A stretch of 49,161 nucleotides of DNA. Origin: Balneolia bacterium (lineage in GTDB: Bacteria; Bacteroidota; Rhodothermia; Balneolales; Cyclonatronaceae). Shown piece after piece: positions 1-49,161 of the stretch (position 1 is the first letter of the stretch; every line of letters starts with the position of its first letter). The stretch lies in assembly GCA_022565795.1 (NCBI GenBank), contig JAIUMA010000021.1, forward strand, positions 1-49,161. The letters run 5' to 3'. The position numbers and the translations under genes are program-made. Under the pieces are notes generated by a model. The model was given only the letters and a program-made list of their open reading frames with translations. It had not been told where the DNA came from and made no database searches.

Positions 1-3
1 AAT

Positions 4-219
4 TTGGTTGAGCAAAAACATCGGGTACCCAGAGAATATTTCAAAAAGCTATCCGACACTTCCGGCATTTGGGAAGTTCGGATTCAATCCGGCTCAGACA
101 TTTTCAGGTTGCTTGGTTTTATTGATGATGGCAAATTTGTCGTTCTAACCAATGGCTTCGTTAAAAAGTCACAGAAGACACCTAAAAATGATACGAAGTA
201 CCGCGTAGCGCTATTGTAA
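4..219 (+). pseudogene. higB: HigB/RelE-like (Gp49/DUF891-type) toxin, 5'-truncated and probably frameshifted
   Basis: The readable protein carries the core of the phage Gp49-like/HigB mRNA-interferase family: the segments [20 protein letters not shown] and [10 protein letters not shown] are typical. The N-terminal third lies outside the window, so position 4 is not the true start. In this frame the gene stops at 217-219 after a tail ([10 protein letters not shown]) unlike the family. Another frame, positions 195-272, encodes [18 protein letters not shown] followed by NRKGEST, the expected family C-terminus. It ends in a TGA that overlaps the antitoxin ATG as ATGA. The simplest reading is a single-base indel around 190-200 that breaks the toxin; a sequencing error is equally possible. 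Family assignment is by recognition. Confidence 0.65.
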
Positions 220-268
220 TCGCAGAAAACAGAAAATCCGATTATCTGAACAGAAAAGGAGAATCAAC

Positions 269-559
269 ATGAGTGATTTACAAGCATACATCCGAAACCG
301 AAAGCAATCAGACCCTGATTTTGCCTCTGATTATGATGCTGGTTATCAGCAGTTCAAGATTGGTGTGATGTTGAAACTGGCCCGAGAAGATGCCGGATTG
401 ACCCAGGAAGAAGTGGCCAAAAAAATGAATACCAAAAAATCAGCGATCTCCAGAATTGAAAATCACGCTGAGGATATTCGATTGTCAACGCTGGAAAAAT
501 ACGCTCGTGCTTTTGGTAAAACGTTAAAATTAGAGCTTCAGGAAACCGTAGAGGTATAA
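269..559 (+). CDS. higA: HigA-like XRE-family antitoxin
   Basis: A 96-aa protein with one Cro/C1-type helix-turn-helix over about residues 37-90 ([17 protein letters not shown], then SAISRIENH, then [15 protein letters not shown]). This is the normal layout of HigA-type antitoxins, which neutralise the upstream toxin and repress their own operon. A good Shine-Dalgarno site (AAAAGGAG) lies about 10 bases upstream. The start codon overlaps the end of the shifted toxin reading frame, so the pair was built as a translationally coupled operon. It looks intact. If the toxin really is frameshifted, this antitoxin is now an orphan regulator. Confidence 0.8.
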
Positions 560-713
560 CAAAGCATTTACTGCTGACGTGTAAGCCATTGTTGCTTTTA
601 TTCGAACAAATCGCCCCGCAGCATAAACGCAGTGCCGTTAGGAAAAAAGAAGGTTATGCATCATTTGACTCTTTTAGTATTTTAAATCAACCCCGACAAC
701 CAGAGAACAGCTT

Positions 714-1187
714 ATGGCCTCACTTACCTCAAACAAAATCCCTCTTCTCACTCTGGTTACATGTATGCTTGTGTTTTCGGCATGCGGTATTATTGGTTCG
801 AATGACTCGAAATCATCCATCATCACTCTTAAACAGACCGAGTTCGGATTAGGTGATGAGGTGGTGGTCACTATTACAAACGACTTCAACCATGATATAT
901 ATATTCACCGGCAGGGGATGTGGGCTCTTCAACAGAGAATTGCAGGCGAGTGGCAGACCATCTACACGCCCATCGCTGATACCGGCCCACCCAGGTTTGA
1001 TCTTTTCTTGGAAAGCGGTGAGAGCACCACGTTAAATCTGCTATCTGTCCCCAACGGAGTTACCTTGGATGAACCGGAAAAATATGAGTACCGGTTTCGT
1101 TTTGGCTTCTTCAGCGAGCCTGCGTTGAGTTTTCCTTTGGCAGAGATTCACCGCACCAGCCCGAGTTTCCAGATTGTTGTTAATTAG
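714..1187 (+). CDS. small secreted lipoprotein of unknown function
   Basis: A 157-aa protein with a signal peptide (hydrophobic LLTLVTCMLVF) and a lipobox ending at Cys24 (VFSAC), so it is predicted to be lipid-anchored in the envelope. The mature part looks like a beta-rich domain (LGDEVVVTITNDFNHDIYIHR, then FDLFLESGESTTL), similar in feel to bacterial intracellular-proteinase-inhibitor/BsuPI-type Ig-like folds. I cannot assign it to a family with confidence. It stands alone between the toxin-antitoxin pair and a 470-base gap and has no obvious link to the flagellar genes. Confidence 0.6.
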   Translation: MASLTSNKIPLLTLVTCMLVFSACGIIGSNDSKSSIITLKQTEFGLGDEVVVTITNDFNHDIYIHRQGMWALQQRIAGEWQTIYTPIADTGPPRFDLFLESGESTTLNLLSVPNGVTLDEPEKYEYRFRFGFFSEPALSFPLAEIHRTSPSFQIVVN

Positions 1188-1658
1188 CGTATGCGCGTAA
1201 TGAGATTCAGGCAAGACATAACAGCTGTAATGTGCATTTTACAGGCCGTGCAGTCGTGCTAAGCATTTTTCTGTACTATGGGTCTTTGGCAGCGAAAGCA
1301 CATAGTAAGCTTTATGATTCCGATAAGCTCTCTCAGGCTAAACACGGGAGTCTTTTTATTTGAGATAAACAGCTAAAAAGGGTGGATTGCCGGATGAGCT
1401 GCTGAGAGTATTTTTGTTCTGTTCAGTGCTGGATAGAATTTAAATAATCCGGCAAATCTGGCATGTCCGGCATTTAAATAAATACCATACTGGGTTTCCA
1501 TGTCCTGTCTAAGGGTTTGAAGTATCTGATATTAATGCATATGAATAAGCATATGGGAAGGGGTGGGAAACGGGGGATGACGCTTGTGTGAGCAATTCGA
1601 TAGCGTTAATTTTACGCTCTTTGATTAAACTTAAACTTCCTGGTTACTTTCTTATTTC
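1188..1658. other. 470-base intergenic region without a recognised gene
   Basis: No convincing ORF or RNA gene. It holds a 9-bp inverted repeat (TTGCCGGAT at 1387-1395, ATCCGGCAA at 1447-1455) and two CATATG palindromes six bases apart (1538-1543 and 1550-1555). Neither has an identifiable role. The region separates the TA/lipoprotein genes from the DUF3987-like gene and may be decayed mobile-element flank. Confidence 0.4.
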
Positions 1659-3236
1659 ATGCAAACACTCTCAATAGATAAGCTTCCTCCACCGCTAGAC
1701 GACTTCTCAAATCTTGAAGCAAAGATTTGGAGAGATACTGGTACTAATTTGATTCAAAAAAGGAAGTTAACCGTTGATAACCTGATTCACCTCAAAAACC
1801 TTGTTTTTTGGGAGTCGCGAAAGGTTACTTTACAGGAAAATCTGAACGGCAATTTTACGATGGAGCAGATTACAATGCTTGAGGGTGGTCGGGTAAAACT
1901 GTTACCTCAGGTGCTGCTTATGAATTATAAAGCAGTACAGGATGAGATTAATGATCTTCGTTCTGAGTTTAACCTTTCGGCAGAGTCCCTGCAGTACATT
2001 TCCAATACCCCTCTGATACCGGACGAAGTTTACCAAAATCTTCCTGAGCTCTTCAAAAACTGCTGTGACTCAATTTTAAAGCCAAGAGACCGGGATGCCT
2101 TTTTTCTTCATTCGCTGCCAATACTTGCACATCATGTCAACAATGTCTCAATTGAACATGCCGACGGTCTGCTAAATCCATCTATGAAGCTTTTTCTGGT
2201 AAGCCAGGACGGGAGCTTAAGCTTTTATGGAAGGAAGTCCAGGGAAATTTTAAAAGTGCTTGAACGTCAAATCCTGGAAGGGAATGCTTCTTTAAAAAAG
2301 CCTTCTTTTTCGGAGATAAAATCTCCCGAGACAGTAGCAAAATATATAGAGGCCAATGGAGGTAAAATATTGATAGTGGAAAAAGGGCGTTCCAACTTTA
2401 AAGCCAATAGCTTCTTTGGGACTCAGATCTATGGAGAACTAATTGAACACAGTTTTAATTTAAAGCCTGTAAGGCTTAGCAAGGCTACTGACGAATATAT
2501 AGTGGCAACACCGCTGGTTTGCGCGTCATTAAACGGACGTTTAGAAGATTTAGGAGCAGCTATTGCAAAGTTTGGTTACGGGCATGCTTATAACTACCTG
2601 ATTTATCTTCATGACGAGCAGGGTTCATGGAAAAGCACGAGACCGAGTCAGGAGTCGAGGCAGTTATCGGAGAATATCCGGTACCTGTCAGCTGAAATGT
2701 ATCAGCTTCATCGTCTTACATCCAAACGAAACAACTCTGTTGAAGTTACTCTCAACGAATCTCAATGGGAACTTATAGACGACACATTTAAGGAAAAGTC
2801 GGATTTGATAAACGACCTTGGCCTCTCCACTTCCATGGGGCTTATGGTTAGAAATGCTTCGGTCTATACATTGAAACTCGTGTCCCTGTTTCGTGGGATG
2901 AGATTCTCTGGAAGAAATGATGATTTACTGAAGCAATCTACACTAGGTGCAGGGAATGAGGATGTTACAGCCGCCTTATGGGTTGTTGATACACTGCTTA
3001 AACATGCTGTAAGAGTATATCAAAATATTCCGGTCATGCAGAATGAAGATAGCCGCGGAGACAGGTATCAACGTTATTATAATCTGTTGCCCATACTGTT
3101 CGATACCGCAGAAGCACTTGATATAGCTTCGAATCTATCGATACCCCAAAGGACTGCTAACCGCTATCTGAACAATTATTTTGAGCAAAAGCAGCTAAGG
3201 AAGCTGAAAAAAGGAGTTTATTACAAGACAGGATAA
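1659..3236 (+). CDS. DUF3987-like protein with C-terminal winged-helix domain
   Basis: A 525-aa soluble protein. The layout resembles the C-terminal half of DUF3987 proteins, common on Bacteroidota mobile elements, where they sit with primase/VapE-like genes. The relevant parts are a central alpha/beta region ending in FGYGHAYNYLIYL, a helical region with RNASVYTLKLVSLFRGMRFSG, a segment like TAALWVVDTLLKHAVRVY, and a final helix-turn-helix (DIASNLSIPQRTANRYLNNYF, ending LKKGVYYKTG). I see no clear Walker A motif, so the ATPase core may be absent or diverged. No integrase, primase or mobilisation gene accompanies it. Its stop lies 13 bases from the convergent kinase gene. Function unknown; family call moderate. 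Confidence 0.5.
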   Translation: MQTLSIDKLPPPLDDFSNLEAKIWRDTGTNLIQKRKLTVDNLIHLKNLVFWESRKVTLQENLNGNFTMEQITMLEGGRVKLLPQVLLMNYKAVQDEINDLRSEFNLSAESLQYISNTPLIPDEVYQNLPELFKNCCDSILKPRDRDAFFLHSLPILAHHVNNVSIEHADGLLNPSMKLFLVSQDGSLSFYGRKSREILKVLERQILEGNASLKKPSFSEIKSPETVAKYIEANGGKILIVEKGRSNFKANSFFGTQIYGELIEHSFNLKPVRLSKATDEYIVATPLVCASLNGRLEDLGAAIAKFGYGHAYNYLIYLHDEQGSWKSTRPSQESRQLSENIRYLSAEMYQLHRLTSKRNNSVEVTLNESQWELIDDTFKEKSDLINDLGLSTSMGLMVRNASVYTLKLVSLFRGMRFSGRNDDLLKQSTLGAGNEDVTAALWVVDTLLKHAVRVYQNIPVMQNEDSRGDRYQRYYNLLPILFDTAEALDIASNLSIPQRTANRYLNNYFEQKQLRKLKKGVYYKTG

Positions 3237-3249
3237 ACCAGCAGTTCAC

Positions 3250-4257
3250 TTAACTGGTAAGAAGTTCAAGCTCGGATGGAGGGAGATTTACAGAAAAAAT
3301 TACATTGCCCTTCTCTCCGGACTTTAAATGAATGGAGGCACCCATTTTATCAGCAAGAATTCTTGCCAGAGTAAGGCCAACTCCTGTTCTGTCGGCTCGG
3401 GTTGTCTCGAATGGTTTAAAGATTTTGTCAGCATCTCCATCCGGTATTTGCTTTCCATTGCTCCTTATCTCGATATGATGCCCGGACTCAAAACTTATAT
3501 AAACAAGGCTTTCTTTGTCGAGAGCATGGTCAAATGCGTTTTCTATGAGCAACGTGAGCACTGCTTTAAGTAGTTTACGGTTTCCACAAAAATGAATGTC
3601 TTTAGGGGAGTTGATTACAAGCCTAGAGTATTCATGAACAGCCTGGAATTCTATATCGGTGGTGATATCCTTTTGCAGAGACTTGAAAGATATCCTTTCA
3701 TTTTGCTCTTTTTGGCTGTCGACAATTAAAGATTCGAATTGATCCAGCACTTCGGATATGCGTTGAGCACCCGAATTAATCTTTTCAAGATGGTTCTTTC
3801 GGCGGTTCTCGTCGTAGGTGTCGGTTAATAAATCGCTGTAGCCTTCTACAGCTGTTAGTGGAGACCTTAAACGGTGGAGCATCATACCGATTAGCTTTTG
3901 CGTTGTTTCGAGCGCATTGTCACCGGGTTTATTAAAAACCTTTTTCAGTGTGATTTTAACATAATCCTGGTTATTTAGCTCAAATGACTTTTCCTCTGTA
4001 AAAAACCAATTATTATTGAAATAGACTGGAGCGTTTTTGTCGCTGCTATTAAATAACACGATGTCTTTGATCTTTTTACCATAATAGTAGCTCCGCGAGA
4101 CTGACTTAATCTCAGGTTGTACTTGATTTGTAGCTACTACAGTTCGTGAGTCACAACAAAGTATAAATGTGGGATCAGGCGAATCAGAAATCAAAACATT
4201 GATAACTGAGGCAACGGCCTTGATGTCATTTATTTTTAGAGTTGCACCCATATTCAA
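3250..4257 (-). CDS. soluble sensor histidine kinase, probable FlrB/FleS-like flagellar kinase
   Basis: A 335-aa cytoplasmic kinase with no membrane segments. Residues about 1-110 look like a divergent PAS sensor. The dimerisation/phosphoacceptor helix follows (LHRLRSPLTAVEGYSDLL, phosphoacceptor His128). The ATPase domain shows an N-box (LIENAFDHA, Asn240), a weak G1 box (SNGKQIP, 266-272, where the usual D-x-G-x-G is changed), an F-box (IFKPFETT) and a G2 box (GVGLTLARILADKMG). Soluble PAS-kinases of this type (FlrB, FleS) phosphorylate sigma-54 activators of flagellar genes. A matching activator lies at 38848-40269, and this gene is divergent from flgB, whose promoter is sigma-54-type. The pairing is inference from context. 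Confidence 0.7.
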   Translation of the reverse strand: MNMGATLKINDIKAVASVINVLISDSPDPTFILCCDSRTVVATNQVQPEIKSVSRSYYYGKKIKDIVLFNSSDKNAPVYFNNNWFFTEEKSFELNNQDYVKITLKKVFNKPGDNALETTQKLIGMMLHRLRSPLTAVEGYSDLLTDTYDENRRKNHLEKINSGAQRISEVLDQFESLIVDSQKEQNERISFKSLQKDITTDIEFQAVHEYSRLVINSPKDIHFCGNRKLLKAVLTLLIENAFDHALDKESLVYISFESGHHIEIRSNGKQIPDGDADKIFKPFETTRADRTGVGLTLARILADKMGASIHLKSGEKGNVIFSVNLPPSELELLTS

Positions 4258-4576
4258 ATGGTTTAATCGTGAGAATTAAAGTCGAAGGTCATTCAGACGG
4301 TCTCTTGTTTACTCATTATCAGCTTAAGGTGACCAATACTTAAACAAAAAATCTCGGGATTACGGGTATTGGAAAAAATTGCCTTGAAGCGGAATATTTG
4401 TTCCTGTGCATTTTCCTCGAGCAGAAAAAATCACCGTATACCGATCATTTTAGCTTTAAATAGCTAAGCATAGTGCATGGCACAAACATTGCAATAATGA
4501 TAGCGCATATAAAGAGTATGTTTCAAATTTGCATCAAAAGTATCAATAACAGCCTTGATTCAATCAAAACAGAGAA
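4258..4576. other. divergent intergenic control region, kinase gene / flgB
   Basis: A 319-base AT-rich region between the minus-strand kinase gene and plus-strand flgB. Its one clear element is the sigma-54 promoter at 4478-4493. The roughly 200 bases upstream of it are where enhancer sites for an FlrC-like activator would be expected, but I cannot define a binding motif. No promoter for the kinase could be assigned. Confidence 0.6.
4478..4493 (+). promoter_or_regulatory. sigma-54 (-24/-12) promoter of the flgB operon
   Basis: TGGCAC, five bases, TTGCA. This is an exact match to the RpoN consensus, with the invariant GG (4479-4480) and GC (4491-4492) at the required spacing. The predicted start is near 4504, about 70 bases before the flgB ATG. 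It implies activation by an AAA+ enhancer-binding protein, most simply the FlrC-like regulator at 38848-40269. Confidence 0.85.
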
Positions 4577-4921
4577 ATGAAATTTGTAGATAATAACACC
4601 AGTCAATTAATGGCAAAAGCGTTAGATACCTATACGCTCAGGCATCGTATTACTGCTGGAAATATTGCAAATATAGACACACCGGGCTATAAAAGGTTTG
4701 GTGTAGAGTTCGAGGAAGAGTTGCAAAGGGTACATCGAACAGGTGGTTCTGAGGCCATGAAAGAAGTGAATCCCCGCATAGTTTCTGAAGGTGAAGATGT
4801 AGTATTGGAGGATGAACTCATTGAAATGGCCGACACGCAAATACGTATGAATCTTGTTGTTAGGGGTTTGCGTCATCACTTTGAAATGCTCAGAACCGGA
4901 ATTACCGGAATTAACAGATAA
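4577..4921 (+). CDS. flgB: flagellar proximal rod protein FlgB
   Basis: A 114-aa protein, slightly shorter than the usual 130-140. It has the N-terminal rod/hook signature (TAGNIANIDTPGYKR) and a C-terminal helix (EMADTQIRMNLVVRGLRHHFEMLRTGI) that packs in the axial core. FlgB forms the innermost rod layer after export by the flagellar type III apparatus. It is the first gene of a long operon behind the sigma-54 promoter and is followed 24 bases later by flgC, the standard order. Confidence 0.96.
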   Translation: MKFVDNNTSQLMAKALDTYTLRHRITAGNIANIDTPGYKRFGVEFEEELQRVHRTGGSEAMKEVNPRIVSEGEDVVLEDELIEMADTQIRMNLVVRGLRHHFEMLRTGITGINR

Positions 4922-4945
4922 AAACAGAATAACGTCTAGAAACTT

Positions 4946-5452
4946 ATGCTTCCTGAACGAATGTTTTCAACCTTTCAAACTGCTTCGCAAGGTCTTGCGG
5001 TGCAGCGCGATAAGATTGCAGTAGCATCAAGAAATATCGCAAATGCTCAAACCTCGTCTCCGGCCGGTTCTAACGATGTTTATCGTCCACAGGCCGTACA
5101 AACCTCTCAGCCCGATTCAGTAAACTTTCAGCGTGTGCTGGAGCAGAGTATGTCTTCACTTAAAACAACAAGCCCGAAACATATTTCTACTCCCGGATTA
5201 AGCACGATAATGGGTAGCAATTCAAACATGTCTAACCTTGGTCCTGTCTCGCAAATAACGGAGCAGGAGAGTTTCAGGTATGAATTTGACCCCAATCACC
5301 CTGACGCTGATGACAACGGTATGGTGCGCTATCCGGATGTTGATCTCATACGGGAGATGACGTCGCTTGTGAGCGCAAACAGGCTTTACGAGGCTAACCT
5401 AAGCAGTATTGAAGCAGAAAAAGAACTTATTAAACGTGCATTGGAGATTTAA
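4946..5452 (+). CDS. flgC: flagellar proximal rod protein FlgC
   Basis: A 168-aa rod protein with the N-terminal pattern ASQGLAVQRDKIAVASRNIANAQTS, a mid-region typical of FlgC (DPNHPDADDNGMVRYPDVD), and the C-terminal EMTSLVSANRLYEANLSSIEAEKELIKRALEI helix, written here in pieces: EMTSLVSANRLYEAN and then the terminal helix. FlgC assembles on FlgB as part of the proximal rod. The next ATG follows the stop after three bases, so translation is likely coupled. Confidence 0.96.
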   Translation: MLPERMFSTFQTASQGLAVQRDKIAVASRNIANAQTSSPAGSNDVYRPQAVQTSQPDSVNFQRVLEQSMSSLKTTSPKHISTPGLSTIMGSNSNMSNLGPVSQITEQESFRYEFDPNHPDADDNGMVRYPDVDLIREMTSLVSANRLYEANLSSIEAEKELIKRALEI

Positions 5453-5455
5453 GCC

Positions 5456-5683
5456 ATGAATATCGATTCAATTTATCTGCAGCAAAGTGAAAGAATATCC
5501 AAAAACAGTGCATTAAGAAAGGCGGCCGCTGCCCCCGTGCTACCTAAGATTTCAGAAGACGAGATGTCGATGATTAACAAAAAATTTGCGGGAGCTAATT
5601 CCTTGCAAAGCTATACCAGCCAGGGAAAAATACAGGGAAGTGATTTTTTTGACAGAGGCCATCATATAGACAGGCACGTGTAA
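5456..5683 (+). CDS. 75-aa unknown protein between flgC and fliE, ends in GHHIDRHV
   Basis: A small, polar, soluble protein starting three bases after flgC and 44 bases before fliE, in the same operon. No known family recognised. Features are an Ala/Pro segment (AAAAPVLPKISEDE), a central helix-like part and the extreme C-terminus GHHIDRHV. That tail fits G-x-x-[IL]-[DN]-x-x-V, also found at the very end of the FlgN-like protein (GVAINQRV) and of the 85-aa protein downstream of fliA (GNNLDLQV). Its place inside an otherwise canonical rod/basal-body operon suggests a role in early assembly or export. That is inference only. Confidence 0.75.
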   Translation: MNIDSIYLQQSERISKNSALRKAAAAPVLPKISEDEMSMINKKFAGANSLQSYTSQGKIQGSDFFDRGHHIDRHV

Positions 5684-5727
5684 ACTGAATCTGAACTAAA
5701 GTTTTAAAGTAACTAGAGCATAAAGCT

Positions 5728-6036
5728 ATGAATCCAATTGAACTACGAGGAATACAGCAGCCTCAGAGTATCGAAATCAGGCCAAGGTCTGTTGAAATTC
5801 GTCCTGAAAGACCGGAAACCTCATTCTCAGACATGCTGACGCGAGCAATCGGGAGTGTAGACGGTGCGATGAAAACTTCCGAGCAGAATGTTGAGAACTT
5901 CATTGCCGGTAAAACAGATAATGTGCACGATGTGATGCTCTCATTACAAAAAGCGCAAACGAGTTTTCAGCTAATGGTTGAGATTCGTAATAAAGCGATT
6001 GAAACGTATCAGGAAATTAGCAGGATGCAGATTTAA
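5728..6036 (+). CDS. fliE: flagellar hook-basal body protein FliE
   Basis: A 102-aa protein of normal FliE length. The C-terminal two-thirds match the family: SFSDMLTRAIGSVDGAMKTSEQ, then HDVMLSLQKAQTSFQLMVEIRNKAIETYQEI in the final helices (given here only to identify the region). FliE links the MS-ring to the proximal rod and sits next to the export gate. It is followed by fliF after nine bases. Confidence 0.94.
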   Translation: MNPIELRGIQQPQSIEIRPRSVEIRPERPETSFSDMLTRAIGSVDGAMKTSEQNVENFIAGKTDNVHDVMLSLQKAQTSFQLMVEIRNKAIETYQEISRMQI

Positions 6037-6045
6037 GGTCGATAA

Positions 6046-7680
6046 ATGTCAAGTGCTGTCGAAAAATTTCAGGCCTTTATCGGGCCTCTTAATCCTGCTC
6101 AGCGAAGTATGTTTGCCGGGCTGGCTGTTGTGTTTGTGGTTCTCATAGGCCTGATGTTTTATTGGGCTTTAAAACCGGATTACACACTTCTGTTTGGCTC
6201 CATGCAGCCCGATATTGCAGCCAATGTAGTAGAGCAATTGGATGCAGAAGGCGTAAGCTATCGTCTTGAAAATGGAGGAGCGTCTATTTACGTGCATTCC
6301 GATAAGGTACACGAATTACGTTTAAGGCTGGCTTCATCTGGTCTTATTCAGTCTGATATCAAAGGGTATGAGTTGTTTGATGAAAATGCTCTTGGTATGA
6401 CGGACTTCATGCAGCAGGTCAACAAAAAGAGGGCATTGGAAGGTGAGTTGGCCAGGTCTATTAATAGTATTGATCAGGTAGATTTTTCACGAATACACCT
6501 GGTTCTGCCGGAAAGAAGACCCTTTCAGCAAACATCAGTAGCGGCTTCGGCTTCTGTTATTCTTACCATGAGAAATGGTGCCCGGCTGAGCCAGGATCAG
6601 GTGAAGGGCATGGTTTCACTGATTGCAGGTAGTGTTGAAGGGTTGGAACCTGATGACGTTGTAATTCTGGATCAGTCCGGAAACCGGCTTACTGATAGTT
6701 TGAGAGGTCAGGGCGGATTGGCGTCCGGATCAATGCAGCTTGAGCTTAGAGAAACCGTAGAAGCTTACCTCACAGAGCGCGCTCAAACGATGCTCGATAT
6801 ATCGCTTGGCCCGGGTAACAGTCTGGTACGCGTTTCAGTTGAGCATGATTTCGATCGAATCGTACGCGAGTCAGATATTATCGATCCCGACAGCAGAACC
6901 ATTATTTCTGAGGAAAGGCGTTCGGAAAGCCTCATAGACGAGGCTTCTCAACAGGTTCCAATCGATGAGTTTACGCCTATAAACCAAAGGGGGCAGACTG
7001 TTGTAGTTAACAATCGAAACAACGAGTCTTCAACGCAAACCCGAAATTATGAAGTAAACAGAACCCGTGAGGTTTTTGAGAGGTCGCACGGTGATATTAA
7101 GCGTATATCTGCTTCAATCTTGCTTAATCAAAAGCGGGTACAGGTTGAAGATGAGAACGGAAATATGGTATGGGAAAATCAGCCTTTTCCACAGGACGAA
7201 CTTAATGAGTTCAGAGAAGTAGTTCGGGTGGCTTTAGGTATGCAGCCGACTCGCGGAGACGAGCTGACGCTTACTCAGCTAGTATTTCATGATCCAAGAG
7301 GAGATTTTGGAGACAGCTTCTATGTTACTCAACCTCTTCAGACTTATGAAATAATCAGATGGTCTCTTGTGATAATCACCTTTTTGATTGTAATCGCACT
7401 GATTTACAGCATACGTAAGCGTATCGCAGCAGGTAATACCCAGCTCATTACAACTATGCCAAATGAGCAGTTCGATAATCTGAGTGAGCAGACCTATGTG
7501 ATTAACGATGAGGAGGATGAAGAAACCCCTGAATTCATCGATAAGAAAAATAGTGGTAAAATTCGTAAGCAGCTTGAGGAAAAGACCTTCGCACTCGAAG
7601 AAATTAAAGATTTTGTTGAACTGAAACCGCTCGAAGCAGCTCAGGTTCTTCGTGCCATGATGATTAAAGACGAAAGCTAA
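6046..7680 (+). CDS. fliF: flagellar MS-ring protein FliF
   Basis: A 544-aa protein matching full-length FliF. There is a transmembrane segment near residues 20-42, then periplasmic ring-building motifs (DYTLLFGSM, VPYRL-like region GVSYRLENGG, and LPERRPF at the secretin/YscJ-like domain). A second transmembrane segment lies at about 438-456 (SLVIITFLIVIALIYSI). The acidic cytoplasmic tail, which binds FliG, ends in LKPLEAAQVLRAMM. It forms the MS-ring platform for rod, C-ring and export gate. Confidence 0.97.
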   Translation: MSSAVEKFQAFIGPLNPAQRSMFAGLAVVFVVLIGLMFYWALKPDYTLLFGSMQPDIAANVVEQLDAEGVSYRLENGGASIYVHSDKVHELRLRLASSGLIQSDIKGYELFDENALGMTDFMQQVNKKRALEGELARSINSIDQVDFSRIHLVLPERRPFQQTSVAASASVILTMRNGARLSQDQVKGMVSLIAGSVEGLEPDDVVILDQSGNRLTDSLRGQGGLASGSMQLELRETVEAYLTERAQTMLDISLGPGNSLVRVSVEHDFDRIVRESDIIDPDSRTIISEERRSESLIDEASQQVPIDEFTPINQRGQTVVVNNRNNESSTQTRNYEVNRTREVFERSHGDIKRISASILLNQKRVQVEDENGNMVWENQPFPQDELNEFREVVRVALGMQPTRGDELTLTQLVFHDPRGDFGDSFYVTQPLQTYEIIRWSLVIITFLIVIALIYSIRKRIAAGNTQLITTMPNEQFDNLSEQTYVINDEEDEETPEFIDKKNSGKIRKQLEEKTFALEEIKDFVELKPLEAAQVLRAMMIKDES

Positions 7681-7691
7681 AGGAATTCAAA

Positions 7692-8732
7692 ATGGCCGAT
7701 AGAAGGAAAAAACAGAATTCATTTGATGATATAAGCCAGCTTACTGGCGTTCAGAAAGTTGCGGCATTTATCATAGCTGTAGGCACAAAAACGTCTGCAG
7801 CAATGCTTAAGTCGATGAAGCAAAACGAAGTTGAGGAGATTACCCTCGAAATCGCTAAGATGAAAAATGTGAAGCCTGAAGTAATTGATGAAATACTTAA
7901 AGAGTATTACCAGTTGATGGAGGCAAAGAAGTACATCCTGGAGGGAGGTGTTGAGTATGCAGAACAGCTGCTAAACGAGTTAGGAGGCAATGCAAAGTCT
8001 GAGCAAATGCTTAAAAAGTTGAAAGCACAGACGGCCAGCAACGCGTTTGACGACTTTCAGGAAAGTAAAATTACCCAAGTTGCAAGCTTTATACAAAATG
8101 AGCATCCACAGGTAGCTGCACTAATATTCTCGCAGCTTCATACTGATAAATCGGCCGAAATTCTTAGCTATTTACCTCCGGAGATGCAGGCGGAAATCAT
8201 TTATCGACTCGCCTCAATGGAAAAGGTATCTCTTGAGGTAATCCAGGAAATTGAGGAAGTGATTAAAGAGCATATGGGTGGTCTCGATACTATGGGTGAT
8301 CGTGTGAATAGTGGTACTGCAACAGTAGCACAAATTCTGAACGATGCCGATATCGCCGTTGAGAAACATGTACTTGATATGATTAGCCAGAAAGATCCGC
8401 AGATGGCGAGTGATATTAAAGAGCAAATGTTCCTGTTCGAAGATATTATCCACTTCGATGACAAGACTGTACAGCTTATTGTTAATGAGATGGAGAAATC
8501 CGATCTGGTGCTGAGTTTGAAAGGAGTCGAGACCGAACTCACTCAGAAATTCCTCGGGAATATGTCTCAGCGAGCTGCTGCCATGCTTCAGGAAGATATG
8601 GAAGCCCTTGGACCAGTGCCGCTTAAAGATGTGAAAGAAGCGCAGCAAAAGGTAATCAAGAAAATCAAAGAGCTTGAAGAAAACGGACTTATTACTACGA
8701 GAAAAATGTCTGAGGAAGAAGTCGTTGAATAA
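7692..8732 (+). CDS. fliG: flagellar motor switch protein FliG
   Basis: A 346-aa protein of standard length. It has the N-terminal FliF-binding domain (LTGVQKVAAFIIAVG), the middle domain with the EHPQ motif (NEHPQVAALIFSQL) and the C-terminal torque-generating armadillo domain (MFLFEDIIHFDD, then LVLSLKGVETEL and the PVPLKDV segment). FliG joins the MS-ring to the C-ring and contacts MotA. Nothing unusual in domain order. It lies in the early operon after fliF. Confidence 0.97.
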   Translation: MADRRKKQNSFDDISQLTGVQKVAAFIIAVGTKTSAAMLKSMKQNEVEEITLEIAKMKNVKPEVIDEILKEYYQLMEAKKYILEGGVEYAEQLLNELGGNAKSEQMLKKLKAQTASNAFDDFQESKITQVASFIQNEHPQVAALIFSQLHTDKSAEILSYLPPEMQAEIIYRLASMEKVSLEVIQEIEEVIKEHMGGLDTMGDRVNSGTATVAQILNDADIAVEKHVLDMISQKDPQMASDIKEQMFLFEDIIHFDDKTVQLIVNEMEKSDLVLSLKGVETELTQKFLGNMSQRAAAMLQEDMEALGPVPLKDVKEAQQKVIKKIKELEENGLITTRKMSEEEVVE

Positions 8733-8766
8733 GTGCTCTGCAGACTTTCTAAAAGAGGATTGAACA

Positions 8767-9417
8767 TTGGAAAAGAAAAATGTTGCCAGGCTTAGCTATC
8801 AGATGATTTTTGAGGACTCAAAGCCTCACAATGCCGAGCCCACATTAGAGGAAAAGCTTGCTGAGGCTGAGAGGGTGCTTAAAGAAACAAACAGAAGGTG
8901 GCACAATAAGCTTAAAGCTGATGTTGAAAAAGCACAAAGGAAAGGTCTTGAAGAAGGTAAAGAGATAGGACGTAAAGAAGCCTACGATGAAATTGACAGC
9001 AAGATCGCAACTTTAAAAAAAGCATTTGAGCAGTCGCACGTGCAGTGGGCGGAACTGCAGGAAGATACCGCCCCGGCTATAATCAATCTGGCTTGTGACC
9101 TGTCGGATAAGATTATGGGGGCGAGGCCAGCGGAAGAAAGTACTGTTCTGGCCAGAATGAAACAGGAGCTGCGTGATGCTCTCAAAAAAATTGATGTGAA
9201 AACAAAGCCTGAACTTCGGATATGTGCGTCTGATGCAGATATAGTTTCACGGCTAATAGAACAGTATAGCGATGAAATGAGCATCAAAATTAAAGTAGAT
9301 GAGTCATGTGGACCAGGTGAGTTTGTACTTGAAAATAATCAGACTAAAGTAGTTAGAAAATTCAGCGTTCTACTGGAAGATTTCCGAAAGAGTCTGGCGC
9401 TACCTGATTGGAATTAG
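8767..9417 (+). CDS. fliH: flagellar export ATPase regulator FliH
   Basis: A 216-aa protein starting at TTG; no in-frame ATG is available before the conserved region, and an AAGAGGA ribosome site lies about 9 bases upstream. The N-terminal half is charged and coiled-coil-like, with the Gly-spaced stretch GLEEGKEIGRKEAYDE resembling the FliH GxxxG helix. The C-terminal half is the FliH/HrpE globular domain. FliH dimers bind FliI and tether it to the C-ring. Identification rests on pattern and on its place between fliG and fliI. Confidence 0.88.
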   Translation: MEKKNVARLSYQMIFEDSKPHNAEPTLEEKLAEAERVLKETNRRWHNKLKADVEKAQRKGLEEGKEIGRKEAYDEIDSKIATLKKAFEQSHVQWAELQEDTAPAIINLACDLSDKIMGARPAEESTVLARMKQELRDALKKIDVKTKPELRICASDADIVSRLIEQYSDEMSIKIKVDESCGPGEFVLENNQTKVVRKFSVLLEDFRKSLALPDWN

Positions 9418-9449
9418 AATCTCCTCATTAGTAGAAAGGGGACTTAGCG

Positions 9450-10802
9450 ATGACCCCTGAAATAGTAAATGTTATGAATATGGAGCAAGGGCTAGGCAAG
9501 TATGTCGGACGGACGACCCACCAAATGAAGCAGTTTTCATTTGGTGTAAAACGTTTTGGCAAGGTTTCTTCAGCTGTAGGGACAATAGTTGAATGTACCG
9601 GTCTTGAAGCAAGTATTGGCGAAAGTTTTTGTATTCATACAGTATCCGGTAATAAGGTAGTTGCTGAAGCGGTGGGTATAAAAGACGGCAATACACTACT
9701 AATACCCTACGACAGGGTTGATGGTATTAAATCAGGCTGCTTCGTTGAAACGCTTGGACAGACGTTAACAGTACCAGTTGGCGAGGAACTCCTTGGACGT
9801 GTAATCGATGCTAACGCCGAGCCAATTGACAAGTTAGGCCCCATACATTGTAAAGAGAGAAGTCCGGTGTACAAACAGCCACCATCTCCAATGGACAGAC
9901 AGCATATAGACAAGGTTATGTACACAGGCATACGCGCTATTGACTCCTTAAATACATTGGGCTTAGGCCAGCGTCTTGGGCTTTTTGCCGGTTCAGGAGT
10001 AGGAAAGAGCGTTCTTTTGGGAATGATAGCCAAGCACTCTGATGCAGATGTTAACGTAATTGCATTAATAGGAGAGAGGGGGCGTGAAGTCCAGGAGTTT
10101 ATTACTGAATCCTTGGGAGAGAGGGGCCTCGAAAGATCCGTAGTTGTAGCGGTAACCTCCGACTCTGCCGCGATGAGCAGAATTAAAGGTGCTTTTACGG
10201 CAACGGCTATTGCGGAATATTTCCGTGATCGCGGAAAAAATGTCCTCTTAATGATGGACTCTGTAACTCGCGTGGCTATGGCACAAAGAGAAATTGGCCT
10301 GGCATCCGGCGAGCCTCCAACAACCAAAGGGTATACTCCAAGCGTGTTTTCAGTGCTCCCGAAATTGCTTGAGAGAGCGGGGAAAACAGACCAGGGAAGC
10401 ATATCCGCCCTATATACTGTGCTTGTTGACAACGATGATATGAATGAGCCGATTGCTGATGCAGCCAGGTCTATATTAGATGGACATATCGTGCTCTCAC
10501 GCAGATTAGCGCATAAAAATCACTATCCGGCGATTGATATTTTGCAAAGCATTTCACGAGTAATGCCTAAGATTATAAGTGATAAGGATAGGCACATTGC
10601 TATGAAGGCACGGGAGATTCTTGCAACATATCGTGAGGCGGAAGACCTCATAAATATTGGTGCTTATGTGAAGGGCTCAAATCCTAAAATTGATGAGGCA
10701 ATCAAGAAAAATCCGGAATTGGAATCATTTTTGATACAGGACCTTAACGAAGCGGACTTCAGTGAGAATCTCTGGGAGTCTTTAAAAAAGATTATTCAGT
10801 AA
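9450..10802 (+). CDS. fliI: flagellum-specific export ATPase FliI
   Basis: A 450-aa F1-beta-like ATPase. Walker A is AGSGVGKS (residues 180-187), followed by IGERGREVQEF and Walker B in VLLMMDSVTR. The family signature PSVFSVLPKLLERAG is present. The C-terminal helical domain contains YREAEDLINIGAYVKGSNPKID. FliI energises unfolding and docking of export substrates with FliH and FliJ. All catalytic motifs look intact. Confidence 0.97.
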   Translation: MTPEIVNVMNMEQGLGKYVGRTTHQMKQFSFGVKRFGKVSSAVGTIVECTGLEASIGESFCIHTVSGNKVVAEAVGIKDGNTLLIPYDRVDGIKSGCFVETLGQTLTVPVGEELLGRVIDANAEPIDKLGPIHCKERSPVYKQPPSPMDRQHIDKVMYTGIRAIDSLNTLGLGQRLGLFAGSGVGKSVLLGMIAKHSDADVNVIALIGERGREVQEFITESLGERGLERSVVVAVTSDSAAMSRIKGAFTATAIAEYFRDRGKNVLLMMDSVTRVAMAQREIGLASGEPPTTKGYTPSVFSVLPKLLERAGKTDQGSISALYTVLVDNDDMNEPIADAARSILDGHIVLSRRLAHKNHYPAIDILQSISRVMPKIISDKDRHIAMKAREILATYREAEDLINIGAYVKGSNPKIDEAIKKNPELESFLIQDLNEADFSENLWESLKKIIQ

Positions 10803-10820
10803 TTAGCAGACTAGAAAAAT

Positions 10821-11249
10821 ATGAAGTTTAATTTTCCACTTGATTCTGTACTAAAGGTTAGAAAGCACGAAGAGAGCGTGCAAAAACTAAAACTGGCTAA
10901 AGAGATTCAGAAGAAAACCCAGATTAATGAATTACAGGCTGATGTAAGCGAAAAGCTAAAGCAGTTTGTGCAGCACTCCAACGGCAACAGCGCTGAGTCG
11001 ATTCATAACATAAGGGTTCATTCATTGTACCTGCAGCAAATACATTCGGATATGGAAAGTCTGAATGTAAAAGAGCACAAAGTAGAAAAGACCATAGAGT
11101 TAGAGAGAAAAGGACTTCAGGAAGCTTACAAAAAGCGCTACATACTTGAAAAAATGAAAGAATTCAAAAAGAAGGATTTCAATGAGGAAGTTCTGAAAGC
11201 CGAGCAGAGTTCACTTGATGAAATTTCCATTCAGTCTTTTAGTAAATAA
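10821..11249 (+). CDS. fliJ: flagellar export protein FliJ
   Basis: A 142-aa, highly charged, almost entirely helical protein opening with FNFPLDSVLKVRKHEE, the standard FliJ start, followed by an antiparallel coiled coil. FliJ inserts in the FliI hexamer like F1-gamma and links it to FlhA, also handling empty chaperones. Position directly after fliI supports the call. Confidence 0.9.
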   Translation: MKFNFPLDSVLKVRKHEESVQKLKLAKEIQKKTQINELQADVSEKLKQFVQHSNGNSAESIHNIRVHSLYLQQIHSDMESLNVKEHKVEKTIELERKGLQEAYKKRYILEKMKEFKKKDFNEEVLKAEQSSLDEISIQSFSK

Positions 11250-11251
11250 GA

Positions 11252-11848
11252 ATGCTTAATAAAGTCTTGAAAATACTAGGGATTTTATTCGTCCCCTTTC
11301 TGGTACTTCTGATAGTAATGTACTTCCTATACCCAAGAATCAATCCTGAGGGATATCAGGAAATTGTTGAAAGGTTTGATGAGACTTCAGCAGAGTCCGC
11401 AAGAATAGCAGATTTCAGGGGAATGGATATTAATCCACAGCATATGGATTCATTGCAGGCTGAGATGAACAGATTGCTTGCCGAGAGACAAAATCTGGAA
11501 GCAGTAGTGGACTCTCTAATGACGCAAAAAGAGCAGATGCTTAGCGTAATTGACACCCTGGAATCACAGCGGGATTCCGTAGAAATGCAGACTGTGTCTC
11601 TAAATGAAAGGGTTCCAGAGGGGCTGGAGGAAACAGCCGCATCAACACAGAGCAGCGAAGAGTTTGCTGAGAGAGTAAAAAGCTTATTAAATCTCGAGGA
11701 GGAAGAATTAGCCCCGATTTTAAGCAATCTTGAAGATCCTCAGCTAATAAGACTTTATTACAGCGCAGGTAGTATCCAAAGGGAAAAGCTGCTCAGATCG
11801 CTGTCACCGGAGCGAGCGGCCAGAATAATGCAAAAGATAATGTTATGA
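11252..11848 (+). CDS. MotE-like/MgtE_N-like flagellar protein
   Basis: A 198-aa protein with an N-terminal membrane anchor (about residues 5-27, LGILFVPFLVLLIVMYFL), a coiled coil (about 65-118) and a C-terminal domain. The end (LAPILSNLEDPQLIRLYYSAG, then LLRSLSPERAARIMQKIML in part) matches the MgtE N-terminal-like fold of MotE/YlxF-type proteins. In other bacteria such proteins act as periplasmic partners of stator or rod components and lie between fliJ and fliK, as here. Its stop overlaps the fliK start (ATGA). Exact function in this lineage is inferred. Confidence 0.7.
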   Translation: MLNKVLKILGILFVPFLVLLIVMYFLYPRINPEGYQEIVERFDETSAESARIADFRGMDINPQHMDSLQAEMNRLLAERQNLEAVVDSLMTQKEQMLSVIDTLESQRDSVEMQTVSLNERVPEGLEETAASTQSSEEFAERVKSLLNLEEEELAPILSNLEDPQLIRLYYSAGSIQREKLLRSLSPERAARIMQKIML

Positions 11849-13701
11849 TCAGGCCCTTCGACAATATAGTCACACCTGCTGATAAGCCGGCTGTTAGTAC
11901 ACAGAAATCGGCTGGCAGTACTAAAGATCCGGTATCGGGTAACAGTTTATTCCGGAACTATTATGAGAACCTGAAAAATAAGGGTGAAAAATCGGATTCT
12001 GCTAGTAAGCAAGAGACCGATACAGACACACCCCGTGATGAACAAAAGGTAGTGTCTTTAATTCCTGAAACAGAGTCTGCCGAATCATCAGACTCTGATT
12101 TGGCTGTTGTATACAGCGGTTATAATAGTCTTGCATCGGACGTGGGAACTGTAGAACCTGATAAGGTCATTTCAGGTTCTGCCAAAATAAATACCGCACT
12201 CGGAGCCGAAGATTCAGAAATTCGTGGAACCACTACAGTTTTGTCTTCTGATTTGCAGTCCGACAATAGGCTGGCTGTGGATCAGCAACTAAAACAGCCG
12301 CTTAAGGACTCCGGTTTTAAAAGCTCTACCGTTACGGTAAATCAGACGGCTCCAAGCCAGCCGCTACTCACCTCCTTAGGTCAAGGCCAGGCTCAGCCGG
12401 AAGGAGCCGTCAGTACTTCTATCCTGCAGCAGGCAATATCAGGAGTGCAAAAAAGTGCATATGAACCACTACCAGCAGAACAGCTTACAGAAAAGAATAA
12501 TGCAGGAAAACTTGGCCATGTGGTATCTTCGGCAGCCTCGTCCGCTCCGGAATTGAGATCGGACAGCTCAGTTTTTTTGAATGTGGTATCTAAAACTGAA
12601 GAGGCAACCGCAAAACCTGCTGCATCCCTTTTAAAAGAGCAAAAGTCATCAGTTTTAGTTCAGCAGCAAGAATTAAGTAAAACAACAGCTAAAGGAAGCA
12701 AAACGGAGCTTGAGCCTGAAAAGGTAAAAGCTTCAGATGCCGGCCTGTTCACCATGAAACCTTCGGCAGGCAGAGCACACTTAGCAAACTTCCAGACTCC
12801 TTCTTTATCTCCCGGCTTTCAAGCAAAAGGTGATGCTGTTTTAAAGCAGCAACAGCTTGTAGCTTACGGCGAAAACGGAATTAAAAGTGACACGGAACAG
12901 CCCACAATTGCAGCTTATCCTGAAGCCGAAATACTTCAGGGTCAGATAAAAAGTAATCCTCAGCAAATTACAAAGCTGACCTCGGAGACAAAGCGCGACC
13001 GTCTGAATCTTAGTAATACTTTTGAGCGCAACCGGGGCGAAGCGCCCAAAAACATGCTCTCAACCGGTTCTTCCAGTGAAATGCATTATAGAGAATGGCA
13101 GCAAGCTGTAGCAGGAGAGGTATACTCAGATCCGGAAGCGGATAGCATGTTTGGCTATGCCAGCGAAACTCAAGAGATCGTTTTTAATGAGTTAGATTCT
13201 GCTGAGCAAAAAGTGTCTAATGTTACAAGTCCTTCAAACTATGCTTTTGGGAGTGTCACAATGAGAAAGGACTTGGTTACCGGATTATCGAGGATAGTAC
13301 TGTCTACACCCACAAGTCCGAAGTCGCCTGAAGCATGGACCAAGCAGAACCTAACCCTTGAAGATGGAAGTAAGATTCACGTTGCATCCCGCGAGCAGGA
13401 CGGGCTTATTCAGCTCCGTATTGGTTCTGTATCACCAGAGCTAAATAAACTTCTTCAGCTCCATCAGCAGGATATTCGTGCACATCTTGAGAAGGAATGC
13501 AGCCTTAAAGTCGAATTGCAGTTTGACAATGAACAAGACCAGTCTGGCTTTGCTTTTTTTGAAGAAGATTCAAGGCAGTCAATGAGCAGGCGAAACCAAA
13601 TAAACCAAAATACCGCGTCTATACAAGCCGACGAAAAGCAAACTACTTCAAGGCAGAGTATAAGGCATTTTGGTTATAACAAGATGGAGTGGACAGCTTA
13701 A
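11845..13701 (+). CDS. fliK: flagellar hook-length control protein FliK
   Basis: A 618-aa protein. The first 450 residues are Ser/Ala/Gln-rich, low-complexity and presumably unfolded, as expected for a molecular ruler. The C-terminal region (about 490-590) has the Flg_hook domain pattern LTLEDGSKIHVASREQDG, LQLRIGSVSPEL-like sequence and LKVELQF, which interacts with FlhB to switch substrate specificity. Longer than the Salmonella protein (405 aa), which fits its poor conservation. Lies between the MotE-like gene and flgD. Confidence 0.88.
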   Translation: MIRPFDNIVTPADKPAVSTQKSAGSTKDPVSGNSLFRNYYENLKNKGEKSDSASKQETDTDTPRDEQKVVSLIPETESAESSDSDLAVVYSGYNSLASDVGTVEPDKVISGSAKINTALGAEDSEIRGTTTVLSSDLQSDNRLAVDQQLKQPLKDSGFKSSTVTVNQTAPSQPLLTSLGQGQAQPEGAVSTSILQQAISGVQKSAYEPLPAEQLTEKNNAGKLGHVVSSAASSAPELRSDSSVFLNVVSKTEEATAKPAASLLKEQKSSVLVQQQELSKTTAKGSKTELEPEKVKASDAGLFTMKPSAGRAHLANFQTPSLSPGFQAKGDAVLKQQQLVAYGENGIKSDTEQPTIAAYPEAEILQGQIKSNPQQITKLTSETKRDRLNLSNTFERNRGEAPKNMLSTGSSSEMHYREWQQAVAGEVYSDPEADSMFGYASETQEIVFNELDSAEQKVSNVTSPSNYAFGSVTMRKDLVTGLSRIVLSTPTSPKSPEAWTKQNLTLEDGSKIHVASREQDGLIQLRIGSVSPELNKLLQLHQQDIRAHLEKECSLKVELQFDNEQDQSGFAFFEEDSRQSMSRRNQINQNTASIQADEKQTTSRQSIRHFGYNKMEWTA

Positions 13702-13712
13702 CATAATTAACT

Positions 13713-14459
13713 ATGGATATTCAAGCACTTAATTCACTTACCTCCCAGACGTTTAATCAGCGGGGTTCGGACAATAAAAACAAATTGGGACAGCAGGAGT
13801 TCTTGCACTTGCTTGTAACGCAAATGCGCAACCAGGACCCGATGAACCCTCTGGATGGCGCTGATTTCGCATCCCAGTTAGCACAATTTAATTCTGTTGA
13901 GCAGCTGATAGGTGTAAATAATGAGCTGCAAGTGCTCAGGCAGGGTCAAGACTTGATGAGTATGAGTATGATAAACTCAATGGCTACCTCTCTTACCGGC
14001 AAAACAGTTAAGGCGCTAAGTAATGAGGTCTATTTGTCGGCAGATAAAACACCTGAAATAAAATACGAGTTAAAAAATTCGGCAGAGGAAGTTGAGATTG
14101 TAATTCGTAACAGTGCTGGTGCTGAGGTACGCCGCGAGAAGCTTGAAGGTATTCCAAGTGGAGACAACAGCTGGACATGGGATGGCCTGAACGATAACGG
14201 TATTCAGCTAACAGACGGTGAGTATACAGTTGAGGTTGTCGCAACTAACGACGGCTCGAAAGTCCCGGCAATGGTATTCACAGAAGGTACCGTAGAAACG
14301 GTTCGCTTTGAATCAAACGGAGTATTTGTAATGGTCAATAATATTCCGATACCGATAGGAAATGTACAGGAAGTTAGTAACGGCCCTGGTAATGACCCTT
14401 CACAGTATCCTTCAGGAAATCCAAATGGCAGAGCTGAAGCCAGAGCATTCACTTTGTAA
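13713..14459 (+). CDS. flgD: hook-cap/scaffold protein FlgD
   Basis: A 248-aa protein. The conserved N-terminal part contains LGQQEFLHLLVTQMRNQDP and NPLDGADFASQLAQFNSVEQL, diagnostic for FlgD. The C-terminal part has the FLIR-like Ig/FnIII module (WTWDGLNDNGIQLTDGEYTVEV). FlgD caps the growing hook and is needed for FlgE polymerisation. It is directly followed by flgE. Confidence 0.96.
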   Translation: MDIQALNSLTSQTFNQRGSDNKNKLGQQEFLHLLVTQMRNQDPMNPLDGADFASQLAQFNSVEQLIGVNNELQVLRQGQDLMSMSMINSMATSLTGKTVKALSNEVYLSADKTPEIKYELKNSAEEVEIVIRNSAGAEVRREKLEGIPSGDNSWTWDGLNDNGIQLTDGEYTVEVVATNDGSKVPAMVFTEGTVETVRFESNGVFVMVNNIPIPIGNVQEVSNGPGNDPSQYPSGNPNGRAEARAFTL

Positions 14460-14524
14460 AGCTTTGATGGATTACCGACAAAAATTTTAATTAAGAACAC
14501 CATAACCCAATAAAATAAAGAGTC

Positions 14525-16147
14525 ATGTCATTAATTAGATCATTAAACTCAGGTGTAAGTGGTTTGAGAGCATTTCAAACCCGGATGGATGTTATTGGTA
14601 ATAACATCGCGAATGTTGAAACTGCTGGCTTTAAATCCTCCAGAGTTACATTTACTGAAATGATGAACCAGCGTTTAGGCAGACCTGGCGGAGGCGGAGA
14701 GTCGTCACCGCAAAATAGTAACCAGGTTGGTTTGGGAGTTACTGTGGCATCAATCGACCGGAACTTTAGCCAGGGTGCAATCCAGACTACCGGGGTTGGA
14801 ACAGACCTGGCTATTCAAGGTGAGGGGTTCTTCCTTGTAAATTCCGGTGGGCAAGATCTTCTAACTCGCGCGGGTAACTTCACCTTTAATAAAGACGGCT
14901 ACCTTGTTGATCAAAGTGGTCGTTTCGTTCAGGGATATAATGCTGATAATGCCGGCAATATTCTGCCCGGTGGTATGACGAACAATATCATGGTCGATTT
15001 TGAAAACGCATTAGCTCCAAAACAAACAGATCTGGTTAAGATTGCAGGTAACCTTAATGCAAATACAAGCACAACTCAGGTTATTCAGGCGCTGAACGGT
15101 CTTACAACTGACGGTTCACATGCCGCTTTAGGTACAGACATCAATGATCTTGATCAAACCAACACCCCAATGGAAATTGGCGATGTTATTGAGATCGATG
15201 TCACATTGAACGATGGCACACAGCAAACCATAAGCTTCACGTACGGAACAGACGGAACCACTGTGGGTGAGATGATTGCAGCATTCAACGCCGATATAAC
15301 ACCTGAAGAGGGGGGGCTTTCACTGGTCGATGGAGTATTTGTTCTTCGTTCGAATTCATTAGGAGACAGCCAGCTTAATATAAACTCGATGCAGGTTAAC
15401 GGCGCTGGTGAAATTACGCTTCCAAATTTCCAGATAACGCAAAACGGAAATACCAATTCTAAAACTATTAGTACTACCGTTTTCGACAATCTGGGACGAG
15501 CTCACTCTCTGATTCTAGAATTTACTCAGGTTAATGAGAATGAATGGGAGTACACTGCCAGATTCCCGGACGGGCAGGAGATTACGAGCGGTGGTACAGG
15601 AACTGTTTCCTTCGATTCAAAAGGTAATCTCGTATCCGATAATTCCTTTGCACTAACTTTTGAACCCGGGAATGGTGCGAATACAACTACATTCGATATT
15701 TCTTTCGGCAGTAATCAGGATGGAACTGGCTTCACCCAATATGCTGGTTCTAACAGTGCTAAAGTAATAAGCCAGGACGGTTATCAGCAGGGTCAGCTTG
15801 TAGACCTAAATATTGATGCTGATGGTCGCGTAATGGGTATATACGATAATGGACAAAGTATGACCCTGGCACAGCTTGCTTTAGCCCAGGTTCAAAACCA
15901 AAATGGGCTTGAACTTGTGGAAGGTGGTGTATTTATGGCTACGTCATCAGCAGGTGAGATGTTTAAAGATACCGTAGCTAATATGGCGGGTACCAACATT
16001 ACAGCCGGTGCTTTAGAGAGTTCAAATGTAGACCTTGCTAAAGAGTTTACCGATATGATTGTTTCACAGAGAGCCTACCAGTCTAACGCAAGGGTTATTA
16101 GTACCTCAGATGATATGCTAATGGAGGCTGTGAATCTGAAGAGATAA
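14525..16147 (+). CDS. flgE: flagellar hook protein FlgE
   Basis: A 540-aa axial protein with the N-terminal rod/hook signature GNNIANVETAGFKSSRVTF, hook-type D1 motifs (GEGFFLV, LTRAGNFTFNKDGYLV) and the C-terminal helix (LAKEFTDMIVSQRAYQSNARVI). It has extra outer domains compared with the 402-aa Salmonella protein. It is the last gene of the first operon and is followed by a rho-independent terminator. Confidence 0.97.
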   Translation: MSLIRSLNSGVSGLRAFQTRMDVIGNNIANVETAGFKSSRVTFTEMMNQRLGRPGGGGESSPQNSNQVGLGVTVASIDRNFSQGAIQTTGVGTDLAIQGEGFFLVNSGGQDLLTRAGNFTFNKDGYLVDQSGRFVQGYNADNAGNILPGGMTNNIMVDFENALAPKQTDLVKIAGNLNANTSTTQVIQALNGLTTDGSHAALGTDINDLDQTNTPMEIGDVIEIDVTLNDGTQQTISFTYGTDGTTVGEMIAAFNADITPEEGGLSLVDGVFVLRSNSLGDSQLNINSMQVNGAGEITLPNFQITQNGNTNSKTISTTVFDNLGRAHSLILEFTQVNENEWEYTARFPDGQEITSGGTGTVSFDSKGNLVSDNSFALTFEPGNGANTTTFDISFGSNQDGTGFTQYAGSNSAKVISQDGYQQGQLVDLNIDADGRVMGIYDNGQSMTLAQLALAQVQNQNGLELVEGGVFMATSSAGEMFKDTVANMAGTNITAGALESSNVDLAKEFTDMIVSQRAYQSNARVISTSDDMLMEAVNLKR

Positions 16148-16172
16148 ATTTAAATTCAGAAGAGAACATCTG

Positions 16173-16226
16173 ACGCTTCGTTTTTTACCTCTTTAGAGGT
16201 TAAGGCGAAGCGTTTGTTATTTTATA
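16173..16226 (+). terminator. rho-independent terminator after flgE
   Basis: An 8-bp outer stem (ACGCTTCG at 16173-16180 with CGAAGCGT at 16205-16212) encloses a second hairpin (ACCTCTTTAGAGGT) and is followed by a T-rich tail. It closes the flgB-flgE operon and isolates it from motA. Confidence 0.75.
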
Positions 16227-16308
16227 GCATTAACACATTATTAAAGATGCTCTTACGGCGATACTTCTTCTCAAGTAAAAAAATACAGATTTGTTTACCT
16301 CTCTTCTT

Positions 16309-16334
16309 TAAGCTTTCAAACCGAGAGCCGATAA
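16309..16334 (+). promoter_or_regulatory. sigma-28 (FliA) promoter of motA operon
   Basis: TAAGCTTT, 10 bases, GCCGATAA. The -10 octamer is identical to the enterobacterial FliA consensus and the -35 differs from TAAAGTTT at two positions. The predicted start (about seven bases after the -10) is around 16341, immediately before the motA ATG at 16342, implying a leaderless or nearly leaderless mRNA. Confidence 0.75.
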
Positions 16335-16341
16335 GAAGGAT

Positions 16342-17220
16342 ATGCTAGACAAATCAACTATACTCGGATTTATTTCTGGTTTCGGTCTTATAATAGCCGC
16401 AATTCTGCTGCAAGGTGAGCTGGGACTATTCGTCAGCCTGACTTCGTTCCTGATTGTTAGTGGCGGAGTTATAGCAGCGACGATGATAAACTATAGCTTT
16501 GATAATATCAAAGATAGTTTTGCTGCATTTTCCAGACTTGCGGGCTCCAGCAATGTAGACCTGAGAACAGACATGGAGCTATTGAGCATGTTCTCAAGGA
16601 GGGTGAGATCAGGAGGCTTGTTGGTGCTTGATGACGATATTAAGTATATAGAAAACGATTTCCTTGAAAACAGCCTGAGACTAGCTGTAGACGGTTTCAA
16701 AAAAGAGAGTTTAGACAGTATTATGGTTGATGAGATAAAGAGTGCTGAAAGGCAGTCGGACATCTCCGTAAATGTAATGTTCTCCATGTCTGAGTATGCT
16801 CCAGCCTTCGGCATGATTGGTACCGTAATTGGTATGGTTCTGATGCTGCAGAATATCGAAGACCCGCAGTCTCTGGGCGCAGGCTTGTCGATTGCGTTGA
16901 TAACTACGCTTTATGGTACCATATTTGCAAATATGTTTTTTGGGCCGCTTGCAGGAAAGATGGAACATTTAAGTAAGCTGGATATCAATCGTAAACAAAT
17001 GATTCGCGTCGGTATTCTTTCGATGGTCGACGGGGAAAATCCCAGAATCATGGAAAAGAAAATGCTGATTTTCCTTGATCCTGCCAGCAGGGTTGAATAC
17101 ACCCGATACCATGAAGGGCTAAGAATTAGTAAAGAGAGAGATGAAAAGTTCTATAAGCATTGGATTGACCAACAAAACAAAGAATGGGAAGATCTAAGAA
17201 GAGTTCTGGAAACTGGTTAG
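16342..17220 (+). CDS. motA: flagellar stator protein MotA
   Basis: A 292-aa protein with four membrane segments. The first two are at the N-terminus (STILGFISGFGLIIAAILL; LTSFLIVSGGVIAATMI). A cytoplasmic torque loop follows, then the TM3-TM4 signature (APAFGMIGTVIGMVLML; SIALITTLYGTIFANMFFGP). It belongs to the MotA/PomA ion-channel family; coupling ion cannot be told from sequence alone. The start is fixed by the family's opening (M-x-K-S-T-I). An AAGGA sits only one base before the ATG, so it is poorly placed as a ribosome site. The 3' end overlaps motB by 37 bases. Confidence 0.95.
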   Translation: MLDKSTILGFISGFGLIIAAILLQGELGLFVSLTSFLIVSGGVIAATMINYSFDNIKDSFAAFSRLAGSSNVDLRTDMELLSMFSRRVRSGGLLVLDDDIKYIENDFLENSLRLAVDGFKKESLDSIMVDEIKSAERQSDISVNVMFSMSEYAPAFGMIGTVIGMVLMLQNIEDPQSLGAGLSIALITTLYGTIFANMFFGPLAGKMEHLSKLDINRKQMIRVGILSMVDGENPRIMEKKMLIFLDPASRVEYTRYHEGLRISKERDEKFYKHWIDQQNKEWEDLRRVLETG

Positions 17221-17930
17221 TAACCTACAGCGACCTGGTGACGTTGTTGATGGTATTCTTTGTGTTGCTTTACGTGCTAACACCGGGGATCGACCAGTCT
17301 GTTTTCCAAAACTTTATCTCCTATTTTCAAAGTTCTGTTGGAGTGATGAATCAAAGTGCTGTTATCTCTCAACAGGATCAGGATATTGAAAACCAAAGAA
17401 TTGATATAACCAATGAGTGGATAGTAGTAGAGGATTTTTTAGAGCAGCACGGTCTTTCAAATCAGGTTGAAATCGAAGCGATTCCTGAAGGTATCAAAAT
17501 AACCCTTAGCGATTCTCTTACCTTTAACAGCGGCTCATCCCAAATACTGCCAATGGCAGAGCTTGTACTTGGGAAAATATCGGAGATGATTAATGAGGAT
17601 GTACGGTCTATTGAGGTGCAGGGCCATACGGATAATGTCCCTGTGTCACCAACTTCTTATTACCGATCGAACTGGCATTTGGGCGCAGCAAGAGCTGTGT
17701 CGGTTGTTGAGTTTCTTCGCGGCAGTTCGGAGTTTGCGCCCGAAAATTTCAAGGCAAGCAGCTTTGGTGAGTACAGGCCTATAGATACCAACGAAACGTC
17801 GCGAGGCCGGAGGCAGAACAGAAGGGTGGAAATTTATTTCTTATACGAACAGTTGGCCGGAGGATATCAGTTTCTAAATGATCAGCAGACCCCGGTCCCA
17901 CTTTTTGAACCAGTAGATTTTGGAGAATAA
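17184..17930 (+). CDS. motB: flagellar stator protein MotB
   Basis: A 248-aa protein with a single N-terminal membrane segment (YSDLVTLLMVFFVLLYVL) carrying the ion-binding Asp17, then a linker with plug-like segment, then an OmpA-like peptidoglycan-binding domain (FNSGSSQILP, VQGHTDNVPV, RRQNRRVEIYF). It anchors the stator to the cell wall. It starts inside the end of motA (37-base overlap), so translation is probably coupled. Confidence 0.95.
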   Translation: MGRSKKSSGNWLVTYSDLVTLLMVFFVLLYVLTPGIDQSVFQNFISYFQSSVGVMNQSAVISQQDQDIENQRIDITNEWIVVEDFLEQHGLSNQVEIEAIPEGIKITLSDSLTFNSGSSQILPMAELVLGKISEMINEDVRSIEVQGHTDNVPVSPTSYYRSNWHLGAARAVSVVEFLRGSSEFAPENFKASSFGEYRPIDTNETSRGRRQNRRVEIYFLYEQLAGGYQFLNDQQTPVPLFEPVDFGE

Positions 17931-17934
17931 AACT

Positions 17935-18420
17935 ATGGCAAAAACTGAAAAAGAAGTTGATGTAACCGACGCCAAGGAAGTAGGACCTGTTTTTCTTGTC
18001 TACGGAAAATATTTCCTGTTGGTTCTGTTACTCGTGCTGCAGGGGGTAGTCGCATATGCAGTAGTTGATAAAAATTATTCAAGGGCATATGGGGTGGTCA
18101 ATTCCTTTTTTCAACAAGAAATGTCTGTTTATACTCTCGATGAGATTATTGTAAATCCCCATGGTTCCAGAGGGCAGCGATTTCTGGTAGTTCAAATATC
18201 TGTTGAAATAGCTGATAGCAAGCATATTGAGCTTATAGATAAAAATATGCCACGAATAAAGCATCATAAAAACCGCGCTATATCTTCACGCACTGTCGAT
18301 CAGTTACTGGACTTTGAAGAGAGAGAAGAGCTCCGTGAGGAGCTGAAACATATGGTTAATCGGGAGATTGGTTCAGATTCGGTACGCAATTTGTATTTCA
18401 CAAAATATGTTATGCAATAA
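17935..18420 (+). CDS. fliL: flagellar basal-body-associated protein FliL
   Basis: About 161 aa from the ATG at 17935 (an in-frame TTG at 17920 would overlap motB and is less likely). One membrane segment (FLLVLLLVLQGVVAYAVV), then a periplasmic stomatin-like domain (YTLDEIIVNPHGSRGQRFLVVQ, ending in VRNLYFTKYVMQ). FliL rings surround and stabilise stator units. Standard place between motB and fliM. Confidence 0.92.
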   Translation: MAKTEKEVDVTDAKEVGPVFLVYGKYFLLVLLLVLQGVVAYAVVDKNYSRAYGVVNSFFQQEMSVYTLDEIIVNPHGSRGQRFLVVQISVEIADSKHIELIDKNMPRIKHHKNRAISSRTVDQLLDFEEREELREELKHMVNREIGSDSVRNLYFTKYVMQ

Positions 18421-18441
18421 TGAACCAAGACCGAACCCATA

Positions 18442-19383
18442 ATGAGTACGTCGAACCCTTATTCGGGGGGCAGAAGTAACGTAAAACGTATTGAAACCTA
18501 TAATTTCAAACAGCCGAAACTGTTTAGTAAAGAGATTATGGGCAAGCTGCGTGCGTTGCATGATGTTTTGGCCCGTAATGTAAGCCGGGTTTTTAGCAAC
18601 ACCTTAAGGAAGAAGGTGGATGTAAGTGTTAACAGAATCGATCAGATCACTTCCAGAGACTTTCTTACTAATGTAGAAAGTCCAAGCGTGATATACCTTA
18701 TTTCAGTTAAAGATATAACTGATGATATCATAACCGTTCTGCCGTCCGGATTTTGCATCTACATGATAGAGAAACAAAGCGGAGGTAAGGGGGGCGACAT
18801 CACAGAAAAAAGGACGCTTACCACCATTGAGGAAAAAATTATTTCCCGAATTGCCGGCAATGTAAACAAAGAAATTGCTTTAGCATGGGAGCCTTACAAA
18901 GATTTCGAGATTGAATCTCTCATCTACGAGAGTAAGCCGGACAATATTCATTTAACATCGATAGATCCGGCAATTGTTGTAACACTTGGCATTGAATTGG
19001 ATAACAGCCAAAAAGTAGAATTCAAGATATCCTATTCATACAGTTTGCTCAAAGAAGCTATGAGCAGTACGATTACTAAAGGTAGCAGTCGTTACAAGGC
19101 GGAAAAGATTTCAGACGAAGATTTTGCTTCCTACAAGAGAACGCTTTCCGACGCGACTGTCCAGTTGAGGCCGCTACTTGGTACAACCCGAATGTCTATT
19201 AAGCAGATTGCAAATCTTAACGTTGGCGACACTATCTCGTTAAGGCAGCGAACCGACAAACCGCTTACAGTTAAGGTTAACGGTACAGATAAAATGTCTG
19301 CTTTCCCGGGCATATTCAGAGGAAGAAGAGCTATTAAGATTTACGAAATTGATGAAGAAATAAACGAAAAGGAACTTCTATAA
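18442..19383 (+). CDS. fliM: flagellar motor switch protein FliM, lacking the N-terminal CheY-binding peptide
   Basis: A 313-aa protein. The conserved start of the folded region (YNFKQPKLFSKEIMGKLRAL) is present, as are the middle CheC-like domain with the GGKGG turn and the C-terminal SpoA domain (NLNVGDTISL, FRGRRAIKIYEI). The usual leader LSQxEIDALL, to which phospho-CheY binds, is missing: the protein begins MSTSNPYSGGRSNVKR. A stop codon at 18421-18423, 18 bases upstream in frame, rules out a longer start. Directional switching may therefore use another docking site. Confidence 0.93.
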   Translation: MSTSNPYSGGRSNVKRIETYNFKQPKLFSKEIMGKLRALHDVLARNVSRVFSNTLRKKVDVSVNRIDQITSRDFLTNVESPSVIYLISVKDITDDIITVLPSGFCIYMIEKQSGGKGGDITEKRTLTTIEEKIISRIAGNVNKEIALAWEPYKDFEIESLIYESKPDNIHLTSIDPAIVVTLGIELDNSQKVEFKISYSYSLLKEAMSSTITKGSSRYKAEKISDEDFASYKRTLSDATVQLRPLLGTTRMSIKQIANLNVGDTISLRQRTDKPLTVKVNGTDKMSAFPGIFRGRRAIKIYEIDEEINEKELL

Positions 19384-19384
19384 A

Positions 19385-20380
19385 ATGGAAAAAATCAAAG
19401 ACCTAATACAAGGTTGTCTGGCAGACGTTGAAAGCTTCCTTACAACAGTTTTGATGGAACAGACCAACATTGAAATTGTTGCTGATGAGTCCAGGGATAA
19501 AGAAGAGGTTGAAAAGCAGTCGGTTAAAGAGGATATCTTTCTCTTTAAAAAAGATGAAGGCTATAATGCCGAGTTCGTAATTGTACTCGACAAAGAGTGG
19601 TTTGGCTTGCTGTCGAGCATTATGCTCGGTGTTGAAGAAAAGAGTAACAATGAAATTACAAGAGATCTTCTTAAGAAGTTTTACGATGATCTGCACAAAG
19701 CTCTTGCTCCGAAGCTTAAAGAATTAGGCATAGAGCCGTCTGAAGGTAGTGTGGAAGTGCTCACCCAGGCGCAGTTGCTTCAAAAGCTGGGTCATTCAGA
19801 ATATTTTCATGTAAAAATGGAAATTGATGGATTAGCAGACCACAAGGTAAGAGCTGAGATTTTCGCAGGTAACCCCGAAAAGATATTAAAAGCTGAAGAA
19901 CCAGAAGCGGAAGAACCGGAAGCCAAGGCGGAAACTGAAGTTGTACCGGATAGTAATCAGTCTCCTGCGGCCACTAAGACATCTTTTCAGGAGGGCAATA
20001 ACGAAAATGCAGGTCACGAAGACTCTCATTCAACTATTTCACAGGAAAACGTGATTTCTGCTAAAAGCGTGGAGTTTGAAAGTTTCCTGGAGCAGCCGGT
20101 ATCTGTGGGTAATGGAAGTGCCAGAAGCATGGATCTGCTAATCGATGTTGAAATGGATGTATCTGTTGAACTTGGTCGCATTGGACTTCCCTTGGGTAAA
20201 CTTCTACAGCTTTCCAAAGGCTCAGTTATTGAGCTCGAGAAGCTGGCTGGTGAGCCGGTAGATATCCTCGTGAATGGCCATATTATCGCCAAGGGTGAAG
20301 TAGTGGTTATAGACGAACATTTTGGTGTGCGTATATCAAGCCTTGTAACAACCAGACAACGATTATCCGAGCTATCCTGA
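19385..20380 (+). CDS. fliN: flagellar motor switch protein FliN with long N-terminal extension (FliY-like layout)
   Basis: A 331-aa protein, far longer than FliN (about 100-140 aa). The C-terminal about 85 residues are the SpoA/FliN domain (VEMDVSVELGRIGLPLGKLLQL; GEPVDILVNGHIIAKGEVVV; FGVRIS). The first 170 residues look like a divergent CheC-like domain (AEFVIVLDKEWFGLLSSIMLG), but I do not see the ExxN phosphatase signature of FliY/CheC. A Glu/Pro/Ala linker joins the two. It starts right after the fliM stop and overlaps fliO by one base. Confidence 0.88.
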   Translation: MEKIKDLIQGCLADVESFLTTVLMEQTNIEIVADESRDKEEVEKQSVKEDIFLFKKDEGYNAEFVIVLDKEWFGLLSSIMLGVEEKSNNEITRDLLKKFYDDLHKALAPKLKELGIEPSEGSVEVLTQAQLLQKLGHSEYFHVKMEIDGLADHKVRAEIFAGNPEKILKAEEPEAEEPEAKAETEVVPDSNQSPAATKTSFQEGNNENAGHEDSHSTISQENVISAKSVEFESFLEQPVSVGNGSARSMDLLIDVEMDVSVELGRIGLPLGKLLQLSKGSVIELEKLAGEPVDILVNGHIIAKGEVVVIDEHFGVRISSLVTTRQRLSELS

Positions 20381-20913
20381 TGGACCTTCGTAAGATTTTA
20401 TCTTCTACAAGCGCAAGCCCTCAGCAGGTACTCAAAATTGTTATTTCAGTATCAGTAGTATTACTGGTAGGATGGTTATTCCTCGTATCGCGTATGGAGC
20501 TGGATACCGGAAGCAGATCGTCAAGCCCGGAAATAACCGAACGAACGGACGGTCTTAGAAACTCAATATCGCCTGAAGGCATGCACGAGGATGTTTCTTC
20601 TCCTAATATTTTCATGAACGCTTTAAGTACGTTTCTCTTACTAGTAGTTGTCTTAATTGTTGTCTTAATTCTAACGAAAAAGTGGCAGGCAAAAGATAGC
20701 GGAGAAGAGCTCAACAAAATTGGTGAGCACGTGATCGGGCAGGGAGCGCAGCTTAAAATTTTGGAGATGAATGAGGAAATATGGGTGCTGGGGGTAACCT
20801 CCTCACAGGTGAATCTTTTGCACAGATACCCGAAATCCGAGTGGAAAGGAACTATAAAACCTGTGAAAAAAACTGACAGTAATTTCTACAAATTATTAAA
20901 AAATAAGATATGA
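20380..20913 (+). CDS. fliO: flagellar biosynthesis protein FliO
   Basis: A 177-aa protein with two hydrophobic segments (about residues 20-36 and 76-92, LSTFLLLVVVLIVVLILT) and a small cytoplasmic C-terminal domain typical of FliO (IGEHVIGQGAQLKILEM, ending in a basic FYKLLKNKI). FliO aids assembly of the FliP ring of the export gate. It overlaps fliN by one base and fliP by four (ATGA). Confidence 0.85.
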   Translation: MDLRKILSSTSASPQQVLKIVISVSVVLLVGWLFLVSRMELDTGSRSSSPEITERTDGLRNSISPEGMHEDVSSPNIFMNALSTFLLLVVVLIVVLILTKKWQAKDSGEELNKIGEHVIGQGAQLKILEMNEEIWVLGVTSSQVNLLHRYPKSEWKGTIKPVKKTDSNFYKLLKNKI

Positions 20914-21725
20914 GGCGGGTTAAAGCATATTTGTCGCCTAAACCGGTACGGTTTCTGGTTATGGTGTTGGGCTTTGTTTTTTTGATTCCTTTTTTGGGCC
21001 TTATATTGCCTGCCGGTTTTGCAAGCATTTTGCAGGGTTCACAGGCTCTAGGACAGGCTTTACCCCAAATCGATTTGACGGTCGGAGGTGAGGCCGAAGA
21101 TTTTTCTCTGGCAATTCAGGCTCTAATTCTGATAACGATTCTTACATTTGGGCCCGCGTTTATAACAATGATGACGAGCTTTACCCGAATTATCGTCATT
21201 TTCTTTTTTCTAAGGATGGGTCTTGGTACACAGCAATCCCCGCCCAATCAGGTGCTGATTGGTCTGGCGCTCTTCCTCACTATATTCATTATGATGCCTA
21301 CGTTCAACGAGATTAACGAGCGGGCAATTCAGCCATATATAGATGATGAAATGACTCAGATTGAAGCACTAACTGAAGCAGCAATTCCTTTGAAAGAGTT
21401 CATGGTTAGGCAAACCCGTGATCAGGATCTGCTCTTTTTTATGGACCTTGTGGATATAGATACTGTCGATAGCATTGAGAGTATCCCATTATACATAGTT
21501 GTTCCTTCTTTTATTATGAGTGAGCTGCGCATTGCATTCCAGATAGGGTTTTTAATTTACCTGCCTTTCATGGTTATCGACTTGGTGGTCGCATCTATGC
21601 TTCTTGCGATGGGTATCATATTTTTGCCGCCGGTGCTAGTATCCTTGCCATTTAAAATACTTGTGTTTGTACTCACAGACGGCTGGTATTTGCTGGTTCA
21701 ATCAATGATAAGAAGTTTTAATTAG
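20910..21725 (+). CDS. fliP: flagellar export gate protein FliP
   Basis: A 271-aa protein with a cleavable-type hydrophobic N-terminus followed by the conserved FliP core: LTFGPAFITMMTSFTRIIVI, LRMGLGTQQSPPNQVLIGL, and the C-terminal PSFIMSELRIAFQIGFLIYL and GIIFLPPVLVSLPFKILVF. FliP forms the pentameric core of the export pore. It overlaps fliO by four bases; fliQ follows eight bases downstream. Confidence 0.97.
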   Translation: MRRVKAYLSPKPVRFLVMVLGFVFLIPFLGLILPAGFASILQGSQALGQALPQIDLTVGGEAEDFSLAIQALILITILTFGPAFITMMTSFTRIIVIFFFLRMGLGTQQSPPNQVLIGLALFLTIFIMMPTFNEINERAIQPYIDDEMTQIEALTEAAIPLKEFMVRQTRDQDLLFFMDLVDIDTVDSIESIPLYIVVPSFIMSELRIAFQIGFLIYLPFMVIDLVVASMLLAMGIIFLPPVLVSLPFKILVFVLTDGWYLLVQSMIRSFN

Positions 21726-21733
21726 AGGTAGAT

Positions 21734-22003
21734 ATGAATACAGAGACAGGTATATACTGGCTTCAGGAAATGCTAATGGCGGTGGTTGTATTATCCACTC
21801 CCGTGCTGGCAGGTGCCCTCATTGTAGGACTTTCGATTGCCATCTTTCAGGCTGCAACATCCATTCAGGAAATGACCCTAAGCTATGTGCCTAAAATGAT
21901 TGTGGTGGTTATTATTCTCTACTTCACATTTGGCATGATGCTTCAGTTTGCGATCGATTTTACAGTTCGCATTTTCGACTTCATTCCTCAAATAGCCCAA
22001 TAA
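21734..22003 (+). CDS. fliQ: flagellar export gate protein FliQ
   Basis: An 89-aa protein of normal length with two transmembrane hairpins (VVVLSTPVLAGALIVGLSIA; MIVVVIILYFTFGMMLQF) and the family motif AIFQAATSIQEMTLSYVPK. FliQ subunits surround the FliP5-FliR core. A 130-base gap to fliR contains nothing I can name. Confidence 0.97.
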   Translation: MNTETGIYWLQEMLMAVVVLSTPVLAGALIVGLSIAIFQAATSIQEMTLSYVPKMIVVVIILYFTFGMMLQFAIDFTVRIFDFIPQIAQ

Positions 22004-22133
22004 AAAGCATTAGTCTATGTGCTTTTCGCTGCGATTTTAGCTTAGAATAGTGCCGCAGTGATGCAAAAACAGTATAGGGCAGGGTATTGGTGATAGAAAT
22101 TAACAAAACGGACTTGAAATAAGTTAGCACCCG

Positions 22134-22925
22134 ATGGAACTGTTTGGTGTAGATTATATACTTGCTGCGTTCCTCATCTTTATTCGGGTGAGCAGTATGA
22201 TTATGACTGCACCGTATTTTAGTACCGCTGCATTTCCGGTACAGGTTAAAATATTCCTGTCAATGATTATAAGTATTCTGCTCTATTCGGTAATTCCTGC
22301 AGAAAATGTATTTATGCCACCGGACGCCTCGGCTATTTTTATAGCAAGGGTAATAATTATCGAAGTATTGGTTGGTGCAGCAATGGGGCTTACTGGTCAG
22401 CTTGTTTTTGCAGGTCTTGAACTGGCGGGACGATTGATTAGCCTCAAGATTGTGCTCGGCTTTGCCAGCGTTGTAGACACCATGACCCAGCAGCAGAGTA
22501 CGCTTATAAGCAACCTGTTCAGCATGATTGCTGTTCTTATATTCCTGGCTATTGACGGAGACAAAATTTATATCCTGGCGATGGTCAAAAGTTTCGAAGT
22601 AATTCCCTTAAGCCAGGCAGCTATTCATTTAACGGGGCCTTATTTACTTGATGTTGCTGTTTATTTATTTGTAATAGGCGTCCAAATTGCATCTCCGTTT
22701 CTGGTTGTTCTTTTCCTGCTTGATTTAGCGCTTGCCATTTTCGCGAGAATTATGCCTCAGGCTAATATCATGTTCATTGCTTTACCTATTAAGCTAGGTG
22801 TTGGCTTTGTTCTCCTGCTTCTTATTTCGCCCTATTTGCCCGCTGCATTTACGGTAATGCTCCAACAACTCTTTGATTTCTTGTTGGAATTACTCGAGGT
22901 TTTGACACCTGTTGCGCCGGGATAG
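22134..22925 (+). CDS. fliR: flagellar export gate protein FliR
   Basis: A 263-aa integral membrane protein with several hydrophobic segments. FliR motifs are visible: FIRVSSMIMTAPYFSTAAFP near the start, LVGAAMGLTGQLVFAGLELAGRLI in the centre, and IFARIMPQANIMFIALPIKLGVG toward the end. It is the single-copy gate subunit completing FliP5-R. It ends the motA-fliR operon. Confidence 0.95.
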   Translation: MELFGVDYILAAFLIFIRVSSMIMTAPYFSTAAFPVQVKIFLSMIISILLYSVIPAENVFMPPDASAIFIARVIIIEVLVGAAMGLTGQLVFAGLELAGRLISLKIVLGFASVVDTMTQQQSTLISNLFSMIAVLIFLAIDGDKIYILAMVKSFEVIPLSQAAIHLTGPYLLDVAVYLFVIGVQIASPFLVVLFLLDLALAIFARIMPQANIMFIALPIKLGVGFVLLLLISPYLPAAFTVMLQQLFDFLLELLEVLTPVAPG

Positions 22926-22961
22926 TTTTAAGTTTTACTGGCCTAAATAGCTGAGTATCAG

Positions 22962-22990
22962 GTCTTGCGAAGCTCGCAGGACGAACAACT
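22962..22990 (+). terminator. hairpin between convergent fliR and the 85-aa gene
   Basis: A 9-bp stem (GTCTTGCGA at 22962-22970 with TCGCAGGAC at 22974-22982, one G-T pair) with a three-base loop, followed by a modest T run. It lies in the gap between two convergent genes and probably terminates the fliR transcript, perhaps in both directions. Confidence 0.5.
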
Positions 22991-22994
22991 TTTC

Positions 22995-23252
22995 CTAAAC
23001 CTGCAAATCCAGGTTATTGCCGATGTTTTTATCGGCTGATTGAGGGAGAGTTTCTTTTTTTGAGGGAGAAGAGGTTATTTTTTTAAAATTCCTTTTTTTC
23101 TCAAGCAACTCAGAGTTTTCGGGAGGGAAAACTGGTGACTGAGCATCATCTTTGCTCTCTTCGGCAGATTCTTTCTGAGCCTTTCTCTTTTTATTGAGAA
23201 GATGAGGAATTTTTGAGAGCTTCGGTATTTTATTAATCGCTGTCATAAGCAA
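22995..23252 (-). CDS. 85-aa basic unknown protein downstream of fliA, ends in GNNLDLQV
   Basis: A Lys/Ser/Glu-rich, probably disordered protein 72 bases after fliA in the same direction. No known domain. Its last eight residues, GNNLDLQV, fit G-x-x-[IL]-[DN]-x-x-V, as do the C-termini of the flgC-fliE intervening protein and the FlgN-like protein. That shared tail, in a gene set otherwise all flagellar, is the main support that it is real and functional. Low complexity makes it the least certain small gene here. Confidence 0.55.
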   Translation of the reverse strand: MLMTAINKIPKLSKIPHLLNKKRKAQKESAEESKDDAQSPVFPPENSELLEKKRNFKKITSSPSKKETLPQSADKNIGNNLDLQV

Positions 23253-23324
23253 ATTGAATAAATATTAATTCAATTTACACACAAACCGAATAAGTTCAAA
23301 CTAGTAAAAAATCAGCATTTATTT

Positions 23325-24083
23325 TTAAAGTGAGAACTCTTCTTTTGAGAGATTTTGTTTCAGCTTAAGCAGCAGTCTGCCTACAATTTGAGAAATTCTT
23401 GCCTCTGTAAGATCAAGAAGGAGCGCGATTTCGCTCATGGTCATATCTTCGTAATAGTATAAAGTGAGAATGAGACGATCACGCTCATTTAGGCTGCTTA
23501 CTTTCTCTTTTAAAGTATTGACCATCTCTTTTCTTTCTAAGTCCTGATCCGGTGTTTGACTGTCGGGATCGGCGTATATATCATACAGATTTTCGGCATT
23601 ATCAGAAGAAGAGCGGTCGAGAGACAGAGCGTTGCGCTGCTGCACTGTAGACAGCAGGTCGTGGTATTCTGCAAGCGGAATACCCAGCTCTTCAGCTACC
23701 TCGTCATCACTGGGCTCTCTACCGAGCTCCTGCAACTTTTTGGCAATAATGTTCTGAACCTGACCGTAGGACTTTCTCTTATTTCGTGGCAGGTTGTCAA
23801 TCTTTCTTAAATAATCGATAATACTGCCTTGTATCCTATAGTAGGCAAAGGTATTGAACTGAATATTCTTGGAACTGTCGTAAGAATTAAGAGCTTCAAT
23901 GAGCCCGCTTATTCCTACGCTTTCGAGGTCTTCGAGCTCGGCCAGTGGATTATTTGGTCTGCTAATCTTTCCAATAATGCTGCGTACCAGAGGTATAGAC
24001 CTGCTGATTATTGAATTACGCAATGCATCAGCAGGGTCTTTGCTGCAAGAATCAACTAATTCCTGTAAAGAAAGATTGCCCAT
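23325..24083 (-). CDS. fliA: flagellar sigma factor FliA (sigma-28)
   Basis: A 252-aa sigma-70-type factor of FliA length. Region 2 contains LEDLESVGISGLIEALNSYD and FNTFAYYRIQGSIIDYLRKID. Region 3 contains GREPSDDEVAEELGIPLAEY. Region 4 contains LNERDRLILTLYYYEDMTMSEI and LDLTEARISQI. It should recognise the TAAN-type -35 and GCCGATAA -10 elements found before motA, flgN, fliS and flagellin. It lies at the end of the flhB-flhA-flhF-flhG operon, as in many flagellated bacteria. Confidence 0.94.
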   Translation of the reverse strand: MGNLSLQELVDSCSKDPADALRNSIISRSIPLVRSIIGKISRPNNPLAELEDLESVGISGLIEALNSYDSSKNIQFNTFAYYRIQGSIIDYLRKIDNLPRNKRKSYGQVQNIIAKKLQELGREPSDDEVAEELGIPLAEYHDLLSTVQQRNALSLDRSSSDNAENLYDIYADPDSQTPDQDLERKEMVNTLKEKVSSLNERDRLILTLYYYEDMTMSEIALLLDLTEARISQIVGRLLLKLKQNLSKEEFSL

Positions 24084-24085
24084 GT

Positions 24086-24331
24086 TTATTTTTCGTTAGT
24101 ACTTGTACCTGCATTCCCTGCTGCTGAAACAGAAGGTGTAGAGGAAGAGCCATCCTTGCTGTCAGGATTCTCTTTGATTACATTTGTTAAAAATATAGTT
24201 AGATACATTATTGTAAACAAAACAAGAAAAACGAGCAGGCTTCTGTAAATAGCCACGTTAATTTCAGCCCCTGATATAAGTAAAAGCAGAAGAGTGATGA
24301 GGGATATTACTGTTATGAGTCTTAGTAACAT
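24086..24331 (-). CDS. 81-aa two-helix membrane protein between flhG and fliA
   Basis: Two adjacent hydrophobic segments (LITVISLITLLLLLISG at about residues 5-21 and YRSLLVFLVLFTIMYLTIFL at about 29-48), then a hydrophilic tail rich in Ser, Asn and Gly. It lies 6 bases after flhG and 2 bases before fliA, so all three are surely co-transcribed. No family recognised. Conserved tight spacing suggests a flagellar or polar-localisation role, but nothing in the sequence shows which. Confidence 0.7.
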   Translation of the reverse strand: MLLRLITVISLITLLLLLISGAEINVAIYRSLLVFLVLFTIMYLTIFLTNVIKENPDSKDGSSSTPSVSAAGNAGTSTNEK

Positions 24332-24337
24332 AATCGC

Positions 24338-25150
24338 TTATACTATTTGTTTATGTTGAGTCTGGTGAAGTTCGTTCCGGTTAAAAAAACCGATAATGTT
24401 CTCGCATATATATTTAAGCTCTTTTTCGAAGATGGTCAATTCTCCGCCTTGTAACATGGTATGCTGACGGCTTACCAGTTCCCTGATCTCTTTACTCGAA
24501 GGTAAAAACCCGAAATGATCGGTTTCAGTATTGAGAAAATAGGCTAAAAGGTTATTGAATCTCTCGCTTGTATCGAAAGCAGATTGCTGACTTTGCGCAT
24601 GGTTTACAATGTTTGCGAAATGGTATTTGGGATCGATATTATAGATATACTTGCAAAGCCTGTATGCGTCGAGTACAGAGGTAGGTTCATCGACAAGTAC
24701 CAGTAAACCAATATCAGCCTGATCGAGTGCCCAAAGCGTTATTTCGCCTGCGCCGGCTGGAGTATCTATAAAAATAAAATCGTTAAATGATTTGAGGTAT
24801 TCTGTAACCTGGTCTAAAGCGCTCATTAGAGTAGCCATGTTTTGGCCAGGCTCATCTGAGGCTGTAACAAGCGTAAATGCATCCAGGCTATGAGGCAAGT
24901 CTTCCAGGTAGCAATGTCCGGAAACCCAGTCGTAAACTGTGGCAGATACGTTTTCGTTAAGGAGAGTCGCACAATTGGATAAGCCGGCATCAGCATCAAT
25001 AACAGCAACTCTATAGCCCAAATGGGTCAGCATTTCGGCTACATTAACGGTTGTTATACTTTTCCCAACACCACCTTTCCCACCGGTGACTGCTATAACG
25101 TGTGTTTGTTTATCTGATGGCAACTTTTTCATATCAATCATTTCTTTCAA
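24338..25150 (-). CDS. flhG: FlhG (FleN/YlxH) MinD-like ATPase
   Basis: About 264-270 aa. Deviant Walker A GGKGGVGKS is present near the N-terminus, with the switch regions VIDADAGLSN and FIDTPAGAG that define the MinD/FlhG family. It pairs with FlhF to control flagellar number and position, and in some species it restrains the sigma-54 activator. The start at 25150 overlaps flhF by 17 bases; ATGs at 25141 and 25132 are also possible. I do not see the usual N-terminal DQAxxLR motif that stimulates FlhF GTPase. Confidence 0.9.
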   Translation of the reverse strand: MKEMIDMKKLPSDKQTHVIAVTGGKGGVGKSITTVNVAEMLTHLGYRVAVIDADAGLSNCATLLNENVSATVYDWVSGHCYLEDLPHSLDAFTLVTASDEPGQNMATLMSALDQVTEYLKSFNDFIFIDTPAGAGEITLWALDQADIGLLVLVDEPTSVLDAYRLCKYIYNIDPKYHFANIVNHAQSQQSAFDTSERFNNLLAYFLNTETDHFGFLPSSKEIRELVSRQHTMLQGGELTIFEKELKYICENIIGFFNRNELHQTQHKQIV

Positions 25151-26633
25151 GTATTTTTCTTGTAAGCCACTCTGGTTTGAACTCTTTAAGGCTTGTATTC
25201 AGGCAGTCGCCCAAACTAAGATATCTGGCATTGCAACCCATTTTCTCGAATAGCGGTATCACTGGGCCCCATTCTGATGTTTCATCCATGTGAGTAAGCG
25301 CGAGAAAATCCGGTTTCAGTGGATGGTTCAAGGCGGTACTGCTGTTAAAGTAATGCCTGCTATTAGATACATTAACCGTAAAATGCACTTCAAGCGATTT
25401 CAGTGATTCGAGCTCATCACGAAGTTTCCAGTATTCTCTGAAACTGCCCTTGTTTTGAAGCTTTAGAGACGGCGTATCAATATAAAAGCGGCTGTATTTG
25501 TCGGTGGCTAAATCCAGGTTCGTAAACCCTTCATCCATTGAGAAGGAAAAGTAATCAATCTTATGCGCTTTGCAAAAAGGCTCAAGTACGGTAAAGTAAT
25601 TTGTGCTTTTCTCGCCTGAGGGCATAACTGATATAACCGCTGTTTTTCCCTTTGGTGTAAACTGATCATTGAGCAGCAGCTTCATTATTAAGGAAGTTTT
25701 TCCTGAGCCGGCCGGTCCTGCAAATAGCTGATATTTCGCTGGTTTATTTCTGGTACCGTTTGTTAAAGCATTCTTGATAATCGAAGATATCTCACCCATG
25801 AAATCATCCGGTCTGTTTTCCGGGTCAAATCCCTTCTCAACAGCTCTTCCAAACCACTCAAAGACCACGGCTGGCTGAATTCCAGTCTGTATAAGCTGTT
25901 GGAAAACCGGGTGGCTGGTATGGTTCAGGTTCGAACTTGCAAGCTGAGAATTCAAGAGCGCTTCAATTTTGTCGAATCGTTTGTGCAAGGCCTTTATTTC
26001 AAACTCATTTTTCCGCTCGAGCTGCTTTTCTGAGGGTAGCTCAGAAACTCCGGCAGCAATTCTTGGTTTAGACTCGTCGAACTTTGATAGCAATGACTTC
26101 GGGCCGAGAAGCTCTTTTTCTGCTTCCTGCTCGTCGAAAGGTTTTTCATGTGGGAGAGATTTTGCCTCAGTTTTATTCTTAAAAGAAGAACGCTTATAAA
26201 CATCAAGCGGCTTCTCCTTTGGTGGTCGTGTAGCAGCAGGTGTTTTTGTTTCTGCGCCACTGTTAAACCGTTTGCCTTGCTTAAATCCGATGCGGGTTTT
26301 ATTGGCCGCAGAGGCATCTGTGTCTGTCTGGGTTGCCGCAAGACGTCTGAGTGATTGTAGCTGATGGCTAAACTCTGTTTTATTATGATCATTATCAGAG
26401 GCTCCGCCGGAACGCTCAAAATAGACAGCACCAGGCTTCATTTTGCCATTTTTCTTCTGGCTGTTGGCTTTGCCTTTAGCCTTTCTCTTGTCTTCGGCAA
26501 TAATTGAAATAACAGAATGTTCTTTACCCTTACCCGGAGTGGTTTTAAATACAGTGAAATTATCACCGTACATCTGTTTTGCACTCAGGATTGCTGCGTC
26601 AACCGTTTTTCCGAATATCTGCTTAAAAATCAT
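25134..26633 (-). CDS. flhF: FlhF, SRP-type GTPase homologue with degenerate motifs
   Basis: A 499-aa protein. The N-terminal B-domain opens with the FlhF signature (MIFKQIFGKTVDAAILSAKQ), followed by a long polar linker, an N-domain (about 215-295) and a G-domain. The P-loop is intact (GPAGSGKTS, 306-314). Other motifs are eroded: the DTxR-GAxEQ region reads MPSGEKSTNYFTVL, the DTAGR motif reads DTPSL (386-390) and TKLDE reads THMDE (447-451). FlhF directs flagellar placement. It overlaps flhA by four bases and flhG follows it. Confidence 0.85.
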   Translation of the reverse strand: MIFKQIFGKTVDAAILSAKQMYGDNFTVFKTTPGKGKEHSVISIIAEDKRKAKGKANSQKKNGKMKPGAVYFERSGGASDNDHNKTEFSHQLQSLRRLAATQTDTDASAANKTRIGFKQGKRFNSGAETKTPAATRPPKEKPLDVYKRSSFKNKTEAKSLPHEKPFDEQEAEKELLGPKSLLSKFDESKPRIAAGVSELPSEKQLERKNEFEIKALHKRFDKIEALLNSQLASSNLNHTSHPVFQQLIQTGIQPAVVFEWFGRAVEKGFDPENRPDDFMGEISSIIKNALTNGTRNKPAKYQLFAGPAGSGKTSLIMKLLLNDQFTPKGKTAVISVMPSGEKSTNYFTVLEPFCKAHKIDYFSFSMDEGFTNLDLATDKYSRFYIDTPSLKLQNKGSFREYWKLRDELESLKSLEVHFTVNVSNSRHYFNSSTALNHPLKPDFLALTHMDETSEWGPVIPLFEKMGCNARYLSLGDCLNTSLKEFKPEWLTRKILERND

Positions 26634-28735
26634 GCTGGTACGTTCTCTTCAATTTCAGCTCTGTGAATGCTGATCCTGTCATAGGTTTTAAATTGTACAT
26701 TTGCTGTAATGTCGTTATACGACAGTACATGTAAATCCGGCAAAATTGGTGCCAAAAACTCGTACATTGTTGCCCTCAATACCGGAGATGTGAGGAGTAT
26801 GGGCTCATATTCGTCTCTTATCATCCGCTCAAAAACCGAAGACGAGTTTTTGTATATAGTTTCAACTGTATCAGGGGTAAGACCCAACGTATTGGAGTTC
26901 AGTTTTCCTTGCTGTGCCTGGCTGATAAGGTGCGATTCAAGCTGGGAATCCATCATTACAAGAACTATTACATTATCATCTCCCACAAACTGCCTCGTAA
27001 TCGTTTCTGCAAGAGCAGCACGGCAGTATTCTGTAAGTACATCCACATTATTGGTCTGCTTACAGTAGTCTGCCAGCGTTTCGAGTATGGTTCCTAAGTC
27101 CTTGATGGGCACTCTTTCCTTAAGCAAGCGTTTAAGGACTTTTTGTATCTCTCCGACTTTCATGCCATCCGGAACAAGTTCATCTACCAGTGCAGGAGAC
27201 TGCTCTTTGATGTTATCGATGAGCCGTTGTACCATTTGTCTGTCAATCAGCTTATGAGCATTTTTCTTCAAAACTTCCATCAAGTGCGTGGTAATGACGG
27301 CGCCTGCTTCGATAACGGAGAGACCATATTTTTCCGCTTCTGACTTATTTTTTCCGCTTACCCACATTGCATTCATGCCAAACGTCGGATCTTTTGTTGC
27401 AATACCCTGGATATTTGGTTTGAAATCTGCAGGTAAAAGCGTCATATAATAACCGGGAAGTAGCTCACCGCGGCCCTGCTCAATACCTTTCATCTTTATT
27501 GTGTATTGGTTCGCATTAAGCTGGACGTTATCTCTGATTCGAATTGAAGGTATGATGATGCCAAGCTCTGAAGCCAGCTGTTTTCTTAAGGACGCCATTC
27601 TTTCAAGAAGATCACCATCGCTTTGAGTCTCAACCATCGGAATGAGGCTATAGCCAATTTCAAGCTCTAGAGTGTCTAAAAGCAAATAGTCTTCAACTCT
27701 TTCCTGAGTTCCCGGCTCAAGTTGCTTGGCGGTTTCCACCTTTTCAAGCTCTTCTGTCTCTTTGTTTTTATTGTTCTTGGCATATGCTAAAAACAGGAAG
27801 CCTCCGGCAATGGTCCAGAAAGGGATTACAGGAAGACCGGGAACGGCACCAATTATGAAGACGAACATTGCGCCAATAACCAGTGTTTTAGGATTTCCGA
27901 GTACTTGGGTAGTAATTTCATCACTAAGATTGCCTTCTGAGGCCGCACGAGAGACGGTTATACCGGCAGCAGTTGATATTAAGAGCGCCGGAATCTGAGA
28001 AACAAGGCCATCACCAATGGTGAGCAGCGTATAAAGGGCCGCAGCATCTCCGATTGACATGCCCTGCTGCATGGTACCGATAATAAGACCCCCAATTATA
28101 TTGATAAAAGTGATAAGCAATCCGGCGATTACATCGCCCCGCACGAATTTACTAGCACCATCCATCGCCCCGTAAAAATCCGCTTCTCTGGATACTTCTT
28201 TTCTTCTCTCCTTGGCTTCTTCATCAGATATCAATCCTGCCGCAAGATCTGCGTCTATAGACATCTGTTTACCCGGCATAGCATCGAGCGTAAAACGTGC
28301 CGCAACTTCTGCGATACGGGTTGCACCTTTTGTAATAACCACAAAGTTGATAATAACCAGAACGGCAAATATGATGATACCGATAATGAAATTACCCCTT
28401 ACTATAAATCCCCCAAAAGATTCGATTACAGAACCGGCATAGCCCTCACTTAGAATCAGGCGGGTTGTACCCACATTCAGGGAGAGTCTGAATAGGGTAA
28501 GTATGAGAAGCATACCGGGGAATACTGCAAATTCAAGCGGCTTTAGCGTATAAAAAGCAACCAGAAGCACCAGTAAAGACAAGGATACATTCAACGCAAG
28601 GAAGATGTCCATTGCGCCTGCCGGCACAGGCACGATCATAATCATCAGGATCAAAATAATGCTAGAAGAAATCAAAACATCCGTTTTGAAAAACATCTGC
28701 TTAAACTGATCAAAGGTTAGTCCGCCGCTTGCCAT
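26630..28735 (-). CDS. flhA: flagellar export gate protein FlhA
   Basis: A 701-aa protein of standard length with about eight N-terminal membrane segments. The FHIPEP-family loop (AARFTLDAMPGKQMSIDADL, then READFYGAMDGASKFVRGD) lies in the middle of the membrane part. The C-terminal cytoplasmic domain (from about residue 330) docks chaperone-substrate complexes and forms the nonameric ring. It lies 10 bases after flhB and overlaps flhF by four. Confidence 0.97.
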   Translation of the reverse strand: MASGGLTFDQFKQMFFKTDVLISSSIILILMIMIVPVPAGAMDIFLALNVSLSLLVLLVAFYTLKPLEFAVFPGMLLILTLFRLSLNVGTTRLILSEGYAGSVIESFGGFIVRGNFIIGIIIFAVLVIINFVVITKGATRIAEVAARFTLDAMPGKQMSIDADLAAGLISDEEAKERRKEVSREADFYGAMDGASKFVRGDVIAGLLITFINIIGGLIIGTMQQGMSIGDAAALYTLLTIGDGLVSQIPALLISTAAGITVSRAASEGNLSDEITTQVLGNPKTLVIGAMFVFIIGAVPGLPVIPFWTIAGGFLFLAYAKNNKNKETEELEKVETAKQLEPGTQERVEDYLLLDTLELEIGYSLIPMVETQSDGDLLERMASLRKQLASELGIIIPSIRIRDNVQLNANQYTIKMKGIEQGRGELLPGYYMTLLPADFKPNIQGIATKDPTFGMNAMWVSGKNKSEAEKYGLSVIEAGAVITTHLMEVLKKNAHKLIDRQMVQRLIDNIKEQSPALVDELVPDGMKVGEIQKVLKRLLKERVPIKDLGTILETLADYCKQTNNVDVLTEYCRAALAETITRQFVGDDNVIVLVMMDSQLESHLISQAQQGKLNSNTLGLTPDTVETIYKNSSSVFERMIRDEYEPILLTSPVLRATMYEFLAPILPDLHVLSYNDITANVQFKTYDRISIHRAEIEENVPA

Positions 28736-28745
28736 GTTCTACGGT

Positions 28746-29819
28746 TTAAATTTGTTTGTTCTTAAGTTTATATACATATGCCAGAATTTCTGCTACCGCC
28801 CTGAACATATCTGAAGGGATGTGCTCATCTTCTTCAGCAGTAGCAAACAAAGCCCGTGCCACAGGTTTATTTTCCACTATAGGTATATCATATTCTTTGG
28901 CGAGTTCCTTTATTCTTAATGCCCGAAGCCGCTGTCCTTTAGCCATAACCATAGGGGCATCGTTGTATTCCGGGTCGTATTTAAGAGCAACTGCATAATG
29001 GGTAGGGTTCGTCACCACAACGTCGGAACTTAGCACGGCATGATCGAGGCGTTTCTGCTGTCTGAGGGACATACCCATCTTTTTCCGCTGCCCTTTTACG
29101 TGCGGGTCCCCTTCCATTTGTTTCATTTCATCCTTAACCTCTTGTTTGGTCATCCTCAGGTCTTTATGATGCTGGAACCGCTGGTACAAAGCGTCTGCCA
29201 TTGCCAGAACAAAAAGGGCAGCTAAAATTTCACTCACGAAAACGAGGACCTTGGTGCCTGCATCTCCGAGCGTATATCCCAAAGGCATTACGATATAGCT
29301 GATGAAGTACTCCATTTCGCTTTGAACCGTGAAATAAACAATTACGACAACGATAAAAAGCTTTACGAAACCCTTGGCAAGCTCAACAATTCCTTTCATG
29401 GAAAAGATTTTCTTTAGGCCGCTGATTGGGTTAAGCTTGCTGCCCTTTGGCTGTATGGCCTTGGTTGAAAAAGCACCTTTTGTCTGTACTATATTAACCA
29501 AAGCGGCAGAAATAAAAATTACAATCAGAAAGGGCGTCATCATATCGAGTCCAATCCAGAGGGCATTTTCCAAAAACTCAATGGCCTGATCCTGATCATT
29601 AATAGGAGCTGCAGCATTGATCATGAACCCTTGGAAAAGAAGTTCGAGCTTTCCATATATATAGCCTCCTGTGCCAACAAGCATGATAATAGAAACCACC
29701 ATTAGCACAACGGAAGATACTTCCTTGCTTATGCTTACATTTCCTTCCTCGCGGGCTTTTTCAATTTTCCGCTGGGTAGGTTCTTCGGTTTTTTCCTGAT
29801 CTGACTTTTGTTCTGCCAT
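28746..29819 (-). CDS. flhB: flagellar export switch protein FlhB
   Basis: A 357-aa protein with four membrane segments and a cytoplasmic domain carrying the autocleavage motif NPTH (residues 271-274, in VVVTNPTHYAVALKYDP). The opening EKTEEPTQRKIEKAREEGNV is the family signature. FlhB switches export from rod/hook to filament substrates together with FliK. First gene of the minus-strand flhB-flhA-flhF-flhG-fliA operon. Confidence 0.97.
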   Translation of the reverse strand: MAEQKSDQEKTEEPTQRKIEKAREEGNVSISKEVSSVVLMVVSIIMLVGTGGYIYGKLELLFQGFMINAAAPINDQDQAIEFLENALWIGLDMMTPFLIVIFISAALVNIVQTKGAFSTKAIQPKGSKLNPISGLKKIFSMKGIVELAKGFVKLFIVVVIVYFTVQSEMEYFISYIVMPLGYTLGDAGTKVLVFVSEILAALFVLAMADALYQRFQHHKDLRMTKQEVKDEMKQMEGDPHVKGQRKKMGMSLRQQKRLDHAVLSSDVVVTNPTHYAVALKYDPEYNDAPMVMAKGQRLRALRIKELAKEYDIPIVENKPVARALFATAEEDEHIPSDMFRAVAEILAYVYKLKNKQI

Positions 29820-30255
29820 GTTACCTACTATTCAAATAGAGTACCATATTTAGCCAGACGCAGAGAAAACAATTAAATTTATCTTAGCAGACCGATTTTT
29901 ACAGAAAGCGTCTGTTTGCAGATTGCTCAGATGCAGCATAACCCTATTATGTGCGGTACAACTTTCCCTTTCCATGGAAAAACTTTCTGTTCGGGCCGCA
30001 GCTGTTGAATTCGTCTCACCGAAACCGTGCTTTCCGGATATCGGCAGATACTGCTACCGTTTTTGGCCTCATTCTAAGCAAGTAGGACATTTGGGCTGTT
30101 TTGTGCCAGCGTCTAGCTTTGTAAAGGGAAGCACTGCGCGGCATATGGCACGGATTTTGGAGGTTAGGTTGTCGTAACCATCATTTTAAAGATCTGAAAC
30201 AATCTTAAACGGTGCTTTGGATTGATGCCCATGTAAAGAAAAACAAAGAAATTTT
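29820..30255. other. 436-base divergent intergenic region, flhB / flgF
   Basis: Must carry promoters for both the flhB operon (-) and the flgF operon (+). It contains one imperfect sigma-54-like element on the plus strand (30146-30161). An 84-codon ORF (29923-30177) has no family features and I regard it as chance. No minus-strand promoter could be assigned. Confidence 0.5.
30146..30161 (+). promoter_or_regulatory. possible sigma-54 promoter of the flgF operon (one mismatch in -12)
   Basis: TGGCACGGATTTTGGA: a perfect -24 half (TGGCACG) at correct spacing, but the -12 half reads TTGGA instead of TTGCA, altering the conserved C. The predicted start is near 30172, about 84 bases before flgF. 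Plausible because rod genes are commonly sigma-54-dependent in FlrC-type systems. Confidence 0.35.
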
Positions 30256-30996
30256 ATGATAGACAGATTTCAAGTTCAGATGCAGGCCCTGCAGATGTTC
30301 TCGCGTGCCCAGGAGGTAACGGCGAATAATCTGGCGAACATAAATACGCCAGGCTATAAAGGTAGCACGCTTTTTTATAAGCTTCTGGATGAGAACGTAA
30401 ACGGAGTGCAGACACAACGAACTGTGCCCATGAATCAAACGAACTTCAGCCAGGGAGAGCTAGAACTGACAGGGAACATGTTTGATATAGGAATTAGCGG
30501 AAGCGGATTCTTTATGGTAGAAGACGATGGGCAGCAGTTCCTAAGCCGTGACGGTCGCTTCAGGCTGGATACAGACGGGTACTTAGTTGATAGCAGCGGT
30601 GCAAACGTGATGGGCAGTGCCGGGCCGGTTCACATTCCCGAGTATTTTCAGACCTCAGATATTTACGGGAATAATTCAACTTTTGAAGTTTCAAAAGACG
30701 GCACCATTCGAATAAACGACCAGGTGCATGACAAAATAAGAGTAGTAAACGTAGCAGACCCGTCTCAGCTTGAAAGACGTGGAAACGCTTACTTTGCCGT
30801 AACGAACACAACTGCACTACAAGAGGAAGAGTCCCCTGAGCTAATGCAGGGATACTTCGAAAAAGGAAATGTGGATGCTTTACATGAAATGGTCGATATG
30901 ATGAAGACCATGCAAATGTTCGACTCTCAGCAGCGGGCATTAAGAACAACGGATGAAACTCTGTCGGCCGCGATTAACAGTCTAGGTCGCTTTTAA
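30256..30996 (+). CDS. flgF: flagellar proximal rod protein FlgF
   Basis: A 246-aa axial protein with N-terminal ANNLANINTPGYKGSTLFYK, central SGSGFFMVEDDGQQFLSRDG and the C-terminal helix (ALHEMVDMMKTMQMFDSQQRAL). It is shorter and more divergent than the following flgG, which supports FlgF rather than a second FlgG. It builds the proximal rod above FlgB/FlgC. Confidence 0.92.
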   Translation: MIDRFQVQMQALQMFSRAQEVTANNLANINTPGYKGSTLFYKLLDENVNGVQTQRTVPMNQTNFSQGELELTGNMFDIGISGSGFFMVEDDGQQFLSRDGRFRLDTDGYLVDSSGANVMGSAGPVHIPEYFQTSDIYGNNSTFEVSKDGTIRINDQVHDKIRVVNVADPSQLERRGNAYFAVTNTTALQEEESPELMQGYFEKGNVDALHEMVDMMKTMQMFDSQQRALRTTDETLSAAINSLGRF

Positions 30997-31018
30997 CCAG
31001 TAATAAACTAACCAACAT

Positions 31019-31813
31019 ATGTTTAGAGCTTTAAGTACGGGCGCCCTTGGCATGAGTGCCCAGCAAAAGTCGGTAGATAATATTGCGAATAATCTCGCAA
31101 ACGTATCCACAACAGGTTTTAAGCGCAGTACTATTGCGTTCCAGGATTTGTTTTATGAGAAAATTGCCTCATCCAATCACGGCGCGGCTGTTAACAGGGT
31201 TTCGAACGATGCTCCTTCGCTGGAAATAGGGCACGGCTCGAGAGCAGTGGCAACGATTCGTAATTTTATGCAGGGATCAATTGCCGAGACCGGTAACGCC
31301 CTGGATCTTGCTATAAGTGGTTCCGGCTTCTTTCAGGTTGAAATGCCTGATGGAACCACCGCCTACACCCGGGACGGAAACTTCAGCAGAGATTCTACAG
31401 GTATGCTCGTGAATAATTCCGGCTTGCCTCTCGCAGATTTAATCGAAGTCCCGGTTGATGCACTTGCTATTGAGATTTCGCAGCATGGTGTTGTAAAAGC
31501 TATTATGTCGGGAAGCCAGCAGGAGGTTGAACTTGGCCAGATTGAATTGGCAAAATTTGTGAACACCGGTGGTCTGGAAGCCAGAGGTGATAATCTTTTT
31601 GCTGAAACCGAGGCTTCAGGAATGCCTTTTTTCGGCACTCCGGGAGATGAAGGATTCGGTGTTGTGCGTCAGGGCTTTTTGGAACAGTCGAATGTTGATA
31701 TTGTAACCGAGATGGTGAGGTTAATTGAAGCTCAAAGGGCTTATGAGATTAACTCTAAAATGGTACAAACCGCCGAAGATATGATGTCGGTTACAAACCA
31801 GATTAAGCGATAA
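31019..31813 (+). CDS. flgG: flagellar distal rod protein FlgG
   Basis: A 264-aa protein of canonical FlgG length, with NIANNLANVSTTGFKRSTIAFQ, the YEKI-containing insert typical of FlgG, SGSGFFQVEMPDGTTAYTRDG and the C-terminal VDIVTEMVRLIEAQRAYEIN. It forms the distal rod passing through the P- and L-rings. Gene order flgF-flgG-flgA-flgH-flgI is standard. Confidence 0.96.
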   Translation: MFRALSTGALGMSAQQKSVDNIANNLANVSTTGFKRSTIAFQDLFYEKIASSNHGAAVNRVSNDAPSLEIGHGSRAVATIRNFMQGSIAETGNALDLAISGSGFFQVEMPDGTTAYTRDGNFSRDSTGMLVNNSGLPLADLIEVPVDALAIEISQHGVVKAIMSGSQQEVELGQIELAKFVNTGGLEARGDNLFAETEASGMPFFGTPGDEGFGVVRQGFLEQSNVDIVTEMVRLIEAQRAYEINSKMVQTAEDMMSVTNQIKR

Positions 31814-31817
31814 GAAA

Positions 31818-32582
31818 ATGGTGAAGCTGGTATTCCTGTCATTACTTTTGGGTGTTGTTGGGGGTGGAGAAGGCCGGGCAGTGGATTACGACACACAGTT
31901 AGTTTCGGATAATCCCGGTCCTGGCCTGTCTTCAGCTGTACATTCAGAAAGTTTAGTTCAGGCAAGAATTCTGGATATGGCGTACGAAGCGCTACGGGAA
32001 CAATATAATGAGAAGGACTATCGATTTGAGCTTTCCGCACGATGGATACCTGGCAGGCTGCATAGATTGAACACCGGCGATATAGTTTCTGTGAGTCTCA
32101 AGGGGGATGTCGGTCGTTTTACGACTTTCGTGGTGCGGACGAGGGATAGCAGAAGAAACGAGAGTATTGATGTACAGCTGGCAGTCGATATTTTCCGGAG
32201 GCTGCCCGTAGCAAGTGAAAGAGTTATGTACGGGGAGGTGATCAGGGAAGAGCAGATAGAATACAGCTGGGTTCCTGTCCATCATAACCACAACCGGTTG
32301 GTCGATGATTCAGATTTTTTGGTAGGTAAAACCATTCGCAGAACGCTGGCGCCTGGACAGCCGGTAAGGGAAGCTGATATAGCCTCAGCGTTTGTTGTTC
32401 AGGCAGGGGAGGAAGTAACACTGATTTTTGATAACAATGGTATCACTATTTCGATACAGGCCCTCGCCAGGCAAGACGGAGAGATGGGAGAAGTGATAAC
32501 ACTCTATAGTAATGAAACTAGAACAAGGTACCTGGGCCGGGTGATAGATCCGGGTGTGACAAAATGGAAAAGAACACTATGA
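31818..32582 (+). CDS. flgA: P-ring assembly chaperone FlgA
   Basis: A 254-aa protein with an N-terminal signal peptide (VFLSLLLGVVGG) and a C-terminal SAF-type domain (LAPGQPVREADIASAFVVQAG; IQALARQDGEMGEVITLYS) typical of FlgA. It acts in the periplasm to help FlgI assemble around the rod. It starts four bases after flgG and overlaps flgH by four (ATGA). Confidence 0.9.
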   Translation: MVKLVFLSLLLGVVGGGEGRAVDYDTQLVSDNPGPGLSSAVHSESLVQARILDMAYEALREQYNEKDYRFELSARWIPGRLHRLNTGDIVSVSLKGDVGRFTTFVVRTRDSRRNESIDVQLAVDIFRRLPVASERVMYGEVIREEQIEYSWVPVHHNHNRLVDDSDFLVGKTIRRTLAPGQPVREADIASAFVVQAGEEVTLIFDNNGITISIQALARQDGEMGEVITLYSNETRTRYLGRVIDPGVTKWKRTL

Positions 32583-33187
32583 AAAAATTTTTAGGGATTT
32601 TAGTACTGCTATTGTCTTTACAGACATTTCAGGTTTCGGCACAGCACTCCTTATTCAGGGATATGAAAGCCGGTAACGTTGGAGATATTATTACCATAGT
32701 TCTCGCTGAAAACATCTCGGGAAGCTCGACTGCCGATTCCAGGAACTCATCGAATATGCAAGGCGGAGCATCAGGCTCAATGGGGGGTAACTTTATGCCC
32801 TTCGAACCTACCTTCGGATCAGACGTAAGGGTGAACTATGGTTCTGATGTGAGAAACCTCGCAACACAGCGTCAGCTGCTTCAGGGCTATTTCAGCGTGG
32901 AAATTGTAGAAGTTACAGCATCCGGAAATCTGAGGGTACAGGGAACCCGAAGAACGGTAATTAATGAAGAAACGCATGAAATAAGCCTGGATGCTCTCGT
33001 TCGTTCCAGTGATATCGATAACAGAAATCAGGTGCTTTCCTACAGGCTGGCCAATGCCGAAATCAGCTATCAGCAGATTGGTGGCGGAGTAAGGGATATT
33101 ACTAAGCGACGTGGTCTGCTCAGACGAGCAGTTTTTATTGGGGTAGGTGTTGCGCTTACCACAGCTGCAGTTGTTCAGCAGTTTTAA
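32579..33187 (+). CDS. flgH: L-ring protein FlgH, without a lipobox cysteine
   Basis: A 202-aa protein from the ATG at 32579 (ATGA overlap with flgA; an in-frame start at 32564 is less likely). It has the FlgH core: GDIITIVLAENISGSSTADS, then VEVTASGNLRVQGTR-like sequence (IVEVTASGNLRVQGTRR) and NQVLSYRLANAEISYQ. The signal peptide ends VSA-Q and contains no cysteine, so this FlgH should be processed by ordinary signal peptidase rather than lipidated as in enterobacteria. L-ring presence shows an outer membrane. Confidence 0.93.
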   Translation: MKKFLGILVLLLSLQTFQVSAQHSLFRDMKAGNVGDIITIVLAENISGSSTADSRNSSNMQGGASGSMGGNFMPFEPTFGSDVRVNYGSDVRNLATQRQLLQGYFSVEIVEVTASGNLRVQGTRRTVINEETHEISLDALVRSSDIDNRNQVLSYRLANAEISYQQIGGGVRDITKRRGLLRRAVFIGVGVALTTAAVVQQF

Positions 33188-33201
33188 TTGTGGAGCAGCT
33201 C

Positions 33202-34335
33202 ATGAAAAGAAAAGTAATTATTGCCTCTTTTTGCTTCGCGCTGGCTATATGTTTTCTCGCAACGGATCAGGCTTATACCCAAACTCCTTTGAGTGACCTT
33301 GTCGAGATTCAGCATTCCGGGAGAAAAGAACTGATTGGGTACGGGCTTGTCACCGGTTTGGACAGAACAGGAGACAGAACGGTGAGCAGCAGAGGGTCTG
33401 TGTTCACGGTTCAGGCGATTACAAATATGCTAGAAAATTTTGGTATTACCGTTGATCCGGATCGCATCAGAACCAGAAATGTTGCTGCCGTAATGGTCAC
33501 CGCATCAGTAAGTCCTTACCATGCGTCGGGGAGTATAATAGACATCACCGTCTCCTCATTAGGCGATGCAAGCAGTCTGCAGGGTGGTGTGCTGCTCCAA
33601 ACGCCGCTCTTCGACCCGGATACAGAAGAGGTCTTTGCAAAAGCACAAGGGCCTTTAGTAGTAGGGGGATTCACCTCAGAAATGCCGGGCTCAAGGGTTT
33701 CAAGAAATCAGACGTTAACGGCTACAATTCCGGGAGGAGGTGTTGTGGAAAGCAACAGAAATGTATTGCTAAGCGATGATCAGCAGCTTGGTCTGGTGCT
33801 TAGGAACCCAAGCTTTACGAATGCCCGTCGTATTATGGAGGTAATTAACAGCACTTTTGAAGAGGAGCTTGCTACCATTGAACACCCCGGGCTGGTTTAC
33901 GTAGACTGGCCGGCAGCTTTTGAGGATGCCAGTTCACGTAATATTTTCACAAGCATTATTCTTGAGCAGGAAATCAGCGTTGATTCGCCTGCAAGGGTCG
34001 TGATAAATGAGAGAACAGGGACAATCGTAGCCGGTGGAAAAATTATAATAGATGAGGCCATGATTTCCCATGGAAACATCAATGTACGTACTCAAGTCAG
34101 GCCTTTCATCAGTCAACCGCCGCCGCTATCCGGTGGCGAAACGGTAGTGGTGCCGGTAACTGAAGTTGCCGTTAGTGAAGAAGCTGCACAAACGATTGTA
34201 TTGGACCCTGAAACAACTGTGCAGCAGTTAGCTACTTCACTCAATAGCCTTGGACTATCTCCGAGAGATATTATTTCCATCTTCCAGGCTCTTGATCGTG
34301 CCGGAGCCCTCCGCGGAAAATTAATTGTCATGTAA
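33202..34335 (+). CDS. flgI: P-ring protein FlgI
   Basis: About 377 aa from the ATG at 33202 (a GTG at 33190 is possible). Signal peptide (IIASFCFALAICFLA), then strongly conserved FlgI sequence: LIGYGLVTGLDRTGDRTV, AAVMVTASVSPYHASGSIID, DVTVSSLGDA-like DITVSSLGDASSLQGG, and near the end LGLSPRDIISIFQALDRAGAL. It forms the ring in the peptidoglycan layer. Confidence 0.96.
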   Translation: MKRKVIIASFCFALAICFLATDQAYTQTPLSDLVEIQHSGRKELIGYGLVTGLDRTGDRTVSSRGSVFTVQAITNMLENFGITVDPDRIRTRNVAAVMVTASVSPYHASGSIIDITVSSLGDASSLQGGVLLQTPLFDPDTEEVFAKAQGPLVVGGFTSEMPGSRVSRNQTLTATIPGGGVVESNRNVLLSDDQQLGLVLRNPSFTNARRIMEVINSTFEEELATIEHPGLVYVDWPAAFEDASSRNIFTSIILEQEISVDSPARVVINERTGTIVAGGKIIIDEAMISHGNINVRTQVRPFISQPPPLSGGETVVVPVTEVAVSEEAAQTIVLDPETTVQQLATSLNSLGLSPRDIISIFQALDRAGALRGKLIVM

Positions 34336-34346
34336 TCAGAAAAACA

Positions 34347-34676
34347 ATGAATATTGAATCGTATCTCAATATTGGCAAGCAGCAAGTTAGCCCGAATCGC
34401 CTTGAAGAAATCAAAAAAGAACAGGTAGCAATAGACTTCGAAGAAATATTTGCCAAGCATTTAGTAAACGAACTGACTAAAGATTCTTTCAAATTTGCCG
34501 ATAACGGTAATAACGATACCTCGAACAATCTTTATCGTGAATTTGTGACCGATGCACTTGCAAGTGAACTCGCAGCACAGCGCAGGCTCGGCATGGCAGA
34601 TATGATTGAAAATTTCTGGAATAGTACTCCGGATCAAAACAGAACAAAACCTGAAGTACAGAATCATGATGCATAA
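34347..34676 (+). CDS. flgJ: FlgJ-type rod-binding/cap protein (single domain)
   Basis: A 109-aa protein matching only the N-terminal rod-binding domain of FlgJ: VAIDFEEIFAKHLVNELTKD and the YREFVTDALASELAAQRRLGMAD segment. The muramidase domain of the Salmonella protein is absent, so a separate enzyme must open peptidoglycan for the rod; none is seen in this window. The gene contains a sigma-28-type promoter (34478-34504) and overlaps the following flgN gene by about 11 bases. Confidence 0.88.
   Translation: MNIESYLNIGKQQVSPNRLEEIKKEQVAIDFEEIFAKHLVNELTKDSFKFADNGNNDTSNNLYREFVTDALASELAAQRRLGMADMIENFWNSTPDQNRTKPEVQNHDA
34478..34504 (+). promoter_or_regulatory. sigma-28 (FliA) promoter inside flgJ, driving flgN-flgK-flgL
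   Basis: TAAAGATT, 11 bases, GCCGATAA. This differs from the enterobacterial FliA consensus (TAAAGTTT-N11-GCCGATAA) at one base. The predicted start is near 34511, about 155 bases before flgN. It would give the filament-junction genes and their chaperone their own late promoter inside an earlier operon. Confidence 0.75.
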
Positions 34677-35178
34677 TAATCTACAGAATGAGAAAATTAT
34701 TGAGACTTTTAAGCCATTTGTGGGCAAAATTAACCAGACTCTTGATGCTCTCCTCGATGTAATGAATGCTCAGAAAGAAGCATTGTTAGCATCTAATGTG
34801 GAGCAAATTGAAGCATTAACAGAGCAGCACTCACAGCTTAGCCAGGATTTGAGGGAACAGGAAACCCGTTTTGTTACTGCGCTGCATTCGCATTTTGAAA
34901 TTGAAGCAGGGTCGGATATTAAATTGTCAAATCTTAAAACGTATTTTCCGGACTTAGCCGAATTGATTGATTCATGGAGAGAAACGTTAATTGAAAAGAC
35001 AATTCTGCTGCAGCAGAAGCACTATCAAATTGTACAGCTCTTTGAGTTTGCAATGCTTCGAAATGGCAATATGATGAAAACTATTTACTCGCTGCATAAT
35101 GAAAAGAATATGCAATACAGCGCTACAGGAAAAAGAGAGCATGTAGTGAGTGGTGTTGCAATTAATCAAAGGGTATAA
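34666..35178 (+). CDS. flgN: FlgN-like export chaperone
   Basis: About 170 aa from the ATG pair at 34666/34669 (an in-frame ATG at 34606 lies well inside flgJ and is unlikely). All-helical, with the FlgN pattern of a long N-terminal helix (LDALLDVMNAQKEALLASNVEQIEAL) followed by charged helices, and location directly before flgK and flgL, its expected clients. The C-terminus GVAINQRV fits the tail shared with two small unknown proteins of this cluster. Confidence 0.8.
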   Translation: MMHNNLQNEKIIETFKPFVGKINQTLDALLDVMNAQKEALLASNVEQIEALTEQHSQLSQDLREQETRFVTALHSHFEIEAGSDIKLSNLKTYFPDLAELIDSWRETLIEKTILLQQKHYQIVQLFEFAMLRNGNMMKTIYSLHNEKNMQYSATGKREHVVSGVAINQRV

Positions 35179-35183
35179 GCGAA

Positions 35184-36542
35184 ATGAGAACGCTCTTCGA
35201 AATTTCAAAAAGCGGTCTTCGTGCTGCCGAACGTTCACTTTCTGTAACTTCCAATAATATAGTTAACGCCGATACACCGGGTTACACCAGGCAGCGTATA
35301 GAGCAGTCTCCGATTGGAATGCAGAAAACAAATTTCCATGCCGGACTTGGTGTAAATATTACCGACGTAAGCCGCCTGCGTAACAGTATGAATGACATTC
35401 TGATGAATGACAAGCGACAGGATATGGCATTTATGCAGGAAAAGGCTAAAATATTTGAGCAGCTCGAGGCATCAATGGCTACCGACACAGGGGGAGACCT
35501 CGACCTGCGAATCAGCCGCTTTTTTGATGCTTTTTCATCGCTTTCGGCTGATCCTCAGGATTTGAGCGTGCGAAATAATCTTTTGAGTGAAGCTACCCAG
35601 CTGACTGCAAAATTCGGTGATTTGGATCGTGCTATTCAGCGCACCAGCGAACTTACGCGCGACTCTGCAATTCAGACTGTGAATTCGATCAATCTTATCC
35701 TTAAGGATGTCGAAAACCTCAACAACTCTATAAAACTTGCCCAGGCACAGGGAAATCCGGATTTAGCAGCCCTGGATAAGAGGGTTCAGAAGTTAGCAGA
35801 TCTTTCAAAACTGGTAGATTTTGAGTCTAACATTACCGATACGGGAGCCGTTGAAATTCAGATTGGTGGTATCAAAGTTCTGGACGAAACTCAGGCATCA
35901 TCACTTAAACCCGAGATCAATGACATTGGGAAGTCTTTTACGCTAAGGCTTCCGAACGGGAAGGCCGTATCGCCTACCGGTGGAAAGCTAGGGGCTGAAA
36001 TTGAAATGTATGAGAAGGCTATCCCGGACATGGGCAACAGGCTCGATCAGCTTGCTTCCACTATGGTTGATAGAATTAACAATATTCACATGCAGGGTTT
36101 TGGTCTGGATGATGCAACAAACAGAAACTTCTTCAACCCCGAGGGAGTATCTGCTTCAGATATGAGGGTGGACGAAGCTATTCTTGGCAATATCAACCAT
36201 ATTGCAGCATCTACGGAAAACGGAGAAGCCGGAAACGGTGAGCTTGCAATTCTTATGTCAGACTTGAGGAATCAGCCGGTACTTAATGGCAGAAAACTTG
36301 TTGACTCGGCCGTAAGTCTCATTTCATCCCCGGGGAGTACTTTGAGCAACCTCAGGTCTCAGATGGATACTCGTGAGGCCGAAATCAATATGCTGAATTT
36401 CCAGCAGGAGCGCGAAGCAGGCGTAAATATCGATGAAGAACTCAGCCAAATGATCAAATATCAAAACGCGTATCAGGGAGCAGCCAGAATCATGTCTTCT
36501 GCTCAGCAAATGTATGACACATTAATCGGGCTTGTGAGGTAA
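35184..36542 (+). CDS. flgK: hook-filament junction protein FlgK (HAP1)
   Basis: A 452-aa axial protein with N-terminal SVTSNNIVNADTPGYTRQRIE and C-terminal SGVNIDEEL-like sequence (AGVNIDEELSQMIKYQNAYQ) plus AARIMSSAQQMYDTLI, both diagnostic for FlgK. It connects hook and filament. It follows flgN by five bases and precedes flgL by four. Confidence 0.96.
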   Translation: MRTLFEISKSGLRAAERSLSVTSNNIVNADTPGYTRQRIEQSPIGMQKTNFHAGLGVNITDVSRLRNSMNDILMNDKRQDMAFMQEKAKIFEQLEASMATDTGGDLDLRISRFFDAFSSLSADPQDLSVRNNLLSEATQLTAKFGDLDRAIQRTSELTRDSAIQTVNSINLILKDVENLNNSIKLAQAQGNPDLAALDKRVQKLADLSKLVDFESNITDTGAVEIQIGGIKVLDETQASSLKPEINDIGKSFTLRLPNGKAVSPTGGKLGAEIEMYEKAIPDMGNRLDQLASTMVDRINNIHMQGFGLDDATNRNFFNPEGVSASDMRVDEAILGNINHIAASTENGEAGNGELAILMSDLRNQPVLNGRKLVDSAVSLISSPGSTLSNLRSQMDTREAEINMLNFQQEREAGVNIDEELSQMIKYQNAYQGAARIMSSAQQMYDTLIGLVR

Positions 36543-36546
36543 ATCA

Positions 36547-37440
36547 ATGAGAGTAACACAACAGCTTCTCTTCAGTAATTTCATGAGGGACATAAATAAA
36601 AACCGGGGCGAGATGGGTCGTATTCAGTCCGATCTCAGCAGCGGTAAAATGGTTAGGGTACCCTCCCAGGGGCCGGTAGAGTTTGAGAGAAGCCGCATTA
36701 TTGAAGAGAATATCCGCAAAGAAGAACAGTATCAGAATAATATTAGCACAGGTCTTCGTCATAGCCGTGCCGCGCAGGAAGCGCTTGACGAAACCCTGGA
36801 TAGATTGATAGAAATAAAGGGGGCTCTGGTTCAGGGTGCAACTGATACATCAAGCAGCAGCACCCGCCAGACCATGGCCCGCAAAATTGAGGGTATCAGA
36901 GATACCTTGGTAAATACTTTAAACTTAAGTTCCGGAGACAGATATTTGTTTGCCGGTACAAATAGTAGTCAGCCCCCGTTTGGATTAGATGAAGAAGCTG
37001 AAGGCGGCGTCTCAAACAGCAGCAGTACCTCAAATCCTAGGGTATTGGTAGCAGACGGAGTATCTCTGGATGTGAGCGTTAACGGAGTTGATCTGAGGGA
37101 TACCGGAGCAGGAGATCTTTTCGGGATTATAGATGATATTATAGCCGCACTTGATGCCAACGATACGGAAACTCTGAGCCAGCTGATGCCAAGTGCGGAC
37201 CGCGCAATTGAGCACGTCTCGAACGAGGCAGCTAAGGTGGGTATTAATATAAATCGTATGGATTTTCTGTTTGAACAATACGAGTCTTCAAAAATAAATC
37301 AGCGGGCTGAAGTTAGTAACTTGGTAGACACAGACTATGCAATGGCATTTTCTGAGTTACAAAGGAATCAAATTGCCTATGAATCTGCAATGGCGGTTCA
37401 TTCCACAATGTTCAGCAACACGCTTCTTAACTTTATTTAG
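36547..37440 (+). CDS. flgL: hook-filament junction protein FlgL (HAP3)
   Basis: A 297-aa flagellin-like protein: N-terminal VTQQLLFSNFMRDINKN and LSSGKMVRVPSQGPVEFERS, central RYLFAGTNSSQPPF and C-terminal DYAMAFSELQRNQIAYESAM. Shorter than flagellin and without variable domains, next to flgK, as FlgL should be. Confidence 0.95.
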   Translation: MRVTQQLLFSNFMRDINKNRGEMGRIQSDLSSGKMVRVPSQGPVEFERSRIIEENIRKEEQYQNNISTGLRHSRAAQEALDETLDRLIEIKGALVQGATDTSSSSTRQTMARKIEGIRDTLVNTLNLSSGDRYLFAGTNSSQPPFGLDEEAEGGVSNSSSTSNPRVLVADGVSLDVSVNGVDLRDTGAGDLFGIIDDIIAALDANDTETLSQLMPSADRAIEHVSNEAAKVGININRMDFLFEQYESSKINQRAEVSNLVDTDYAMAFSELQRNQIAYESAMAVHSTMFSNTLLNFI

Positions 37441-37501
37441 CACAGAGAGCTACAGATATAAGCGTATTAATTCGGCCTGATAACGTACTGTAAATAGAAA
37501 A

Positions 37502-38851
37502 ATGAAAAATCATCTTAGCGTTATACCCACCTCTGTTAAAAGCGATTATATCGATCTTGTTATTACGCTTAACAAAGGCACGAGAATCTTGCAAGATTCA
37601 TATATCGATGTAGTAAGCAGTATATTTTCTAGCGTGCGGATTTTTGCATTCAATTCGTGTAATACATGTAGGGAATTGCCCCAAAACGTTAGCCAGTTTG
37701 ATGTTAGCCACAAAAAAGGCAAGGCCGAATTGTGGAATGAGGAGCTGAGCAGAAGCGGTAGCCCATGGGTATTGTTTATTGAGGAAGGTGAAGAAATCGA
37801 CTTCCTGAGTCTTCCCTCTGAAAGCCGGCTTACAGAGGCGGAGTGGGTCCCCGTATTGGTTACTCAGCCTACCGGTGAAGAGTCATTTAAGCAGTTCTGC
37901 TTAGCACGGTTGGTTTGCAGAACTCGTGAAAAGGTATTTAGCGGTAAAAATATTCCGGATGCCACAAGATTCATGCTTAAAAAAGGCATCACCTTTTCCG
38001 ATAATGCGGTTCGTATTTTTACAGAGCAAAGCCCTTTCGGTCAGATTGATCAGTTTGATGAGCTTTCTCTTCAATCGTTTTCTCCTGAAGTTTATTTCCA
38101 GTTGGGTTATAAATATTTCAACGAGAGAAAGTATGTGATGGCCGCCGCGCAGTTCAGACATCTTCAAAAAAGTGATGAGCTCATGGCCGGTCAAAAACTG
38201 GCAACCATTAACGCTCTGGCCAGCTGCCACGTCGAATTATTTAAATGGGATAAGGCGGTTGAGATGGCCCAAAAATCTATAGCTGCAGAACCAAAGCAGT
38301 TTATGCCATACCTCATACTCTACAAAATTTTTGAGCTAAACAAACAATGGAGCGCGTCTCTGGAGATACTTGAGAAATACAGAGAAGTCCTGGAATCCGG
38401 TTCAAAGGCGAGTATTGATAAATTCATAAGCAAACAGGAAACCCTTTTTAAGCTGGGACAGCTTGCTATTAAAACGGGACAAAGGGATAAAGCTCTCAAG
38501 TATTATGATCTCTACTTCAGAGAGAAAACGGGAGATGTTGAACCTTGGCTTACAGAACGTCTGTTGGTGCTATCGATCGAGCTCAAAGACTATGTGAAAG
38601 CTATTTTGTACTTTGAGGAGCTTTTTGGCGACGCTGCGACAAGCGCTTCAGAGACTGATGTTCAGGAAAAAATGCATGAGCATCTATCCATGTTTATGGT
38701 TAACGGCTGGTATGAGTACCCTCACGGTATCTATCAACGTTTATATAAGCAAGACTCCTCAAATAGAGAATACCAAAGAAAACTAATCGTAACGCTTTCC
38801 AAGACAAACCAGTTTGCCGAGGCAAAAAAGCTTATTGCGAATTACTTCTAA
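37502..38851 (+). CDS. TPR protein with glycosyltransferase-2-like N-terminus
   Basis: A 449-aa soluble protein after flgL. The first about 190 residues look like a worn GT2 domain: YIDLVITLNKGTRIL near the start and SPWVLFIEEGEEID at the place where GT2 enzymes have the WVLFLDADE acidic motif. The Asp residues that bind metal are replaced by Glu/Gly, so activity is doubtful. From about residue 195 it is built of TPR-like helical repeats (VYFQLGYKYFNERKYVMAAA; DKAVEMAQKSIAAEPK). Given the TPR-OGT fusion at 43863, it may take part in flagellin modification or filament assembly. Inference only. Its stop overlaps the convergent regulator stop. Confidence 0.6.
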   Translation: MKNHLSVIPTSVKSDYIDLVITLNKGTRILQDSYIDVVSSIFSSVRIFAFNSCNTCRELPQNVSQFDVSHKKGKAELWNEELSRSGSPWVLFIEEGEEIDFLSLPSESRLTEAEWVPVLVTQPTGEESFKQFCLARLVCRTREKVFSGKNIPDATRFMLKKGITFSDNAVRIFTEQSPFGQIDQFDELSLQSFSPEVYFQLGYKYFNERKYVMAAAQFRHLQKSDELMAGQKLATINALASCHVELFKWDKAVEMAQKSIAAEPKQFMPYLILYKIFELNKQWSASLEILEKYREVLESGSKASIDKFISKQETLFKLGQLAIKTGQRDKALKYYDLYFREKTGDVEPWLTERLLVLSIELKDYVKAILYFEELFGDAATSASETDVQEKMHEHLSMFMVNGWYEYPHGIYQRLYKQDSSNREYQRKLIVTLSKTNQFAEAKKLIANYF

Positions 38852-40269
38852 AGCTGAAGTTGTTTAAGCTTGTTTCGGATTGTTCTGTCGGTAATACCTA
38901 GGATTTTTGCAGCTTTCTTTTGATTACCTCTGGTGTGTTCCATCGTTTTTTTGATGAGCTGAAGCTCCATATCTTCAATTGACATAAGAGGAATATCAGT
39001 AAGAAGCTCATTGGCCAGCTCAAAATCTACGTTAGAGAATATCTCGTTGTCTATATGCTCCTTATTGATTTTATTGCTGTCATGAGATAGAATTACGCCT
39101 CTATGAATTACGTTTTCAAGCTCACGGACATTGCCCCTCCATTCATGCTCCATGAAGTGGTCCATCAATTCAGCTGAAACCTCTTTTTTGTCAAACTGAT
39201 ACTGTTCGCAGTAAATGTTAATAAAATGATTGACCAGGCGAGGAATGTCGCTCTTTCTCTCGCGTAAAGGCGGAATGGTGATGGGAAAGACGTTAAGCCG
39301 GAAGTATAAATCTTCCCTGAATTTACCATCATTAATGGCTTGGGCGATATTTCTGTTGGAGGTGGCTATTATTCTAACGTCGGCCTGAATCGTTTTTTGG
39401 CTGCCAACCCTGTAAAATTCCCGCTCCTGTAAAACACGAAGCAGTTTAGCCTGCACGTTAATGTCAATTTCGGTAATCTCGTCGAGTAGGAGGGTCCCGC
39501 CCCGTGCTTCGTCAAAAGCACCTGTCCGATCGGTGATTGCACCAGTAAATGACCCCTTAACATGACCAAAAAGCGTGCTTTCCACGAGTTCTACCGGGAG
39601 GTTTGCACAATTAATCTTAACATAAGGCTTATCACTACGGTTACTCAGCTTATGAACCTGCCTTGCGAAAACTTCTTTACCGGTACCGCTGTCTCCCTGT
39701 ATGAAAATAGGAGCATTATTCGCAGCTATGCTTGGTAATATTTTGAGTAAACCTGCAACGGCCGGGTCATTACCAACGAATGTCTCATCAGTGTAAGCGG
39801 TTTGGGCTTTAGATGAGTTAGAGCCCAAACCATTCTTGGGAAGCGAGTTTCCGTTCAGACGCGGAGAGTCTTTAGCTGAATTTGAAACCATCTCTTCTTT
39901 GCGACTAAAGAATAATTTCACTCTTAAGGCGATTTCCTTAGCATTAAATGGTTTAGTAATATAGTCGAAGGCGCCTTTTTGCATGGCATTAACAGCGTGG
40001 CTCACATTGCCAAAGCCCGTCATGAGTATAACACCTATGTGAGGGTGATTGTCACTTATGTAATTGTGGAGCTCATCCCCGGTCATTTCGTTCATCTTTA
40101 CATCTGTTATTACTAAGTCGATGTTTTCCGATCCTTCGTCGGATAAAAAGTTTTTTGCATCAACCGGTGATGAAAATGGGGTCGTTTCATAGCCACTCAT
40201 TGAAAGGTGTTCGTCCATAAAACCAAGTAAAAGCTCGTCGTCATCGACGAGCAATATGCGTCCCTTCAT
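38848..40269 (-). CDS. FlrC/FleR-like sigma-54-dependent response regulator
   Basis: A 473-aa NtrC-family protein: receiver domain (phosphoacceptor Asp56 in VITDVKMNEMTG, Lys106 in ITKPF), AAA+ domain with Walker A GDSGTGKE (192-199), the sigma-54 contact loop GSFTGA (239-244, a Ser variant of GAFTGA), Walker B GGTLLLDE, arginine-finger region PLRERKSDIPRL, and a Fis-type HTH (KKAAKILGITDRTIRNKL). Location in the flagellar cluster, a sigma-54 promoter before flgB and fliS, and a soluble histidine kinase at 3250-4257 suggest it is the FlrC/FleR counterpart. Confidence 0.9.
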   Translation of the reverse strand: MKGRILLVDDDELLLGFMDEHLSMSGYETTPFSSPVDAKNFLSDEGSENIDLVITDVKMNEMTGDELHNYISDNHPHIGVILMTGFGNVSHAVNAMQKGAFDYITKPFNAKEIALRVKLFFSRKEEMVSNSAKDSPRLNGNSLPKNGLGSNSSKAQTAYTDETFVGNDPAVAGLLKILPSIAANNAPIFIQGDSGTGKEVFARQVHKLSNRSDKPYVKINCANLPVELVESTLFGHVKGSFTGAITDRTGAFDEARGGTLLLDEITEIDINVQAKLLRVLQEREFYRVGSQKTIQADVRIIATSNRNIAQAINDGKFREDLYFRLNVFPITIPPLRERKSDIPRLVNHFINIYCEQYQFDKKEVSAELMDHFMEHEWRGNVRELENVIHRGVILSHDSNKINKEHIDNEIFSNVDFELANELLTDIPLMSIEDMELQLIKKTMEHTRGNQKKAAKILGITDRTIRNKLKQLQL

Positions 40270-40499
40270 GCGATCTTGAATTAAACAATTGAAAATTGAG
40301 CCAGATGTAATGCGATGATTTATAAATGTGCTTCTGAAATCTTCGGATAGGCTAATTGTTATAAAAAAATTTATCAGCTAGCCCGAATGAGGTAGTTTGT
40401 TAATATCTCCCACTGATATCAATCTATCTATGTAAATCACAGCCTTAGCGCAAGGTTGTGATTCACTTATTAATATTCTATAGACATACTAATGAGTGG

Positions 40500-40558
40500 A
40501 AAATACTTTTAAAACCCAACCGCTATTTATTAAAATATCTTAATAAAGTGCGGTTGGG
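40500..40558 (-). terminator. long hairpin, second terminator of the fliS-fliD operon
   Basis: Arms CCCAACCGC (40515-40523) and GCGGTTGGG (40550-40558) continue, after a 2x2 mismatch, into TTTATTAA/TTAATAAA, giving a stem of about 19 positions with a six-base loop. On the minus strand it is followed by TTTTAAAAGTATTTT. It probably backs up the terminator at 40683-40737. Confidence 0.55.
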
Positions 40559-40682
40559 ATGCTCTAATATAAGAGTAAAAATTAAAATTATCTAACAGTG
40601 GATGAGTGTGAGACCCTTCTTGGTCCTCGGCTGGAAAGTAGAAGCTCTTTTCGGCATAAAAAATGATTTATAAAATGAGGCA

Positions 40683-40737
40683 ACAAAAAAAGCTACCATC
40701 CTGATACACTTTAGAAGTGATGCCAGTACGGTAGCTT
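40683..40737 (-). terminator. rho-independent terminator of the fliS-fliD operon
   Basis: Arms AAGCTACC (40690-40697) and GGTAGCTT (40730-40737) with further pairing inside (CACTT/AAGTG). On the minus strand the stem runs straight into TTTTTTT, a classic intrinsic terminator 67 bases after the last gene of the operon. Confidence 0.75.
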
Positions 40738-40803
40738 AATAATTAATTAGCGAAGAAAGCTGGAAAAGGAGCAGGAATTATCCGGTTGTTCTAATTTCAG
40801 CCA

Positions 40804-41169
40804 TTACTTAAGTATTTTATTGGCTATCTCTTCAAAGACAGAAGAGTCGTTGAGCAATTTGCCAATAGCGGTTTGTGCTGCCGCTTCGGGAGATATCTCC
40901 TTTGCCTTTTCATACTCCGTGATTTTAGCTTTCATAGACTTGAGTTTCTCAAAGGATGCTTCATCCAGTTTTGCCATTTCTATTTTTGCGAAGATTTTCT
41001 CGTTTTTTTGTCTGCTTTGATCCTGTAGAGAAACTTTATCTGTAAAAACGGTCCCGTCTTTAGAAGGGGACGATTGTACAGACTTATTACGCTGAGTCTG
41101 TTCTGAAGACTTCGCTTCGCTAAGCTGATTGCTTAATTTTGACGATATTTTATTGATATCTATAGACAT
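40804..41169 (-). CDS. putative FlgM-like anti-sigma-28 factor
   Basis: A 121-aa protein, last in the fliS-fliD operon. The N-terminal 60 residues are polar and likely disordered and contain TDKVSLQDQS, like the D-x-V-x-LS motif of FlgM. The C-terminal half is helical and ends EEIANKILK, like the terminal IAxKxL helix of FlgM. FlgM holds FliA inactive until it is exported through the finished hook. Similarity is by pattern only and the length is above the usual 90-100 aa. An alternative is an unrelated helical export substrate. Confidence 0.4.
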   Translation of the reverse strand: MSIDINKISSKLSNQLSEAKSSEQTQRNKSVQSSPSKDGTVFTDKVSLQDQSRQKNEKIFAKIEMAKLDEASFEKLKSMKAKITEYEKAKEISPEAAAQTAIGKLLNDSSVFEEIANKILK

Positions 41170-41172
41170 TGG

Positions 41173-41550
41173 TTACTTCGTATAATACGAAATTTCTGGT
41201 TTCGCTAAAAAGTGATATCCATCTTCTGCTTTGCGCTGTTTTTGTGCAGAAAACAGTTGGTCTTTATGGTTCTCCAATACGTCGGATATGACGTCTTTAA
41301 TCTTCTGGTTGATAACGATGAACTCATCAAAAAAGTGATTGAACAACTCTTTTTCCTCGTCCGAGAACTCATGGACGGGCTCATTTTGCAAATCAATCCC
41401 AAATTCATCGATATGGTCCTGTCGCTTAGACATTGTCTCCTGTATGTATCCGAAAGAGGGAGTTTCTTTGTTCAACTCTGTGAGAATATTATCGCTAAGA
41501 CTATTAATTATAGAAATTTGTTTCATTAGCGTTTTCATAAACGTAAGCAT
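41173..41550 (-). CDS. FliT-like small helical chaperone (putative)
   Basis: A 125-aa, mostly helical, acidic protein immediately after fliD (TAATG, one-base overlap) and three bases before the FlgM-like gene. The pattern (LTELNKETPSFGYIQETMSKRQDHIDEF) recalls FliT/FlgN-type chaperones, in which a short stretch ends in RQxLID. In fliD-fliS-fliT operons the third gene is the FliD chaperone. Internal ATGs at 41538 and 41526 may be the true start. Function inferred mainly from position. Confidence 0.5.
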   Translation of the reverse strand: MLTFMKTLMKQISIINSLSDNILTELNKETPSFGYIQETMSKRQDHIDEFGIDLQNEPVHEFSDEEKELFNHFFDEFIVINQKIKDVISDVLENHKDQLFSAQKQRKAEDGYHFLAKPEISYYTK

Positions 41551-42956
41551 TAAAAGCCCATTAAATTCCTGAAGCTCATTATCTGAGCAAACTGCCGGTC
41601 TCCTTGATCAATAATGGCCTGGAGCTGGTTAAACCTGTTTCTTTGCTCCTCTTCATATCTTTCAAGAAAACGATCCTGAGCTGCAATTCTAGCATCAAGT
41701 CGGCTTATTCGCTGATCAAATCCACTTTCAATGGTTGCTATAATTCCTGTACCACGTTTGACAAAAGCTTCGGCTTCTGTTTTCATCTGAGATACAGTAG
41801 AATTTTCATCAGTAAATAAACGCGCCAGCTCATCCGGACGTTCGGTCAGCATTTCAGTAAGTAGTTCTTCATCATCAATAAACATCGTACCATCGTTTCT
41901 GAAGCTGATGCCAATATCAGAAAGACGCGCGGCTTCGCCCTCAGCTACTCCTTCCATAGGCAGGAGGCCGGTTTGGCGCAGTCCAATGGTGAGGTTTCGA
42001 ATAGATCTGTTGTCCTGAAGGGCACCCCTGCGATCATTTTCTGCATCCAGAAATGTGCGGTCACGAATGGTTTTGTTCATTTCATTGAACGCAGAGACAA
42101 ATTCAGTTACGTTTCTTCGTGCTTTATTTATATCCCGGTTTACGGTTAAAAGCTCCCGCTCACCGGTAGCCTGGTTCAATGTTATTGTAAGTCCTTCCAC
42201 AGCGTCGTCTACAACGTTAGTGCTGCGTTCGAAATTAACGCCATCAATGGAAAATAAGGCGTTAAGCTCTTCAGCTGGCGTAGCTCTTGTAGAAGTATTA
42301 GTGAGTTCAGCAAGAGCGCCGGTTGCATTTTCAAACTGTATGCGATTTTCAAATCCCGAATTCAGGCTCTGCATTGAAAACTGTACATTATCGCCACTTA
42401 CGTTGAAGCGATTGGCTCTGGCCTTATCTCCGAAAGCGTCCTCAATATTTTTTGAAAAAGCTTCAAGAATCTGGCTGTTTGTTTTTTGCTGAACTACACC
42501 CTGGTCATCCTCAAAGGTAGTTTCAACAGAAATGGTTTCGGTCTGCTCGCCTATGGTAATTTCAATCGACCCGCTGCCAAATGCCGACAGGTTTGTGTCG
42601 GTTCCATCCATGATTTCAGACAGTACAATGTCATTTGTCGCTAGTCTGTTAATTGTTATACCATACGTACCCGTTCTGTTTTGAGTACTGGTAGTCTCTA
42701 TATTTACAGTATCTTTATTCGAACTGGTTGCAGCCAGCGGATGAAACGGTCGGGTGGTATCGTTTTTAAGCTCATCGATTTTGCTTACAAATTTAGAAAT
42801 AGCCGAGCTTACGGCGCCAAGAGCCGTTTTCTTCTCGTTCTGAACACCCTTTTGTGCCTGAAGTTTAAGCTTAGTTTGACTTTCAATCTGTACGAGCTGT
42901 TTTACGAAATTCTCGTATGGATTGGTCTGCCTGAATATGTTTCCTATTGAGCTCAT
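41550..42956 (-). CDS. fliD: filament cap protein FliD (HAP2)
   Basis: A 468-aa protein with the FliD N-terminal region (NPYENFVKQLVQIESQTKLKL, AISKFVSKIDELKND), the FliD_C segment (ARRNVTEFVSAFNEMNKTIRD, LSDIGISFRNDGTMFIDDEE) and a C-terminal coiled coil (IAAQDRFLERYEEEQRNRF). It caps the growing filament and guides flagellin insertion. It lies downstream of fliS. Confidence 0.95.
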   Translation of the reverse strand: MSSIGNIFRQTNPYENFVKQLVQIESQTKLKLQAQKGVQNEKKTALGAVSSAISKFVSKIDELKNDTTRPFHPLAATSSNKDTVNIETTSTQNRTGTYGITINRLATNDIVLSEIMDGTDTNLSAFGSGSIEITIGEQTETISVETTFEDDQGVVQQKTNSQILEAFSKNIEDAFGDKARANRFNVSGDNVQFSMQSLNSGFENRIQFENATGALAELTNTSTRATPAEELNALFSIDGVNFERSTNVVDDAVEGLTITLNQATGERELLTVNRDINKARRNVTEFVSAFNEMNKTIRDRTFLDAENDRRGALQDNRSIRNLTIGLRQTGLLPMEGVAEGEAARLSDIGISFRNDGTMFIDDEELLTEMLTERPDELARLFTDENSTVSQMKTEAEAFVKRGTGIIATIESGFDQRISRLDARIAAQDRFLERYEEEQRNRFNQLQAIIDQGDRQFAQIMSFRNLMGF

Positions 42957-42993
42957 CGTTTATATCAGCTTTGTTGGAGTTTGATGATAAATA

Positions 42994-43308
42994 TTATTGA
43001 GCCTGAGCTGCAGGCTGGTTCGCAATTTCGTCCCAGGTGTCACGGAGGGGCTCAAGAAGCTCCCGAATCTCTTCAAATTCGCGCTTCCTTGCCAGCTCGC
43101 GGCAATACTGGTAAAGAGCAAAAAGCTGCTCCGCAGGCTCATGTTCGAAGTTGAGACCGTGCATCAGGGTGGTAAGTACCTCTTTTACCTTCGTTTGATC
43201 TCCCCTGTATGTAGCCTGAATGGCTAAGTCGTACAGTTTTACTACTAGCTGCAATGGCGATGCGTGTTTTACCGCCTGAGTTTGATATAGAAGTTCCGGA
43301 TTTTTCAT
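42994..43308 (-). CDS. fliS: flagellin export chaperone FliS
   Basis: A 104-aa helical protein, slightly short for FliS, with the conserved start YQTQAVKHASPLQLVVKLYDLAIQ, written here as YQTQAVKHASPLQ and LVVKLYDLAI. FliS prevents premature polymerisation of flagellin and brings it to FlhA. First gene of the minus-strand fliS-fliD operon behind sigma-28 and sigma-54 elements. Confidence 0.9.
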   Translation of the reverse strand: MKNPELLYQTQAVKHASPLQLVVKLYDLAIQATYRGDQTKVKEVLTTLMHGLNFEHEPAEQLFALYQYCRELARKREFEEIRELLEPLRDTWDEIANQPAAQAQ

Positions 43309-43376
43309 TACGCTAGAATAATGTGAATCGTGTATTTAATTCTTTTATCGACCGAATTCAGATTTTTATAAGTCAT

Positions 43377-43403
43377 TTATCGGCAGTTTTTTTGAATTGA
43401 TTA
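43377..43403 (-). promoter_or_regulatory. sigma-28 (FliA) promoter of fliS-fliD
   Basis: On the minus strand, TAATCAAT, 11 bases, GCCGATAA: a perfect -10 octamer and a -35 with the TAAT core. Predicted start near 43370, giving a leader of about 62 bases before fliS. Confidence 0.65.
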
Positions 43404-43456
43404 GTCTTTCTGGATTAGAAAGCTTTAATAAAAAGCATGTCTAATGCTATTAATTT

Positions 43457-43472
43457 TGCAATAATCATGCCT
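43457..43472 (-). promoter_or_regulatory. sigma-54 promoter of fliS-fliD
   Basis: On the minus strand, AGGCATGATTATTGCA: GG and GC are at the required spacing, with GGCA, the following G and the full TTGCA of the consensus. Two mismatches, at the outer T and at the C of the -24 half. It lies about 75 bases upstream of the sigma-28 element, so the operon may be switched on at two stages. Confidence 0.65.
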
Positions 43473-43862
43473 TATGGTTTTGGGCTCTTTCAGGCATGTT
43501 TGCAAAGAATAGAAAGGGATAGCGATCCAAGTCAAACGGATCTGCCACACTGCCATGCGCGTTTAGACAGGGTCTTTTAGGTAACCCAAGCGCTGTAGAG
43601 GCTTATGGCTGTTTGAAAAGATATCCGGCGGCCGATCGTGTATCCCTGCAGGGTAAAGCGGAAAATATTTCAGAAACAGGAAATCAATACCTTCGCAGCA
43701 GAAGATAGCAGCTCATGCTAGATAGCCTGTAATAATACATACGCGCCTAAAACAGCGGTTACTTTTTATTCAAACCAGATATAGCCTAACCGGCATCTAT
43801 TTTGATAATGTGGAGAAGACTATTGAACTCGCACAAATATGGATGCTTAAACAGATATCGTT

Positions 43863-46800
43863 TTGAATAACAGAATTCAGCAGGCTGAGCTTTTGCTCAA
43901 TACCAACCCGGTTAAACCCGATCAGCTAATTAAGCTGATGAAGCCACTTGTAAGTAAGAAAAATACACCGTGGAAGGCCTACCATATCAGCGGAATAGCT
44001 CATTTCCTGAAATCTGATTTTGAAAAAGCCGAAACCTTCTTTGCGCGGGCCCTGAAGGCAGGAGCGAACAGTCCGGAAGTGTATTATTACGCTGGTAAAT
44101 GCAGGTATCTGTGCGGCGACCATGAATCAGCGGTTATACATATAAAGAAAGCGATAGAGCTGAAGAACGACTACTACTCCGCCTGGATGGCGCTTGGTGA
44201 TGCATACAGAGAGACCGGGCAGCTGAACGAAGCGCTACAAAGCTACGGGCAGGGCAATCGTATAAACCCAGCTAAAGCAGAAGTGGCGCTCAAAATAGGC
44301 CGTGTTTATAAGGATCAGGCGTTTTCAGATAAAGCACTAGAGATGTTTGGAATAGTGCTGAAAATGGAGCCGGAGAATACCGCAGCGCTCAACGAAAAAG
44401 CGGTGATACTGCAGAATAAGCAGGAGTTTAATACTGCTTTGGAGACCATTCAGGCAGCAATAGATATAAATCCTGCCGACATCACTCTTCTTGCCACAAA
44501 AGCAGAAATACTTAAAGAGACCGGCGATTTCCTAGGCGCGCTACAGATTTATGAAGAAATGCTGGCAAAAAATCCGGGTAACGGAGGCGTAAGAATTAAT
44601 TACGCAAACGTGCTTCAGGATCTTGGACGCTTTGACGAAGCCGAGCAAAACTTTCTGAGAGCGAATAAGGATGTGCCTTCATTCATGGAGTCATACTCAA
44701 ACTATCTGTTCGTACAGCACTATAATCCGAATAAAACGAGAGATGAAATCCTGGAGACTATCCGGAAGTGGGATAGCATTTATGCTCCTGAAAATCCCGA
44801 AAGGGCCGTGCCTGAAAATAAGGACAGATCACGCCGTCTGCGGATTGGCTTACTTTCGGGAGGTTTCAGAATTCATCCGGTAGGCTGGATGATTCTTGCC
44901 GGTCTCGAAAACCTAAATAGCGATGAGTTTGAGCTTTATTTCTACTCAAACCATACGAAGGTCGACCAGATAACCCAAAGTTTGCACAAAACGGCCAGAG
45001 AATGGCGGATGATTAAAGGGTTCAGCAATCAAAGGGCGAATGAGATGATTCGGCAAGATCAAATTGATATTCTGGTTGAAATGTCTGGCCACGCAGGTGA
45101 TAGCCGGCTACGTGCTGTTGCTATGGAGCCGGCGCCTGTAATAGTGAAATGGGTTGGAGGCCTGTTTAATACCACCGGTCTTAAGGCCATAGATTACTTG
45201 TTGACAGACCATATTGAAACGCCTGAGGGTTCCGATGAGTACTATGTGGAAAAGCTTGTACGCATGCCGGATGACTATATCTGTTTTAGCCCCATCCCAT
45301 ATGCACCCGAGGTTAAAACAAGCCCGGTTACGGAAAATGGCTATATAACCTTTGGCTGTTTTAACAACCCGATTAAGGTAAATCCGGATATTCTGGAAAA
45401 ATGGGCGAAAATACTGACGCAGGTACCTGATAGCAGGCTGTTTTTAAAGAGCCGGCAATATGGCAACGAGTACTATACCAACCGCATTGAGCAGCTTATG
45501 GAAGGTTTTGGCGTCGGTAACGAAAGGCTGATATTTGAGGGTGGCTCGACCCATGATGTGCTGCTTGATGCGTACAACCGGGTTGATATCGCCTTAGATC
45601 CCTGGCCTTATTCCGGCGGACTCACCACCTGTGAAGCCCTGTGGATGGGCGTGCCTGTAATTACCTACCCGGGCCCCACTTTTGCGGGGCGCCATGCGGC
45701 AACGCACGTGCATAACGCCGGCTTTCCGGAATGGATTGCAGGAAGCTGGGAAGAGTACACCGATAAAGCTGTAGCAATGGCTGCTGATCCGGAAAGGCTT
45801 GCGGCATTAAGAGCCCGCTTACGGGATACGGTAGCCAGCTCTCCGCTCTGCGACGGAAAACGGTTCGGCAAGGCCTTAAGCAAGGCGTTTCGGGAGATGT
45901 GGATTGCTTATGCAGAAGGCCGTTTGAAAGAGAGTGCCATTAATGTTGAAATATCGGAGTCTGACCTGACAGATAGCAATTTAGGGGAAAAGAAAGTGAA
46001 TGTGCTGGAAAGCGTTGAAGATGAAGTATTTGCGGACTCTGAAAAAGTACTAATCGGTAAAGAAGCAAAGCAGTTGGAAGAGAGAGAAATGCAGGAATCT
46101 GTCTCAAGTAGCGTTAGTATCACAACTGGACTTAAGAAAAAATCTCAGGATAATCCCATTGAACTAATCTCTGATAAGCAGTATGGTTTACATGAGGTAG
46201 CTGAAAAAAGGTCTGCTAAAGGCAGGGAGAATCTTGCAAAAGCCAACCAAGGTCAACAGATTGAAAAAAATGCAAGGTATCCGTGGGTGAGAGGCGGGAA
46301 AGATAATTTACTGGTGCATGGAACGTACGGCGTTAAGTACAGTGTGCCAGAGTCGCTTGATGTAATATCAACCTATGTCTTTCTCGAGCAGGGAAAGTGG
46401 TACGATGCTGAGTTGAAGTTCTTGTATGAGTATCTCCGACCCGGAATGAAAGTAGTGGATGCGGGTGCGGGATTTGGCGCTTATGCGCTTACTGCTGCAT
46501 TGAAGGTGGGGGCAAAGGGTATTGTTTATGCCTTTGAGCCAGTCGAAAACATGCGAAAACACCTGGATATCAGTAAGGTAGAAAACGCTTTAACCAATAT
46601 CGAAGTCTCCGGCAGGGCATTAGGTGCTAAATCCGGGGAAATGGGATTGAGCAAGAATGCGACGCCTGAGTTAACTGTACTTGAGCAAGGGGGAGTGGGG
46701 GTGCAGGTGGTCACTTTGGATAAGTGGTGGGAGTTCGAAGGAAACCCGCAGGTTGATGTACTTAAAATTGATGTCAACGGTCGAGAATTTGATGTTCTCA

Positions 46801-48395
46801 AAGGTGCAGATAAAATGTTGTCTGAAACTTCAGCAGTTGTAGTGCTGGCTGTTACTGAGTCAGGAACAACACTGCAAAGTCAGGTGGAGTATTTGCAATC
46901 TAAAGACTTTGTCTTTTATGATTTTATTGGAGGTGTGAGTCTTTTAAGCCCCATTCAAGATTGGAACCAACGGGATTCATATACCCAAAATATAGTTGCA
47001 GTAAAAAAAGATATGGTCTCTGAATTATTTCAGACTGGATGGATACATGATGAACATGTCGAGATAGTCGAACCTGAAGAAGAGTATTGGAGAAAGAGTT
47101 TAAGGGCATTGCCATGGACGGACTCGCTATTTGCAGAATGGGAGAAAAACGCTTTAAAACCCGAACATAAAGACTACTACCGGGCTTTAGATTATATTAG
47201 TGCTGCAATAGAGCATGGAAATACAGATTCTGAATCAATACAACAAATAAAGTACAGATCGGTAAAAGCAAAGCTATTACTTGTAGCCGCTCAAGAATTG
47301 ATAACTAAGTATAATAAAGATGAAGGTGGTGTCTCAGTTGCATTTACTTTAATCCGTGTACTTGAGACTCTTGGAAGGCGTAAGCAAGCTGTTGATATAA
47401 TGAAAAAGCTGATTGTTGATACAAAAATGGGCCAGGAGAATCTATTTGCCCCCCTTCCTTTTTTTCTGCCAAAATCTGCTATGGACAATGCTCGGGTCCG
47501 AACAGAATTTCAAAAATGGTTGATGGTACGCTCAATTGAATCTTGGTTGCAATTGAATTATTTAACTACCTACCAATGTAGCTTTTCAGATAAACAACTA
47601 CTTGAGGTGTTACATGGGAATATCGAAACTATATCAAAAAGAAAAGAAGTTGGAGCCGCTTCACTTTCAATACCAGCCAACGGGAACGTATCACTAAGTG
47701 CTTTGAATTTACCGTCACAAGTAGTTAAAGTGAAAGTGCTAGACTATGAAATACTCATCCCCAAAAACGAAATATTCAGATTGAAGAATATTTTTGTAGA
47801 CAATGAATACAGTCTTCCTGAGGGGCATAGGATAGATAGAGATTCAGTAATTTTGGATGTAGGTGGAAACATTGGCGCATTCGCTTTATATGCCCAAAAA
47901 TGGAGTCCAAATGCAAAAATTTACAGCTTTGAACCAAATCCGCAGGTTTTCCCTTTGCTTCAGTCGAATACTAAAGGGCATAAAAATATTTCAGTACTCA
48001 ACTATGGCCTCGGAAGCAGCGATAAAGTTGTAGAGCTTTACCAAAATCCATTTAATACCGGTGCAACAAGCACCACACATAAAATTACAGGCTCGAATGT
48101 AGTAAATGTCCAGATTAAGAATGCATTAAGCCAAATCATTGAATTAGGAGTCGAGAAGATTGCTGTTCTCAAAATTGATACAGAAGGGGCTGAGGTTGAA
48201 ATCTTGGAGAGCTTAGAGCCTGTTTTGGATAAAGTCGAAATAATTATGCTTGAATACCATTCAAAAATTGACAGGGCAAATATCCTTTCGATTTTAAGTA
48301 GTTTCAAAATTTATGCTTCTGAGAAGAACTTAACCTCTGAAGTAGGAACACTTAAGTTTATCAACAATAGCTTCACCCTTGCTATCGAAAGCTAG
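43863..48395 (+). CDS. TPR-GT41 (O-GlcNAc transferase-like)-FkbM-FkbM fusion, candidate flagellin glycosylation/methylation enzyme
   Basis: A 1510-aa multidomain protein starting at TTG (in-frame stop 43848-43850; no ATG until residue 26). Residues about 1-300 are TPR repeats. About 324-690 form an OGT/SPINDLY-type GT41 domain: FRIHPVG with His338, the UDP-binding Lys529 in LFLK, and the signature LDPWPYSGGLTTCEALWMGV from residue 578. After a charged linker comes one FkbM methyltransferase domain (SAM loop VVDAGAGFG, 864-872; FEP; LKIDVNGRE, where the usual EG is NG), a helical region (about 1060-1260) and a second, more canonical FkbM domain (ILDVGGNIG, 1330-1338; FEP; LKIDTEGAE). It directly precedes flagellin. 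Flagellin modification by a GlcNAc-type sugar plus methylation is inference. Confidence 0.85.
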   Translation: MNNRIQQAELLLNTNPVKPDQLIKLMKPLVSKKNTPWKAYHISGIAHFLKSDFEKAETFFARALKAGANSPEVYYYAGKCRYLCGDHESAVIHIKKAIELKNDYYSAWMALGDAYRETGQLNEALQSYGQGNRINPAKAEVALKIGRVYKDQAFSDKALEMFGIVLKMEPENTAALNEKAVILQNKQEFNTALETIQAAIDINPADITLLATKAEILKETGDFLGALQIYEEMLAKNPGNGGVRINYANVLQDLGRFDEAEQNFLRANKDVPSFMESYSNYLFVQHYNPNKTRDEILETIRKWDSIYAPENPERAVPENKDRSRRLRIGLLSGGFRIHPVGWMILAGLENLNSDEFELYFYSNHTKVDQITQSLHKTAREWRMIKGFSNQRANEMIRQDQIDILVEMSGHAGDSRLRAVAMEPAPVIVKWVGGLFNTTGLKAIDYLLTDHIETPEGSDEYYVEKLVRMPDDYICFSPIPYAPEVKTSPVTENGYITFGCFNNPIKVNPDILEKWAKILTQVPDSRLFLKSRQYGNEYYTNRIEQLMEGFGVGNERLIFEGGSTHDVLLDAYNRVDIALDPWPYSGGLTTCEALWMGVPVITYPGPTFAGRHAATHVHNAGFPEWIAGSWEEYTDKAVAMAADPERLAALRARLRDTVASSPLCDGKRFGKALSKAFREMWIAYAEGRLKESAINVEISESDLTDSNLGEKKVNVLESVEDEVFADSEKVLIGKEAKQLEEREMQESVSSSVSITTGLKKKSQDNPIELISDKQYGLHEVAEKRSAKGRENLAKANQGQQIEKNARYPWVRGGKDNLLVHGTYGVKYSVPESLDVISTYVFLEQGKWYDAELKFLYEYLRPGMKVVDAGAGFGAYALTAALKVGAKGIVYAFEPVENMRKHLDISKVENALTNIEVSGRALGAKSGEMGLSKNATPELTVLEQGGVGVQVVTLDKWWEFEGNPQVDVLKIDVNGREFDVLKGADKMLSETSAVVVLAVTESGTTLQSQVEYLQSKDFVFYDFIGGVSLLSPIQDWNQRDSYTQNIVAVKKDMVSELFQTGWIHDEHVEIVEPEEEYWRKSLRALPWTDSLFAEWEKNALKPEHKDYYRALDYISAAIEHGNTDSESIQQIKYRSVKAKLLLVAAQELITKYNKDEGGVSVAFTLIRVLETLGRRKQAVDIMKKLIVDTKMGQENLFAPLPFFLPKSAMDNARVRTEFQKWLMVRSIESWLQLNYLTTYQCSFSDKQLLEVLHGNIETISKRKEVGAASLSIPANGNVSLSALNLPSQVVKVKVLDYEILIPKNEIFRLKNIFVDNEYSLPEGHRIDRDSVILDVGGNIGAFALYAQKWSPNAKIYSFEPNPQVFPLLQSNTKGHKNISVLNYGLGSSDKVVELYQNPFNTGATSTTHKITGSNVVNVQIKNALSQIIELGVEKIAVLKIDTEGAEVEILESLEPVLDKVEIIMLEYHSKIDRANILSILSSFKIYASEKNLTSEVGTLKFINNSFTLAIES

Positions 48396-49132
48396 AAGTT
48401 TGGGTCAACCAGAATAGAAAATCGATTGGCGCCGTATTGACAGTAAGGATTAGCCAAACAGAGACCCTGGCAGTGAAATAGTAGCTAAGAACATCTGGTC
48501 ACTATAGTTCTTTGGACTTGAATGTATAGGCGCCGAATTAGCTAAACTATTGTTCAAATTGGGATGTTTTACCTTTAACATGAGTAGTCATTTCAGTTTC
48601 ACTGCACGTGAATATCCCGTAGTAAGATAGCTATTGGTATGTTAATTACATCCATTGCTGTCATTAGCTAATGGCTGATACGTTACGAAGGCTTAAAAGC
48701 TGCGATAATTAATTGTCTGTGAGCCTGCTCTTCTAATAAGTACAGGTAGAATTGATATGAAGGCAGATAAAGGTTTTGGTTTGTCATAAGGCTGGTGAGG
48801 CACCGCTATTCCATCAAGCAAGTAGAGATAAATCTGAAGACTAGTAATCACAAAAGATACTGTTGAAACTCAGTTTCTTCGCTCCCGGCTTTCCATCAAA
48901 CGGATAAAATGCTGTTTTTTGGTCCAAAAATTATCAATGTGAGCAGACTATCCTAAAATATAGAAATATCGTAAAGTTAAGCAAAAACAATGCTTTTATG
49001 CCTTTTTTTTGGTTGAGGGCGAAAAAAATAAAAAAAATATTTATCCCAAATTTAAGAACGCATATCCACGCACGATAACCACAGTAAGCAATCTGCCTAA
49101 TGAACATTAAACAAAAACAAAGGTGAAACATC
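48396..49132. other. 737-base region upstream of flagellin
   Basis: No convincing gene on either strand. AT-rich, with two GGCGCC-centred near repeats (about 48428 and 48528), an A/T homopolymer stretch (49000-49042) and the sigma-28-like element at 49053-49078. A weak hairpin with T run (about 48979-49010) could end an upstream transcript. Confidence 0.45.
49053..49078 (+). promoter_or_regulatory. possible sigma-28 promoter of flagellin
   Basis: TAAGAACG, 10 bases, CACGATAA. The -10 shares CGATAA and the -35 shares TAAG with the motA promoter, at the same spacing. Predicted start near 49085, about 48 bases before the ATG. Weaker match than the other three, but position and gene are right. 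Confidence 0.5.
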
Positions 49133-49161
49133 ATGGCAAGTTTTGGTGATCTCAACAGAGT
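49133..49161 (+). CDS. fliC: flagellin, 5' end only
   Basis: Only MASFGDLNRV is readable before the window ends. This matches the opening of the flagellin group that starts M-x-F-G-D-[IL]-N-R-[IV]. An AAAGGTG ribosome site lies 9 bases upstream, and a sigma-28-like promoter precedes it. Location beside the glycosyltransferase fusion and the fliS-fliD operon supports the call. Length and copy number of flagellins cannot be judged. Confidence 0.7.

Follow-up and report, generated by a model that had tools for sequence, protein, structure and literature searches.

The closest described counterparts of the protein analysed here belong to the flagellin glycosylation islands of Enterobacteriaceae, which encode SPINDLY-type GT41 proteins, mostly with a methyltransferase domain in the same chain (De Maayer and Cowan 2016, PMC4875605); a literature search on the domain architecture of the giant protein turned up these islands alone. 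In Caulobacter crescentus, FlmG binds flagellins through its TPR region, and its glycosyltransferase domain is inactive without that region (PMC7591256). Among solved structures, the closest in sequence and fold to the GT41 domain described below is the Arabidopsis O-fucosyltransferase SPINDLY (SPY; 7y4i, 8dtf), which has no methyltransferase domains, and the same TPR-GT41 layout and catalytic lysine are found in human OGT and the Thermobaculum OGT (TtOGT; 5djs).

The window, a stretch of 49,161 nucleotides from contig JAIUMA010000021.1 of a Balneolia bacterium, contains on its plus strand a giant orf with a TTG start (43863..48395), the frame of which extends just four codons further. Its 1510-aa product consists, in order, of a TPR solenoid of about eight to nine helix pairs (residues 1-287, 43863..44723; AF2 helices with pLDDT mostly 85-97), a GT41 catalytic domain of the GT-B type (residues ~325-685, 44835..45917), a poorly conserved linker (residues ~690-815, 45930..46307) in which sister identity falls to ~36% and pLDDT is below 50 at residues 700-710, a first domain of methyltransferase fold, FkbM-1 (residues ~808-1050, 46284..47012), a helical module made up of AF2 helices (residues ~1051-1255, 47013..47627), and a variable tail that is here a second methyltransferase domain, FkbM-2 (residues ~1285-1510, 47715..48395). 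A sequence-only reading had placed TPR repeats, GT41 and two FkbM domains in one chain, and profile searches find them all: many Pfam TPR models match the N-terminal region, Glyco_transf_41 (PF13844) scores 150.3 bits against a curated cut-off of 25, Methyltransf_21/FkbM matches twice (107 bits against 22.7; the PF05050 match in FkbM-1 spans residues 866-1001), and the NCBIfam model fkbM_fam (TIGR01444) matches twice (166 bits against 37.7), its best stretch in FkbM-2 being residues 1329-1466. A 1528-aa ortholog from another genus of the same family (L083) aligns end to end with 64% identity; therefore, the giant orf is not an assembly or frameshift fusion.

The same reading had contrasted a single chain of GT41 and methyltransferase with the separate enzymes known from several bacteria. 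Such a chain is not unique: the enterobacterial proteins have in common with the giant protein a GT41 domain in a flagellin setting and, for the most part, a methyltransferase in the chain (PMC4875605). They belong to a different phylum and are described through domain matches only (COG3914, cd02440); the giant protein has two FkbM domains and a helical module in addition, and the available part of that paper describes no pattern of a constant core and an exchanged tail. FlmG also combines an N-terminal TPR region with a GT-B glycosyltransferase, which acts on flagellin (PMC7591256), but it has 596 aa, uses pseudaminic acid, and has no methyltransferase domain described.

Upstream of the giant gene and divergent from it, as had been claimed, are fliS (42994..43308) and fliD (41550..42956), both on the minus strand and in conserved synteny. 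Downstream is a flagellin gene on the plus strand, of which the first 29 nt (49133..49161, encoding MASFGDLNR) precede the end of the contig; the genome's other flagellin starts MSAFGDLNR. The giant gene was thus rightly placed directly before flagellin, yet with a long spacer of ~740 bp. The TPR-GT41 core is carried by 35 of 117 relatives, and therefore the giant protein is no oddity. All 35 of these genomes have Flagellin_N genes, the core being present in 35 of the 48 relatives with Flagellin_N versus none of the 69 without (Fisher p ~2e-19). A divergent fliS lies within 1 kb of the gene in 30 of 33 loci, and the remaining three loci are likewise at flagellar genes. With 33 loci and this p value, chance linkage is ruled out, and the objection that homologues might reside at non-flagellar loci fails because the linkage is flagellar across the order. 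The other 13 of the 48 Flagellin_N-bearing relatives are without such a gene, and therefore the flagella of the order do not require the giant protein. In relatives, adjoining genes are of glycan-making types (DegT aminotransferase, hexapeptide acyltransferase, AMP-ligases, SDR, sulfotransferase); no sugar-synthesis genes adjoin the giant gene in the window.

Because of its domains and intact active site, its SPY/OGT-like fold, the order-wide flagellar linkage, its status as the sole GT41 protein of its genome, the glycan-making neighbours of its relatives and the precedent of FlmG, the giant protein is likely to be a cytoplasmic flagellin-modifying enzyme, an O-glycosyltransferase that also processes the glycan, built of a constant core and an exchangeable tail. 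In the predicted mechanism, which covers its activity, its donor and the function of its tail, the TPR solenoid would capture flagellin before export, by analogy with FlmG; the GT41 domain, whose SPINDLY-like active site is intact in sequence, would add the first sugar to serine or threonine residues of flagellin; FkbM-1 and the helical module, which are parts of the core in most relatives, would serve to methylate this first sugar or, alternatively, to keep the tail in position; and the tail, in this protein an FkbM methyltransferase of canonical type, would complete or cap the glycan on the same chain.

The substrate might instead be a late flagellar protein other than flagellin, for example the FliD cap or one of the hook-associated proteins, as the greater constancy of fliS-fliD among the neighbours could suggest (30 of 33 loci, versus 19 of 33 in which flagellin is reached within the flanks examined). 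When flanks are long enough, however, flagellins come after the giant gene or after its glycan genes, the genes of distant proteobacterial relatives (L043, L044, L047) lie ~200 bp or less downstream of flagellin, and the characterised TPR-glycosyltransferase enzyme FlmG acts on flagellin (PMC7591256), all of which makes a FliD-type substrate unlikely. The TPR-GT41 layout also resembles that of OGT, so that the protein could be imagined as a broad-substrate cytoplasmic O-GlcNAc transferase that is just a passenger of the flagellar locus, but the confinement of the core to Flagellin_N-bearing relatives and the donor residues K529 and Y583, which are not OGT-like, render this very improbable.

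The active site of the putative flagellin glycosyltransferase was compared residue by residue with those of SPY and OGT. H338 (44874-44876), correctly read as intact, is the counterpart of H495 in SPY and of H558 in human OGT, and all 32 aligned members have it. K529 (45447-45449) had been singled out beside it as the intact lysine, but by residue mapping the catalytic lysine is K505 (45375-45377), equivalent to SPY K665, human OGT K842 and TtOGT K341 and also invariant (32/32); K529 is the equivalent of SPY K689, the SPINDLY-type guanosine-binding lysine. K529, A570 and Y583 (45609-45611) match all three SPY determinants (K689/A731/Y744) and replace the UDP-GlcNAc determinants of human OGT (L866/R904/C917); across the family (n=32), K529 and Y583 are each conserved in 31 members and residue 570 is variable. 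SPY S496 and T747 are replaced by P339 and G586, respectively. The best Foldseek match for the TPR-GT41 part is SPY (8dth, E 1e-47), and TtOGT (5djs) was also found. K529 and Y583 argue against UDP-GlcNAc, which is probably not the donor of the first sugar; an O-GlcNAc donor is disfavoured, and the description "O-GlcNAc-transferase-type" is not supported as a statement about the donor. In the genome, which is rated 100% complete, no gmd was found above the cut-off (best 80 bits versus 415), and NeuB was not found; therefore, neither GDP-fucose, which SPY uses, nor pseudaminic acid, which FlmG uses, is likely to be available by the usual route, and both GDP-fucose and nonulosonic acids are disfavoured. 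The genome does possess rmlA and a mannose-1-phosphate guanylyltransferase-like gene, and therefore dTDP- or GDP-linked hexoses may be the remaining donor candidates. As a bacterial SPINDLY-like clade with a probable protein substrate, the family offers a setting in which GT41 donor rules are testable.

Flagellin glycans vary fast from strain to strain and have been connected with motility, with the formation of biofilms and with recognition by the immune system; their variation is usually ascribed to whole islands of separate genes. The tails of the other members of the giant protein family are mostly glycosyltransferases and methyltransferases, the types being FkbM, GT2, GT56, GT1-like and kinase-like. 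Homology between sister proteins stops at a fixed position, which in the giant protein is LLEVLHGNIE (residues 1246-1255, 47598..47627) and for which the family consensus is LEGNPE. Two pairs of sisters have cores that are 84% (L059/L057) and 80% (L039/L040) identical and tails that are unrelated, while a control pair (L057/L058) is 84% identical in the core and 85% in the tail, and the FkbM-2 tail is scattered on the core tree, with at least five changes. L039, the tail of which is of the GT56 type, comes from Gracilimonas mengyeensis, a member that can be cultured. Judging from these alignments, the tail is swapped wholesale at one fixed junction and the core is constant, a result that agrees with the stepwise fusion first proposed and carries it further. 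A tail swap would be expected to alter the flagellar glycan and leave flagellin capture unchanged. It is close to an even chance, though slightly short of one, that the flagellar glycan of the order has diversified through C-terminal exchange at the LEGNPE junction, with a core that captures and primes flagellin, a tail that picks the second sugar, methyl or other group, and FkbM-1 either as an FkbM variant specific to the core, with changed chemistry, or as the platform on which the tail docks. A constant core with a tail that changes at one point is a testable model of how a lineage alters its flagellar coat, and the relatives provide, ready made, a range of tail modules attached to one and the same core. 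GT41-methyltransferase proteins in flagellin islands are already known from the enterobacterial study (PMC4875605); the apparently new element is the constant core with a tail exchanged at a fixed junction.

FkbM-2 has a profile match, a SAM motif and the canonical D-T-E-G (residues 1439-1442, 48177-48188) of the FkbM family (2py6, TIGR01444). FkbM-1 has the same fold, with 2py6 among its best fold matches, and an intact SAM motif (VVDAGAGFG), but departs from the family motif D-x-E-G with D-V-N-G (residues 970-973, 46770-46781). The departure had been noticed, and one of the methyltransferases had been taken to be possibly structural or altered. The variant motif is indeed present and a non-catalytic role is possible, but decay is ruled out for most members and holds for three divergent ones (L054, L072, L075), in which FkbM-1 is degraded: because the N of D-x-N-G is invariant and the SAM motif is kept in ~23 orthologs, the motif is, at the level of sequence, a conserved variant. 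PDB profile and fold searches with the second half of the protein returned only generic methyltransferases and FkbM 2py6, and the helical module had no specific match in them and none in Pfam. In a phylum-wide sample of 394 genomes, the window's own order alone has FkbM-1 together with the helical module in complete form.

Flagellin could also be modified by GT41 and FkbM-2 as the only catalytic domains, FkbM-1 and the helical module being a scaffold that positions the tail. The replacement of D-x-E-G in all close orthologs, the degradation in the three divergent members, the constant position of the module ahead of the swap junction and the existence of short members (974 aa) that dispense with FkbM-1 and the helical module make such a scaffold quite possible, but the SAM-binding motif retained in the ~23 orthologs, of a kind that pure scaffolds tend to lose, keeps it somewhat below an even likelihood. 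The C-terminal part had also been described as more AT-rich than the GT41 part; the break is real, but it is located in the helical module (GC 0.38) and FkbM-2 (0.37), and the beginning of FkbM-1 (0.47) does not mark it. As to a role in an anti-phage system, PADLOC matched mad2 to residues 836-915 (E 1e-7), a stretch that spans just part of the methyltransferase fold.

The giant gene at 43863-48395 (+) is one uninterrupted frame encoding 1510 aa, with a TTG start; just four codons precede the TTG before a stop is reached, and many orthologs have TTG or GTG at the equivalent site. Pfam matches comprise TPR repeats (approximately residues 20-270), Glyco_transf_41 (GT41, 150 bits) and, in two places, the FkbM methyltransferase family; NCBIfam confirms both FkbM stretches. 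AlphaFold2 models of the two halves, built with an alignment of relatives, were confident (mean pLDDT 88 each) and consist of a TPR solenoid running into a GT-B domain in the first half, and of FkbM-1 (residues ~808-1050), a helical module (~1051-1255) and FkbM-2 (~1285-1510) in the second. The nearest fold to the first half by Foldseek is Arabidopsis SPINDLY (SPY), followed by bacterial and animal O-GlcNAc transferases (OGT), while the second half matches class I methyltransferase folds including the FkbM structure 2py6.

Upstream of the giant gene, fliS and fliD are transcribed divergently, and ~740 bp on its 3′ side a flagellin gene (MASFGDLNR) begins; the window, which is an entire contig, stops 29 nucleotides into it. 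A second flagellin in the genome (507 aa, MSAFGDLNR) lies close to the end of a different contig. The remaining window reads mostly as flagellar genes, named from their translations. The non-coding stretches around the giant gene are 554 bp (43309-43862) and 737 bp (48396-49132) long, and the gaps to fliS in relatives are comparable (300-700 bp).

The TPR-GT41 core (E < 1e-100) is encoded by 35 of 117 related genomes, all of them among the 48 that match Flagellin_N (PF00669, which also catches FlgL). The distribution (35/48 versus 0/69) gives a Fisher p of ~2e-19, or 7e-18 if a 36th, divergent homologue (31% identity) in a genome without a Flagellin_N match (G034) is counted as 1/69; both values overstate independence because the genomes are related. 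The giant gene is divergent from fliS and less than 1 kb from it in 30 of the 33 loci read in detail. Many relatives are draft or metagenome assemblies, and the examined flanks often end short of flagellin. The three exceptions are an AMP-ligase gene inserted before fliS, a rearrangement within the same flagellar cluster, and a locus at the edge of a contig, where the giant gene precedes flagellin by 163 bp. In the proteobacterial relatives L043, L044 and L047, flagellin lies upstream at a distance of at most ~200 bp; L043, L045 and L047 each carry their own long C-terminal extension. Near the giant in relatives, most often in the interval that separates it from flagellin, are genes for DegT aminotransferases, a hexapeptide acyltransferase, SDR, AMP-ligases and a sulfotransferase, as expected of flagellin glycosylation islands; no glycan genes adjoin it within the window itself. 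In two flagellate relatives without the giant, other large multi-domain proteins are encoded beside flagellin: FkbM-GT2 plus GT2-TPR (L085 4328-9426) and CDP-glycerol transferase-like-GT2-GT2-TPR (L086 288-4304).

We infer that the giant acts on flagellin; the group transferred and the role of the tail are likewise inferred readings. In FlmG, the TPR domain binds flagellin (PMC7591256), and GT41 proteins with methyltransferase domains have been reported in flagellin islands of Enterobacteriaceae (PMC4875605).

The active site was mapped by alignment with SPY and from its published structures (PMC9715652, PMC10027727). H338, which the sequence-only reading had considered intact, corresponds to SPY H495 and human OGT H558. 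That reading also took K529 for the OGT-type lysine, but K529 corresponds to SPY K689, which binds guanosine (PMC9715652, PMC10027727), and to human OGT L866. It is K505 that corresponds to the essential K665 of SPY (PMC9715652, PMC10027727), and the lysine mutated in Thermobaculum OGT K341M (5djs), placed by offset, shares its column. Y583 aligns with SPY Y744 and OGT C917, and A570 with SPY A731 and OGT R904; K529 and Y583 are conserved in 31 of 32 aligned members and position 570 is variable. Under the published determinants, the GT41 site is predicted to be SPY-like and not O-GlcNAc-like; the 2023 SPY paper (of the two cited) reports an intermediate group, prokaryotic, whose determinant patterns are mixed. 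The window genome, rated 100% complete, has neither a GDP-mannose 4,6-dehydratase above cut-off nor NeuB, which makes GDP-fucose and nonulosonic acids unlikely as donors; it does encode rmlA, as well as a mannose-1-phosphate guanylyltransferase-like protein.

The D-T-E-G motif of FkbM-2 is canonical, and FkbM-1 has D-V-N-G (residues 970-973). The asparagine is invariant across ~23 orthologs with an intact SAM motif, so D-x-N-G is a conserved subfamily trait; FkbM-1 appears degraded only in L054, L072 and L075. In a phylum-wide sample of 394 genomes, this variant with the complete helical module was found only in the window's order. Shortly downstream of the giant in two relatives, a second ORF of 914 aa (L055 2807-5551, L071 4276-7020) joins FkbM-1 and the helical module to a GT1-like domain without TPR-GT41; thus this part of the core also occurs detached.

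The tails beyond the core were classed by Pfam matches. FkbM-2 is the tail in the window, L083 (a 1528-aa full-length ortholog from another genus of the family), L056 and L078, and by BLAST in L059 and L077. Other tails are GT56 (L039, L072), GT2 plus methyltransferase (L040, L058), GT2 plus GT1-like (L055, L076), GT1-like (L053, L064, L074), GT2 (L063), methyltransferase plus kinase-like (L041), kinase-like or APH (L061, L073 and, by weak matches, L060 and L082) and, weakly matched, GT4-like (L065). L066-L068 and L070 encode a short version, TPR-GT41-FkbM, of 974-975 aa. It adjoins a separate TPR-GT56 protein in L068 (7726-9417), with similar ORFs in the other three; the TPR of the L068 protein is ~31% like the giant's own, and the pair is a two-gene version of the giant's design.

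With tail labels set by hand from the Pfam matches, the maximum-likelihood core tree requires at least five changes for the FkbM-2 tail and at least 18 over all tail classes. The sisters L059/L057 and L039/L040 have cores 84% and 80% identical and tails without detectable similarity, while L057/L058 match in both core (84%) and tail (85%). In L059/L057, L039/L040 and L053/L060, similarity breaks at one shared point, a LEGNPE-like motif at the end of the helical module (window residues 1246-1255). L054, from another family-level group, groups with the window clade with full support, a placement that suggests transfer between lineages. The AT-richness proposed for the C-terminal part was borne out: the tail end is AT-rich in the window, and the last gene block is lowest in GC, or at most 0.01 above the lowest, in all five FkbM-2 orthologs checked. 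As far as the open-access literature searched shows, the two-FkbM architecture, the conservation at the fliS locus throughout the order, the invariant D-x-N-G form of FkbM with its helical module and the fixed-junction tail exchange are new.

The five other genomes in the genus of the window (G001-G005) all lack a Flagellin_N match, indicating patchy retention of the flagellar cluster, or its acquisition, within the genus. On the 3′ side of flgL, 37502-38851 (+) encodes a 449-aa TPR protein in which no further domain was found. It is present in 44 of the 117 relatives, all within the 48 Flagellin_N-bearing genomes and including some without the giant, and is thus an uncharacterised protein of the flagellar locus that is almost universal in the order.
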